DNA of 52,655 nt from Mycobacterium sherrisii (GTDB lineage: Bacteria; Actinomycetota; Actinomycetes; Mycobacteriales; Mycobacteriaceae): the NCBI RefSeq assembly GCF_002102355.1, contig NZ_LQPT01000112.1:1-52655 (forward strand), read 5' to 3'. Both the position numbers and the translations under genes were made by a program. Shown here piece by piece: positions 1 to 52,655 of the stretch. Numbering within the stretch: the stretch's first letter is position 1; every line of letters starts with the position of its first letter. The notes under the pieces were generated by a model. It did not search any database. It saw only the letters and a list, made by a program, of their open reading frames with translations, and had not been told where the DNA came from.

Positions 1-2
1 CC

Positions 3-3000
3 CCCCAACACCCCACCATCAACCAACCCCCCACCACCGCCATCGAAGAAATCCTCACCGGCATCTACGCCCAAATCCTCGGCCACGACCACATCAACAC
101 CAACGACTCCTTCTTCGACCTCGGCGGCGACTCGTTGTCGGCCATGCGCCTGATCGGCGCGATCAACTCCGGGCTCGACGCGGGCCTGCAGGTGCACACC
201 CTGTTCGACGCGCCCACGATCGCCCAACTGGCGCCGCGCATCGGCACCGGCCGCGGCTGGCTGGAACCGCTGTCGGCGACCGAACGGCCGGCAGTGGTGC
301 CGCTGTCGTTTGCGCAAACCCGGTTGTGGTTCCTCGACCAGTTGCAGGGCCCCTCACCCGTCTACAACATGGCGGTTGCATTACGGCTGTCCGGCCATCT
401 CGACGCCGACGCACTGGCCGCGGCGCTGCGCGACGTGATCGCCCGACACGAGAGCCTGCGCACACTGATCGTCGCCCCCGAGGGCACGCCGCAGCAGCTG
501 GTGCTGGCCACCGATGTGGCCGAATTTGACTGGCAGACAATAGATGCCAGCGACTGGTCGACGACGATGCTGGAGGCGGCGATCGATGTCGCGGCCCGGT
601 ACACCTTCGACCTCGCCGCCGAAATCCCGTTACGGGCGGCGCTGTTCCGGCTCGCCGACGACGAGCACGTGCTGGTGGGTGTGGTGCACCATATCGCCGC
701 CGACGGCCTGTCGGTTGGTCCACTGGTGCGCGATCTGGGTGAGGCCTATGCCGCCCGGGTGGCGGGTGAGCGCCCGCGCTGGGCCCGACTGCCGGTGCAG
801 TATGCCGATTACTCCCTGTGGCAACACGCCCAGTTCGGCCGGCTCGACGACCCGGACAGCCCGATCGCGGCCCAGCTGTCCTACTGGCAAGAGGCCCTGG
901 CCGGCCTGCCGGAGCGCCTGAGGCTGCCGACGGATCGGCCGTATCCGCCGCTGGCCGATCAGCGAGGAGCCAGCCTGACGGTGCAGTGGCCGGCCGACCT
1001 GCAGCAGCGGGTGCGTGCGCTGGCGCGCAACCACGATGCCACCAGCTTCATGGTGGTGCAGGCAGCGCTGGCGGTGCTGCTGACGACGGTGAGCGCCAGT
1101 TCCGATGTGGCGGTCGGCTTTCCGATCGCCGGGCGCCGCGATCCCGCCCTCGACCCGCTCATCGGTTTCTTCGTCAACACCCTGGTACTGCGGGTCGACG
1201 TCGCCGGCGACCCCACCGTCACCGATCTGCTGACGCAGGTTCGCCGACGAAGTCTGGCCGCCTTCGAAAACCAGGACGTGCCCTTCGAGGTCCTCGTCGA
1301 ACGCCTTAACCCCACCCGAAGCCTCAGCCATCATCCGCTGGTCCAGGTCATGCTCGGTTGGCAGAGCCACTACGGTGACGACCCCGCCGCCGTGTTGGCG
1401 TTGGGCGATGTTCGCGTCACCCCGGTGCCGATCGATTCCCACACGGCCCGAATGGATCTGGCGTTCTCGCTGGTCGAACGCTGGACGCAGGACGGCGAAC
1501 CCGCCGGGATCTCTGGCACGGTGGAATACCGGACCGACGTGTACGACGCCGACAATGTCCGAACGCTGCTGCGGCGATTCGAGCACGTGTTGGACGCTGT
1601 CACCGCCGACCCGGGCCGGCGCATCTCCGCGATCACCGTGGTCGATGCCGACGAGCGGGCCCGCCTGGACGAACTGGGCAATCGGCGGGCGCTGGAAACC
1701 GAACCCGCCGAGTTGTCCGTTCCGGAGTTGTTCGCCGAACACGCGGCCCGGGCGCCCGAGGTCGCGGCGGTCAGCTTCGATGCCCGCACCCTCACCTACC
1801 ATGAGCTTGACGTGGCGTCGAACCTATTGGCGCACAACCTAGTTGCGTGTGGCGTGCGGGCTGGTCATTACGTGGCGCTGCTGCTGGAACGTTCCGCCAA
1901 GGCGATCGTCGCGATGCTGGCCGTACTCAAATCCGGAGCCGCCTACCTGGCCATCGACACCACACTTCCGGATGCCCGAATCGGCTTCCTGCTCGACGAC
2001 GCCGCACCCACCGCCGCGATCACCACCGCGGCCCTGCGCAGCCGGCTGGACGGACGCGACCTGACCATCCTCGACATCGACGACCCCGCCCCGGATACAG
2101 CGCCCGAGGCCGCGCTGCCCGCGCCGTCACCCGACGACATCGCCTACCTCGTCTACACCTCCGGCACCACCGGTACACCCAAGGGTGTGGCCGTCACCCA
2201 CCGGAATCTGGCCCACCTCGCGGCGTCGACACCCGGCGCGCTGCCGGCTCGCCAGGTGTGGACGCAATGCCATTCGTACGCATTCGACTTTTCGGTGTGG
2301 GAGATCTGGGCCGCGCTGCTCGGCGGCGGTCGATTGGTCGTGGTGCCCGAGTCGGTGACCGCCTCGCCGGACGATTTCCATGCCCTGCTGCTCGCCGAGG
2401 GTGTCAACGTGCTCACCCAAACCCCCTCTGCGGTCGCCGGTTTGGCGCCGCAGCGGATCCCGGCCCCGGCTTTGCTGCTCGGTGGCGAGCCGTGCCCACC
2501 CGACGTGGTGGATCGGTGGGCGCCCGGCCGGGTGGTGATCAATGCGTACGGCCCCAGCGAGGCCACCGTGTACGCCTCGATGACCGCACCGCTGACGCCC
2601 GGCGTCACGGTGGTGCCGATCGGCGCGCCGGTGACCACCGCCGCGCTGTTCGTGCTCGACCGGTGGTTACGCCCGGCACCGGTGGGCGTGACGGGCGAAC
2701 TGTATATCGCGGGCCCGGGGGTGGCGTGCGGGTACCTCGGACGCTCGGGGTTGACGTCGTCTCGATTTGTGGCCTGCCCCTTCGGTGCCCCCGGAACGCG
2801 CATGTATCGCACCGGCGACCTGGTGCGCTGGCGCGCCGACGGCCAACTAGATTACCTCGGCCGCGCCGACGATCAGGTCAAGGTCCGCGGCCACCGCATC
2901 GAGCTCGGCGAAATCCGTTCGGCACTACTGGCTTTGGACGGCGTGGAACACGCGGCGGTCCTCGCCCGCGAGGACCACCCCGGCACCACTCGGCTGGTCG

Positions 3001-6000
3001 GGTACATCACCGGCACCGTCGACCCCGCACAGGCCCGCGCCGCGCTCGCCGAACGGCTGCCGCCGTACCTGGTCCCGTCGGCCCTGGTGTTGCTGGACTC
3101 GTTGCCGCTGACGGTGAACGGCAAGCTCGATACGCGCGCCCTGCCCGCCCCCGACTACGGCAACACCGAGCACTACCGCGCCCCCGCCGGCGAACTCGAG
3201 GAGACGCTGGCCACGATCTACGCCCAGGTGCTCGGTCTCGGCCGGGTCGGCGTCGACGACTCCTTCTTCGACTTGGGCGGTGACAGCATCCTGTCCATGC
3301 AGGTTGTCGCCCGAGCGCGGGAGGCGGGCGTATTGTGCCGTCCGCGCGACATTTTCGTCGAGCAGACCGTTGCGCGGCTGGCCCGCGTCGTCACCATCGC
3401 CACCGACAGCGACGTCGTCGACGGGGGCATCGGGCCCGTGCAGGCCACCCCGATCATGCGCTGGCTGCAGAGCGTGGACGGTCCCATCGAGCAGTTCAAC
3501 CAGACCATGGTGGTGCAGGCCCCCGGCGCGGTCACCGAAGCCCAGGCGTTGGTGGTCCTGCAGGCGTTGCTCGATCGGCATGCCATGCTGCGACTGCGCG
3601 TCGAAAACGACTGGGCCATGCGGATACCCGAGCCGGGCGCGGTGGACGCCCGGGACTGCATGCGGACCGTCGAAGCCCTCGACGACGACATCCTCGATGC
3701 GGCCCGGGCCCGGCTGAACCCCGCCGACGGCGTGGTGGTCAGCGCGGTGTGGGCCGGGTCCACCCGTCAGCTGCTGCTGGTCATCCATCACCTGGCGGTC
3801 GACGCCGTGTCGTGGCGAATCCTGTTGGAGGATCTCAACATCGCCTGGGCCCAGCAGCGCAGCGGACAACCCATCGCGCTGCCCGCCGGTGGCACCTCGT
3901 TCGCTCGCTGGTCGTCCCTGCTCGCCGAGCACACCCACACCGTGACCGACCAGCTGCACACCTGGGCGCGGGTGTTGGCGGTCCCGCGGGCGCTGCCCGC
4001 GCCGCAACCCGGCGATACCTACGCCACCGCGGGGCAGCTGACCCGTCAGTTGCAGGGCGAAACCACGCAAGCACTGCTCGCCGAGGTACCGGCGGCGTTC
4101 CACGCCGGCGTTCAGGACATCTTGCTGATCGCATTTGCGTTGGCCTGCAACGAATTACTGGCCGGTGGCGGTGCCCCGCTCGCCATCGACATCGAGGGCC
4201 ACGGCCGCCACGACGACCTGTCCGGCCGCGTCGACCTGTCCCGCACCGTGGGTTGGTTCACCACCAAATACCCGGTTGCCCTCAGCGTCGGAAATCTGAC
4301 CTGGGCGCAGGTGGCCGGCGGAGACCCCGCGCTGGGCGCGGTCGTCAAGGATGCCAAAGAACAACTGCGCGCGCTGCCCGACGGCCTCAGCTACGGCCTG
4401 CTGCGCTACCTCAGCCCGGAGTCGGGTCTGACGGGCGACGACCCCACCATCGGATTCAACTACCTGGGCCGGCTCGGTGGCGCCGCGGAGCTCTCCGATG
4501 ACGCGTGGCACATCCGCCCCGAGGCCGCTGCGCTGGCAGCGCGGGCCTCGGCGCTGCCAATTCGATTGGGACACAGCGTAGAGCTCAACTCTGTCGTCAT
4601 GGACACCGGGACGGGACCGCACCTGCACGCCGCTTGGACCTGGGCGACCTCGGCGGTGGACCACGCCCACATCGACCGGCTGAACCGGCTGTGGTTCGAC
4701 GCACTGACCGGGATCTGCGCGCACGTGCAACGGGGTGGCGGCGGGCTCACCCCGTCCGATATCGCCCCGACGCTGCTGAGCCAGCACCAGATCGACGAGC
4801 TGTCCCGCCAGCAGTCCGTCGCCGACATCCTGCCGCTGACGCCGCTGCAACAGGGGTTGTTGTTCCACGCCGACACGATGCGTAACAGCGGCGACGACAT
4901 CTATGCAATGCAGCTCGACATCACCATCACCGGCCCGCTGCGCCCGGACCGGTTGCGCGACGCCGTGCGCGCCGTCGTCGGCCGCCACCCCAACCTGGTC
5001 GCCCGATTCTCTCGCCAGTTCGGCCAGCCGGTTCAAATCATCCCCGCCGACCCCGAAGCGGCCTGGCAGTACTTCGAATTCGGCGATGGCGAGCGTCAGG
5101 TGGACCGAGTGGCCGCCGCGGAACGCGCCGCGGTCTGCGACCTCACCGTGCCGCCGGCTTTCCGGGCCGCGTTGATCCGCGTCGCCGAGGACCACCACCG
5201 GCTGGTCCTCACCAACCACCACATCGTGCTCGATGGCTGGTCGTTGCCGATCCTCGCGCAGGAAATCTTCGCCAGTTACTTCGGACAGCGGCTACCCGCG
5301 GCCGTACCGTATCGCCGCTTCGTCGACTGGCTCGCCGAACGCGACGTCGCCGCGGCGCAGGCAGCCTGGTGCGAGGAGTTCGAGGGCTTTGAGACTCCCA
5401 CCCTGGTGGGCCCGCCGGCGCGAATGGGCTTGGGCCGCCGCGGCGTACAGATGTCGCGTGTCGCCGCGCGCACGACGGAGGCGCTGCAGCAGCTCGCCCG
5501 GACCCATCACACGACCGTCAACACCGTCTTGCAGGTGGCTTGGGCGCAGTTGCTGATGTGGCTCACCGGCCGACCCGACGTCGCCTTCGGCACCGCGGTT
5601 TCGGGTCGACCGACGGAGGTCCCGGGCGCCGAGGCGATGGTCGGCCTGCTGATCAACACCGTGCCGGTGCGGGCCCGGTGCACACCGATGACCACGACCG
5701 CCGACCTGCTCGAGCAACTGCACCGCGCCAACCACCACACTCTCGAGCACCAGCACCTGGCACTCGCGGAGATCCATCGTGTCACCGGGCACGATCAACT
5801 CTTCGACACCCTGTTCGTGTTCGAGAACTATCCGATCGACACCGCGAACCTGGTGGGCGTCGACGGGCTGGCCATCGGCAAGATGGCGGCTCGCGAATAC
5901 AACCACTATCCCCTGACGTTGCAGGCCATGCCGGGCGCCGAGCTCGGTTTGCGGGTCGAGTACAACGCCGACGTCTTCGCGACGGACAGTATCGAGACGC

Positions 6001-9000
6001 TGATCGAGCAATTGCACCAAGTGTTGCTGGACATGATCGCCAAGCCCAACCGCAGGTTGTCGTCGACTCCGCTGTTGAATCCCGACGAGCAGACGCTGGT
6101 CGATGAGCTGGGCAACCGGCGGCTACTGACCCGGCCCGCGCCCGCGCCGCTGTCGATTCCGGAACTGTTTGCCGAACACGTGCACCATGACCCCGACGCG
6201 GTGGCGGTGCGCTACGACGGCCGCGCCCACACCTACCGCGAGCTGGACGAGGGCGCCAACCGGGTGGCCCACCTGCTCGCCGACTACGGCGCCGGTCCGG
6301 GACAGGTTGTGGCGCTTCTGTTTTCCCGCTGTGCTCAGGCGATCGTCGCGATGCTGGGAGTGCTGAAGGCGGGGGCGGCGTATCTGGCGATCGATCCGGC
6401 CCATCCCGACGCCCGGATCGGCTTCATGCTCGCCGACGCGGCACCGGTCGCCGCCCTGACCTCCGCCGGACTGCGTGGGCGCCTGGACGGATACGGCGTG
6501 CCCGCCATCGACATCGACGATCCGGCGCTGAACGGTCAGCCCGCCACCAGTCCGCCGCCGCCGACCGCCGATGACATCGCGTACCTGATCTACACCTCGG
6601 GCACCACCGGAACGCCCAAAGGTGTTGCGGTGACTCACGGTAACCTGGCCCACCTGGCCGCCTCAGAACCCCACCACCTGCCGCTGGCGCAGGTGTGGAC
6701 GCAATGCCACTCCTACGGCTTCGACTTCTCGGTCTGGGAGATCTGGGCCGCGCTGCTCGGCGGCGCCCGCCTGGTCGTGGTGCCCGAGTCGGTGACCGCC
6801 TCCCCGGCGGACTTCCACACCTTGCTGGTCGACGAGGGCGTCACCGTGCTTACTCAAACACCCTCGGCGGCAACGATATTGACACCACAGGGACTGGACT
6901 CGGTGGCCGTGCTGCTGGGCGGGGAGGCCTGCCCCGCCGACGTTGTGGACCGATGGGCGGACGGCCGGGTGGTGATCAACGCCTACGGTCCCACCGAGGT
7001 CACGGTCTACGCCTCGATGAGTGCGCCGCTGACGGCGGGATCGGGCGCGGCACCGATCGGCGCGCCGGTACCCACCGCCGCGCTGTTCGTGTTGGACGGC
7101 TGGCTGCGTCCGGTGCCCATCGGCGTGGTGGGCGAGCTGTACGTCGCCGGCGCCGGCGTCGCCTGCGGCTACCTCGGTCGCGCCCGGCTGACCGCGGAGC
7201 GGTTTGTGGCCTGCCCGTTCGCTGAGCGTGGCGCCCGGATGTACCGCACCGGCGACCTGGTTCGCTGGCATCCCGACGGCCAACTCGACTACGTCGGCCG
7301 GGCCGACGAACAGGTCAAGATCCGCGGCTACCGCGTCGAGCCCGGCGAGATCCAGGCCGCGCTGGCCGCCGCGGACGGCGTCACCCAGGCCGCGGTAGTC
7401 ACCCGCGACGACGGGCTCGGCGGCACCCGCGTGGTCGGGTATGTCACCGGGACGGCCGACCCGGCCGAGCTGCGAAACCGCTTGGCGGACAAGTTGCCCG
7501 GATACCTGGTGCCCGCGGCCGTCGTGGTGCTGGAGACGTTGCCGCTGACCACGAACGGGAAACTCGACACCCGCGCCCTGCCGGCCCCCGACTTCGGGGA
7601 CACCGGTAACTACCGCGCCCCCGCCGGGGCCGTGGAAGAGATCCTGGCCGGCATCTACGCCCGCGTCCTGGGCCTCGACCACGTCGGTGTCGACGACTCG
7701 TTCTTCGACCTAGGCGGGGACTCGCTGTCCGCGATGCGGCTGATCACCGCGATCAACTCCGGCCTGGACACCGATCTAGACGTGCACTGCCTGTTCGACG
7801 CGCCCACGATCGCCCGGCTGGCGCCGCGCATCGCGACCACCACAGCCGGGCGACGCAAGCCTTTGGTCGCGGGGCAGCGGCCGGCGCTGATTCCGTTGTC
7901 GTTTGCGCAATCTCGGCTGTGGTTCCTGTACCGGTTCGAGGGCGGGGTGGCGACCTACAACATGCCGACCGCATTCCGTATCGAGGGCGCCCTGGACGTC
8001 GCGGCGCTCGCCGCGGCGCTTGACGACGTGGTCGCCCGCCACGAAGCGTTGCGCACCATCTTCGTCGACATCGACGGTGTGCCCTACCAGGAGGTGCTGC
8101 CGGCCGCGCCGGGGCTGTGGCGGCGCGGCAACGACGCGGTGCGGTCGTTGCCGGGCGCGGAGCTGCTGCCCGAGTTGACCGCGCTGGCCACGTACCGGTT
8201 CGACCTGTCGGCCGAGATTCCGATTCGTGCGCAAATTTATTCGCTCAGCCCCGAGGATCATGTCGTCGGGATTGTGGTGCACCACATCGCCTTTGACGGG
8301 TGGTCGCTGGCGCCGATGGCCCGCGACATCGGCGAGGCGTACCGGGCCCGGCGCCGCGGCGGGGCGCCGGAGCGTGCCGCACTCTCGGTGCAGTACATCG
8401 ACTACACGCTGTGGCAACGAGCGCAGTTCGGCGACCTTGCCGACACCGACAGCCCCATCGCGGGGCAGCTCGCCTACTGGGAGGGCACGCTGGCGGGCAT
8501 GCCGGAGCGGCTGCAGCTGCCCACCGACCGCCCCTACCCGCTGGTGGCCGACTACCACGGCTCCCAGGTGACGCTGCAGTGGCCGGCCGAGTTGCAGCAG
8601 CGGATGCGCGAGGTGGCACGCGAGCACAACGCCACCAGCTTCATGGTGATGCAGGCCGCCTTGTCGGTACTGCTGTCCACGCTGACTTCGAGTTCCGATG
8701 TTGCGGTGGGCTTCCCGATCGCCGGGCGGCGCGACCCGGCACTCGATGAGCTGGTGGGCTTCTTCGTCAACACCCTGGTACTGCGCGTCGAGGTGACCGG
8801 CGATCCCACCTTTGCCGAGCTGCTCGCCCAGGTCCGCCGGCGCAGCCTGGCCGCCTACGAGAACCAGGACGTACCGTTCGAGGTTCTCGTCGAGCGGATC
8901 AACCCCACCCGCTCCCTGACCCATCACCCGCTGGTGCAGGTGATGCTGGCCTGGCAGAGCGTCCTGGGCCACAGCGCCGACGCCGCGTCCGGACTGGACC

Positions 9001-12000
9001 TGGATGATGTGAAGGTCAGCCAGCTGACCATGGATACCCGGACCGCCCGAATGGATTTGGTGTTCCACCTGGCCGAGCACTGGAGCGACGCGAGCGCACC
9101 CGCCGGGATCAACGGGAGGGTCGAGTACCGGACCGACGTGTTCGACGAGACCACAATCCGCACCGTGATCGACCGACTGCACCGGGTCTTGGTGGCCGTC
9201 ACCGCAGATCCCGTGCGGCGATTGTCGTCGGTGAATCTGCTGGAGGCCGACGAGGTTGCGCGCCTACATGATTGGGGCAACCGGGCGGTCCTGGACCGGT
9301 CCGTGCCGGCGCTGGGCTCCATCCCGGGCCGGTGGGCCGCGCAGGTGGGCCGCACACCCCACCGCCCGGCGGTGACGTTCGCGGGCCTGTCCATGACGTA
9401 CCTCGAGGTCGACGAGGATGCCAATCGGCTGGCGCACCTACTGGTCGCCCACGGCGCTGGCCCGGGACGGGTGGCGGCGCTGCTGTTCACCCGATCCACC
9501 GAGGCGATCATCGCGATCCTGGCGGTGCTGAAGACGGGTGCGGCCTACCTGGCGATCGACCCCGCGCACCCCGACGCCCGGATCGGCTTCATGCTCGCCG
9601 ACGCCCAGCCCGTCATCGCGATCACCACCGCGGCGCTGCGTGACCGGCTCGACGGCCACAACCTGCCCGTCGTCACGGTCGACGACCCCCGCATCGCGGG
9701 TTACCCCGGCACCGCATTGCCAATGCCGAGCGCCGACGACCTTGCCTACCTGATCTACACCTCAGGCACCACCGGCACCCCCAAGGGGGTCGCCGTCCCG
9801 CACCGCAACGTCATCGCGCTGCTGGGATCGCTGTCCGGCGAGCTGGGCCTGGAACAGGTGTGGACACAGGCACATTCGTTAGCATTCGACTTCTCGGTGT
9901 GGGAGATCTGGGGCGCCTTGTTACACGGCGGTCGGCTGGTGGTGGTACCCGAATCCGTGGCCCGCTCGGCCGAGGACTTCCACGCGTTGCTGGCCGCGGA
10001 AGGCGTGGGTGTGCTGAGCCGGACGCCAACGGCGTTCTACGCGCTGCAAACCGCCGACGCGCTGCAACCCGCACTCGCCGACAGGCTGCAGCTGCAGACG
10101 GTGGTTTTCGGCGGTGAAGCCCTTGAGCCACAACGACTTCGGACTTGGATGCAGAGTCATCCGCAGATACCGCGGCTGATCAACATGTACGGCATCACCG
10201 AAATCACGGTGCATGCCTCGCTGCGGATCCTGACCGACGACGACGTCGACAGCCCGGTCAGCCCCATCGGCGAGCCGTTGGCGCATCTGGCGTTCTTCGT
10301 ACTGGACGCCTGGTTGCGGCCGGTGCCGCTCGGCGTGGTCGGCGAGTTGTACGTGGCCGGCGCCGGGGTGGCGAATGGATACGCGCGCCGACCCGACCTG
10401 ACGGCCACGCGCTTCGTCGCCTGCCCGTTCGTCGACCCGGGCAGGCCCGCCGAACGGATGTATCGCACCGGGGACCTGGTGGCCTGGCAGGCCGACGGGC
10501 AACTGCGCTACGTCGGGCGCGCCGACGAACAGGTCAAGATCCGCGGCTACCGCATCGAACTCGGCGAGATCGACAGCGCGTTGCTGGCGTGCCCGCAGGT
10601 CACCCAGGCCGTCACCACCGTGCACCACGGCGACGCGGGCGACCACCTCATCGCCTACATCACCCTGGGCGACACCACCAGCGACGACCAGGACGCCGAG
10701 ATCGTCGAACAGTGGCAGGGCGTGTACGACGAGCTGTACCACCCGACCGAGCAGACTCCGCAGTTCGGCATGGACTTCCGCGGCTGGAACAGCAGCTACA
10801 CCGGTGCACCGATTCCGTTGGAGGAGATGCTCGAGTGGCGCGCGGCCACCGTGGAGCGGATCGCGGCGCTGCGCCCGAAACGGGTGCTGGAGGTCGGCGC
10901 CGGCTCGGGGCTGCTGCTCTCCCAAATCGCCCCACTGGCCGAGCACTACGTTGCCACCGACATGTCGGCGGTGGCCATCGACAACCTGGCCCGCGCGCTC
11001 GACCGGCTGCAGCTCCCGTGGCGCGATCGGGTCCAGCTGCTGACCCGGCCCGCGCACATGATGGCCGGATTGCCGCGAGCCTACTTCGACACCGTCGTCG
11101 TCAACTCCGTCGTCCAGTACTTCCCCAACGCCGGCTATCTGACCGACCTGATCGACCGCGCCATGGAACTGCTGGCCCCCGGCGGCGCCTTGTTCATCGG
11201 CGATATTCGCAACCACGCCCTGCAGGACGCCTTCCAGATCGGTGTCGCGCTGGCCCGCACCACCACCGGTGACGCCGCCGAAATCCGCCAGCGCGTCCAC
11301 CGGGCGATCGTCAGCGAGCCCGAATTATTGTTGGCGCCAGAGTTTTTCACCGCGTGGGCCGACGACCGTCCGGACACCGCCGGGGCGGACATCCAGGTCA
11401 AACGCGGGCTGGCGGACAACGAACTGAACCGGTACCGCTATGACGTGGTCATCCACAAGTCCCCCGCACCGGTGCGCTCGGTGGCCGCCGCAACGGCATG
11501 GACGTGGACCGAATGCGGCGGTTTGCTCGGGCTGCACGCCCGGTTGGCGGCCACCCGTCCCGCGGCGGTGCGCGTCACCGAGATCCCCCGGGCCGGACTG
11601 ATCGCCGAGGTCCGCATCGACAAGGCGCTCGCCGACGGACGGCCGCTGGCCGACGCGTTGACCCAGCCCGCGGCGGCACCGGACACCGTCACCCCCGAAC
11701 AGCTGCACCGGCTTGGCGCCAACGCCGGCTACCAGGTCGCCGTCACCTGGGGCGCCGAGCCCGGCGTCCTCGACGCCGTCTTCCTCACCCCCGCCGAAGC
11801 CGAGCGCGCCCTGACCGACATCTACCTGCCGCGTGCGACGCGCGGGGTCCACGCCAACAACCCGAACACCAACATGGAGATCAGCGCCGTGCGCCAGCGG
11901 CTGAGCGCGCGGCTGCCCGAGTACATGGTGCCGGCGCAGATCATGGTGCTCGACGAGTTCCCGGTGACCTCGTCGGGCAAGATCGACAGCAAGGCGCTGC

Positions 12001-13073
12001 CGGCCCCGGTGTTCGCCGCCACGCCGTTCCAGGCCCCGCAAACCGAGACCGAGCGCGTCATCGCCGGCATCTATGCGCAGGTGCTGGGCATCGAGCGGGT
12101 GGGCGCCGACGATTCCTTCTTCGACCTGGGCGGGGATTCACTGTCGGCGATGCGGGTGATCGCCGCGGTCAACGCCGCGCTCGGAGTCCATCTCCCGGTG
12201 CGCACCATGTTCTACGCGCCGTCCGTGCGCAGCCTCGGCGAGCAGCTGGGTGCCGCGGACAGCGGGTCGGAGGTCGTCCCGGTCGACGTCCTGCGGCAGG
12301 GCACCGGGACGCCGCTGTTCTGCATTCACGACGGGCTCGGCCTGAGCTGGTCGTATCGGGCGCTGGGCGAGCATCTGGATTGCCCGATCATCGGGATCAA
12401 CCAGGTCGCGCAGGACGGCGAGGCGGGCGACACCTCGATTCGCGGCATGGCGGCGAACTACGCCGACCGGATACAGGCCCGCCAGCCCGACGGGCCGTAC
12501 CAAATTCTCGGCTGGTCGTTCGGCGCCGTCGTCGCCCACGAAGTCGCCGTCGAACTGCAGCGCCGCGGCCGCACGGTGCACAGCCTGATCCTGCTCGATC
12601 CGGTCTTCACCGCGAATAAGTTCGCCGCGATGCTAACCGCCAAGGCCGCAGCGAAGAACCCGGTACTCGACGGCCAGACCGTGGCCCACGTTTTACGCAG
12701 CAACGGCGTCGACCTCCCCGCGCAGTCGGCGGGGCTGCTGGAGTTCCTGGTGCACAGCGTCAAGGCAAACCAGGGTCGGCTGGCCGAACACGTGCCCAGC
12801 GTGTTCGACGGCGACCTGGTCATCTTCGCCGCGGCCCGCACGAGCAGCGAAAACGGTGGCGGCGGGCGTCCGAAGTCACGGTGGCGGGGACGGCGAACCG
12901 GACGCGCGGCCCGCGCGCAGCAACGGGTGTGGCGGCCCTATGTCGCCGGCGACATCGTCACGTACTCCGTCGACAGCACGCACCTGGAGATGCTGACCGC
13001 GGACGCGCTGAGCGGCTACGCGGAACACCTGCGGCTGTTTGTGGCAGGCGCGGTGGCGCCACACCAGCCCTAG
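3..13073 (+). CDS. Non-ribosomal peptide synthetase, 5'-truncated by the window edge
   Basis: Multimodular NRPS, 4356 residues visible; the frame is open to the window edge, so the true start lies upstream. Domain order by base position: PCP (Ser of GGDS at 132-134); C1 about 285-1630 (HHIAADG); A1 about 1700-3150 ([11 protein letters not shown] near 2152); PCP1; epimerase about 3430-4740 ([18 protein letters not shown]); C2 about 4790-6060 (HHIVLDGW); A2 about 6140-7580; PCP2; C3 about 7860-9240 (HHIAFDGW); A3 from 9290 with an N-methyltransferase inserted at about 10690-11460 (VLEVGAGSG) before the final NGK-type motif; PCP3; thioesterase 12260-13070 (GWSFG, late His in STHLEML). The specificity residues I align read DFWTLGAVYK for A1 and A2, and DFWSVGMVHK for A3; the latter resembles threonine codes. 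Inferred tail: L-residue, D-X, L-X, N-methyl-threonine-like residue, then TE release by hydrolysis or cyclisation. The final product is not identifiable. Confidence 0.95.
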
Positions 13074-13507
13074 CCTTCGAGCTCCTTCTTGAGGTTGGCC
13101 AGCACTTCGCCCTGAATTCGCTTCAGCCCCAACGGCGCAAACGTCTTTTCGAAGAAGCCTTTGATCCCGCCGGCGCCCGTCCAACTGGTCTTGACGGTCA
13201 CGCTGGATCCGGGGCCGGCGGGGGCCACCGTCCAGGTGATGACCATCGACGAGTTGGCGTCCTTCTCGATGACGCTGTGACCGGCCACGTCGACGGTGGC
13301 CTGCACGTCGCGGCTGCGCGATTTGGTGGCCTGCAGCTTCCATTTGACGACGGTGCCCTGGCCCTGCCCGCCCTGCAGCACCTGGTATTGGCTGTACTGC
13401 GGGGACAGGATCTTCGGGCGGACGTTCTGGTAGTCCGCAACCGCGGCGAGCGTGGCCGCGGGATCAACGTTGATCAGGATCGTGCTGGCTGCGCTGACCT
13501 GTGCCAT
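13070..13507 (-). CDS. SRPBCC family (polyketide cyclase/START-like) protein
   Basis: A 145-aa protein with the SRPBCC pattern: an N-terminal strand ([13 protein letters not shown]), an early helix ([15 protein letters not shown]), alternating beta strands, and a long C-terminal helix ending in [10 protein letters not shown]. The family folds as a helix-grip that encloses hydrophobic ligands; no ligand can be inferred. The ATG at 13507 is preferred to the longer frame from 13552 because the extra 15 residues are unlike the family. It converges on the NRPS and the stops share CTAG at 13070-13073. It sits divergently from tmsA, as I remember Rv3718c does in M. tuberculosis. Confidence 0.85.
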
Positions 13508-13569
13508 CAGGCGCGACTCCTCTGTTGTGATGCCGCCCGCACGCGGGTGCACGTGGTGTTGTCGAAGAC

Positions 13570-13575
13570 TAGGGT
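13570..13575 (+). promoter_or_regulatory. -10 hexamer TAGGGT upstream of tmsA
   Basis: TAGGGT fits the mycobacterial TANNNT -10 element and ends 7 bases before the GTG at 13583. Transcription would start at or next to the start codon, giving a leaderless mRNA. No convincing -35 is visible. The motif is short, so this is a candidate only. Confidence 0.45.
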
Positions 13576-13582
13576 ATAGCTG

Positions 13583-14971
13583 GTGCCAATCTCAGGATCT
13601 GCACACTCGACGCATACATCGGGCGTTGATCGGTTGATGGCGAGTTATCGTTCCATCCCCGCCACGTCCGCGGTCCGGCTCGCCAAGCCCACGTCAAATC
13701 TGTTCCGCGCCCGGACAAAACGGGATGCGCGGGGCCTGGACACGTCCGGCTTGACCGGCGTTCTCGGTATCGATCCGGACACCCGGACCGCCGATGTGGC
13801 GGGCATGTGCACTTACGAGGATTTGGTGCGCGCGACGCTGCCCTACGGTCTTTCGCCGCTGGTCGTGCCGCAATTGAAGACCATCACCCTGGGCGGCGCG
13901 GTCAGCGGACTGGGTATCGAATCGGCGTCGTTCCGCAATGGCCTGCCACACGAATCGGTGCTGGAGATGGATATCCTCACCGGCGCTGGTGAATTGGTCA
14001 CTGCGTCACGGACCCAGAACGCCGACCTGTTTCGATGTTTTCCGAATTCATATGGGACGCTGGGGTATTCGACGAGGCTCCGGATCGAATTGGAGCCCGT
14101 CACGCCGTTCGTGGCGCTGCGGCACATCCGGTTCGGCTCCGTGCCCGAGCTGATCGCGGCGATGGAACGCATCGTCGACACCGGCGGGCACGACGACCTT
14201 GCCGTCGACTACCTCGACGGCGTGGTCTTCGCCGCGGACGAAAGCTACCTGTGCCTGGGCCGGCGCACCACCACTGCGGGGCCGGTCAGCGACTACACCG
14301 GGCAACGCATCTACTACCAGTCGATGCGGCACGACGCGCCCAGTACCCAAAAAGCCAGGGACGACCGGTTGACCATGCACGACTACTTCTGGCGATGGGA
14401 CACCGATTGGTTCTGGTGCTCGCGTGCATTCGGGACTCAGAACCCGCGGGTGCGGCGGTGGTGGCCGCGGCGGTACCGGCGCAGCAGCGTGTACTCCAAG
14501 CTGGTCGCCCTGGATCGCCGCTTCGGGATTTCCGATCGCATCGAGCAGCGCCACGGTCGTCCGCCCCGCGAACGGGTGGTTCAGGATGTCGAGGTCCCGG
14601 TCGGTCGTGCCTGCAACTTTTTGGAATGGTTTTTAGACAGCGTTCCGATCACCCCGATCTGGCTGTGCCCGTTGCGACTTCGCGACGATCACGGCTGGCC
14701 GCTGTACCCGATCGCGCCCGAGCAGACCTACGTCAACATCGGCTTCTGGTCGTCGGTGCCCGCCGGGGACCGGACGGGCGCGACCAACCGGGCGATCGAG
14801 GCCAAGGTCGGCGAGCTCGACGGCCACAAGTCGCTGTACTCCGACTCCTTCTACAGCCGGGAGGAGTTTGACCAGCTGTACGGCGGCGAGGCCTACAAGA
14901 CGGTAAAGAAGTCTTACGACCCCGATTCTCGTTTGCTCGATCTCTACGCGAAGGCGGTGCAACGGCGATGA
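13583..14971 (+). CDS. tmsA: FAD-linked oxidoreductase, TmsA-like (10-methyl fatty acid synthesis)
   Basis: A 462-aa FAD_binding_4/DHCR24-like protein. The segment LGGAVSGLGIESASFRNG followed by ESVLEMDILTGAG is the FAD-binding core seen in DHCR24-type reductases. Its 3' end overlaps the downstream methyltransferase (ATGA, 14968-14971), so the two are translationally coupled. In actinobacteria this pairing, TmsA with TmsB, converts oleoyl phospholipid chains to 10-methylstearate (tuberculostearic acid): TmsB adds the methylene and TmsA reduces it. That role comes from family and neighbourhood; position matches the Rv3719 place as I remember it. The GTG at 13583 is chosen over the ATG at 13637 because the intervening residues read as genuine protein and a -10 motif lies 7 bases upstream. 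Confidence 0.8.
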   Translation: MPISGSAHSTHTSGVDRLMASYRSIPATSAVRLAKPTSNLFRARTKRDARGLDTSGLTGVLGIDPDTRTADVAGMCTYEDLVRATLPYGLSPLVVPQLKTITLGGAVSGLGIESASFRNGLPHESVLEMDILTGAGELVTASRTQNADLFRCFPNSYGTLGYSTRLRIELEPVTPFVALRHIRFGSVPELIAAMERIVDTGGHDDLAVDYLDGVVFAADESYLCLGRRTTTAGPVSDYTGQRIYYQSMRHDAPSTQKARDDRLTMHDYFWRWDTDWFWCSRAFGTQNPRVRRWWPRRYRRSSVYSKLVALDRRFGISDRIEQRHGRPPRERVVQDVEVPVGRACNFLEWFLDSVPITPIWLCPLRLRDDHGWPLYPIAPEQTYVNIGFWSSVPAGDRTGATNRAIEAKVGELDGHKSLYSDSFYSREEFDQLYGGEAYKTVKKSYDPDSRLLDLYAKAVQRR

Positions 14972-16284
14972 CGACAACCAAACAGCCCGACCGCTCCACC
15001 CGTATCGGCGGCAAGCTCACCATGGCCGAGGTGGTGGAGGTCTTCACCGCCAGCGGACGGTATCCGCTGAAGTTCACGGCGTACGACGGCAGCGTCGCCG
15101 GACACGAAGACGCCGAACTCGGCCTGAACCTCTGCTCGCCACGCGGCGCCACCTATCTGGCCACCGCACCCGGGGAACTCGGCATCGCCCGGGCCTACAT
15201 CTCAGGGGATCTGCAGCCCTACGGGGTGCACCCTGGCGACCCGTACGAACTGCTCAAGATGCTGGCCGACCGGGTGGACTTCAAGCGGCCGTCGGCGTGG
15301 ACGCTGGCCCAGGTGATCCGGTCCATCGGCATCGAGCGGCTGGTACCGATCCCGCCGCCGCCGCAGGAGGCCCGGCCGCGGTGGTTGCGGGTCGCCGACG
15401 GCCTGATGCACAGCAAGACGCGGGACGCCGAGGCCATCCACCACCACTACGACGTCTCCAACGCGTTTTACGAGTGGGTGCTTGGGCCGTCAATGACCTA
15501 CACCTGCGCGGTCTATCCGCACGCCGACGCCACCCTCGAGGAGGCACAGGAGAACAAGTACCGGCTGGTCTTCGACAAGTTGCGGCTGCAACCGGGCGAC
15601 CGCCTGCTGGACGTGGGCTGCGGTTGGGGCGGCATGGTGCGCTACGCCGCCCGCCACGGTGTCCGCGCGATCGGTGTCACCCTGTCCGCCGAACAGGCGA
15701 AGTGGGCCCAGCGGGCGATCGAGACCGACGGGCTTTCGGCATTGGCCGAGGTGCGGCACTGCGACTACCGGGACGTCCCCGAGACGGGGTTCGACGCGGT
15801 CTCCTCGATAGGGCTGACCGAGCACATCGGGGTCAAGAACTATCCCGCCTACTTCGCGTGCCTCAAGTCGAAACTGCGCACCGGTGGCCTATTGCTCAAC
15901 CACTGCATCACCCGCCACGACAACAAGCAGACCTCGTTCGCGGGCGGATTCACCGACCGCTACGTCTTCCCGGACGGGGAGCTGACGGGTTCGGGGCGCA
16001 TCATCACCGAGGTCCAGGACTGCGGCTTCGAGGTGCTGCACGTGGAGAATTTCCGCCACCACTATGCGATGACGCTGCGCGACTGGTGCCGCAATCTCGT
16101 GGCGAATTGGGAGGCCGCGGTCGAGGAGGTGTCGCTACCGGTCGCCAAGGTGTGGGGCTTGTACATGGCGGCGTCACGAGTGGCGTTCGAGCAGAACAAC
16201 ATTCAGCTCCATCATGTGCTGGCCGCCAATGTGGAGCCACGGGGCACGGACAGTCTGCCGCTGCGGCCGTGGTGGCAGCCCTAG
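14968..16284 (+). CDS. tmsB: SAM-dependent fatty acid methyltransferase, TmsB/CFA synthase-like
   Basis: A 438-aa cyclopropane-fatty-acid-synthase-type methyltransferase. SAM motif I is LLDVGCGWGGMVRYAA (about residues 210-226). It is preceded by the CFA signature HHHYDVSNAFYEWVLG with YTCAVY and ATLEEAQENKYRL, and followed by EHIGVKNYPAYF and the C-terminal helical part typical of the family. It starts within the stop of tmsA and ends in a CTAG shared with dnaX (16281-16284). It is expected to act on unsaturated acyl chains of membrane phospholipids. The alternative, a plain cyclopropane synthase, is less likely because of the partner reductase. Confidence 0.85.
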   Translation: MTTTKQPDRSTRIGGKLTMAEVVEVFTASGRYPLKFTAYDGSVAGHEDAELGLNLCSPRGATYLATAPGELGIARAYISGDLQPYGVHPGDPYELLKMLADRVDFKRPSAWTLAQVIRSIGIERLVPIPPPPQEARPRWLRVADGLMHSKTRDAEAIHHHYDVSNAFYEWVLGPSMTYTCAVYPHADATLEEAQENKYRLVFDKLRLQPGDRLLDVGCGWGGMVRYAARHGVRAIGVTLSAEQAKWAQRAIETDGLSALAEVRHCDYRDVPETGFDAVSSIGLTEHIGVKNYPAYFACLKSKLRTGGLLLNHCITRHDNKQTSFAGGFTDRYVFPDGELTGSGRIITEVQDCGFEVLHVENFRHHYAMTLRDWCRNLVANWEAAVEEVSLPVAKVWGLYMAASRVAFEQNNIQLHHVLAANVEPRGTDSLPLRPWWQP

Positions 16285-18131
16285 CCGCCGTCGATGCGGC
16301 GGGCGCCCAGTTCGTTCTGCAACAACTCGAGCGCGACCTCTTCGGGATCACGCCGGGGCGCCGACGAATCGGTGGAACCGGCCTCGGCCAACATCCGCTC
16401 CTCTTCGTCGCGTTGAGCCGACTCGGCGGCGGTCACCGGAGGCGGCTCCTCGGCCGGGGGCGGGATGGGGCCGCCGCCGCGCGCGGGCGGTTCCGCCGCC
16501 GCGGCCACCGGCCCGCCCGCCTCGCAGCGCACCCGCCAGTTGACCCCAAGCGCGTCCTTGAGTGCCTCGGCAATGACGTCGGCGTTGCGCTGCTCGGATA
16601 ACCGCTTGGCCAGGGGTGCCGATTCGTGGCTGAGCACCAGGGTGTCGCCCTCGATGGCGCGGACGGTGGCCCCCGACAGCATCACCTCCGTGGTGCGGCT
16701 GCGTTGGCGTACCTTGTCGCGCACCGTCGGCCACATCGTGCGCACCGCGGCGGCGTTGAGTTCGCCCGAGGCCCCGGCGGGTGCTGAGACCGGCTGGGCG
16801 GCCGGTTCGGGAGCGGGCGGTGGCGGCTCGGCCATGGGCGGGGTGGGCTCGGGTGTGGGCTGGGCCTTCGGTGCGGGCGTGCGCTCGGCCTTCGCCCTGC
16901 GCTGCGGTGCCGCGGAGACGGGCGGGACCGCTGCGGGCGCCCTTACCGACGGGGCCGTTTCCGAAGCGGGCAACGACATCGCCAGTCGCGTCTCGATGCG
17001 CTCGACGCGGTGCAGCAGCGCCGACTCGGCGTCACTCGCCGACGGCAACAGCAGGCGCGCGCAGACGACTTCGAGCAGCAGCCGCGGCGCCGTCGCTCCG
17101 CGCATCTCCCCGAGCCCGGCCTGCACCACCTCGGCGTAGCGGGTCAGCGTCGCCGGCCCGATCCGGGCCGCCTGCTCGCGCATGCGGTCCAGCACATCCT
17201 CCGGAGCGTCCACCACCCCGCGACTCACCGCATCCGGAACCGCTTGCAGCACAAGGAGATCGCGGAACCGCTCCAACAGGTCGGTGGCGAAGCGGCGCGG
17301 GTCGTGGCCCGCGTCGATCACCGATTCGACCGCCCCGAACAGCGCGGCGGCATCCCCGGCGGCCAGCGCGTCGACGGCGTCGTCGATCAGCGCGACGTCG
17401 GTGGCGCCCAGTAACCCCAGCGCCCGTGGGTAGGTGACGTGGTTATCGTCGGCCCCGGCCACCAACTGGTCCAGCACGGACAGCGTGTCGCGGGGTGAGC
17501 CCCCGCCGGCCCGGATGACCAAGGGATAGACGGCATCGTCGACGACGACGCCTTCCTGTTCGCAGATCCGCGCGATCAGTGCCCGCATGGTCTTGGGTGG
17601 CAGTAACCGGAAGGGATAGTGGTGCGTCCGCGATCGGATCGTCGGCAGCACCTTCTCCGGTTCGGTGGTGGCGAAGATGAAAATGAGGTGCTCGGGCGGC
17701 TCCTCGACGATCTTGAGCAGCGCGTTGAACCCGGCCGTGGTGACCATGTGCGCCTCGTCGACGATGAACACCCGGTACCGGGACTGCGCGGGCGCATAGA
17801 AGGCCCGGTCGCGCAGTTCCCGGGTGTCGTCCACGCCGCCGTGGCTGGCCGCGTCGAGCTCCACCACGTCGATACTGCCGGGCGCGTTGGGCGCCAGCGC
17901 CTGGCACGAGTCGCACACCCCGCACGGGGTGGCCGTCGGCCCCTGCGCGCAGTTCAGCGATCGGGCCAGGATCCGGGCCGAGGAGGTTTTGCCGCAGCCG
18001 CGCGGGCCGGAGAACAGATACGCATGGTTGATCCGCCCGGCCTGCAGGGCGACGGACAGCGGCTCGGTGACGTGCTCCTGCCCGACCACTTCGGCGAAGG
18101 TAGCCGGCCGATATTTGCGGTAGAGAGCCAC
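16281..18131 (-). CDS. dnaX: DNA polymerase III subunit gamma/tau
   Basis: A 616-aa clamp-loader ATPase. It opens with ALYRKYRPATFAEVVGQEHV, then Walker A GPRGCGKTS (about residues 43-51), a zinc-binding cluster with CGVCDSC, Walker B VDEAHMVT, and a sensor region SRTHHYPF. After about residue 370 comes an Ala/Pro-rich linker, then a C-terminal tau-like domain. The GTG start follows a TAGCCT hexamer by 7 bases. I saw no A-rich slippery sequence like the one that makes gamma in E. coli, so a single long product is expected. Known as dnaZX (Rv3721c) in M. tuberculosis. Confidence 0.97.
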   Translation of the reverse strand: MALYRKYRPATFAEVVGQEHVTEPLSVALQAGRINHAYLFSGPRGCGKTSSARILARSLNCAQGPTATPCGVCDSCQALAPNAPGSIDVVELDAASHGGVDDTRELRDRAFYAPAQSRYRVFIVDEAHMVTTAGFNALLKIVEEPPEHLIFIFATTEPEKVLPTIRSRTHHYPFRLLPPKTMRALIARICEQEGVVVDDAVYPLVIRAGGGSPRDTLSVLDQLVAGADDNHVTYPRALGLLGATDVALIDDAVDALAAGDAAALFGAVESVIDAGHDPRRFATDLLERFRDLLVLQAVPDAVSRGVVDAPEDVLDRMREQAARIGPATLTRYAEVVQAGLGEMRGATAPRLLLEVVCARLLLPSASDAESALLHRVERIETRLAMSLPASETAPSVRAPAAVPPVSAAPQRRAKAERTPAPKAQPTPEPTPPMAEPPPPAPEPAAQPVSAPAGASGELNAAAVRTMWPTVRDKVRQRSRTTEVMLSGATVRAIEGDTLVLSHESAPLAKRLSEQRNADVIAEALKDALGVNWRVRCEAGGPVAAAAEPPARGGGPIPPPAEEPPPVTAAESAQRDEEERMLAEAGSTDSSAPRRDPEEVALELLQNELGARRIDGG

Positions 18132-18138
18132 GGTCAGC

Positions 18139-18144
18139 AGGCTA
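18139..18144 (-). promoter_or_regulatory. -10 hexamer TAGCCT upstream of dnaX
   Basis: On the minus strand TAGCCT matches TANNNT and ends 7 bases before the GTG of dnaX, compatible with a leaderless transcript. There is no obvious -35. Confidence 0.4.
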
Positions 18145-18171
18145 CCGGCGCCGGCCGACTAGAGCCCGGCT

Positions 18172-18320
18172 GGCTATCGAGTGTGCGCCGGCGGCGTTCA
18201 GTGTGCGCCCAGGGTGACGACACGCCGGGGCGGGCCGCCCTAGCGCAACGCCACAAACCGTCAGCACACCCTCGACGCCGTCAGCGCACACTCGACGCCC
18301 CCGGCGCACGACGAACGCCG
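18172..18320. repeat. Degenerate intergenic repeats built on GTGTGCGC / GACGGCGTCGAG
   Basis: The gap between aspC and dnaX is filled by about five to seven imperfect copies of a roughly 20-bp unit, read as TCGAGTGTGCGCTGACGGCG. Two copies face the plus strand (about 18178-18222) and the rest face the minus strand (about 18269-18325), so the cluster is an inverted arrangement. Similar GTGTGCG-type repeats are, from memory, scattered between genes in non-tuberculous mycobacteria. Possible roles are transcription termination after aspC or a dispersed short element; none is shown by the sequence. Confidence 0.6.
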
Positions 18321-19958
<1,638 letters not shown>

Positions 19959-19999
19959 CAAATTGGGTGCACGCGGCCTCGGACGCGGCCACACGGTTG

Positions 20000-20028
20000 T
20001 TGGAATCGGTTTTGGCTGCCTCTAGGCT
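20000..20028 (+). promoter_or_regulatory. Promoter of lucA (TTGGAA-N17-TAGGCT)
   Basis: A -35 like TTGGAA (20000-20005) is separated by 17 bases from a -10 TAGGCT (20023-20028). Transcription would begin near 20035, leaving about 22 bases of leader that contains the ribosome-binding sequence AGGAGGAGG before the ATG at 20058. Confidence 0.55.
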
Positions 20029-20057
20029 GGCGTGGGCTCACCATCAGGAGGAGGCGT

Positions 20058-20879
20058 ATGGGCCGCAAGGTCGCCATACCGTGGCACATGTTGTTCTCGG
20101 TCGGTGCCGGCGTCCTCTATTTCCTTTGCGTGCTCCCGCGCTGGTCGGAGCTCATGGGCGACACACCGCGCGCGCTGGGGATAGCCGGGCGGATCGGCGC
20201 GGGCGCGCTGATCGCGCTGGCTGCCCTGCCGGTGGTGTTCACCCACCTGCGGACCCGCAAGCCCGAGCTGGGCACTCCGCAGCTTGCGCTGACGCTGCGG
20301 CTCTGGTCGATCGTGGCCCACGTGCTGGCCGGCGTGTTGATCATCGGCACGACGATCAGCGAGCTCTGGCTGAGCCTGGACGCGGCCGGGAAGTATTTGT
20401 TCGGCATTTACGGCGCGGCCGCGGCGATCGGCCTGCTCGGGATTTTCGCGTTCTACCTCTCGTTTGTCGCCGAGCTGCCGCCGCCCCCGCCGAAACCGAT
20501 CAAGCCGAAGAAAGCGAAACGCCGCCGTCTGCGCGGCAAGAAGGGCGCCGAGGCCGAAGACACGGAGGAGGCTCCCAAAACCGAGGCCGAAGCCGAAGAA
20601 GCCGAGACCGTCACCGCGGAGGAATCCGTCGAGCCCACCGCCAAGGCCGTCGAGGCCGTCAAGGCCGAGAAGCCGGCAACCGAAGACACTCCAGAAACTC
20701 ACGACGCCAAAGACGACGCCAAAGACACCGCCAAAGACACTGAAAACACTGAAGTCACCGAGTCCGCCGACGAGGGCGAGGAGCCCCGCAGCGGATTGCG
20801 CAACCGCCGGCCGACGGGCAAGGGCTCACACCGCATGCGCCGCAGGCGCACTCGCGGCGGCGTCGCACTCGACGAGTGA
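20058..20879 (+). CDS. lucA: Membrane protein LucA (lipid uptake coordinator)
   Basis: A 273-aa integral membrane protein with four hydrophobic segments in the first 145 residues (around 8-27, 43-62, 80-102 and 117-140). A Pro/Lys stretch (ELPPPPPKPIKPKK) follows, then a highly charged, Ala/Glu/Asp/Lys-rich cytoplasmic tail and a basic C-terminus (RMRRRRTRGG). It stands directly after ffs and tRNA-Ser, as Rv3723/LucA does in M. tuberculosis, where LucA stabilises the Mce1 and Mce4 fatty acid and cholesterol importers. A very strong Shine-Dalgarno fixes the start. The tail holds short DNA repeats encoding AKD units, so its length is probably variable between strains. Confidence 0.88.
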   Translation: MGRKVAIPWHMLFSVGAGVLYFLCVLPRWSELMGDTPRALGIAGRIGAGALIALAALPVVFTHLRTRKPELGTPQLALTLRLWSIVAHVLAGVLIIGTTISELWLSLDAAGKYLFGIYGAAAAIGLLGIFAFYLSFVAELPPPPPKPIKPKKAKRRRLRGKKGAEAEDTEEAPKTEAEAEEAETVTAEESVEPTAKAVEAVKAEKPATEDTPETHDAKDDAKDTAKDTENTEVTESADEGEEPRSGLRNRRPTGKGSHRMRRRRTRGGVALDE

Positions 20880-21635
20880 TCAGTCCCGTCGCTTGAGTCC
20901 CTCGACGTAGCCGGCAATGCGCTGCTGCGTTTCGTCCGCGCCCCACAGTTGCCGCACGCCGGCATCGATGGTTTCGCCCCGGCGGATGCGTGCCACGGTC
21001 GGGGCCCGCAGCTGGATCTTCGTATCCCGATACGCATCGGCGGGCAGGGCACCGAGTTCGGCGGCCTCCCCGATCGCGGCGTCCACCACATCGTCGGCCA
21101 CGACGCGGTGGGCCAGCCCCCGGGCGATCGCCTCGACACCTTTGTAGGTGCGCGCGCCCAGCAGGACCTCCTCGGCGCGGTCCCCGCAGGCGTGGCGCAT
21201 CACCTCCAGCGCGGCGACCGGGAACGCAACGCCGACCCGAACCTCGGCGGCTCCGATCCCGGCGTCGGGCGAAATCAGGCGACGGTCGCACGCACAGGCC
21301 AGCACGCATCCCCCGGCAATGGCGGCGCCGTTGATAGCAGCCACGGTCGGCCACGGAAAGCCGAACAGCGCGTCGAAGGCCTGCGACAGCGCCGGCACCA
21401 GCCGATCGGTGTAGTCGCGTCCACCGTCCACCACGCGGTTCAGATCGACCCCGGCGCTGAACACCCGGCCCGCCCCAGTGATGACCAGCGGGCTGTTATC
21501 CGAATTCTGCAATTCACGGATGGTGGAGGTGAGTTCGCCGAGCACTTCCACATCAAGGGCATTGACACGCCCCGACGACAGGGTCAACACCCGCACCGAC
21601 GCCGCCTCGGTCTGCACAGTCTGGATCTCAATCAC
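20880..21635 (-). CDS. Enoyl-CoA hydratase/isomerase family protein
   Basis: A 251-aa crotonase-fold protein. Signatures: GAGRVFSAGVDLNRV (first oxyanion-hole segment, near residue 57), AAINGAAIAGGCVLACACD (second), and GAAEVRVGVAFPVAALEV where catalytic acids usually lie. Members hydrate or isomerise acyl-CoA thioesters; the exact substrate cannot be inferred. The GTG at 21635 is preferred because the 32 upstream residues from the ATG at 21731 are Gly/Ala-rich and unlike the family. Its stop directly abuts that of lucA, with no spacer. Confidence 0.85.
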   Translation of the reverse strand: MIEIQTVQTEAASVRVLTLSSGRVNALDVEVLGELTSTIRELQNSDNSPLVITGAGRVFSAGVDLNRVVDGGRDYTDRLVPALSQAFDALFGFPWPTVAAINGAAIAGGCVLACACDRRLISPDAGIGAAEVRVGVAFPVAALEVMRHACGDRAEEVLLGARTYKGVEAIARGLAHRVVADDVVDAAIGEAAELGALPADAYRDTKIQLRAPTVARIRRGETIDAGVRQLWGADETQQRIAGYVEGLKRRD

Positions 21636-21856
21636 AGTCCCACTCAAGCACCCGCCGGCACCGGCACCGCTCGTGGGGCCTGCCCACAGCCGCGGCTGCT
21701 CCGAAAAGTCCTGTGGCTCAAATGCTTTCACCTAGCGAGCGCCAACCGCGGCGGCCCGGATACGCCGCAAAAATTGGGATCGGTAGCAAGGACTCGGTCT
21801 TGCACTGGCTGCCATGACGACGCCACTCGGGCGGAGCATGACGGAAGGAATCAGAA

Positions 21857-22339
21857 GTGAAACGTCTTCTCGCGGGTGCAATCGGAACCCTTGGCTTGGC
21901 GACGGCCGTGGTGGGTTGCTCGAGCGGCGGCCACACGGCCGGCCCGGCGTCCAGCCCCGCAGCCAGCATCGGCTCCGGAAGCGGTGCCCAGGTCAAGGTG
22001 GGCGGAGCCGACTTGGCGGGCGTGAACCCGGCATCGGTGACCTGTGTCAAGCAAGGCGGCAAGATCGACATCGGGAGCGGATCCACCGGCGGCGCCCAGC
22101 AGGCACTGGCCGTGGTGCTGACCGACGAAGCCACCCCCAAGGTCGAGTCGCTGGCACTTGTGGTGGACGGCAACGCATTGTCGGTCGCCAACAATATGGG
22201 CGCTCGGGTCGGGTCGGCCAACGTGGTGGTGGACGGTAAGACCTACACCATCACCGGGCAGGCGCAGGGCGCCGACCTGAAAAACCCGATGGCCGGGATG
22301 ATCACCAAAGACTTCAGCATCAAGGTGACATGCGGCTGA
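21857..22339 (+). CDS. LpqH-family (19-kDa antigen-like) lipoprotein
   Basis: A 160-aa secreted lipoprotein. It begins with a short basic n-region (MKRLL) and a hydrophobic core, then lipobox VVGC with the acylated Cys at residue 21, followed by a Ser/Gly/Ala/Pro linker. The mature part carries the LpqH family pattern: VTCVKQGGKIDI, AVVLTDEATPKVESL, YTITGQAQGADLKNPM and a final IKVTCG, giving two cysteines that may form a disulfide. Family members sit at the mycobacterial cell envelope and are TLR2 agonists. The GTG start has a GGAAGGA ribosome site upstream. It is divergent from the enoyl-CoA hydratase. Confidence 0.9.
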   Translation: MKRLLAGAIGTLGLATAVVGCSSGGHTAGPASSPAASIGSGSGAQVKVGGADLAGVNPASVTCVKQGGKIDIGSGSTGGAQQALAVVLTDEATPKVESLALVVDGNALSVANNMGARVGSANVVVDGKTYTITGQAQGADLKNPMAGMITKDFSIKVTCG

Positions 22340-22400
22340 TCGGCTCGACCCTGGCGCGGCGGGCGTGCTTCACTCACGCGCCCGCCGTGCCAGGCTGTCT

Positions 22401-22406
22401 TATGAT
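22401..22406 (+). promoter_or_regulatory. -10 hexamer TATGAT, leaderless start of the TPR-CHAT genes
   Basis: TATGAT ends 6 bases before the GTG at 22413, so the transcript would begin on the start codon. It is the strongest such motif in the window and lies in the short gap after the lipoprotein gene. The TPR gene has no Shine-Dalgarno, as expected for a leaderless message. Confidence 0.6.
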
Positions 22407-22412
22407 GCAGCC

Positions 22413-24137
22413 GTGGCGATCTCCGACGATCTAGAGCGGGCACGCCGCCTGGCGCTGGCCGCCGACGAGGCCGGCGCCCGCGAACTGCTGCTGTCCCTGG
22501 TGCCCGAAATCGAGCGGCGGGACCGCGACGACGAGCTGTTGGAAGTCTTCGCGCAGCTGGGTGAAATCTACCTCGCCCGCGGCGCGAATGACGCGGTGCA
22601 CGAATGCATCCGGCGCATCGACGACTGCCTGGCGATCTACTCCGGGATTGTGGACGGCACCATGCCCGAGGCCGCGGGGCAGACCACGATGCCCGGCACC
22701 GACATTGTGCGAATGATCCGTCGTTATTCGCGCCGCGCTCGGTTTCTCCGGGCGGGAGTCGCCGCCGCGCTGGGTGAGCACGAGGGCGCGGCGACGGCAC
22801 TGGCCGCATTGCGCGACGCCGACGAGACGTTCCCCGAACTGGCCGCCGAACACGTCCGGCTGGTCGTGCAGGCGCAGGTTTTGTGCGCCTCCGCGCTGTG
22901 CGACGACGACCTGCACATGGATTCGGTTCCGTTGTGGGAGAAGGTGGTCGACGCATTCGACGGGCTCGGTGATTCCGAGCTCGACGACCGGGTGCGGGTG
23001 GACGCGGGCACGGCGTACGGCAGATTCTGCGTAGAGACCGGACGACTCGGCGATGCCGAGCCGTGGCTGCGCCGCGCCGGTGCCCGAGCTCGGCCGCGGG
23101 GATGGGAATTGGCAGACGCCAGAACGCAATTAGAGCGGGCCGCGGCCAGCTGGCTGGTGGGTGACCATACCACGACCGAACAGCTGGTGTCGCAAGCCTA
23201 CCCCGTCATCGCGCGGTATGAACGGGCGCACGACGTCGCGCGCTGCTGGTTGTACCTGGGACTGATCCGGCTGGCGTCCGGGGCGCTGGAAGCCGCGAAT
23301 GAGTGCTGGGAACACGCCGAACGACATTGGCGCGAACTCGGCAAGCCCCTACGCCTACACCGTATCCTGTTGCAGCGCAGCTGGATTGCGATTTTTCGGA
23401 GTCGGTTCGCGGACGCGGTGGAATTGATCGCCCAGGCCCGCGAACTCCTCGACTCCTCACCACGCAGCAGTTGGCTGCAGTACGCCCAGCTGGACAATCA
23501 CCTCGGCACGGTGTGGCGAGCGGATGCGTTGGCAGACCTCGGATTCGACAGCTCGGGCGACCCCGACGAGACACTGCAGGAGACCGAGGCGCGGCAGGTC
23601 GAGGGCATCGGGATCGTCCGCGGCGAGGTCGGCACGCCCGAATATTGGCGCGCGATGACCAAACTCGAACAAGCCGCCGAACTCAAAGTGCCGGCCGCCC
23701 TGGCCGTCGACTCGGTGCGGTTCTCGATTGCCGACGCCGACGCCAGATCGCGCTGGGCGGCGACGATTTCGGCACCCATCCTGGCCGGCGCCTTCGCCGT
23801 CGCCTGGGAGTGGGAGAACACCCAATTGATCAGTGAGCTCGTCGAATACCACAGCGCACGAGGTACTTTCGACACCGACTCGCAGCGCGCTGCCATCGGC
23901 GAGTGGGCGTCGACCGGTACCGCCACGGTGCTCGTCGACGCCGCTCCGGAGCCGGCCCTGGCCGCGTCCGGGCCGGCGGTGAGCGCCGGGCGCTCGCTCA
24001 CCCGGCTTGGCCCGCTACCCCCGCTGCAGATGCAGCCCGACAGCCCGCCGATCATGAGTCACTATCGCGAACTGGCCCGGCAGCGTTATGGCCGCCCGGT
24101 CACCGCCGCCGAGCCCGCCTGGTCGACCTGGCCATGA
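22413..24137 (+). CDS. TPR-repeat protein, partner of the CHAT protease
   Basis: A 574-aa, soluble, mostly helical protein with repeated helix pairs of TPR type (for example ARELLLSLVPEIERR, LLEVFAQLGEIYLARG, DVARCWLYLGLIRLASGALEAANECWEHAERHW). They run from the N-terminus to about residue 450, after which a Pro-rich tail ends in PAWSTWP. There is no signal peptide or membrane segment. It overlaps the CHAT gene by ATGA at 24134-24137, so the two are translated together. TPR scaffolds commonly bind or hold CHAT proteases in check; that role is inference here. The GTG at 22413 is chosen over the GTG at 22365 because of the -10 motif placed exactly 6 bases upstream. Confidence 0.8.
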   Translation: MAISDDLERARRLALAADEAGARELLLSLVPEIERRDRDDELLEVFAQLGEIYLARGANDAVHECIRRIDDCLAIYSGIVDGTMPEAAGQTTMPGTDIVRMIRRYSRRARFLRAGVAAALGEHEGAATALAALRDADETFPELAAEHVRLVVQAQVLCASALCDDDLHMDSVPLWEKVVDAFDGLGDSELDDRVRVDAGTAYGRFCVETGRLGDAEPWLRRAGARARPRGWELADARTQLERAAASWLVGDHTTTEQLVSQAYPVIARYERAHDVARCWLYLGLIRLASGALEAANECWEHAERHWRELGKPLRLHRILLQRSWIAIFRSRFADAVELIAQARELLDSSPRSSWLQYAQLDNHLGTVWRADALADLGFDSSGDPDETLQETEARQVEGIGIVRGEVGTPEYWRAMTKLEQAAELKVPAALAVDSVRFSIADADARSRWAATISAPILAGAFAVAWEWENTQLISELVEYHSARGTFDTDSQRAAIGEWASTGTATVLVDAAPEPALAASGPAVSAGRSLTRLGPLPPLQMQPDSPPIMSHYRELARQRYGRPVTAAEPAWSTWP

Positions 24138-25495
24138 CCCAACGGGATCGGCCTACCCTCGTGCTGCGGTACGCTGACGTCGGTATCGCCACCTACGCCA
24201 GTTTGCGCGTCGTCGGGCAGCCGTCGCGGACCGTGAACTGGGTGATCGAAGATCCCATCCTGCTGGCGGCCTTGGCGGAACTCGACAACGCCATCCCGGA
24301 ACCGGACGGGCCGGAGAGCCGCCGCGCAGCCATCGAGCGAGCCTTGGCCACAGGGCCTTTCGCCGCACCGGACAGCGAGCTTACCGTCGCCTACATCCTG
24401 GGCGTGCTGCTGATCGGCATGGCCGGCTGGCAACTGCTGGCCGAGTTCACCGCCTCGCCGCGCGCGGCGCTGTTCGTGTCGCCCAGCGCTCGTCTGGCCC
24501 GCGTGCCGTGGGGCCTGCTGGCGGTGCCGAAGTCGGGCCCGAGCAAGGAGGAGTTGGTGCGCGCCCGCCACGAGGCCATCACGGCCAGCGGTCGCGTCGC
24601 GGCCCGGATCCCTTGGCAGTTGGCCGATATCGGCGAGCATACCGACGGACAGCGGCTGGTGGAGCTGGTCGACGTGCTGATGGCGGTTCCGGCGAACATC
24701 GTGCACGCGCCCCGCACACCGGACAGTTGGCATGCCCGCAAAGACGGTCCGCCCCTGCTGGTCCTGGACCCGCGCGTGCCGGGGCAGCGCCCGGACTCGG
24801 CGCTAGGCTCCGTGCTGGGCCGTCCATCCTCGGAAACTGTCGTAGCACAACATTTCTGTGCACTTCGGGTACGTCGGTCGGTGCTGCCCAGGGTTGACGA
24901 GGTCATCGAATTGTTCCGCCGGCCGGACGCCGACCGCGCGTGGCTGGCCGAACAGCTCAGGCAGGAGCCGAGTCGGCTGTTCTACGTCGGTCACGCGAGT
25001 TCGGCTGACACACACCCGGATCATCGCGCCCAGGCCGACCGGGCTGCCCTGCACCTGGCCTGCAGGGCGGCAGCCCCCGGCGATGCCGACGCCATTGGCG
25101 ACCACCGCCCGCTGACCGCGTCGGACCTGATGGCGCTGCGGTTGACGATCCCGCCGCGGGTCGCCTTGCTGGCCTGCGGATCGGGCGGCGACTACCGTTT
25201 CGACGAGGCGACCGGTCTGGTCGCCGCGATGATCCTCAGCGGCGCACAACTGGTGACCGCGACGCTCTGGTCGCTTCCCACCACGGCCGCCTACCGCCAA
25301 TTCACTGCTGCGCAAGGCGATCCGATGGCCGATGCGGTTGTCGCGGTGGATCGCGCCCACGAAGAGGCCGAGGCGGGATCTGCGATCAACCGGTGGCAGC
25401 GTGAGCAATTGCGCCGGTGGCGCGGGGGCGACGTCGCCGCGAGCCCTCTGTACTGGGCCGCGCTGATCACGTTCGCGGTCGACGGTGTCCGTTAG
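24134..25495 (+). CDS. CHAT-domain (caspase-like) protease
   Basis: A 453-aa protein whose C-terminal half is a CHAT domain. The catalytic His lies in FYVGHASS (about residue 285) and the catalytic Cys in VALLACGSGGDY (about residue 348). The family's C-terminal strand-turn, GAQLVTATLWSLPTTAA, follows. The N-terminal half has a helical, hydrophobic stretch (YILGVLLIGMAGWQLL) and RVPWGLLAVP, typical of the region before CHAT domains. CHAT enzymes are clan CD cysteine peptidases that usually cleave partner proteins after a signal. It overlaps the TPR gene upstream and is followed by a short opposite-strand gene, then by two unknown genes. Confidence 0.88.
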   Translation: MTQRDRPTLVLRYADVGIATYASLRVVGQPSRTVNWVIEDPILLAALAELDNAIPEPDGPESRRAAIERALATGPFAAPDSELTVAYILGVLLIGMAGWQLLAEFTASPRAALFVSPSARLARVPWGLLAVPKSGPSKEELVRARHEAITASGRVAARIPWQLADIGEHTDGQRLVELVDVLMAVPANIVHAPRTPDSWHARKDGPPLLVLDPRVPGQRPDSALGSVLGRPSSETVVAQHFCALRVRRSVLPRVDEVIELFRRPDADRAWLAEQLRQEPSRLFYVGHASSADTHPDHRAQADRAALHLACRAAAPGDADAIGDHRPLTASDLMALRLTIPPRVALLACGSGGDYRFDEATGLVAAMILSGAQLVTATLWSLPTTAAYRQFTAAQGDPMADAVVAVDRAHEEAEAGSAINRWQREQLRRWRGGDVAASPLYWAALITFAVDGVR

Positions 25496-25498
25496 CAC

Positions 25499-25738
25499 TC
25501 AGAGGGCGGCCAACCAGGCCGCGTGGACAGCCAAAACATCGTCGGGCAGCGAAAGCTTCTCCCGCGCAGCCGGATCGAACGCGACCAGCACCACCAGGCC
25601 GGGCCGCAGCAACGATACGTCCGGATCGTCCTCACCCCTCGCGAGCCGACCGATGAACGTCTCGCCGGACGCGGCAACCACCTCGATGAAGACCTGCCGC
25701 TCGCCGGCCCGACCGAGCACTGACATCAGCTTGTTCAT
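25499..25738 (-). CDS. Small protein of unknown function between the CHAT gene and its neighbours
   Basis: A 79-aa protein, MNKLMSVLGRAGERQ followed by strand-rich sequence and SLLRPGLVVLVAFDPAAREK, then a helical AVHAAWLAAL. It has no signal peptide or membrane segment. The RPGxVVxVxxDP pattern recalls small beta domains found in other actinobacterial proteins, but I cannot name the family. It is antiparallel to the cassette: its stop lies 3 bases after that of the CHAT gene and its start faces the promoter of the next gene. Longer frames upstream (to 25870) overlap that gene and are not favoured. Confidence 0.6.
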   Translation of the reverse strand: MNKLMSVLGRAGERQVFIEVVAASGETFIGRLARGEDDPDVSLLRPGLVVLVAFDPAAREKLSLPDDVLAVHAAWLAAL

Positions 25739-25809
25739 GCGTCCAGGCTGGTGGTGCGCCCGGGCTACCGAACCCAACTTTTTCGCTGCCTCTCGCCGCG
25801 AAATGCCCC

Positions 25810-25815
25810 TATTCT
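25810..25815 (+). promoter_or_regulatory. -10 hexamer TATTCT, leaderless start
   Basis: TATTCT ends 6 bases before the ATG at 25822, so the predicted transcript begins with AUG. This gives the second half of the CHAT cassette its own promoter, divergent from the 79-aa gene. Confidence 0.55.
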
Positions 25816-25821
25816 GTGCTG

Positions 25822-27150
25822 ATGAGTGCCGAGTCCCAGCTGGCCACCAACGTGGCGGCGGGCCATCCACGCCGGTCCGTCATCGACCAGGCGTGGCGGT
25901 CGCTGGGTCCCGGAGTCGAGGTGCTTAGCAGCGACGACGGCGGCCCGCTGACCCGGACCGTCAAGCGCATCATCGACCCGCTGGTGCTGCGGCTGCGCGC
26001 CAATCCGCAGTACTCGGCCCCCCTCGTCGACGCCGCCACCGCCGCGGCCATGCACGATCTGATAACGTCCACTGCGTCCGAATTGCGTTCCACGGCAGCA
26101 TGGTTCGCGGTTCTCAAGCTCGAACGCCGCAGGCAGCGGATCCGTAGCGGCAATGCCCAGGAACTCTACTTCCCGGTATGTTTCGAGCTCGCAGTCACCA
26201 AAGGTCCACCGGCGCCGGAAGATAGCGAAACCGCTGCCGGAGTGCTCGCAGATATCCATCAGGGTCGCGACCGCACCGGGATCGAGGTGCTGCACCAATA
26301 CGTGGCGGGTCCCGGCGTCGTCGCCGCGCTGACCGAGCAGCTGGACCGCAGCTGGCGTGACGTGCGGGCCGGTGACACCGGGGCGGACCGCTTCCTGGCC
26401 GAGCTCGGCGTGGTGCTCGGGCCCGCGCACGGCCACAACGCCGCCGCGGCACGACAGCGGCTCTGGTCGGCCATGATCGACGACGCCGCGCCCTACAACC
26501 TGGGCGCCCTGGCACGGGTCGACCCGGCCGCACTGCCCTGGTCCATCGTCGGGCTGGGGTTGAGCTCGGCGGTGCCGCTCCGGCCGCCACCCCTCACCGG
26601 CGACCTGGACCGCGACCACAGCGACCGCCCCCTGGACCGCAGCGTGGTCGACCGGGTCCGCGCGACATTGCGGCGCGCCCTCGACCGGGACGCCCTGCCC
26701 GACATCCCGTTGCTTTGCGAGGAGGAAGTCGACCGCGCGTGCGCGCCGTGGGGCCTGCTGTCGGAGGACAAGCAGGCCACGCTGGTGGCCGGTATCGAGG
26801 TCGCGGTCGAACTGGCGCCCTTGGACCGCTCCGTCACCAGCCGTTACGCGCTGGCCGCCCAGATCCAGGCGCGGTTACGGAAGGAGGCGTACGTGCTGCA
26901 CGCCCGGCGCTATCTCGCCGAGGGCGGGCCGATCCATCCCCGGCAACGGCAGGTGGTCGATGACCTGGCGGCCTACGCTCCGCTCTACCTGAGCCGGTTG
27001 TGGGCCCGCCTGCACGGCCGCGACGTCTGGCAGGAGCCGTGCGACGACGTCGACGAGATGCGGTCGCTGCTGGAGGGGGTGGCGCGGTCGGTCAGCCTTG
27101 ACCACCGGCAACGCATCAAGGCGATGCTCGAATTGCAGGTGGCCGGATGA
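25822..27150 (+). CDS. Conserved-looking protein of unknown function, CHAT cassette component
   Basis: A 442-aa soluble protein that I do not recognise. It is predicted mainly helical, Arg/Asp/Leu-rich, without signal peptide, membrane segment or known catalytic motif. Landmarks: RTVKRIIDPLVLRLRANPQY (about 50-70), ELYFPVCFELAVTKGP (about 113-128), a loop with AHGHNAAAARQRLW, CEEEVDRACAPWGLL (about 306-320), and a C-terminal helical block after about residue 370. It overlaps the next gene by ATGA (27147-27150), so the two products are probably made in fixed ratio and may form a complex. The role with the CHAT/TPR pair is inferred from position only. Confidence 0.75.
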   Translation: MSAESQLATNVAAGHPRRSVIDQAWRSLGPGVEVLSSDDGGPLTRTVKRIIDPLVLRLRANPQYSAPLVDAATAAAMHDLITSTASELRSTAAWFAVLKLERRRQRIRSGNAQELYFPVCFELAVTKGPPAPEDSETAAGVLADIHQGRDRTGIEVLHQYVAGPGVVAALTEQLDRSWRDVRAGDTGADRFLAELGVVLGPAHGHNAAAARQRLWSAMIDDAAPYNLGALARVDPAALPWSIVGLGLSSAVPLRPPPLTGDLDRDHSDRPLDRSVVDRVRATLRRALDRDALPDIPLLCEEEVDRACAPWGLLSEDKQATLVAGIEVAVELAPLDRSVTSRYALAAQIQARLRKEAYVLHARRYLAEGGPIHPRQRQVVDDLAAYAPLYLSRLWARLHGRDVWQEPCDDVDEMRSLLEGVARSVSLDHRQRIKAMLELQVAG

Positions 27151-28310
27151 GGCTCGTCGCCGATGCCGGGCTGTGGACGGTCGGGCCAGCCGCCGCGAAG
27201 ACGCCGCTGGCCGCGGTGCTGGAAATCAGCGGCGCCCTGCTGTCCTGGACGGTCGACGATCCCCCCGACGACGCGGGAGTCCACATCACCATCACCGAGC
27301 TGTCGCGCGCCGACTGGCTGTGGCGGGTGTTCGGCGAGGCCGGGCACGTCGCGCTCGCCGCTGCCACGCAGGAGGGGGCCGGCCAAAGCAGCATCGAGCT
27401 CACCGGTGTCGACATCCTGCCCGGATCGGTGGCCCCGCTGCGCCGGCTCGCCGTCGGCCACTGGTTGCGGCGCTGGTGGCCGGCGAGCCGGCAGGACGGC
27501 ATCGCCGGCCTGGACCGCGCCCTCCTGGACGCCGAGCTGGCACTGCTGACCGTGGGGGCGCAGGGCTTTTTCACCGACGACACGCTGGACTCGGATGTGG
27601 CCGGCTTGTTGGCTCCGCATGCCCCGGCACTGTTGGTCCATGCCCGCGCCGGTGATCCCCGGGTCACCGACCTGGTCCGCGCGGCCGCCGACCTGGCCGA
27701 TGAGGTCGGCCAGGTCGGCGGCGACGAGAACGCGTGGACCGAACTGTTTGTCGCCCTTGATGATTCGAGCACCGCGATGGCGTCGACACTGGCCGAGCCG
27801 AGTGGGGTCCGCGGCGACTACGCGCTGGCCGCCGGCTCGGACGCGGGTATTCGGGGTGCGTCTCCGATCGCCCGAGGGGTCGCGTCCATCAATTGGACCG
27901 CGGTGCCGCCGGCCATCTTCGACGCGGGTGAGGACACCGTCAGTTGGCGCATCGAAGCGGCGGGCGCGTCCGCGGTCGCGGTGGTCGGTGCCGCGCTCGT
28001 CGGGCCCGACCCGGCCACCGGCATTGTGGTGCGGCTGCGCTCGGGAACCGTCAGCGGCGCCGACGTCCTGGACGCTGACGGCCTCGCGATCCTGCCGCTG
28101 ATCGACATTGAGCAGCGCCCGATCACCGAGTCCGCCGCCTGGGATCACGACTGGGCGGGCACCACCGTCACCGTCGGAGCCGAGACGACCGAAACTCGCG
28201 AGGCCCGGGACCGGATTCGGCGCTGGGTCCGCGCCCGGCTGGACCGCTTGGCCCTCGACACCTCCGACGCCTTCCTCGCCGAGATTTTGGCTGCCGAATC
28301 CGCCTACTAA
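27147..28310 (+). CDS. Protein of unknown function, last gene of the CHAT cassette
   Basis: A 387-aa soluble protein of no family I can name. The N-terminal part looks beta-rich (VLEISGALLSWTVDD, GVHITITEL). The middle is helical with conserved-looking Trp residues (HWLRRWWPA) and LLDAELALLTVGAQGFF. Residues 200-385 resemble a second beta domain (SINWTAVPPAIFDAGEDTV, IEAAGASAVAVVGAALVG), then an Arg-rich helix (RIRRWVRARLDRLALD). It is coupled to the upstream gene by an ATGA overlap. No nuclease, NTPase or pore motif is visible. Confidence 0.75.
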   Translation: MRLVADAGLWTVGPAAAKTPLAAVLEISGALLSWTVDDPPDDAGVHITITELSRADWLWRVFGEAGHVALAAATQEGAGQSSIELTGVDILPGSVAPLRRLAVGHWLRRWWPASRQDGIAGLDRALLDAELALLTVGAQGFFTDDTLDSDVAGLLAPHAPALLVHARAGDPRVTDLVRAAADLADEVGQVGGDENAWTELFVALDDSSTAMASTLAEPSGVRGDYALAAGSDAGIRGASPIARGVASINWTAVPPAIFDAGEDTVSWRIEAAGASAVAVVGAALVGPDPATGIVVRLRSGTVSGADVLDADGLAILPLIDIEQRPITESAAWDHDWAGTTVTVGAETTETREARDRIRRWVRARLDRLALDTSDAFLAEILAAESAY

Positions 28311-28327
28311 GACCAGTCACTATTCCC

Positions 28328-28333
28328 TATGCT
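28328..28333 (+). promoter_or_regulatory. -10 hexamer TATGCT, leaderless start
   Basis: TATGCT ends 6 bases before the GTG at 28340, predicting a leaderless transcript for the dehydrogenase-like gene. It sits in the 29-base gap after the CHAT cassette. Confidence 0.55.
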
Positions 28334-28339
28334 GAGCGA

Positions 28340-29395
28340 GTGCCAAACAACTATCGAGTCGTTCAGTGGAACACCGGAAACGTGGGCAAGAGCTCGCTGA
28401 AATCGATCGCCGACAACCCCACCCTGGAGCTGGTCGGCTGCTACGCGTGGTCGCCGGACAAGGTCGGCCGCGACGCCGGCGAGCTGGTGGGCATCGCCCG
28501 GCTCGGTATCGCCGCGACCAATGACGTGGACGAACTGCTCGCGCTCAAACCGGACTGTGTGGTCTACAACCCGATGTGGATCAACGTCGACGAGCTGGTG
28601 CGTATCCTGTCCGCCGGCGTCAACGTGGTGACCACCGCTTCGTTCATCACCGGGCACAACCTGGGTGAGGGCCGCGACCGCCTGCGGGAGGCCGCCGAGT
28701 TGGGCGGCGCGACGATCTTCGGCTCCGGCGTCAGCCCGGGCTTCGCCGAGCTGCTGGCGATCGTGTCGGCGATGGTGTGCAACCGGATCGACAAGGTCAC
28801 CGTCAACGAGGCCGCCGACACCACGTTCTACGACTCCCCCGAAACGGAAAAGCCCGTCGGCTTCGGGCAGCCGATCGACCACCCGGACCTGCCGGCGATG
28901 GCCGCGCAGGGGACGGCGATCTTCGGCGAGGCCGTCCGGCTGGTGGGCGACGCGCTCGGGGTCGAACTCGACGAAGTCAAATGTGTCGCCGAGTTCGCCC
29001 AAACCACCGAGGATCTGGTGATGGCGTCGTGGACCATCCCGGCGGGGCACGTGGCGGGCACCTACATCAGCTGGCAAGGCATCAAAAACGGCAGCCCCCT
29101 GATCGATTTGAACGTGCGGTGGCGCAAGGGCCAGACGCTGGAGCCCGACTGGAAGATCGAGCAGGACGGCTGGGTGATTCAGATCGACGGCCAGCCGACG
29201 GTGACGACCAAGGTCGGCTTCCTGCCGCCGCCGTACTTCGAGGCGACGACGCTCGAGGAATTCATGGACCTCGGCCACATCATGACGGCGGTGCCCGCGA
29301 TCAACGCGATCCCGGCCGTCGTCGCCGCGGCACCGGGCATCGCCACCTACGCCAATCTGCCGCTGACACTGCCGAGGGGTTTCGCCAAGGTCTAG
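28340..29395 (+). CDS. NAD(P)-binding dihydrodipicolinate reductase-like dehydrogenase
   Basis: A 351-aa protein of the DapB/2,4-diaminopentanoate dehydrogenase-like family common in mycobacteria. The Rossmann motif is VVQWNTGNVGKSS at the N-terminus, followed by DCVVYNP and NVVTTASFITG, and a catalytic-domain segment GSGVSPGFAELL. Family members use NAD(P)H on imines or amino ketones, but mycobacterial ones have no assigned substrate. A paralogue lies at 49610. Its stop shares CTAG (29392-29395) with the convergent esterase gene. Confidence 0.82.
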   Translation: MPNNYRVVQWNTGNVGKSSLKSIADNPTLELVGCYAWSPDKVGRDAGELVGIARLGIAATNDVDELLALKPDCVVYNPMWINVDELVRILSAGVNVVTTASFITGHNLGEGRDRLREAAELGGATIFGSGVSPGFAELLAIVSAMVCNRIDKVTVNEAADTTFYDSPETEKPVGFGQPIDHPDLPAMAAQGTAIFGEAVRLVGDALGVELDEVKCVAEFAQTTEDLVMASWTIPAGHVAGTYISWQGIKNGSPLIDLNVRWRKGQTLEPDWKIEQDGWVIQIDGQPTVTTKVGFLPPPYFEATTLEEFMDLGHIMTAVPAINAIPAVVAAAPGIATYANLPLTLPRGFAKV

Positions 29396-30711
29396 CTCAC
29401 CTCCGAGGCAGCCTGAGTCGACCCCGACGGCGAAACTTTTTGGCGCCGACCGGGTTTGGCGTACGTCGCGCCCAAGGCCGGCACCTCGAGCGGGCCGTGG
29501 TGGCGGGCGGCCGCCATGGCCGAACGCAGCGGACCCGCCAATGCGGCGAACGATCCCATGTCGAACAACCGGGAGGTCAACAGCCGGTTGTGCACGTATC
29601 CGAACGCGCCGCCGACCTCGGGATCGGCCCAGCCAAGCGTCCCACCCAGACCCACGTGCCCGAAGCCGCGCAGCAGGCCCGGTACCGGCGATTCGTGAAA
29701 CCCGAGGTGAAAAGGCATGGGCACCACCATGTTTGCGTCCGGCCACTTCATGCGTGCTTGCCCGGTCAGGCCGCGCGTCAAATCCTTGGACAGGTACTTC
29801 TTGCCGTCGATGCGGCCGTCGTGGGCCAGCGCGGCATACATCTTGGCCAGGCCGCGGCCGGTCACCACGCCGTTGGCCGCGGGGATCTCGGCGTCCAGGA
29901 ACGGGGTGTCGCCCTGCATCAGCGACATGATCCCCGGGAAGTACATCGCGCCCAGCGCGCCCGAATACCGCATGTTGGCCACCCGCGGCGCGATGAAGCT
30001 GAGCACCGGGGTTGGCATTCTGATCTGCGGCATCAGGATCTGCGCCGGCGTGGTGGGCGACCCTTGCGGCGGCCGCCCTAGGTGCAGGCCGTCAGTGTTC
30101 AGCGGGCGCGCCACCTCCTGGCGGATCAGTTCGCGCATCCCCTTGCCGGTGACCGCCCGGGCCAGGCCGGACAGCAGCCAACCGTAGGTCAGCGCGTGGT
30201 AGGCCTGCACGCCGCGCAGGTGGTCGACGGGCGCCGCGGCCAGCCGCGCCTCCATGGCCCGGTGGTCCATCAGCTCGGTCTTGGTGACGCCCCGCAGGTG
30301 CGAGAGCCCCGCCCGATGCCGCAACACATCGCGCACGGTGATGCCGCCCTTGCCGTTGGCCCCGAACTCGGGCCAATACTCGGCAACGGGATCGTCGTAG
30401 GACAGCAGGCCGCGGTCGGCCAGCCGGTGGATCACCGTCGAGGCGACGCCCTTGGTCGCCGAGAAGACCATCGCTGCGGTGTCGGCCGTCCACGGTTGGA
30501 CGCCGGCCCGGTCCGACCAGCCCATCCACACGTCCACGACGGGCACGCCGTCGAGGTAGACGCACAGCGCGCCGCCGCCGAGGCGCCGTCCACCGAACTG
30601 CTGGGCAAATTTCTTCACCACGTTCGCAAAATGCGGGTCGGCCGCCCCTGACATGCCGCGGGGCAAGCCATCGCCGGTGGTGAGCAGAGTCGGCGTTGTC
30701 GACGTTGTCAT
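29392..30711 (-). CDS. Serine hydrolase/esterase of the class C beta-lactamase fold
   Basis: A 439-aa protein with the beta-lactamase/EstB family motifs: SATK (SxxK nucleophile and base, about residue 84) in MVFSATKGVAST, a YHALTYGW segment carrying the YxN-equivalent Tyr (about residue 170), and a late HVGLGG in place of KTG (about residue 375). No signal peptide is visible, so it is probably cytosolic or envelope-associated, like the LipE/LipL/LipD esterases of M. tuberculosis. Substrate unknown; short-chain acyl esters are likely. An inverted repeat (30778-30791) in its upstream region may be an operator. Confidence 0.85.
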   Translation of the reverse strand: MTTSTTPTLLTTGDGLPRGMSGAADPHFANVVKKFAQQFGGRRLGGGALCVYLDGVPVVDVWMGWSDRAGVQPWTADTAAMVFSATKGVASTVIHRLADRGLLSYDDPVAEYWPEFGANGKGGITVRDVLRHRAGLSHLRGVTKTELMDHRAMEARLAAAPVDHLRGVQAYHALTYGWLLSGLARAVTGKGMRELIRQEVARPLNTDGLHLGRPPQGSPTTPAQILMPQIRMPTPVLSFIAPRVANMRYSGALGAMYFPGIMSLMQGDTPFLDAEIPAANGVVTGRGLAKMYAALAHDGRIDGKKYLSKDLTRGLTGQARMKWPDANMVVPMPFHLGFHESPVPGLLRGFGHVGLGGTLGWADPEVGGAFGYVHNRLLTSRLFDMGSFAALAGPLRSAMAAARHHGPLEVPALGATYAKPGRRQKVSPSGSTQAASEVS

Positions 30712-30777
30712 TGTGCCCCCGGGCTCATGTGCACGGGGCCAGCTACGCCGCAGCGGCTCCTCCCCGCTGAGGTGCCA

Positions 30778-30791
30778 TTACGAAGACGTAA
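30778..30791. promoter_or_regulatory. Inverted repeat TTACG-AAGA-CGTAA, possible repressor operator
   Basis: Perfect 5-bp arms with a 4-base centre lie between the divergent side of the esterase start and the end of the 51-aa membrane protein gene. Minus-strand TAACTT, a -10-like hexamer for the esterase, overlaps its edge. The size is at the low end for a TetR-type site; no regulator gene is adjacent. Confidence 0.3.
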
Positions 30792-30817
30792 GTTATCAGC
30801 CCAGGAAAACGTGCGGA

Positions 30818-30973
30818 TCAACCCGGCAGATCGCGATGCGGAGGGTTGTCCGCGTCCGCCCCGGGGGGCGCATCGCGCAGGTACTTACGCAGCCGCAGCA
30901 GCTGGTTGATCACGATGCCGAGGCCCAGCAGCATCAGCACGACGACGATCGTCACCACCGCTGCAGTGCTCAT
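30818..30973 (-). CDS. Small single-pass membrane protein, 51 aa
   Basis: A short open frame beginning MSTAAVVTIVVVLMLLGL, one clear transmembrane helix (residues 4-23), followed by a basic segment (QLLRLRKYLRD) and a short Pro/Asp tail. It has N-out/C-in topology by the positive-inside rule. It is divergent from the csbD gene and follows an AGTGG-like weak ribosome site. Coding potential rests on the coherent helix, the basic flank and clean GC third positions. Function unknown. Confidence 0.6.
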   Translation of the reverse strand: MSTAAVVTIVVVLMLLGLGIVINQLLRLRKYLRDAPPGADADNPPHRDLPG

Positions 30974-31039
30974 CCACTCATTGTGGGTCATCGGTTCGCA
31001 GCCGGTGGGCAGCCTGTTTGCGGGTGTGTCCGGTTCGGG

Positions 31040-31066
31040 GTTTCACCGCCGGAGGTTCGCGGGTAG
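31040..31066 (+). promoter_or_regulatory. SigF-type promoter GTTT-N17-GGGTAG before csbD
   Basis: GTTT (31040-31043), a 17-base spacer and GGGTAG (31061-31066) match the mycobacterial SigF/SigB-like stress consensus (GTTT-N15-17-GGGTAT) with one mismatch. Transcription would start near 31073, about 54 bases before the ATG of the CsbD gene. The gene product is a typical general-stress protein, which supports the assignment. Confidence 0.5.
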
Positions 31067-31126
31067 CCAGGGCCAGAACGATCCAGCAGTGACTCAGCCA
31101 CGACTCGTGTCAGAAGGGAACAACCC

Positions 31127-31300
31127 ATGAGCAACGAAGACAAGATCAAGAACAAAATCGAGGACCTGGGCGGACGGGCCAAGGAGGCCATTGGCAAGGT
31201 CACCGGCGACGACGACACCAAGAACGAGGGCCGCGGGGATCAGGCGAAATCGAGCCTGAAGGATGCCGGCGAGAAGGTGAAGGACGCGTTCAAGAAGTAG
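31127..31300 (+). CDS. CsbD family general stress protein
   Basis: A 57-aa, highly charged, Lys/Glu/Asp-rich helical protein. It begins MSNEDKIKNKIEDLGGRAKE and contains the CsbD core KNKIEDLGGRAKEAIGKVTGD with a second amphipathic stretch KSSLKDAGEKVKDAF. CsbD proteins are controlled by alternative sigma factors in Gram-positive bacteria and accumulate in stress; the biochemical role is unknown. AGAAGGGA supplies the ribosome site. It is followed after 19 bases by the Ddn-family gene, which has its own -10 motif inside that gap. Confidence 0.9.
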   Translation: MSNEDKIKNKIEDLGGRAKEAIGKVTGDDDTKNEGRGDQAKSSLKDAGEKVKDAFKK

Positions 31301-31307
31301 GGCGGAT

Positions 31308-31313
31308 TATCGT
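31308..31313 (+). promoter_or_regulatory. -10 hexamer TATCGT, leaderless start
   Basis: TATCGT ends 6 bases before the ATG at 31320, within the 19-base gap after csbD. It would give the Ddn-family gene an independent leaderless transcript. Confidence 0.5.
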
Positions 31314-31319
31314 CGTTTC

Positions 31320-31820
31320 ATGCCGCTGCCGTTCGTCGACCCCGAGCGCCACACGTCGGGTTTCAATCGCGTCATGACCAAGCTCGTTCGGAGCAGATCG
31401 GGGAAGTTCCTCGCCCAACATGTCGCCGCGCGCACCGATCCCTGGCTGATGCGGGCTTCGGGCGGCAAGCTGTCCTGGGGAATGTTCGCGGTGCCGTCGG
31501 CGACGCTGGTCAGCACCGGCGCCAAGAGCGGGCAGCGGCGCACGGCGCAAATCTCGTATTTCCACGACGGCGACGACGTGATCGCCGTGGCGTCTAACTT
31601 CGGCGGCGACAAGCACCCCGGTTGGTATTACAACCTGGTCGCGCACCCGGAGTGCGAACTGGGTGGCGAGCGCTTCCGGGCGGCCGAGGTCACCGATCCC
31701 GCCGATTATCAGCGGCTGTACGGCCTGGCCGAACGTTCCTATCCGGGCTATGGCGACTACCGGGCCGCGACCGAGGCGATCGGGCGCCACATTCCGGTAT
31801 CGCGGCTCTCGCCCCGCTGA
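31320..31820 (+). CDS. Deazaflavin (F420)-dependent nitroreductase family protein, Ddn-like
   Basis: A 166-aa split-beta-barrel protein of the mycobacterial Ddn/FGD-independent F420H2 quinone reductase family. Signatures: LVSTGAKSGQRRTAQISYF (about residues 62-80), the cofactor-binding SNFGGDKHPGWYYNLVAHPE, and the C-terminal YRLYGLAE-type helix. Members reduce quinones or nitroaromatic prodrugs using F420H2 and often associate with membranes through the N-terminus. The start is fixed by the -10 motif 6 bases upstream. Physiological substrate not deducible. Confidence 0.9.
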   Translation: MPLPFVDPERHTSGFNRVMTKLVRSRSGKFLAQHVAARTDPWLMRASGGKLSWGMFAVPSATLVSTGAKSGQRRTAQISYFHDGDDVIAVASNFGGDKHPGWYYNLVAHPECELGGERFRAAEVTDPADYQRLYGLAERSYPGYGDYRAATEAIGRHIPVSRLSPR

Positions 31821-31942
31821 GCGGAGCACCCCGGGTTCGGCCAGGCCGGGGATTGAGACGTGATGCTTTGGGCAATCCCTACCGCCACCTGCGTCGAATA
31901 ATGGGAGGGCTCGACGCAACGGGCGAGATGAGGGTGAAAGTC

Positions 31943-32662
31943 GTGAATTCGTTCAACAGCCGAATGCGCACGCTCGCGGCCGCCGCCGCCACCGCCACGC
32001 TGACGGCATCGGCGGTGCTGTTAAGCAGCACCGGCGCCAGCAGCATTGCGGCGCGGGCCAACGCCGAACCGTGCCCGGACGTGGACGTGGTTTTCGCCCG
32101 CGGCACCAGCGAGCCGCCCGGCGTCGGCGGCATTGGTTCCGGCTTCGTCGACGCGCTGCGCGGGCAGCTCGCCGGGCGATCGGTCGCCGTGTACCCGGTG
32201 AACTACCCGGCCAGCAGCGACTTCGGCAATCCGGACTTCCCGGCGACTTTCATCGACGGGATTCGCGATGCGAGTTCGCACCTCGAGACCATGGCGGCCA
32301 ACTGCCCGCACACCAGGGAAGTGCTGGGCGGGTTTTCGCAGGGCGCGGCGGTGGCCGGTTTCGTCACCTCGGCGGCCGTGCCGAAGGGCATCTCTCCGGC
32401 CGCTGTGCCCAAACCGATGCCCCCGGACGTGGCCAGCCATGTGGCTGCCGTCGTCCTGTTCGGCACGCCGTCGGATCAATTCCTCGAGCACTACGGCGCC
32501 CCGGCGATCGCCATCGGACCGGCGTATCAGGCCAAGACGTTGCGCCTTTGCGCCCCCGGCGACCCGATCTGCGGCGGCGGCAACGACGGTGCGGCGCACG
32601 CGTCGTACGTCGTCAACGGCATGGCGGGACAGGCCGCGAACTTCACCGTCAGCCACCTGTGA
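31943..32662 (+). CDS. cut5: Secreted cutinase-family serine esterase (Cut5 position)
   Basis: A 239-aa cutinase. A signal peptide with an Ala-rich core ends at about ARANA, and the mature enzyme begins EPCPDVDVVFARGTSEP. The nucleophile is in GGFSQGAAV (about residue 132), the acid in GDPICGGGND and the base His in AHASYV. Four Cys give the two usual disulfides. Mycobacterial cutinases are exported lipid esterases acting on envelope or host lipids. It stands after the lucA block as cut5 (Rv3724) does in M. tuberculosis, though several genes intervene here. The GTG at 31943 has a GAGGG site 8 bases upstream; an ATG at 31928 is the alternative. Confidence 0.9.
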   Translation: MNSFNSRMRTLAAAAATATLTASAVLLSSTGASSIAARANAEPCPDVDVVFARGTSEPPGVGGIGSGFVDALRGQLAGRSVAVYPVNYPASSDFGNPDFPATFIDGIRDASSHLETMAANCPHTREVLGGFSQGAAVAGFVTSAAVPKGISPAAVPKPMPPDVASHVAAVVLFGTPSDQFLEHYGAPAIAIGPAYQAKTLRLCAPGDPICGGGNDGAAHASYVVNGMAGQAANFTVSHL

Positions 32663-32822
32663 GGCATGGCCGGCTGCGCACCCTGATCACCGGCGAACCG
32701 GATTCGTGGGTGGACCGCCGAAGCCATCGAGGATGCGGGGGCACTGCGTCCTTTTCGCCCCTGTGCCAGCCCGCCCGGCGCTAGCGAAGCCAACGACTGG
32801 CTGACCACTGACCGCCCAATTG

Positions 32823-33632
32823 CTAACTTGTTCCCTCGTCATCGAGCCGCAAATCCCGTGTTCTGAGCCATACATGAATTCGCTCGGCGACAGCGGCCCA
32901 TCCCGGCTCCAGCATCATGTTGTGGCCCATTTCGGGGAAGATCTGTGCTTCGGTGCGATATGCACGTGCTGTTGAACGCACTTCGTTGGTAGTAAAGCAG
33001 TCGTCGCATTCCGCGCCCAGCACGAGCAACGGTGTGGTCACGCGCTCTGGGCGCGGGAGGTCGAGAACCATCGCGTCGAGCATAATTCGTGTGCTCTCGT
33101 CCTGGATCCGAGCGGCGCAGTGCGCGACCGTTGAGTCGGGAGTCCTTGCGGAGAAGAACTTTTCACGGACGGCATCGGGAGTCTTGAACAGGGCCGACGC
33201 CTTGCCGGTGATGAGCGCTGCGGTGAGTCGCCCCAGGTGCTGCTTCGTAAAGCGGAGAAGGAAGCCGGCGGCTCCTCGCGGGGGTACTGAGGCGACCAGC
33301 ACGCCGGCGGGAGCTGCGTGCGACTCCAGATACTTCTGCACCACATAGCCGCTCATCGAGTGGCCGATCACCACCGGTCGTGTGGGCAGGCTGTCGGCCA
33401 CTGACGCCACGTCGTCGACGTAATCGGCGACCGAGCACCACCGAAGCGGCTTGGGTGTCGGGCTGTTTCCGTGGCCGCGGAGGCTAACTGCCAGTGCGCG
33501 GTAACCCTCGTTTGCGAAGAAGTCCAGAAAGTGTTCGTCCCAGCACCACGCGGCATGCCAGCCGCCGTGGACGAAAAGCAACGGCACCGGGTGAGACTCG
33601 CTGCAGGATCCCTTGTCGATTACCTCGAGCAT
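32823..33632 (-). CDS. Alpha/beta hydrolase
   Basis: A 269-aa alpha/beta hydrolase. Oxyanion motif HGGWHAAWCW near residue 22, nucleophile elbow GHSMSG (about residue 91), acid in LVLGAECDDCF and catalytic His in EMGHNMMLEPGW. The compact cap domain and absence of a signal peptide point to an intracellular esterase or lipase-like enzyme. Substrate unknown. It is convergent with the cutinase gene, separated by 160 bases in which I see nothing specific. Confidence 0.85.
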   Translation of the reverse strand: MLEVIDKGSCSESHPVPLLFVHGGWHAAWCWDEHFLDFFANEGYRALAVSLRGHGNSPTPKPLRWCSVADYVDDVASVADSLPTRPVVIGHSMSGYVVQKYLESHAAPAGVLVASVPPRGAAGFLLRFTKQHLGRLTAALITGKASALFKTPDAVREKFFSARTPDSTVAHCAARIQDESTRIMLDAMVLDLPRPERVTTPLLVLGAECDDCFTTNEVRSTARAYRTEAQIFPEMGHNMMLEPGWAAVAERIHVWLRTRDLRLDDEGTS

Positions 33633-33871
33633 GCCCCAGATTCTCGTATGGGCGGCGTCGGCATCGGCAGAGCCCCCGCGCCGCGGTTGGCTGCAATGAC
33701 GCTGAGAACCTACCGGTCACGCTGTCGAGGCGCCAATTCGGTGAATCACAGTGCTCCGCGACCCGCGGCATCACCTACCGGGATCCGCGGGAAACGGTGT
33801 TCGACACCGTCGACACCCTGCGCAGCGCCGGCGGCTAGCCGGGCCGGCCGACGGACAACCGGGAAGCGTTG

Positions 33872-34258
33872 CTACGGAGCGGGTTTGATCTCAAGCCCGA
33901 CATGTACCTTGTCGATGCCGCCACGCACGATCGAGTGCACGTAGAACCACGGGGCGTGATACCAGTACCGTTTGAGCACCGCGTTGTAGACCCGTCGCGT
34001 CTCCGATTTCGGCAGCACCCGGGCGACTCCCTCGACCTCTTCGCTCTTGGGCTTGCCCAGCACCGCGCTCTTGGCGATCGTGACGCGGGGGGTGTTGTTG
34101 ATCCGTTTGGTTTTCCACGAGCCGTCGTCGGTGATGACGAGTAGCTTGTCGCCCTCGGGCACCCCCCAGACCGGCGTGGGCTTGGGCCGGCCATCCTTGG
34201 TGAAAGTCGTCAACAGCAAATACTTGGACTGGATCACGTCCTGGAAATTCAAAGCCAC
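33872..34258 (-). CDS. PPOX-class F420-dependent oxidoreductase
   Basis: A 128-aa split-barrel protein of the pyridoxamine-phosphate-oxidase-like family. It shows SKYLLLTTFTKDGRPKPTPVWGV at the N-terminus, the family's hallmark strand pair, then KTKRINNTPRVTIAKS and a C-terminal RVYNAVLKRYWY segment. In mycobacteria this subgroup mostly uses F420 to reduce quinones, nitro compounds or bilins. GTG start at 34258. It is divergent from the broken LLM gene, itself an F420 enzyme family. Confidence 0.85.
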   Translation of the reverse strand: MALNFQDVIQSKYLLLTTFTKDGRPKPTPVWGVPEGDKLLVITDDGSWKTKRINNTPRVTIAKSAVLGKPKSEEVEGVARVLPKSETRRVYNAVLKRYWYHAPWFYVHSIVRGGIDKVHVGLEIKPAP

Positions 34259-34416
34259 GCCTTGTCCTATCTGTATGGGGTCCCCCGGACCATTCCCCGA
34301 TCGTCAATTCTCTAATCCCGGTCATCATCACGCGACTATTCCGATTACGCCAGCAAACTCACGTCGTTCAGGTGATACTCCAACCGTCGTGCACCCCAGT
34401 GTCGGGAAGGACAGTG

Positions 34417-35561
34417 ATGACCGGATTTCGCGTGGGCGTGGGGGACCCGCTGCTGGTGGCTCGACCCGCGGCCGACACGTTCACCCGAGCCACCTACCTC
34501 AACGCCGTCGCCAACCGCGTTGACTCACTATGGGTTCCGGATCACCTCAACCAGCTGTTGCCACGGTCCTTGTGGCAGCCAAAGTATTGCGGCGCAACGA
34601 AACTGGTGCCGAAGATCGACGCGGTCATGGAACCGTGGACCATGCTCGGCCACATCGCGGCCCGTAACCGCATCGGCCGGCTGCGGCTGGGCGTGGGGTG
34701 ACCGACAGCGGCCGACGCAACCCAGCCGTCACGGCACAGGCCGCGGCGACGCTGCATCTGATCAGCCGGGGCCGGGCGATTCTGGGCATCGGCCCGGGCG
34801 AACGCGAAGGGAACGAGCCCTACGGTGTCGACTGGTCCAAGCCGGTCGCGCGGTTCGAGGAAGCCATGGCCACCATCCGCGTGCTGTGGAACTCCGGCGG
34901 TGCACTGGTCAACCGCGACTCACCCTTTTTTCCGCTGCGGGACGCGGTCTTCGAACTGCCGCCGTATCGCGGTAAGTGGCCGCCGATTTGGATCGGCGCC
35001 CATGGGCCGCGGATGCTGCGCGCCGCGGGCCGCTACGCGGACGGCTACTTTCCCAGCTTCGCGCACCTGCCGGAGGAATACGCGGAGCGCCTCGATGTCG
35101 TTCGGTCGGCCGCCTCGGATGCGGGTCGCGATCCGCTGTCGATCATCCCGGCACTTCAGGCGTTCGTTGTCACGGGGCGGAATCGACAGGAGATCGACGC
35201 GGCTCTCGATTCCGACGTGTTGCGCTCCTTCGCGCTCAACGCGCCGGACGAGTTATTTGTCCGACACGGGTCGCAGCATCCGCTGGGAGCCGGTTTCTCG
35301 GGTGCCCAGGACCTGCTTCCACAGGGAATCGACGAACACACCGCCCTGTCTTACGCGGCGAAAATACCGCCGTCGGTGGTGCGGGAGTTCCTCCTCACCG
35401 GAACACCCGATGAGGTCATCGACCAGATCGCGCACTGGCGCGACTGCGGGGTCCGCTACATCGTGCTCAGCAATATGAGCCTGGTGCAACCCAGTTTGCG
35501 CGCCGGGCTGGCTTCGCTGACCGCGTTCAACAAGGTGGTCCGCGGACTCGGCAAGCTGTGA
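34417..35561 (+). pseudogene. LLM-class F420-dependent ketoreductase-like gene, frameshifted
   Basis: Two overlapping frames encode one protein. Frame 1 (34417-34701) gives TGFRVGVGDPLLVARPA to RLRLGVG then stop; frame 3 (34698-35561) continues [20 protein letters not shown] through [10 protein letters not shown] to VVRGLGKL. The joined protein closely resembles, from memory, the phthiodiolone dimycocerosate ketoreductase Rv2951c of M. tuberculosis along its whole length. The break is a G run of four (34695-34698) where five would restore GVGVTD, so a one-base deletion. AAGGA sites give a normal start. Either a real pseudogene or a sequencing error. Confidence 0.8.
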
Positions 35562-35671
35562 TGACGCCGAATCTTTCGATGAGACCTTGACCTCGTATAC
35601 ATCGAAACCCATGGCTGGCAGCGGATTCCGTATCGTATCGGGGTCTGGTTTTGCGGCAGGTGCCGGTTCTC

Positions 35672-36108
35672 GGCGTCGGCATCATCGACGCGAGTTCTGC
35701 GATGATGTCGAACCCCGACGAACCCACCAGAGGGTCCAGGCACCGGATGCAGTAGCGGCGGATCTGATCCTCGATCTCGGCCATCCGGCGCGGGGTGAAC
35801 ACCCGCGACATCAACCCGCGCAACCTGGTGTGCTCGGGCGGGTCCTGAAACATCATGACGCCGCGCGGCATATCGAACTTCGACTGGACGAGCTCGAGGA
35901 TGTCGCTGCGCCGGTTGGAGAACGTCTCCCAATGAGCCAGCGCCCACTCGACGTCGGAATGCCGCGATATGGCCCAGAAGTCGTACTTTTCGTTGTAGTA
36001 GAGGGGGGCGTGCTCACGCAGCCGCGCGTAGGTCGGATACGGGTCGGCGTTGATGCCGACATCGTAGGGGTCGTAATAGACCTCGGTGTCGTCCAACGCA
36101 GCCTCCAC
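35672..36108 (-). pseudogene. Cytochrome P450, N-terminal fragment
   Basis: The frame runs 35527-36108, but only the first 143 or so residues resemble P450: VYYDPYDVGINADPYPTYAR, the F/W stretch YDFWAISRHSDVEWAL, DPPEHTRLRGLMSRVFTPRR (C-helix region) and FDIIAELASMMP. Homology stops there; the remaining 50 residues (about 35527-35671) are unrelated. The I helix, ExxR and the haem-ligand Cys are missing, so the product cannot be an active P450. The 3' two thirds have been deleted up to the end of the convergent LLM gene. Confidence 0.75.
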
Positions 36109-36313
36109 CGATTTCTTGGGCGATCGCTCAAATTAGTGCAGGCCACGTGTAGCAGCACCACCCCGCGTTAGTCAAGAGTGCCGGGGGGCGTCGATCCGCG
36201 TGCCCGATCGGTGCCCCGACCAACCATTCCCGCTCATATATACCGGTCGGTTTCCTTCGGCTCGCAAGGCGAGTAGGGCTTTCCAGGCGTTCAAAACTGT
36301 CAGGGGGATGCGC

Positions 36314-36859
36314 ATGCCGCTTCCGCACGTTTCGCGCTCCGCCGTCCCGGGCGCGCCATCGTGGGGTGCCCAGCAGTCCCGGACGGTCACCTGGCGTGAC
36401 CCGGTGGCAACGCAGTCCGCGGCGGCCTCGATGAGTGGGTTGGCCTACTGGCAGGCGGTCGCCGATGGGCAGTTGCCCGCTCCGCCCATGGCCGAGCTGC
36501 TGCGGACCAGCGTGGTCGCGGTCGAGCAGGGCCGCATCACTTTCTGCTGCAGCCCGGATGCCTCGATGTACAACCCGCTCGGAATGGTGCACGGCGGCAC
36601 CGTGTGCACACTCTTGGACACCGCCGCCGCCTGCGCGCTGCATACCACGTTGCCGCTTGGAGTCGGCTACACCTCCGTCGAGATCAAGGTCAACTACCTC
36701 AAACCGGTGACGGTGGACAGCGGTCCGTTGACCGCGGTGGGATCGGTGGTGAAGGCCGGGTCGCGAATCGGGTTCGCCGAGGGTGAGGTCACCGACGCGG
36801 CCGGAAAGCTGATCGCCACGGCGAGCACCACCCTGTTGATCTCCGAGCTGCCCCGGTGA
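36314..36859 (+). CDS. PaaI-type hotdog thioesterase
   Basis: A 181-aa hotdog-fold protein. The family signature is NPLGMVHGGTVCTLLDTAAACAL, with the catalytic Asp in LDTA, then strands GYTSVEIKVNYLKPV and a final RIGFAEGEVTDAAGKLIATA. PaaI-type enzymes hydrolyse acyl- or aryl-CoA thioesters. AGGGGG 6 bases upstream selects the ATG at 36314; an ATG at 36308 is possible. It overlaps the NmrA-like gene by GTGA (36856-36859). The longer frame to 36200 lacks family resemblance. Confidence 0.85.
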   Translation: MPLPHVSRSAVPGAPSWGAQQSRTVTWRDPVATQSAAASMSGLAYWQAVADGQLPAPPMAELLRTSVVAVEQGRITFCCSPDASMYNPLGMVHGGTVCTLLDTAAACALHTTLPLGVGYTSVEIKVNYLKPVTVDSGPLTAVGSVVKAGSRIGFAEGEVTDAAGKLIATASTTLLISELPR

Positions 36860-37790
36860 CCGCGCCCATTCTGGTCGTCGGGGCGACCGGCCGACACGGC
36901 GGCACCGGAACGACCGTGGTGCACCACCTCTTGCGCGATGGGCACGCGGTGCGCGCATTGGTTCGTGCCGACGACGCGCGGGCCGGACGACTGCGCGGGC
37001 TCGGCGTGACGACGGTGGTGGGCGACCTACACGATCGGGCGTCGCTTCTCGACGCGGTACGCGACGTGCGGGCGGTCTATTTCACCTATCCGATTGCAGC
37101 GGGCATTGTTTCGGCTGCCGCCAACCTGTCGTCCACGCTGCTGGCCGTGAGCCCGGACGCGCATCTGGTGGTGATGTCGATGGCGGTGTCCGCGGTGGAC
37201 AGTCCCAGCAAGTTGGGTCAGGCTCAGGCGGTCGCCGAGGAGGTGTTCGGCTGGGCCGGCCTGCACCCGACCGTGCTGCGGTTCGGTGCCCTGTTTCACG
37301 AGAACCTGAGCCTGCTGCACGGCACCACGATCAGAGAGAACGGATTGATAGCCAACAGTTTTGGTGACAGTCCGACGCCGTGGATCGGTGGCGATGACGC
37401 GGCCGAGATCGCGGTGGCCCATCTCGTGGAGCCACCGCCGGAGTCGAGCAGGATCAGCTATCCGCCCCCGGCCGAGGTGATGACGCACGGCGAGGTGGCC
37501 CGCATCATCTCGGCCGAAACCGGTCGACACATTCGATACGAGTCGATCTCGGCCGCGCAGTGGCGCCGGCATTTGGAAGGTACGGCCCAGGCGAATCCGG
37601 GCGGTCCTGTCAATATGGCTATGGCTCAACATATTCAACAGTCGGCGCCGCGCTGTCCCGGCGGGCCGAGCCGCTCGTCCCGCCAGATCCGCAAGCGCTG
37701 GCCGCAGTACCCGGCCGCGAACCCGTGCGCTTGGTCGACTTCATCCGGAATAATCTGTCCGACTTCGCCGGGTCGCCCACCGGCACGTGA
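36856..37790 (+). pseudogene. NmrA-like NAD(P)-binding protein, frameshifted near its 3' end
   Basis: The first frame gives about 255 residues: ILVVGATGRHGGTG (Rossmann motif at the N-terminus), DLHDRASLLDAV, VVMSMAVSAV, HPTVLRFGALFHENL, to VNMAMAQHIQ. The natural C-terminus, GAALSRRAEPLVPP through REPVRLVDFIRNNLSDF, lies in another frame that ends at 37790. The shift, minus one, occurs between about 37620 and 37645. Unshifted reading runs on into the next gene instead. NmrA-like proteins are dinucleotide sensors or reductases. Likely operon: thioesterase, NmrA, SDR. Confidence 0.75.
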
Positions 37791-37821
37791 GTCCACACGA
37801 ATCATCAAGGAGCACAGCGTC

Positions 37822-38573
37822 ATGTCTTCCGTTCTGATCACCGGGGCCAACCGCGGGATCGGCCGCGCCGTAGCCGACGAGTTCGCCCGTCGCGGCTATC
37901 GCGTGGTGGCCACCGCGCGTGATCCCGCCACGCTGGCCGACGTCGACGCCCACCAACGGCTAGCGCTCGACGTCACCGACGATGCCAGCGTCCGGGAAGC
38001 GGTCCAGCCGCCGGCGACATCGACGTCATGGTCGCCAATGCCGGGCAGATCTTTTACGCGGCCGTCGAGGCGATCCCGACGGCGAAGCTGCAACACCTGT
38101 TGAACCTGAACACCGTTGGCGCCATCCGGGTCGCGCAGGCGGTCTTGCCGCAGATGCGGGCCCGTGGCGCCGGCAAGCTGATGTTCATGTCCAGTGTCAT
38201 GGGCCGCGTGGTGCGCTCTCCGAATGCCGCCTACGCGGCCACCAAGTGGGCCCTGGAGGCGCTCGTCGAGGCGCTGGCCATCGAGGTCGAGCAGTTCGGC
38301 ATTCAGGCGACGCTGCTGGAACCGGGCGCGGTCAGTTCCGGCGGACTGGAGAATGTCACCACCTACACCCTGCCCTCCGATCCCTACACCGCGTTCTTGA
38401 AGGGCCGCGGTCCGCGCGCCGGCATGATCAGTCCCGCACAGGTCGCCACCGCGGTCGTTGACGCCGCGGACACAGATCGGCTGCCACTGCGCATACCCAT
38501 CGGTGACGCCGCCCGGGCACTGATGGCCGCCCGGAAGGCGGCAAACGACGACGTCCCCTTTGTCATGCCGTAA
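37822..38573 (+). pseudogene. Short-chain dehydrogenase/reductase, frameshifted
   Basis: The first frame begins at ATG 37822 after AAGGAG and encodes SSVLITGANRGIGRAVADEF (TGxxxGIG cofactor motif) to DASVREAV. The rest, DIDVMVANAGQIF (NAG motif), then the catalytic SSVMG and YAATKWALEAL (YxxxK) and ATLLEPGAVSSGG, continues in the minus-one frame to 38573. The sequence CAGCCGCCGG at 38005-38014 lacks one G needed for continuity. Without the frameshift it would be an ordinary classical SDR of 250 residues. Substrate unknown. Confidence 0.78.
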
Positions 38574-38681
38574 CCCTCAGACGAGGCGTGTTGGGCCGGG
38601 AACCGTGAAGATTGGTCGCCCGGGTGTGAAAGATTCGTTAAGAACGAGGCGGCGCATCCGCACAGACCTCAACGTGGAAGC

Positions 38682-40058
38682 ATGACCCTGTTCGAGCTGC
38701 TTCCCTCGCTGCGGCACGGGTTGAATCCGCATCTCGACCGCGCAATCTGGCCGTTGGGCAGCTACATCGACGACCTCGGCCGGTTGTGTCTGGGCGGGAT
38801 GCCCGTCACGGAGATCGCCGCGGAATTCGGGACGCCCGCCTATGTCCTGGACGAAGAGGATTTTCGGACGCGGCTGCGCTGCTATCGCGCCGCTCTGCCC
38901 GGCATCGAACTCGTCTACGCCGGCAAGGCGCTGGTCAGCACCGCGGTGGCCGGTTGGGCGGCCGCCGAGGGCGCCGGGCTGGCCGTCTGCTCACCCGGCG
39001 AGCTCGCCACCGCGCTGACCGCCGGCGTGCCGCCGTCACAAATCGTCGTGCACGGCAACGCCAAGACCGCCGACGAACTGCACGTCGCGGTCGGCAGTGG
39101 GGTCGGCCGGATCGTCATCGATTCACCGAACGAAATCGCGCTGCTGGCAGCACGAGTACGGCGCCGCCAGGACGTCTTGATCCGAGTGATACCCGACGTC
39201 GACGGCCAGGCCGGCGCCGCGTTCGGCTTCACCCTCGCCGACGGCCGGGCTGCCAGCGCCATCAAACGCGTCCTCAACCAGCCCTGGCTCAATTTGGTTG
39301 GGCTGCACTGCCACCTGGGCGGACAGATCGCCGATCCGGCGCCGTACGGCACGGCGATTCGTCAACTCGTCGCGCTGATGGCCGACGTGCGCGACCGGTA
39401 TGGCGCCGTGCTCGGCCAGCTCAACCTCGGCGGGGGACACGAAACTCCTTACGTCTCCGGCGATCCCGAGCTCAGCCCGCGCGCGCTTGCCGCGGTCATC
39501 GAAAGCGCCGTGTCCTGCGCGTGTACCGAATTCAACTATCCGCGACCGCAGCTCGTGATCGAGCCGGGCCGGGCCATCGCCGGTCGTGCTGGGTTGACGC
39601 TCTACCGAATTGTCTCCGTCAAGCGCCAGCCCGGCGGGCCAACCCTCGTCATCGTCGACGGCGGACTGCCCGACAATCCGCACGAGACGTTGCGGCGCGT
39701 CAAACACACCGTGGCACTAGCCAACCGGCATGTCCCCACGAAGACAACACCCGTGACCATCATGGGCCGCCACGGTGAATGCGGCGAAGAGATCGCACGC
39801 GATGTCGCGCTGCCCACCGATGTCCACCCCGGCGATCTACTGGCGATGGCCTGTACCGGCGCCTACCACCATTCGATGGGGTCGACCTGCAACATGGTGG
39901 GCCGGCCGCCGCTGATCGCCGTCGCCGATCGTCAGGCCCGCGTCCTCGTGCGCCGGGAGACCGTCGCCGATCTGCTGTCGCGTGACTGTGACTGGTCTCA
40001 CCAGCGGCGTGGCGGGCGGCCCGGCACAATAGATACCGGCCGAGCGAGCGGGGAATAG
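38682..40058 (+). CDS. PLP-dependent decarboxylase, LysA-like (fold type III)
   Basis: A 458-aa alanine-racemase-fold decarboxylase. PLP lysine in VYAGKALVS (about residue 87), LHCHLGGQI, the glycine-rich LNLGGGH, and the phosphate-binding EPGRAI. It differs from true diaminopimelate decarboxylase: the intersubunit CES motif is GRHGECGEE and the usual GAYGYSM is GAYHHSM. So it probably acts on another amino acid or on a carrier-bound one, which is inference. The stop is 2 bases before the GTG of a rhomboid-like membrane protein, indicating translational coupling. Confidence 0.82.
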   Translation: MTLFELLPSLRHGLNPHLDRAIWPLGSYIDDLGRLCLGGMPVTEIAAEFGTPAYVLDEEDFRTRLRCYRAALPGIELVYAGKALVSTAVAGWAAAEGAGLAVCSPGELATALTAGVPPSQIVVHGNAKTADELHVAVGSGVGRIVIDSPNEIALLAARVRRRQDVLIRVIPDVDGQAGAAFGFTLADGRAASAIKRVLNQPWLNLVGLHCHLGGQIADPAPYGTAIRQLVALMADVRDRYGAVLGQLNLGGGHETPYVSGDPELSPRALAAVIESAVSCACTEFNYPRPQLVIEPGRAIAGRAGLTLYRIVSVKRQPGGPTLVIVDGGLPDNPHETLRRVKHTVALANRHVPTKTTPVTIMGRHGECGEEIARDVALPTDVHPGDLLAMACTGAYHHSMGSTCNMVGRPPLIAVADRQARVLVRRETVADLLSRDCDWSHQRRGGRPGTIDTGRASGE

Positions 40059-40060
40059 GC

Positions 40061-40882
40061 GTGCTTCGCAACGAAAATCTTTGGACAGCGGTGCGATTAC
40101 GGGTGTTGTCGGTCGCGGCCGCGTTGCCCGTGACGCTCGGGTACGCCGCGACACTGCTCGCGGTGGCTGTCTTGCTGGCCGGCCTCGGTTCGCACCCGCA
40201 CGACGTCGCGGTCCGCGAAATGAGCACCAATTTGCACAATCTGGCACACGGCCATGTGGTCACGCTGGTCGGCAGCGCCTTCATCAGCGACGGCGGGGAC
40301 ATGTTGTTCTGGCTTCCGGGCCTGGTGTGCCTGCTGGGCTTGGGTGAACTCGTCTGGCGCAGTACAGGTTTGATCGTCACATTCGCACTCGGCCATATCG
40401 GGGCGACGCTGGTGGTGGCCGTGTGGCTGACCGCCGCTCTGACCGCCGGATGGTTGCCGATGTCGCTCGCGCACGCCACCGACGTGGGGATGAGTTACGG
40501 CGCGGTGTGTGTCCTGGGCGCGCTCACCGGATCGATACCTGCACAGTGGCGCCCGGTCTGGATTGGCTGGTGGCTGGGCAATGCCCTCGCCGCGGCCAGC
40601 GGCGCGGACTTCACCGCTGTCGGTCACGTCGTCGCATTGCTGTTCGGCATCGCATTGTCCTTCCGGCTGCGGTCGATTGCGCGGTGGACGCTCGTGCCTT
40701 CGGTATTGCTCGCCATCGGTTCGGTCTTCGGATACCTGGTGCTATGCGGCCCCGCCGGGGCGATGCCGGTGGCCGGCGCGACCGGGGCGCTGATCGCCCT
40801 GGTCGCCACCTGGTTGATGCCGTCGCGTGACCAGGCGCGGGCGCGGTCCGGGCAGCCGATGCCGCAACCGGCGCGTCCGTAG
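40061..40882 (+). CDS. Rhomboid-like integral membrane protein
   Basis: A 273-aa polytopic protein with about six or seven membrane segments (around residues 20-43, 80-97, 103-124, 130-150, 165-185, 190-210 and 220-245). The central part resembles rhomboid: a GxSxG-like DVGMSYGAVCVLGAL with a potential nucleophile Ser and a late membrane His in VGHVVALLFG. The first loop, ISDGGDMLFWLPGL, fits the rhomboid L1 region. Whether it is an active intramembrane protease is uncertain. It begins 3 bases after the decarboxylase stop, with GGGGA inside the end of that gene as ribosome site. Confidence 0.75.
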   Translation: MLRNENLWTAVRLRVLSVAAALPVTLGYAATLLAVAVLLAGLGSHPHDVAVREMSTNLHNLAHGHVVTLVGSAFISDGGDMLFWLPGLVCLLGLGELVWRSTGLIVTFALGHIGATLVVAVWLTAALTAGWLPMSLAHATDVGMSYGAVCVLGALTGSIPAQWRPVWIGWWLGNALAAASGADFTAVGHVVALLFGIALSFRLRSIARWTLVPSVLLAIGSVFGYLVLCGPAGAMPVAGATGALIALVATWLMPSRDQARARSGQPMPQPARP

Positions 40883-40933
40883 TCACGGTTGCCGATCAAA
40901 AGCCTTGCGAATAACCGGCTTTCAAGCTTGGCG

Positions 40934-40939
40934 TACAGT
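40934..40939 (+). promoter_or_regulatory. -10 hexamer TACAGT, possible leaderless start
   Basis: TACAGT ends 7 bases before the ATG at 40947 of the 71-aa protein; the gene has no good Shine-Dalgarno. Confidence 0.4.
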
Positions 40940-40946
40940 TGGGTGG

Positions 40947-41162
40947 ATGAACCTGGTCGAGCCCATCCAACGCGGTCTGAACTGGCTGTCAACCCCGCAC
41001 TATCTTCGGGCGCGGCTGGACATGCAGACCCGGCCCGTCCGGCAGCTTCCGCTGGATGTGGAGATCGTCTATTGCACGATCTCCCAGGGTGGTGCGGCGC
41101 TGAAATTTCCGGTGACCGTGATGTTGCTGCCCAAGGGCGTCTCCCCCATCAAGAGCGGTTAA
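40947..41162 (+). CDS. 71-aa protein of unknown function
   Basis: A short protein, MNLVEPIQRGLNWLSTPHY at the N-terminus, then a central beta-type stretch LDVEIVYCTISQGGAALKFPV. No signal or membrane segment. It converges on prim-polC, sharing the four bases TTAA (41159-41162). I cannot name the family. The upstream extension to 40827 is Arg-rich and unlike protein, so the ATG with a -10 motif is chosen. Confidence 0.6.
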   Translation: MNLVEPIQRGLNWLSTPHYLRARLDMQTRPVRQLPLDVEIVYCTISQGGAALKFPVTVMLLPKGVSPIKSG

Positions 41163-42202
41163 TCGCGGGGCCGGTTCTTTCTGGTCAGGTCGGTGTCCCG
41201 GCTCGGTTGCACGCGTTTGGGTTCGCCGGGCATTTTCGGATAGTTCGGCGGGTAGGGCATATCGCCCAGGCCGCGCTCTTCGTCAGCCGCGACCATCTGC
41301 AGTAACACGTCCAGCGGCTGCACCACCTCGTCGATGCCGGCCCACGGATCCGCACGCCGGCGCACCAGGTCCGGCACCGTCGCCATGGTGTACTCGTCCG
41401 GCTCCGCCCCGGCCAGCTCATCCCAGGTCAACGGCGTCGAGACGGTCGCGATGGGCGTGCGCCGCACCGAGTACGGCGAGGCCATGGTCCGGTCGCGGGC
41501 GTTTTGGTTGAAGTCGACGAAGATCCGTTCGCCGCGTTCTTCTTTCCACCACGAGGTGGTCACCGCGTCCGGTGCGCGCCGTTCGATCTCGCGGGCCAGC
41601 GCGATGCCGGCCCGCCGCACGGCGATGAAGTCCCATTCGGCGGCGATCCGCAGGAACACGTGGATCCCGCGCCCCCCGGAGGTCTTCGGATAGCCGACCA
41701 GCCCGAGCTCGTCGAGCAACGGCCGCAGCACGTCGACCGCCACCGAACGCGCCTGTTCGAAGCCGACTCCGGGCTGCGCATCGAGGTCGATCCGCAGCTC
41801 GTCGGGGTGATCGGTGTCCGGGCAGCGCACCTGCCAGGGATGCAGCGTGATCGTGCCCATCTGCGCGGCCCAGACGATCGCGGACGGGTGGGTCACCCTC
41901 AACGCGTCGGCGGTGCGTCCCGACGGAAACGTGATCCGGCAGGTCTGCAAGTAGTCAGGGTGATGCTGCGGTATCCGCTTTTGGTAGATCTCCTCGCCGT
42001 CGATGCCGTCCGGGAAGCGTTGCAGGTGGGTGGGGCGGTCACGCAGGGCGGAAAGCATCGGGCCGGCCGCCACGGCGAGGTAGTACTCGACCAGTCGTCG
42101 TTTCGTGCCGTTGGAGCCGAGCCGTGGAAAGTAGATCTTGTCCGGGTTGGTCAGCCGTACCGAGACACCATCGACCTCGAGCTCTTCTGCTGCCGCAGCC
42201 AT
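41159..42202 (-). CDS. Prim-PolC, DNA repair primase-polymerase
   Basis: A 347-aa archaeo-eukaryotic primase-type polymerase, the LigD-POL family. Signatures: VRLTNPDKIYFP (N-terminus), HLQRFPDG, ELRIDLDAQPGVG with the catalytic Asp pair, TSGGRGIHVFLRI, and the late IFVDFNQNARDRT (third catalytic Asp). No ligase or nuclease domain is fused. The partner ligase is divergent, as in M. tuberculosis where Rv3730c and LigC (Rv3731) act together in base excision repair and gap filling with ribonucleotides. The ATG at 42202 is preferred over 42376 because the longer N-terminus overlaps ligC. Confidence 0.92.
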   Translation of the reverse strand: MAAAAEELEVDGVSVRLTNPDKIYFPRLGSNGTKRRLVEYYLAVAAGPMLSALRDRPTHLQRFPDGIDGEEIYQKRIPQHHPDYLQTCRITFPSGRTADALRVTHPSAIVWAAQMGTITLHPWQVRCPDTDHPDELRIDLDAQPGVGFEQARSVAVDVLRPLLDELGLVGYPKTSGGRGIHVFLRIAAEWDFIAVRRAGIALAREIERRAPDAVTTSWWKEERGERIFVDFNQNARDRTMASPYSVRRTPIATVSTPLTWDELAGAEPDEYTMATVPDLVRRRADPWAGIDEVVQPLDVLLQMVAADEERGLGDMPYPPNYPKMPGEPKRVQPSRDTDLTRKNRPRD

Positions 42203-42227
42203 GGACTGATTCCAGCACAATGGCCAG
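42203..42227. promoter_or_regulatory. 25-bp divergent region between prim-polC and ligC
   Basis: Only 25 bases separate the two start codons. CACAAT lies 6 bases before the ATG of ligC (42216-42221), a one-base variant of TANNNT, and TGGAAT is at the same distance on the other strand. If both genes are leaderless, the two promoters overlap. Neither gene has a Shine-Dalgarno. Confidence 0.4.
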
Positions 42228-43301
42228 ATGGAGTTGCCCGTCATGCCGCCGGTGTCGCCGATGTTGGCCAAGTCGGTTCGGTCTATACCGCCCGATGCCT
42301 CGTATGAGCCGAAGTGGGATGGTTTCCGGTCGATCTGCTTCCGCGACGCCGACGAGGTCGAACTGGGTAGCCGCAACGAACGCCCGATGACCCGCTACTT
42401 TCCCGAGTTGGTCGCGGCGATCAAGGACGAGGTGCCGCGGCGCTGCGTCATCGACGGCGAAATCGTCATTGCCACCGATCACGGCCTGGACTTCGAGGCA
42501 CTGCAGCAGCGCATTCATCCGGCCGATTCGCGAGTGCGGATGCTCGCCGTGACCACCCCCGCCTCCTTCATCGCGTTCGACCTGCTGGCCCTGGGCGACA
42601 CGGACTTCACCCGGCGACCCTTCACCGAGCGGCGCGCCGCCCTCGTCGACGCGCTGGCCGACTCCGGGCCGTCGATTCACGTCACACCGGCCACCACCGA
42701 CTGGGACACCGCGCACCAGTGGTTCGACGAGTTCGAGGGCGCCGGACTCGACGGCGTCATCGCCAAACCGCTGACCGGTAGCTACCAACCAGACAAGCGG
42801 GTGATGTTCAAGATCAAGCATGAGCGGACCGCCGATTGCGTGGTCGCCGGCTACCGGGTGCACAAATCCGGCGGCCCGGAAGTTCAAGCCATCGGGTCGC
42901 TGTTGCTGGGGCTCTACCAAGACGACGGCCAGCTCGCCTCGGTCGGCGTGATCGGCGCATTCCCGATGGCCGAACGGCGTCGGCTGTTCAGCGAGCTGCA
43001 GCCGCTGGTCACCGAGTTCGACCACCACCCGTGGAACTGGGCCGCCCACGAGGCGGGCGAGCGCACCCCGCGGAAGAACGAGACTTCGCGGTGGAATGCC
43101 GGCAAAGATCTCTCGTTCGTCCCGCTTCGGCCCGAGCGGGTCGTCGAGGTTCGCTACGACCACATGGAAGGTCGCCGGTTCCGGCACACCGCGCAATTCA
43201 ACCGCTGGCGTCCCGATCGCGATCCGCGCTCGTGCACGTACGAACAACTCGAGCAACCGGTTACGTTCAGCCTCAGCGACATCGTTCCCGGGCTGGGCTA
43301 G
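42228..43301 (+). CDS. ligC: ATP-dependent DNA ligase LigC
   Basis: A 357-aa ATP-dependent DNA ligase. The AMP-accepting Lys is in EPKWDGFRS (motif I, about residue 29), then SRN (motif Ia), CVIDGEIV (motif III), FIAFDLLAL (IIIa), GLDGVIAKP (IV) and FKIKHERTADCVV (V), followed by the OB-fold with SRWNAGKDLSFVPLRPERVVEV. It lacks the LIM-domain or LigD fusion, so it is the minimal LigC type used in mycobacterial base excision repair with Prim-PolC. Minus-strand overlaps are shadows. Confidence 0.96.
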   Translation: MELPVMPPVSPMLAKSVRSIPPDASYEPKWDGFRSICFRDADEVELGSRNERPMTRYFPELVAAIKDEVPRRCVIDGEIVIATDHGLDFEALQQRIHPADSRVRMLAVTTPASFIAFDLLALGDTDFTRRPFTERRAALVDALADSGPSIHVTPATTDWDTAHQWFDEFEGAGLDGVIAKPLTGSYQPDKRVMFKIKHERTADCVVAGYRVHKSGGPEVQAIGSLLLGLYQDDGQLASVGVIGAFPMAERRRLFSELQPLVTEFDHHPWNWAAHEAGERTPRKNETSRWNAGKDLSFVPLRPERVVEVRYDHMEGRRFRHTAQFNRWRPDRDPRSCTYEQLEQPVTFSLSDIVPGLG

Positions 43302-43319
43302 CGCTAGCCGGGTTGCGCG

Positions 43320-43616
43320 TCAGTCGTCGATGCGCGTCGGCGGATCGGCCAACGGCTGACCGGGGCCGACCGTATCGCAACGGCGCTCGGGCACCAGAAA
43401 CGAACTGGCGCCGTTGAGCACCAAGTTCTTGGACACCACACACCGCTGCCAGGTGCCGTCGGGCTGAGTCGGCCCGTCACACTTGCTGATAACGGGCCCG
43501 CCGTACTGGCAGCCGGCGGCGGCGGGCGGCGCCGCGGCGATCGTCGCCCCGGCCATCAAGACGGTGGCAACTGCTCCCACAATTCGTCTGATAGTTCCTC
43601 TGATAGTTCCTCCCAT
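43320..43616 (-). CDS. Small secreted CDGP-domain protein
   Basis: A 98-aa exported protein. A signal peptide with VGAVATVLMAGATIAAAPPAAA (residues 13-34) precedes a compact domain with four Cys: CQYGGPVISKCDGPTQPDG and WQRCV, then a late ERRCD. The CDGP pattern marks a small mycobacterial secreted family of unknown role. It probably forms two disulfides. The 5' end contains tandem duplications (43591-43633), so the precise ATG is not certain. It is convergent with ligC. Confidence 0.8.
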   Translation of the reverse strand: MGGTIRGTIRRIVGAVATVLMAGATIAAAPPAAAGCQYGGPVISKCDGPTQPDGTWQRCVVSKNLVLNGASSFLVPERRCDTVGPGQPLADPPTRIDD

Positions 43617-43633
43617 AGGGTCCTCCCATAGAG
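43591..43633. repeat. Two short tandem duplications at the start of the CDGP gene
   Basis: On the minus strand CTATGGGAGGA occurs twice 13 bases apart, and ACTATCAGAGGA / ACTATCAGACGA twice 12 bases apart. The first pair duplicates a Shine-Dalgarno plus ATG; the second adds four codons in frame (GTIR). Replication slippage is the likely cause. Confidence 0.6.
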
Positions 43634-43832
43634 CAGTGCTTCCCGACTCTCCCGTCGGATCACTCGCGCGTCGCGAGCACTCGGTGGCAACTGCCGTCGA
43701 CGACTACCCGTTACCGACGACGCTACCGCTTGGGCGGCGAATGGCGGGCCGTCGAAATCAGGATCGACAAACAACTTGCGGTACCGCGGCAAAGCGGATT
43801 TCATGTGTACAAACTCCGAAGGAAGTGACCGA

Positions 43833-44165
43833 ATGAACGTTGCTGCAGCGGCCCTGAAGAAGCTCGCGGGAATGTCTGCTGCTACCACGCTGCTGCTGCT
43901 CGGCACGACGCCGATCGCGCACGCGACCCCGACGGACGATTTCGTGCGACAGGTGCGGGCCAACGGGATCGGGCTCAACGTAAGCGATGCCAGCTTGGTC
44001 GAGGACGCGCAGGAGGTGTGCGACATGCTCGACTATCAGGAGTCGGCCTACCAATACCTCGATCAGCATTCCGGCCTTAACCGCAACCAGTCCGCCTTCT
44101 TCGTCGCCGCATCGGTCACCTATTACTGTCCGCAGTACGCGCCCAAGCTGGGTCCGGGGCACTGA
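43833..44165 (+). CDS. Secreted DUF732-domain protein
   Basis: A 110-aa exported protein. The signal peptide (MNVAAAALKKLAGMSAATTL, then cleavage after AHA) leads to a DUF732 domain DDFVRQVRANGIGLNVSDAS, with Cys in VCDMLD and TYYCPQY likely forming one disulfide. DUF732 proteins are abundant, small, secreted mycobacterial proteins of unknown function. GAAGGA lies 9 bases before the ATG. The longer N-terminus to 43776 is not needed. Confidence 0.88.
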   Translation: MNVAAAALKKLAGMSAATTLLLLGTTPIAHATPTDDFVRQVRANGIGLNVSDASLVEDAQEVCDMLDYQESAYQYLDQHSGLNRNQSAFFVAASVTYYCPQYAPKLGPGH

Positions 44166-44190
44166 CCTCGGTTGCGGTGCAGCCAGGCAA

Positions 44191-45471
44191 TCACACCGCG
44201 ACCGTCAACTCCGAAAGCCCCCGCAGCGTCACGTTTGCCTTGTACCGTGGCTCGCCGTCCAACCGCGCGGCGGGAAAGCGGGCCGTCAGCTCCGACAGGG
44301 CGATGCCGGCTTCCAGCCGGGCCAACGGCGCGCCCAGGCAATAGTGAATCCCACGACCAAAACCCAAGTGCCGCAACGGCCCTCGATCAGGATCGAAGAC
44401 ATCGGGCCGTTCGAATTCGGCGGGATCGCGGTGCGCCGCGGCCAGCAGCAGCATCATCACGTCCCCCTCCGGCACCGTGGCGTCTCCTATCATCATGTCG
44501 CTCAATGCAATTCGGCCGACCATCTGCACCGGCGGGTCGTACCGCAGCGTCTCCTCGAGGACCGCCGGGACGCGGGTGGGATCGGCGGCCAGCGCCGCCC
44601 ATTGCGAGGGCCGGCGCAGCATCGCCAGAATCGCATTGCCGATCAGATTGACCGTGGTCTCGTGCCCGGCGACCAGTAGCAGCAAGCAGGTGGAGACGAT
44701 CTCTTCCTCGGTCAACTGGTCACCGGACTCCTCGACCGCGATCAGCCCCGACATCAAATCGTCGCCGGGTCGCGCGCGGCGTCGGTCGATCAGGCCGTGC
44801 AGGTAGTGCCGCAACCACGCCCCGGCGTCCAATCGTTCCTGCAGGCCTTCGGGTGCCGAGCCGGTGAAGGTGACGAACGGGTCCAACGCCTGGGCCAGCA
44901 GTCCGGACGCGCGGCTGAACTGCGGTTCGTCGTCGAGTGGGACTCCCAGCAGCCGGCAGATCACCGCCACCGGCAACGGGTAGGCGTAGTCGTCGACGAC
45001 GTCGAAACGGCCGTTCTCGGCAATCCGGTCCAGCAAGCCGTGCACCAGCACGCTGATGTCCGGCCGCAACGCGTTGACCACTTTCGGCACGAACGCCTTG
45101 CTGACCAATCTGCGCAGCCGGGTGTGATCGGGCGGGTCGAGGAACAGAAATCCCGGCGGGACTGGTGCGGGCACCGGTAAGCCGGCGTCGGTGAGCTCCT
45201 TGATCTGCGCTTGGACCTGCTCCCGGGCGCGGGTGGACTTCATCCGGTCGCTGCTCGACGACGGATGCCGCAGCACGTCGTCGCAGTCCCGGTAGCTGGA
45301 GAACACCGCGAGATGCGCGTCGGGCAGCAGCAGCGGTCCGCGGTGACGAAATTGCGCACACAGCCCGTAGGGATCGGCCCGGGTGGCCGGATCGAGCAAT
45401 TGGACGAGCAACCCTTGCGATTCGGCTGGGTCGGCGGGGCCGGAGGCCGGGTGAATCGGCGCAGTCGTCAT
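44191..45471 (-). CDS. Cytochrome P450
   Basis: A full-length 426-aa bacterial P450. C-helix region DPPDHTRLRRLVSKAF, I-helix LLLLVAGHETTVNLIG (acid-alcohol pair replaced by E-T), K-helix EETLRYDPPVQ (ExxR), and the haem loop HLGFGRGIHYCLGAPLAR with the Cys thiolate. Redox partners are not adjacent. Substrate unknown. The ATG at 45471 is chosen over the longer frame; CACAAT lies 6 bases upstream, the same variant found before ligC. Confidence 0.95.
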   Translation of the reverse strand: MTTAPIHPASGPADPAESQGLLVQLLDPATRADPYGLCAQFRHRGPLLLPDAHLAVFSSYRDCDDVLRHPSSSSDRMKSTRAREQVQAQIKELTDAGLPVPAPVPPGFLFLDPPDHTRLRRLVSKAFVPKVVNALRPDISVLVHGLLDRIAENGRFDVVDDYAYPLPVAVICRLLGVPLDDEPQFSRASGLLAQALDPFVTFTGSAPEGLQERLDAGAWLRHYLHGLIDRRRARPGDDLMSGLIAVEESGDQLTEEEIVSTCLLLLVAGHETTVNLIGNAILAMLRRPSQWAALAADPTRVPAVLEETLRYDPPVQMVGRIALSDMMIGDATVPEGDVMMLLLAAAHRDPAEFERPDVFDPDRGPLRHLGFGRGIHYCLGAPLARLEAGIALSELTARFPAARLDGEPRYKANVTLRGLSELTVAV

Positions 45472-45477
45472 GCACAC

Positions 45478-45483
45478 ATTGTG
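45478..45483 (-). promoter_or_regulatory. CACAAT hexamer upstream of the P450 start
   Basis: On the minus strand CACAAT ends 6 bases before the ATG of the P450. It has C in place of the first T of TANNNT and occurs at the same spacing before ligC. Confidence 0.3.
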
Positions 45484-45538
45484 CCTGCCGCCGCGAAACC
45501 CGCCGCCGAAAGCCACGGATTGTCGCCAGCTCAGCAAC

Positions 45539-45544
45539 TACGAT
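45539..45544 (+). promoter_or_regulatory. -10 hexamer TACGAT, leaderless start
   Basis: TACGAT ends 7 bases before the ATG at 45552, favouring this start over the in-frame ATG at 45543, which overlaps the hexamer. Confidence 0.5.
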
Positions 45545-45551
45545 GTGCGAC

Positions 45552-46562
45552 ATGAAGATGCCCCGCACGTGCGGGTTGGGCCTCGTCGCCGTCACCATGG
45601 CAACGCTGGCGAACGTGGCGGTGGCCGCCCCGGGGTATGCCTGCGCCTGCGGTGCGGTGGCCCCTCCCGTCGGTAGCCAGGCCACGATGAACCGCGAAGT
45701 GGCGCTGGCGCACTGGAACGGATCCAGCGAAACCGTCGTCATGCAGCTCGCCCTGGCTGCCGACACGGACAACGTCGCGCTGGTGGTGCCCACCCCGGCG
45801 GCGGCGACGGTCACGGAAGCCGACCAGGCCACGTTCACCGAGTTGGACGAGCTCACCGCGCCCCGAGTACAGCAGCGTCGGCATTGGGTCTTGGGCACGT
45901 CCGAACCCGCGGCCCGCACGACGCTCGAGGCGGGCGCGCCGCGCGGCCCCACCGTGATCGATCAGGTCCGCCTCGGACCGCTGGAAGCCACCACGCTGGC
46001 GGGCGGCGACCTGAGCGGATTGCGGAAATGGTTGGAGGACAACGGTTACGCGATCCGTCCGGCGGTGTCCCAGGCGCTCGGACCGTATGTCCGTGACGGC
46101 TGGTCGTTTGTCGCGATCCGCCTGGTCGGTTCGGCGCCGATCGTCGGTGGCCTCAAGCCGGTGCGGATGAGGTTCGCATCGCCGCAATTCGTCTATCCCA
46201 TGCGGCTTTCCGCCGCGGCCGAGGGTCCGCAGCAAGTCACCGTCTTCACGCTGTCCGACCACCGCCAGCAGCGCACCGATGCCGACGCCCGGTCCGGGCA
46301 GTCCGTGCAGGTGCAATTTGCCGGCAACATCGCCGCCGACGTACACGACCCGCTGCTGCGCGAATTGACTGCGGATCACGGCGGCTACCTGACTAAAATG
46401 GTGGTGAACATCCCCCAGCCGCAACGGATCTCAGCGGATTTCACGTTCGGCAACGCCGCCGGCGACGACTCGTATCGCCGGGTGATCTACGTCGACCGCG
46501 ACGTCGTCATCCCGGTCGAGCTGGTCGCGTCGGTCGTTGGATGGTTGCGGCGATCGCGGTGA
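45552..46562 (+). CDS. Secreted DUF2330 protein, C-terminal membrane anchor lost by frameshift
   Basis: A 336-aa exported protein. A signal peptide (residues 1-28) precedes ACACGAVAPP, the hallmark N-terminal Cys motif of DUF2330, then EVALAHWNGSSETVVMQLAL and VVPTPAAA. DUF2330 proteins normally end in a transmembrane helix. Here the frame ends VVGWLRRSR at 46562. A second frame from 46541 reads MVAAIAVTVLVVVRRRQRA and stops at 46600: the expected anchor with a basic tail. One G added at 46539-46540 would join them. The true gene is therefore probably 45552-46600, minus one base. Function of the family is unknown. Confidence 0.82.
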   Translation: MKMPRTCGLGLVAVTMATLANVAVAAPGYACACGAVAPPVGSQATMNREVALAHWNGSSETVVMQLALAADTDNVALVVPTPAAATVTEADQATFTELDELTAPRVQQRRHWVLGTSEPAARTTLEAGAPRGPTVIDQVRLGPLEATTLAGGDLSGLRKWLEDNGYAIRPAVSQALGPYVRDGWSFVAIRLVGSAPIVGGLKPVRMRFASPQFVYPMRLSAAAEGPQQVTVFTLSDHRQQRTDADARSGQSVQVQFAGNIAADVHDPLLRELTADHGGYLTKMVVNIPQPQRISADFTFGNAAGDDSYRRVIYVDRDVVIPVELVASVVGWLRRSR

Positions 46563-46596
46563 CGGTGCTAGTGGTCGTCCGCAGGCGCCAACGCGC

Positions 46597-47502
46597 TTAG
46601 CGGCGCAGAAACTCCACGATGTGACCGGCCAGCTCCTCGCCGGCGTCCTCCTGCAGAAAGTGCCCGGCCTCTCGGATGACGCGGTGGTCGATGCCTTGAG
46701 CCCCAAGCATTTCGCGCTGGAAGATCGCCGCCATTGGGCCGGTGATGGGATCGCTGTCGCTGAATGCGACCAGCATGGGCGTCGAGCTCGCCGACAGGGC
46801 GGCCCACGCGGCCTTGTTCGCCGGCGCCGCCGGATCCTCCGGTGCGGTCGGCACCAGGCCGGGCATGGCACGCGGGCCGGCGCAGTACTGGTCGTCGGGG
46901 AAGGGCGCGTCGTAGGCGGCGCGCGCCTGCGCGCTCAGCCCGCGCCGGCATCCCGACTGCACGAACGCGCCGACGTCCAGTTTCGGCACGGTGGTGATGG
47001 CCTCGCGAAACCGCCACCAGACTTCCGCCATCGGCTGCTCCCCGTTGGGCAGCCCGGTGTTCGCGACGACGATCCTGGCGAATCGCTCGGGATGCTCTGC
47101 GGCCAGCCGCAATCCGATCAACCCGCCCCAATCCTGACCAACCAGGGTCACGTTTTGCAGATCAAGCACGTCGAAGGCCAGCGCCCGCATCCATTCGACA
47201 TGGCGCGCGTAGCTGTGGTCCTCACGGCGGGTGGGCTTGTCGGATCGACCGAACCCCACCAGGTCCGGGCAAACGACCCGATGCCCTGCACCGACCAGCA
47301 CCGGGATCATCTTGCGGTACAGATACGACCAGGACGGCTCGCCGTGCAGCAACAGAATGGGATCGGCGGTTTCGGGCCCGTCCTGCACCCACGCGATCCG
47401 CAGCGTCCCGCCTTCGCCGTCGGGTACTTCGGAATACCTTGGCGGATACGGGAAATCGTCGAGACCATCGAATCGAGCGTCGGGCGTGCGCAACGTCTGC
47501 AT
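46597..47502 (-). CDS. dhmA: Haloalkane dehalogenase, DhmA-like
   Basis: A 301-aa alpha/beta hydrolase of the haloalkane dehalogenase family. Oxyanion/halide segment LLHGEPSWSYLY (Glu-Pro-Ser-Trp, halide-binding Trp), CPDLVGFGRSDKP, and the nucleophile elbow VGQDWGG with Asp rather than Ser. The acid follows in FSDSDPITG and the catalytic His in EAGHFLQED. The enzyme hydrolyses carbon-halogen bonds with alkoxide release; its natural substrate in mycobacteria is unclear. The name follows M. avium DhmA, recalled rather than aligned. The start is supported by a leaderless -10. Confidence 0.88.
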   Translation of the reverse strand: MQTLRTPDARFDGLDDFPYPPRYSEVPDGEGGTLRIAWVQDGPETADPILLLHGEPSWSYLYRKMIPVLVGAGHRVVCPDLVGFGRSDKPTRREDHSYARHVEWMRALAFDVLDLQNVTLVGQDWGGLIGLRLAAEHPERFARIVVANTGLPNGEQPMAEVWWRFREAITTVPKLDVGAFVQSGCRRGLSAQARAAYDAPFPDDQYCAGPRAMPGLVPTAPEDPAAPANKAAWAALSASSTPMLVAFSDSDPITGPMAAIFQREMLGAQGIDHRVIREAGHFLQEDAGEELAGHIVEFLRR

Positions 47503-47508
47503 GCCAGC

Positions 47509-47514
47509 AACATA
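47509..47514 (-). promoter_or_regulatory. -10 hexamer TATGTT, leaderless start
   Basis: Minus-strand TATGTT ends 6 bases before the ATG of dhmA at 47502, lying in the 21-base gap after the NUDIX gene. Confidence 0.5.
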
Positions 47515-47523
47515 CGCCGCCGG

Positions 47524-48009
47524 TCAAGCCCCTTCGGTGTAGCCCGCCAACTCCGGTTGCGCCATCAGCACATCGAGGTAGGCGCGCTGCCCCTTGAGCA
47601 GTTTGTCGCGCGCCCGCGCCACCGGAAGCCACTCGACCCGGTCTACTTCAGGGAATTCCCGTATCCGGCCCGACCCTTTCGGCCACTCCAGCTCGAAGGT
47701 GTTGCTGTGCGCCCCGGTGATGTCGAGGTCGCCGCGCACGGCGAAAGCGGTGACAACCTTGCCGCCCGGTTGTTTCAGCGCACCCAGATCGAGGCGCGGT
47801 CCGGTCGGCGTCGGCAGCCCCAGCTCCTCGGCGAACTCGCGTTGCGCGGCGGCCCAGGGATCCTCGTCGTCGGCATACTCGCCCTTCGGGATCGACCAAG
47901 CCCCGTCATCTTTACGCGCCCAGAACGGCCCACCCGGGTGCGCGATCAGAACTTCGACCACGCCGTCGCGCACGCGATACAACAGCACGCCGGCACTGAG
48001 TTTCGGCAC
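47524..48009 (-). CDS. NUDIX hydrolase
   Basis: A 161-aa NUDIX hydrolase. The NUDIX box reads GEYADDEDPWAAAQREFAEELGL, keeping the GX5EX7REUXEEXG pattern; the preceding FWARKDDGAWSIPKGE is typical of the diadenosine/dinucleotide or NTP pyrophosphatase subgroup. It is likely a housecleaning enzyme for nucleoside diphosphate derivatives. The GTG start is 5 bases after the tgs2 stop, so the two are coupled. Matches the Rv3733c/Rv3734c arrangement in M. tuberculosis, as remembered. The longer frame to 48450 is a shadow of tgs2. Confidence 0.9.
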   Translation of the reverse strand: MPKLSAGVLLYRVRDGVVEVLIAHPGGPFWARKDDGAWSIPKGEYADDEDPWAAAQREFAEELGLPTPTGPRLDLGALKQPGGKVVTAFAVRGDLDITGAHSNTFELEWPKGSGRIREFPEVDRVEWLPVARARDKLLKGQRAYLDVLMAQPELAGYTEGA

Positions 48010-48014
48010 CGAGG

Positions 48015-49373
48015 TCAGACTCCGGCGGCGCGCTCGAGGTCCTTCAGGGACGACTCCAAATGCGCGAGCAGCCGTTGCAGGTGCGGCACGCTGCGCCGGC
48101 AGCCGACCAGACCGAAGTCGAGGGTGTCGGCATTGCTGACCAGGGTGATGTTCAGCGCCTGCCCGTCGAGAATCGCCGACAGCGGGTAGCTGCCGTCCAG
48201 GCGGGCCCCGCCGTAATACATCTGTTCCCGGGGTCCCGGGACGTTGGAAATGATGAGGTTGAACGGCGGTGCCGTCGACGTCACCCAGCCGGGGACCGTG
48301 GCCAGCGCCAGCGAGCTCATGTTCACCGCGGACAGCGCCAGCGCCTGGACCCGCGGCAGCTGCGAGAACACCGTCTTGTTCTTGTACATCGACTCGCTGA
48401 CCGTCTCCAGCCGGCTGGCGGGATCCTCGATGTCGGTGGCCAGGTTGCACAGGATGGCGCCGACCAGGTTACCGCCGGCGTCGGCCTCGTCCTCCCGGCG
48501 CAGACTGACGGGCACCATCGCCAACAACGGCGTGTCCGGCAGCGCGTTCTGCTCTTGCAGGTAATAACGCAACGCACCCGAACACATCGCCAGGACGACG
48601 TCGTTGAGCGTGACCCCGGCCGCGTTCTTGACGTTTTTGATGCGGTCCACCGACCAGGACTGCGCGGCACACCGGCGGGCGCCGCCGATCTTGACGTTGA
48701 GCATGGTTCGCGGCGCGCCGAACGGCAGGGTCAGCTGCTGCTCGAACAGCGCCGCCCGGGCCAGTGACACCGTCGAAGGGGCAAGTGCCGCAAGCGATCC
48801 GGTGGCATGCAGCAGTGAACTCAGCCGCGATGACGACCGCGTACTGGCGCGCTTGGGTTTACGCAGGCTCCACGGGGCCCGGATCTCGCCGTCGTCCGGA
48901 TCGTTGGACAGTGCGCGCTGCATCAGCTTCAGCGCCGAGACGCCGTCGATGAGCGAGTGGTGCATCTTGGTGTAGATCGCGAAGCGGCCGTCCTTGAGGC
49001 CCTCGATCACGTACGCCTCCCACAGTGGGCGATGCCGGTCGAGCAGGCTGCTGTGCAGCAGCGAGGTCAGCTCGAGCAGATCGCGGACCCGACCCGGCGA
49101 GGGCAGGGCGGAGCGCCGGACGTGATAGTCGATGTCGAGGTCCTTGTCGTAGGACCACCCGAGGTTGGCGATGCCGCCCAGGAACGTCGCCGGACGCTTG
49201 AGGAAGGTGGGCTGGAAATCCTGCTGGGCCACCAGCGCGTCATAGAACTCCCGCACGAATTCTCGGCCGGTTCCTTCGGGGGGCTCGTAGAGCTGCAAGC
49301 CACCGACATGCATCGGGTGCTCACGGGATTCGCCGAGCAGAAAGATCCCGTCGATGGGGCTCATCAGTTCCAT
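48015..49373 (-). CDS. tgs2: Wax ester synthase/diacylglycerol acyltransferase
   Basis: A 452-aa WS/DGAT enzyme. The N-terminal MELMSPIDGIFLLGESREHP is characteristic. The catalytic HHxxxDG motif is MHHSLIDGVS (about residue 138), and the C-terminal domain has NDVVLAMCSGALR and ISNVPGPREQMYYGGARL. Such enzymes esterify diacylglycerol or fatty alcohol with acyl-CoA to make storage lipid in mycobacteria. Position next to the NUDIX gene and near ligC corresponds to Tgs2 (Rv3734c). Expected length 454 in M. tuberculosis. Confidence 0.93.
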   Translation of the reverse strand: MELMSPIDGIFLLGESREHPMHVGGLQLYEPPEGTGREFVREFYDALVAQQDFQPTFLKRPATFLGGIANLGWSYDKDLDIDYHVRRSALPSPGRVRDLLELTSLLHSSLLDRHRPLWEAYVIEGLKDGRFAIYTKMHHSLIDGVSALKLMQRALSNDPDDGEIRAPWSLRKPKRASTRSSSRLSSLLHATGSLAALAPSTVSLARAALFEQQLTLPFGAPRTMLNVKIGGARRCAAQSWSVDRIKNVKNAAGVTLNDVVLAMCSGALRYYLQEQNALPDTPLLAMVPVSLRREDEADAGGNLVGAILCNLATDIEDPASRLETVSESMYKNKTVFSQLPRVQALALSAVNMSSLALATVPGWVTSTAPPFNLIISNVPGPREQMYYGGARLDGSYPLSAILDGQALNITLVSNADTLDFGLVGCRRSVPHLQRLLAHLESSLKDLERAAGV

Positions 49374-49531
49374 CCACCAATTAGACCCCTACCGGGAAGC
49401 ACCCGCCAGCATCTCGGGTGGCATCGATAGCGGCTTCGCGGTGTGCACCGATGGCGTTGATCGTGGGCTGGCGGTGGGCGTGGTCGGCGTGTCGGCACCG
49501 TGGGCGTCCAGTCAAGTCCGTCGATGCACAG

Positions 49532-49561
49532 TTGACAGTGACTGCCACCGAGTCATACGGT
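49532..49561 (+). promoter_or_regulatory. Promoter TTGACA-N18-TACGGT for the 49610 operon
   Basis: A consensus -35 TTGACA (49532-49537), an 18-base spacer and TACGGT (49556-49561) would start transcription near 49568, leaving a 42-base leader with GGAAGGA before the ATG. It is the only full SigA-like promoter with both boxes near consensus in the window. An inverted CAGTCA / TGACTG pair (49509-49544) overlaps the -35 and could be where the operon's TetR protein binds. Confidence 0.55.
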
Positions 49562-49609
49562 GCCAGTTCGGCCGTTGACGTGTAAAGGCGCACAATCGGA
49601 AGGACACCG

Positions 49610-50692
49610 ATGAGTAGTTCGTCGAAGCTGGGCGTAATCCAATGGGCGACCGGAGGCGTCGGCAAGGCAGCCATCGCCTGCGTGCTCAATCACCCGCAGC
49701 TCGAGCTCGCCGGCTGCTGGGTGCACAGCGCCGAGAAGAACGGCCTCGACGTCGGGCGGATCATCGGGACCGAGGACCTGGGCGTCACGGCCACCTCGAG
49801 CATTGACGAGATCTTTGCGCTCGACGCCGACTGCGTCGTGTACAGCCCGCTGATCCCGAATGACGACGAGGTGATCGCGATCCTGCGCTCGGGCAAGAAC
49901 GTCGTCACCCCGGTCGGCTGGGTCTATCCCGACCCGGCCAACAAACGGCATCAGGCCGCGGCCGCCGCCGCGCTGGAAGGCGGTGTGACGCTTCACGGTT
50001 CGGGCATCCACCCCGGGGGCATCACGGAGCGCTTCCCGCTGATGATCTCCTCACTGTCGTCTGCGATCACCCACGTGCGCGCCGAGGAGTTTTCCGACAT
50101 CCGCACCTACAACGCACCCGATGTGGTGCGCCACATCATGGGCTTCGGCGGCACCCCCGAAGAAGCCACCCAGGGTCCGATGGCCGGCCTGCTCGACGCG
50201 GGCTTCAAGCAGTCGGTGCGAATGATCGCCGACCACATGGGTTTTCGCATCGATCCCAACATCAGGACCATTCAAGACGTGGCGGTGGCGACCGCCCAGA
50301 TCGATTACGACCCCTTCCCGATCACCGCGGGCACCGTGGCCGCGCGCCGGTTCCGCTGGCAGGCACTCGTCGACGGCGAGCCCGTGATTACCGCGGCGGT
50401 CAACTGGCTGATGGGTGAGGAAAACCTGAATCCCGCATGGAATTTCGGAGGGATCGGTGAGCGATTCGAGGTCGAGATCACCGGTGACCCCGACGTGAAA
50501 CTCACCTTCAAGGGTCTGCAACCGGAGACGATCGAGGAGGGGCTGGTGAAAAACCCGGGCGTGGTGGTCACGGCCAACCACTGCGTCAACGCGATCCCCG
50601 ATGTCTGCGCCGCCGAACCCGGTATCAAGACTTACCTTGATCTACCGCTGTTCGCGGGACGCCCGGCACCCAGCCTCACCCAGCCGGCATGA
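49610..50692 (+). CDS. Dihydrodipicolinate reductase-like dehydrogenase, second copy
   Basis: A 360-aa paralogue of the protein at 28340. Rossmann motif GVIQWATGGVGKAA, then DCVVYSPLIPN, KNVVTPVGWVYP and GSGIHPGGITERFPL. Same family, same unknown substrate. It has a GGAAGGA ribosome site, unlike the leaderless paralogue. It overlaps the next gene by ATGA, so it leads a four-gene operon with a VOC protein, an SDR and a TetR regulator; this suggests a small catabolic or detoxification route under TetR control. Confidence 0.85.
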   Translation: MSSSSKLGVIQWATGGVGKAAIACVLNHPQLELAGCWVHSAEKNGLDVGRIIGTEDLGVTATSSIDEIFALDADCVVYSPLIPNDDEVIAILRSGKNVVTPVGWVYPDPANKRHQAAAAAALEGGVTLHGSGIHPGGITERFPLMISSLSSAITHVRAEEFSDIRTYNAPDVVRHIMGFGGTPEEATQGPMAGLLDAGFKQSVRMIADHMGFRIDPNIRTIQDVAVATAQIDYDPFPITAGTVAARRFRWQALVDGEPVITAAVNWLMGEENLNPAWNFGGIGERFEVEITGDPDVKLTFKGLQPETIEEGLVKNPGVVVTANHCVNAIPDVCAAEPGIKTYLDLPLFAGRPAPSLTQPA

Positions 50693-51198
50693 TCGGCGAA
50701 GGCGTGCTGGACGACCTTGCGTTCTGCCACCTGGTCGTCGGCGTGACCGACATGGATCGGGCGCTGACGTTCTACCGTGACCTTCTCGGCCTGGAAGTAG
50801 TCTTCGAATCCCTGATCTCCGGTGAACCTTTCGACGCCGTGCTGCATGCGACCCGCAAGCAGGAGGGGCGGGTGGTCGGCGGCCTGCTGGGCGGGTTGAT
50901 GATCGAGCTGCTCTCGATCGGCGCGCACCCGCCAAAGGAGAGCAAGCCGGGCCGGCGTGGCATCACCGGAATCCACAACGTGTCCTTGTCGGTGACCGAT
51001 CTTGACGACGCCCACCGCCGCATCGTCGACGCCGGGTACACCCCCGACCAGGAGCCGTTCGAAATCGGCGGAGTCCGAATGTTTTTCGTCAAGGACCCGG
51101 ACGGAACGCCGGTGGAATTCATCGAGCTACCCGATGGAGCACGCAGCACATACGAGATGCACCGGGGTGTACCGCTGCGAATGGGGCCGGACAGATGA
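50689..51198 (+). CDS. VOC superfamily (glyoxalase/dioxygenase-like) protein
   Basis: A 169-aa vicinal-oxygen-chelate protein made of two beta-alpha-beta-beta-beta modules. Module 1 starts AFCHLVVGVTDMDRALTFYR with a metal-ligand His; module 2 starts GIHNVSLSVTDLDDAHRRIV with a second His, and ends FFVKDPDGTPVEFIEL with the final Glu ligand. A metal-dependent isomerase, epimerase or dioxygenase is likely. Coupled to both neighbours by ATGA overlaps (50689-50692 and 51195-51198). Confidence 0.87.
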   Translation: MIGEGVLDDLAFCHLVVGVTDMDRALTFYRDLLGLEVVFESLISGEPFDAVLHATRKQEGRVVGGLLGGLMIELLSIGAHPPKESKPGRRGITGIHNVSLSVTDLDDAHRRIVDAGYTPDQEPFEIGGVRMFFVKDPDGTPVEFIELPDGARSTYEMHRGVPLRMGPDR

Positions 51199-51968
51199 GC
51201 TACTGGCACGCCGATTCGATGCGCGGACACGTCGCCATCGTGACCGGCGCCGCCCAAGGCGTGGGCAAGGGCACCGCGACCGCGCTGCTGGAGCGCGGCG
51301 CATCGGTGGTGCTGGCCGACATCCAAGCCGACGTTCTGGCAGCGACAACCCACGAACTCAAGGAATTGGGCCCGGTGGAAAGCGTGGTCGCCGACCTGCG
51401 TGACCCGGACAGCGCGCCGCGCATCGCCGCCGCCGCGGTCGACGCGTTCGGCACCGTACATGGCCTGGTCAACAACGCCATTGCCACCAACGAGCCCAAG
51501 GCATTCGTCGACATCACCCTCGATGACTTCGCCCTCGGCCACGACGTCGGCCCCCGCGCCACATTCCTTCTGATGCAAGCCGTCTACCCGCACATGGTCG
51601 CGGCCGGCGGCGGGTCGATCGTCAACCTCGGCTCGGGAACGGGCACCGGCGGTGAGCCCAAGTGGGGCGGCTATGCCGCCGCCAAGGAAGGCATTCGCGG
51701 GCTGTCGAAAGTGGCCGCGCTGGAGTGGGGCCGCGACAACATTCGCGTCAACGTCATCTGTCCCTTTGCCGAATCGGATGGGGTCAAGTTCTGGAAGTCG
51801 TTCGCACCCAAGGAGTATGACAAGGCGGTGGGGCGGGTGCCGATGAAGCGCATCGGCGATGTCCGCAGCGACGTGGGCGCGCTGGTGGCGTTCCTGCTCA
51901 GCAGTGACGCGACGTTCATCACCGGGCAGACCATTCACGTCGACGGCGGGATCGGCTGCTTCCGGTGA
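51195..51968 (+). CDS. Short-chain dehydrogenase/reductase
   Basis: A 257-aa classical SDR. Cofactor motif TGAAQGVGKGT, NNA in GLVNNAIATNE, catalytic Ser in VNLGSGTGTGG and YAAAKEGIRGL (YxxxK), ending with GQTIHVDGGIGCF. It likely oxidises or reduces a hydroxy/keto group using NAD(P). Third gene of the operon, overlapping the TetR gene by GTGA (51965-51968). Confidence 0.92.
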   Translation: MSYWHADSMRGHVAIVTGAAQGVGKGTATALLERGASVVLADIQADVLAATTHELKELGPVESVVADLRDPDSAPRIAAAAVDAFGTVHGLVNNAIATNEPKAFVDITLDDFALGHDVGPRATFLLMQAVYPHMVAAGGGSIVNLGSGTGTGGEPKWGGYAAAKEGIRGLSKVAALEWGRDNIRVNVICPFAESDGVKFWKSFAPKEYDKAVGRVPMKRIGDVRSDVGALVAFLLSSDATFITGQTIHVDGGIGCFR

Positions 51969-52573
51969 CCGACGGCTCGTTGCGGGATCGACAGCGCGCG
52001 CAGATCCGCGCCGACATCCGCCGCGCGGCGTTCCGGCTGTTTGTCGAACGTGGATACGACACCGTGACAACGGAAGAGATCGCCACGGCCGCAGGCGTTT
52101 CCCCGCGCACCCTGTTCCGACACGTGCCGACCAAAGAGGAGCTGCTGCTGGCCCCGGTGCGCCATGGTGGTGCCGCGATTGTCAACCTGCTGGAAAAGCG
52201 TCCGGCCACCGAGGCGCCCGACGTTGCGCTGATCAACGCGATCATCACCCGGACCCGCTCCTTCGACCGCGCCGACTGCGAGGAGTGGCGTGCCGCCCTG
52301 CTGGTCGCCCCCGGTCTACTGGACAAGGCCACCATCCATACACCCGCGGACAAGGAGCGGGCGATGAAGCTCGTCGCTGAACGCATGGGCGCCAACCCCG
52401 ATACCGACATGCGGCCCGGGTTGCTGATCCATCTCGCGTTCGGCGCCGCGGATTTCGCGTTCCAGCAGTGGGTACGGCGCTCGGCGCCCCGACGGCCCCT
52501 GGACCGCTATGTGATCGAGGCCCTGGAAGCCGTCAAGAGCCCCTATTGGCGAAAGAGGCGCTCGACGGCCTAG
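51965..52573 (+). CDS. TetR-family transcriptional regulator
   Basis: A 202-aa TetR protein with N-terminal helix-turn-helix: IRRAAFRLFVERGYDTVTTE then IATAAGVSPRTLFRHVPTKEELL. The C-terminal ligand domain is helical and ends VKSPYWRKRR. GTG start overlapping the SDR stop. Being last in the operon it probably controls it by feedback; the ligand is unknown. Confidence 0.92.
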   Translation: MTDGSLRDRQRAQIRADIRRAAFRLFVERGYDTVTTEEIATAAGVSPRTLFRHVPTKEELLLAPVRHGGAAIVNLLEKRPATEAPDVALINAIITRTRSFDRADCEEWRAALLVAPGLLDKATIHTPADKERAMKLVAERMGANPDTDMRPGLLIHLAFGAADFAFQQWVRRSAPRRPLDRYVIEALEAVKSPYWRKRRSTA

Positions 52574-52577
52574 TGCG

Positions 52578-52655
52578 GGGTCAAGTCCAGGGACGTGGTG
52601 TACGAGGCCGTCGGGTGATTCTTCGACTTGATGGTTTAGGCGGTCAGTGCCGCTG
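52578..52655 (-). mobile_element. Possible 3' edge of an insertion-sequence remnant
   Basis: After the TetR stop there is no gene. On the minus strand the segment reads open with CTCGTACACCACGTCCCTGG and GACTTGACC, a pattern I associate, from memory, with the flanks of IS256-type elements in mycobacteria. No transposase or terminal inverted repeat is visible within the window. Confidence 0.25.

Follow-up and report, generated by a model that had tools for sequence, protein, structure and literature searches.

Cleavage of the anti-sigma factors RseA and RsiW exposes a C-terminal X-A-A sequence for ClpXP. In the parts of the published reports on which this and later comparisons rest, ClpXP degrons are described as exposed in the cleaved anti-sigma factor RsgI and in cleaved LexA-like proteins (PMC12203970; PMC5742171), and ClpXP is described as degrading GFP-YALAA but not GFP-LAA (PMC7652416). 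In mycobacteria, SsrA-tagged products are turned over by Clp protease (PMC5515868). The TPR-CHAT protease of Jc-Craspase cuts Csx30 at AIAA/SSEK, and the same source, in the portion drawn on here, gives the cleavage site as non-conserved among Craspase orthologues and substitutions in it as tolerated (PMC11106740). The N-terminal fragment of Csx30 was undetected by immunoblot, rose in level when its new end was blocked and was reported to be unstable (PMC10028731). In the case of Jc-Csx30 this fragment would, from the cut site given (PMC11106740), end in AIAA, which is an X-A-A end of the kind read by ClpXP.

The window, a stretch of 52,655 nucleotides from Mycobacterium sherrisii, carries a four-gene TPR-CHAT module with two new partner families, here called A and B, which is undescribed and occurs in mycobacteria as well as in other actinobacteria; no description of it was found by a literature search whose coverage left most subscription journals outside. 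The gene order in the region is an enoyl-CoA hydratase-like gene on the minus strand, an LpqH-type lipoprotein, TPR, CHAT, a 79-aa gene on the minus strand, A, B and a diaminopentanoate-dehydrogenase-like gene. On the forward strand the module consists of a TPR-like protein of 574 aa with a GTG start (22413..24137), a CHAT (caspase-like) protease of 453 aa (24134..25495), protein A of 442 aa (25822..27150) and protein B of 387 aa (27147..28310). When the ORF coordinates were re-read all four ORFs were found where the sequence-only reading had placed them, and the ATGA overlaps it had described at 24134 and 27147 are both present. Related mycobacterial loci retain the overlap of 4 bp in 59 of 75 TPR/CHAT pairs and in 79 of 80 A/B pairs, with start codons chosen by script. 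The two leaderless -10 boxes proposed earlier are likewise in place, i.e., TATGAT for the TPR-CHAT transcript (22401..22406, forward strand), 6 bases 5' of the GTG, and TATTCT for the A-B transcript (25810..25815, forward strand), 6 bases 5' of the ATG. TANNNT lies within 16 bases upstream of the start in 75 of 75 related TPR genes and 78 of 80 related A genes, whereas a control stretch farther upstream has it in 1 of 75 and 0 of 80. A -10 box of the leaderless type (28328-28340) likewise precedes the dehydrogenase-like gene downstream, with TANNNT in 56 of 56 upstream regions, and this promoter style is therefore not special to the module.

The CHAT protein matches PF12770 with an E-value of 1.2e-15 (58.2 bits, curated cut-off 24) and is the sole CHAT match in the 5.56-Mb genome. 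Its His287 (24992..24994, forward strand) in VGHASS and Cys348 (25175..25177, forward strand) in LLACGSG, which had been read as retained, are invariant in 20 of 20 and 42 of 42 homologues; from knowledge of the CHAT family we take them to be the catalytic dyad. An insertion of about 40 residues (CHAT residues ~133-172) is found in the window and in several other Mycobacterium loci and is absent in others. The TPR-like protein, present in all 42 four-gene loci, matches TPR models only, all of them below their cut-offs.

Proteins A and B were claimed to have no known catalytic domain, and the family scans found no family for either. There were zero matches in NCBIfam and PADLOC, Pfam gave one chance-level match for B (E 0.11), scans of 20 alignment rows of A and 17 of B returned scattered single-row families only (best E 0.028 and 0.016, respectively), and the profiles of A and B found no clear relative among PDB sequences. 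Of the structure models that had been proposed as a check, that of B was obtained with a mean pLDDT of 76.2, and that of A is mostly helical and too poor to use. The N-terminal domain of protein B is helical and contains invariant Trp57, Trp106, Trp110, Trp111 and Pro112. It is followed by a linker (~211-238) of low pLDDT, in which the model has no strand, and by a beta-rich C-terminal domain (~240-345) with invariant Gly244, Trp250, Pro254, Asp259 and Trp267.

From sequence comparison it is near certain that TPR, CHAT, A and B form one co-inherited unit. The profile of A has a match in 35 of 394 genomes of the class (21 of the 26 Mycobacterium genomes and 14 others), and the co-occurrence of the four genes that had been expected in other genomes was found in 32 of these 35. 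In the three exceptions the locus lies at a contig end and has only A and B, A is a fragment interrupted by an in-frame stop, or the match is marginal and stands without neighbours. In an order sample of 200 genomes CHAT was matched in 32 and B in 28, and 27 of the 28 genomes with B also have a CHAT match, the single one without it being a marginal B match. Pairwise tree (patristic) distances of the four genes correlate at 0.915-0.967 over 42 four-gene loci, against a maximum of 0.23 for A and CHAT in 1000 label permutations. Among 80 Mycobacterium loci, many of them on short contigs, A and B are present in 80, CHAT in 78 and TPR in 77. Of the 21 loci from outside Mycobacterium, 20 have the order A-B-TPR-CHAT, and TPR and CHAT are a fusion in several; a single non-mycobacterial locus (L046) has the mycobacterial gene order. 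The locus search with protein A gave 479 loci, with the best 80 of the 479 listed, and among the matches listed the closest named relatives by protein A belong to slow-growing Mycobacterium, e.g., M. triplex (85%) and Mycobacterium sp. 1100029.7 (88%). In one locus (L175, ~6704-7342) a fragment of A with an in-frame stop has no B, TPR or CHAT nearby while other members of the genus have the whole module, and it is regarded as a decayed copy. Genome G021 carries a second TPR-CHAT pair (L048, 5493-8376) with neither A nor B beside it, so such pairs can also stand by themselves or be combined with different partners.

A role in CRISPR type III-E immunity is described for TPR-CHAT proteases (PMC11106740; PMC10028731), and the caspase-TPR ternary systems have been put forward as conflict systems (PMC8195603), both according to the parts of these sources drawn on. 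The present module could likewise serve anti-phage abortive infection, killing or arresting the infected cell, and its patchy presence in 35 of 394 genomes would fit such a role. We nevertheless consider this rather unlikely. A PADLOC 2.0.0 scan of five proteins at E-values up to 1 matched 0 families, viral contigs gave 47 pattern matches for A of which none was confirmed, and the module occupies conserved, syntenic chromosomal places with metabolic neighbours in Mycobacterium and in genus g36. The earlier suggestion of phage as the trigger found no support on the same grounds, even though relatives of A were found on six large plasmid records (five from Streptomyces, one from Nocardia), from which it follows that the module may be mobile in some lineages.

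The sequence-only reading counted two partners of the TPR-CHAT pair. Proteins A and B stand as such, but a lipoprotein and a DUF3592-like membrane protein, M, recur as well; the reading had left the former uncounted and had overlooked the minus-strand gene at 25499-25738. The lipoprotein (21857..22339, forward strand) is of the LpqH type (PF05481 Myco_19_kDa, E 5.7e-29). Its gene adjoins the module in 73 of 80 Mycobacterium loci; the remaining seven are truncated, their contigs ending within the TPR gene or just short of it. In five Mycobacterium genomes without the module no orthologue of the lipoprotein was found, two having no match and three only paralogues of 38-40%, as compared with matches of 83 and 92% in two Mycobacterium genomes with the module. 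Counted over loci, it is present in 20 of 20 from Mycobacterium versus 3 of 21 others; the family stands beside the module in L046, L047 and L172, of which L047 and L172 lie in a separate clade of the A tree. Protein M combines N-terminal hydrophobic stretches with DUF3592-like repeats. In Mycobacterium its gene separates CHAT from A in 12 of 20 loci, and in other genera it stands beside the module in 14 of 21, five of these latter being weak matches (E about 1e-5). The 79-aa protein of the window (25499..25738, minus strand) is by hhalign a reduced form of M, matching the first repeat of the M of fast growers with the membrane part absent, and its gene is matched in 69 of 80 mycobacterial loci. 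The set of 79-aa proteins from slow growers aligns with fast-grower M at a probability of 97.7% (45% identity over 71 columns), but with distant M directly at only 42%, and hmmsearch gave no match there. Another recurrent neighbour, with weak PQQ/beta-propeller-like similarity below the Pfam cut-offs, was seen in the flanks of L052, L054, L055, L178, L180 and L183. The association with the lipoprotein and with M suggests a trigger at the envelope. The roles of these two proteins are assigned through guilt by association, and neither is universal; stress or envelope signalling on the one hand and defence on the other are equally plausible.

The idea that the protease cleaves a partner has gained a concrete candidate site, found by comparing B sequences. 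Within the inter-domain linker of B, which is otherwise variable, ALAA-G forms a near-invariant island, and in the window this island reads DYALAAG (B residues 224-230; 27816..27836, forward strand). The alignment of B has 121 rows (33 diverse, 78 mycobacterial and 10 further), one of which is unreadable. [A/S/T]-L-[A/V]-A is present in 120 of the 120 readable rows and is followed by Gly in 117, the rows being non-independent as 78 of the 121 are from one genus and some genomes are counted twice. By form, 115 rows have [A/T]LAA, two SLAA and three ALVA, and written with the preceding residue the motif is [YFLVWH][A/S/T]L[A/V]A. Among the 33 diverse B proteins residues 226-230 are A/T-L-A-A-G/R with Leu, Ala and Ala in 33 of 33, and the columns flanking residues 225-230 are mostly below 50% identity, i.e., the island ends abruptly on both sides. 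In the 42-locus alignment Gly is retained in 41 of 42. Taking the four proteins together, no more than eight words of four residues reach a conservation of 93% or higher, and ALAA and LAAG are among them. Neighbouring ORFs without a B label served as background, and in their 81,609 residues ALAA was counted 52 times and [YF]ALAA 0 times; from the frequency of ALAA the odds of finding it by composition among the eight conserved words are about half a percent, which is an after-the-fact estimate.

In this genome the tmRNA tag reads ADSHQRDYALAA. Of 26 module-bearing genomes 25 yielded a readable tag; 24 of these tags end in [YF]ALAA and the remaining one in YDLAA. Were B cut directly behind the motif, its N-terminal half would therefore carry the same ending as the host degradation tag. 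The aromatic residue of the motif did not covary with the tag, as genomes with a Y tag have Y in B in 6 of 6 cases and those with an F tag have F in only 4 of 18.

It is tentatively proposed that the module is an inherited protease switch, probably coupled to the envelope, in which CHAT cuts B at ALAA/G, an ssrA-like degron is exposed and A is freed. A and B would be co-expressed on one transcript and form a complex in which B keeps A inactive. TPR-CHAT would be activated by a signal, for which the lipoprotein or the DUF3592-like membrane protein may be the relay, and CHAT would cut the Ala229-Gly230 bond of B. This would leave an N-terminal fragment of B that ends in ...DYALAA like a tmRNA tag, and because of this ending ClpXP (or another Clp protease) is proposed to unfold and destroy it. 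Loss of the fragment would free A and make the switch irreversible. The confidence that can be placed in these parts differs. Cutting of B by CHAT at the linker motif is, from the alignments, about evenly balanced between true and false. The narrower proposition, that the caspase-like protease turns its partner B into a mimic of the ssrA tag for ClpXP and so releases A, is on the doubtful side. The release of A through loss of B may be expected by analogy, and for the full mechanism the chances are put at about a third. On the cleave-to-tag reading the cut sequence would be constant across actinobacteria because two proteases would have to read it one after the other.

The conservation of the island could have another origin, and it is a serious if not a probable alternative that ALAAG is a docking or structural element of B, e.g., a peptide serving to bind A or TPR, or the strand with which the C-terminal domain begins. 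B would then be a partner or sensor, and CHAT would cut elsewhere in B or in another protein. The spacing from the motif to the invariant Gly244 is nearly constant at 11-14 residues, Trp250, Pro254, Asp259 and Trp267 follow shortly downstream, and Craspase orthologues, which cut a non-conserved site and tolerate substitutions, do not lead one to predict a conserved motif in a relative; all this would sit well with such an element. On the other hand, the model has low confidence and no strand at this place, the island is abruptly bounded on both sides, and its letters are those of the core of the host tmRNA tag and of the known TPR-CHAT cut (PMC11106740, in the part drawn on). It is also conceivable that CHAT does cut B at ALAA/G but that no degron is involved, the cut freeing the beta-rich or the helical domain as an effector in a gasdermin-like manner. 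This is unlikely, even if it shares with the switch the site, the protease and the two-domain layout, as well as the precedent of a TPR-CHAT cut after Ala (PMC11106740). No known effector fold was recognised, the fold comparisons all giving results below trust level, and release of an effector would not by itself require a strict L-A-A, since substitutions around the Craspase site are tolerated (PMC11106740).

If the proposed switch is true, it provides a testable link between caspase-like CHAT proteases, the natural substrates of which are mostly unknown, and the tmRNA/ClpXP degradation route, and it would explain the instability of Csx30-type fragments after cleavage. A and B are two new protein families that travel with a TPR-CHAT protease, with B named as the likely substrate together with the bond that would be cut. 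The system is present in a large part of Mycobacterium (21 of the 26 sampled genomes) and in other actinobacterial families, and even if the degron idea fails it constitutes a compact, conserved protease pathway of which the literature search made here found no description.

Among described systems CATRA has the same ingredients by name, i.e., a caspase-like domain, TPR and an associated unknown protein (PMC8195603; PMC12657218; both consulted in part). It is nevertheless highly improbable that the module is of CATRA type. CATRA-N (PF20269) has 0 matches in the genome, with a model that matches 9 of 197 genomes of the class, and the profile comparison of A and B was negative, with hhalign probabilities of 0.3% for A and 0.1% for B against a CATRA alignment built, in checked reading frames, from 9 of the 14 places found. 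No CATRA or CATASP model appeared in the Pfam scans of A and B. Conversely, in the CATRA loci the profiles of A, B, TPR and CHAT gave nothing beyond weak matches, of which one CHAT-like and one TPR-like lie in L205, while L202 has a B-like match of 24 residues on a short antisense ORF.

Craspase (gRAMP/Cas7-11, TPR-CHAT/Csx29, Csx30, Csx31 and a sigma factor) shares with the module TPR and CHAT beside a two-domain partner that is the likely substrate. The cut of one orthologue after AIAA (PMC11106740) resembles the putative cut motif ALAA, whereas the Craspase motif is given in the consulted part of that source as non-conserved and the putative one of the module is conserved. Among the genes adjacent to the module that were read, no CRISPR gene or sigma factor is annotated. 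No match to Csx30 or Csx31 was listed for the profiles of A and B against PDB sequences, although a distant similarity may exist. In LexA, RseA, RsiW and RsgI the first cut exposes a C-terminal X-A-A that is read by ClpXP (PMC12203970; PMC5742171; RseA and RsiW partly PMC10028731; all seen in excerpt). That first cut is made by self-cleavage or by a membrane protease, whereas in the module it would be made by a caspase-like protease. B also differs from LexA in the absence of an S24 peptidase match, as found in the 17 rows scanned at E-values up to 10. The tmRNA (ssrA) tag, which ends in [YF]ALAA in nearly all genomes read, and the motif of B are alike. The motif of B is internal and encoded in the gene itself, and it would therefore come into play only once the chain has been cut immediately behind it. 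The logic of RseA, LexA and Csx30 would be the same as that of the proposed switch, here with a caspase-like protease for the first cut, and by analogy the systems probably closest to it in their working are Craspase-Csx30 and the anti-sigma factors with a latent degron.
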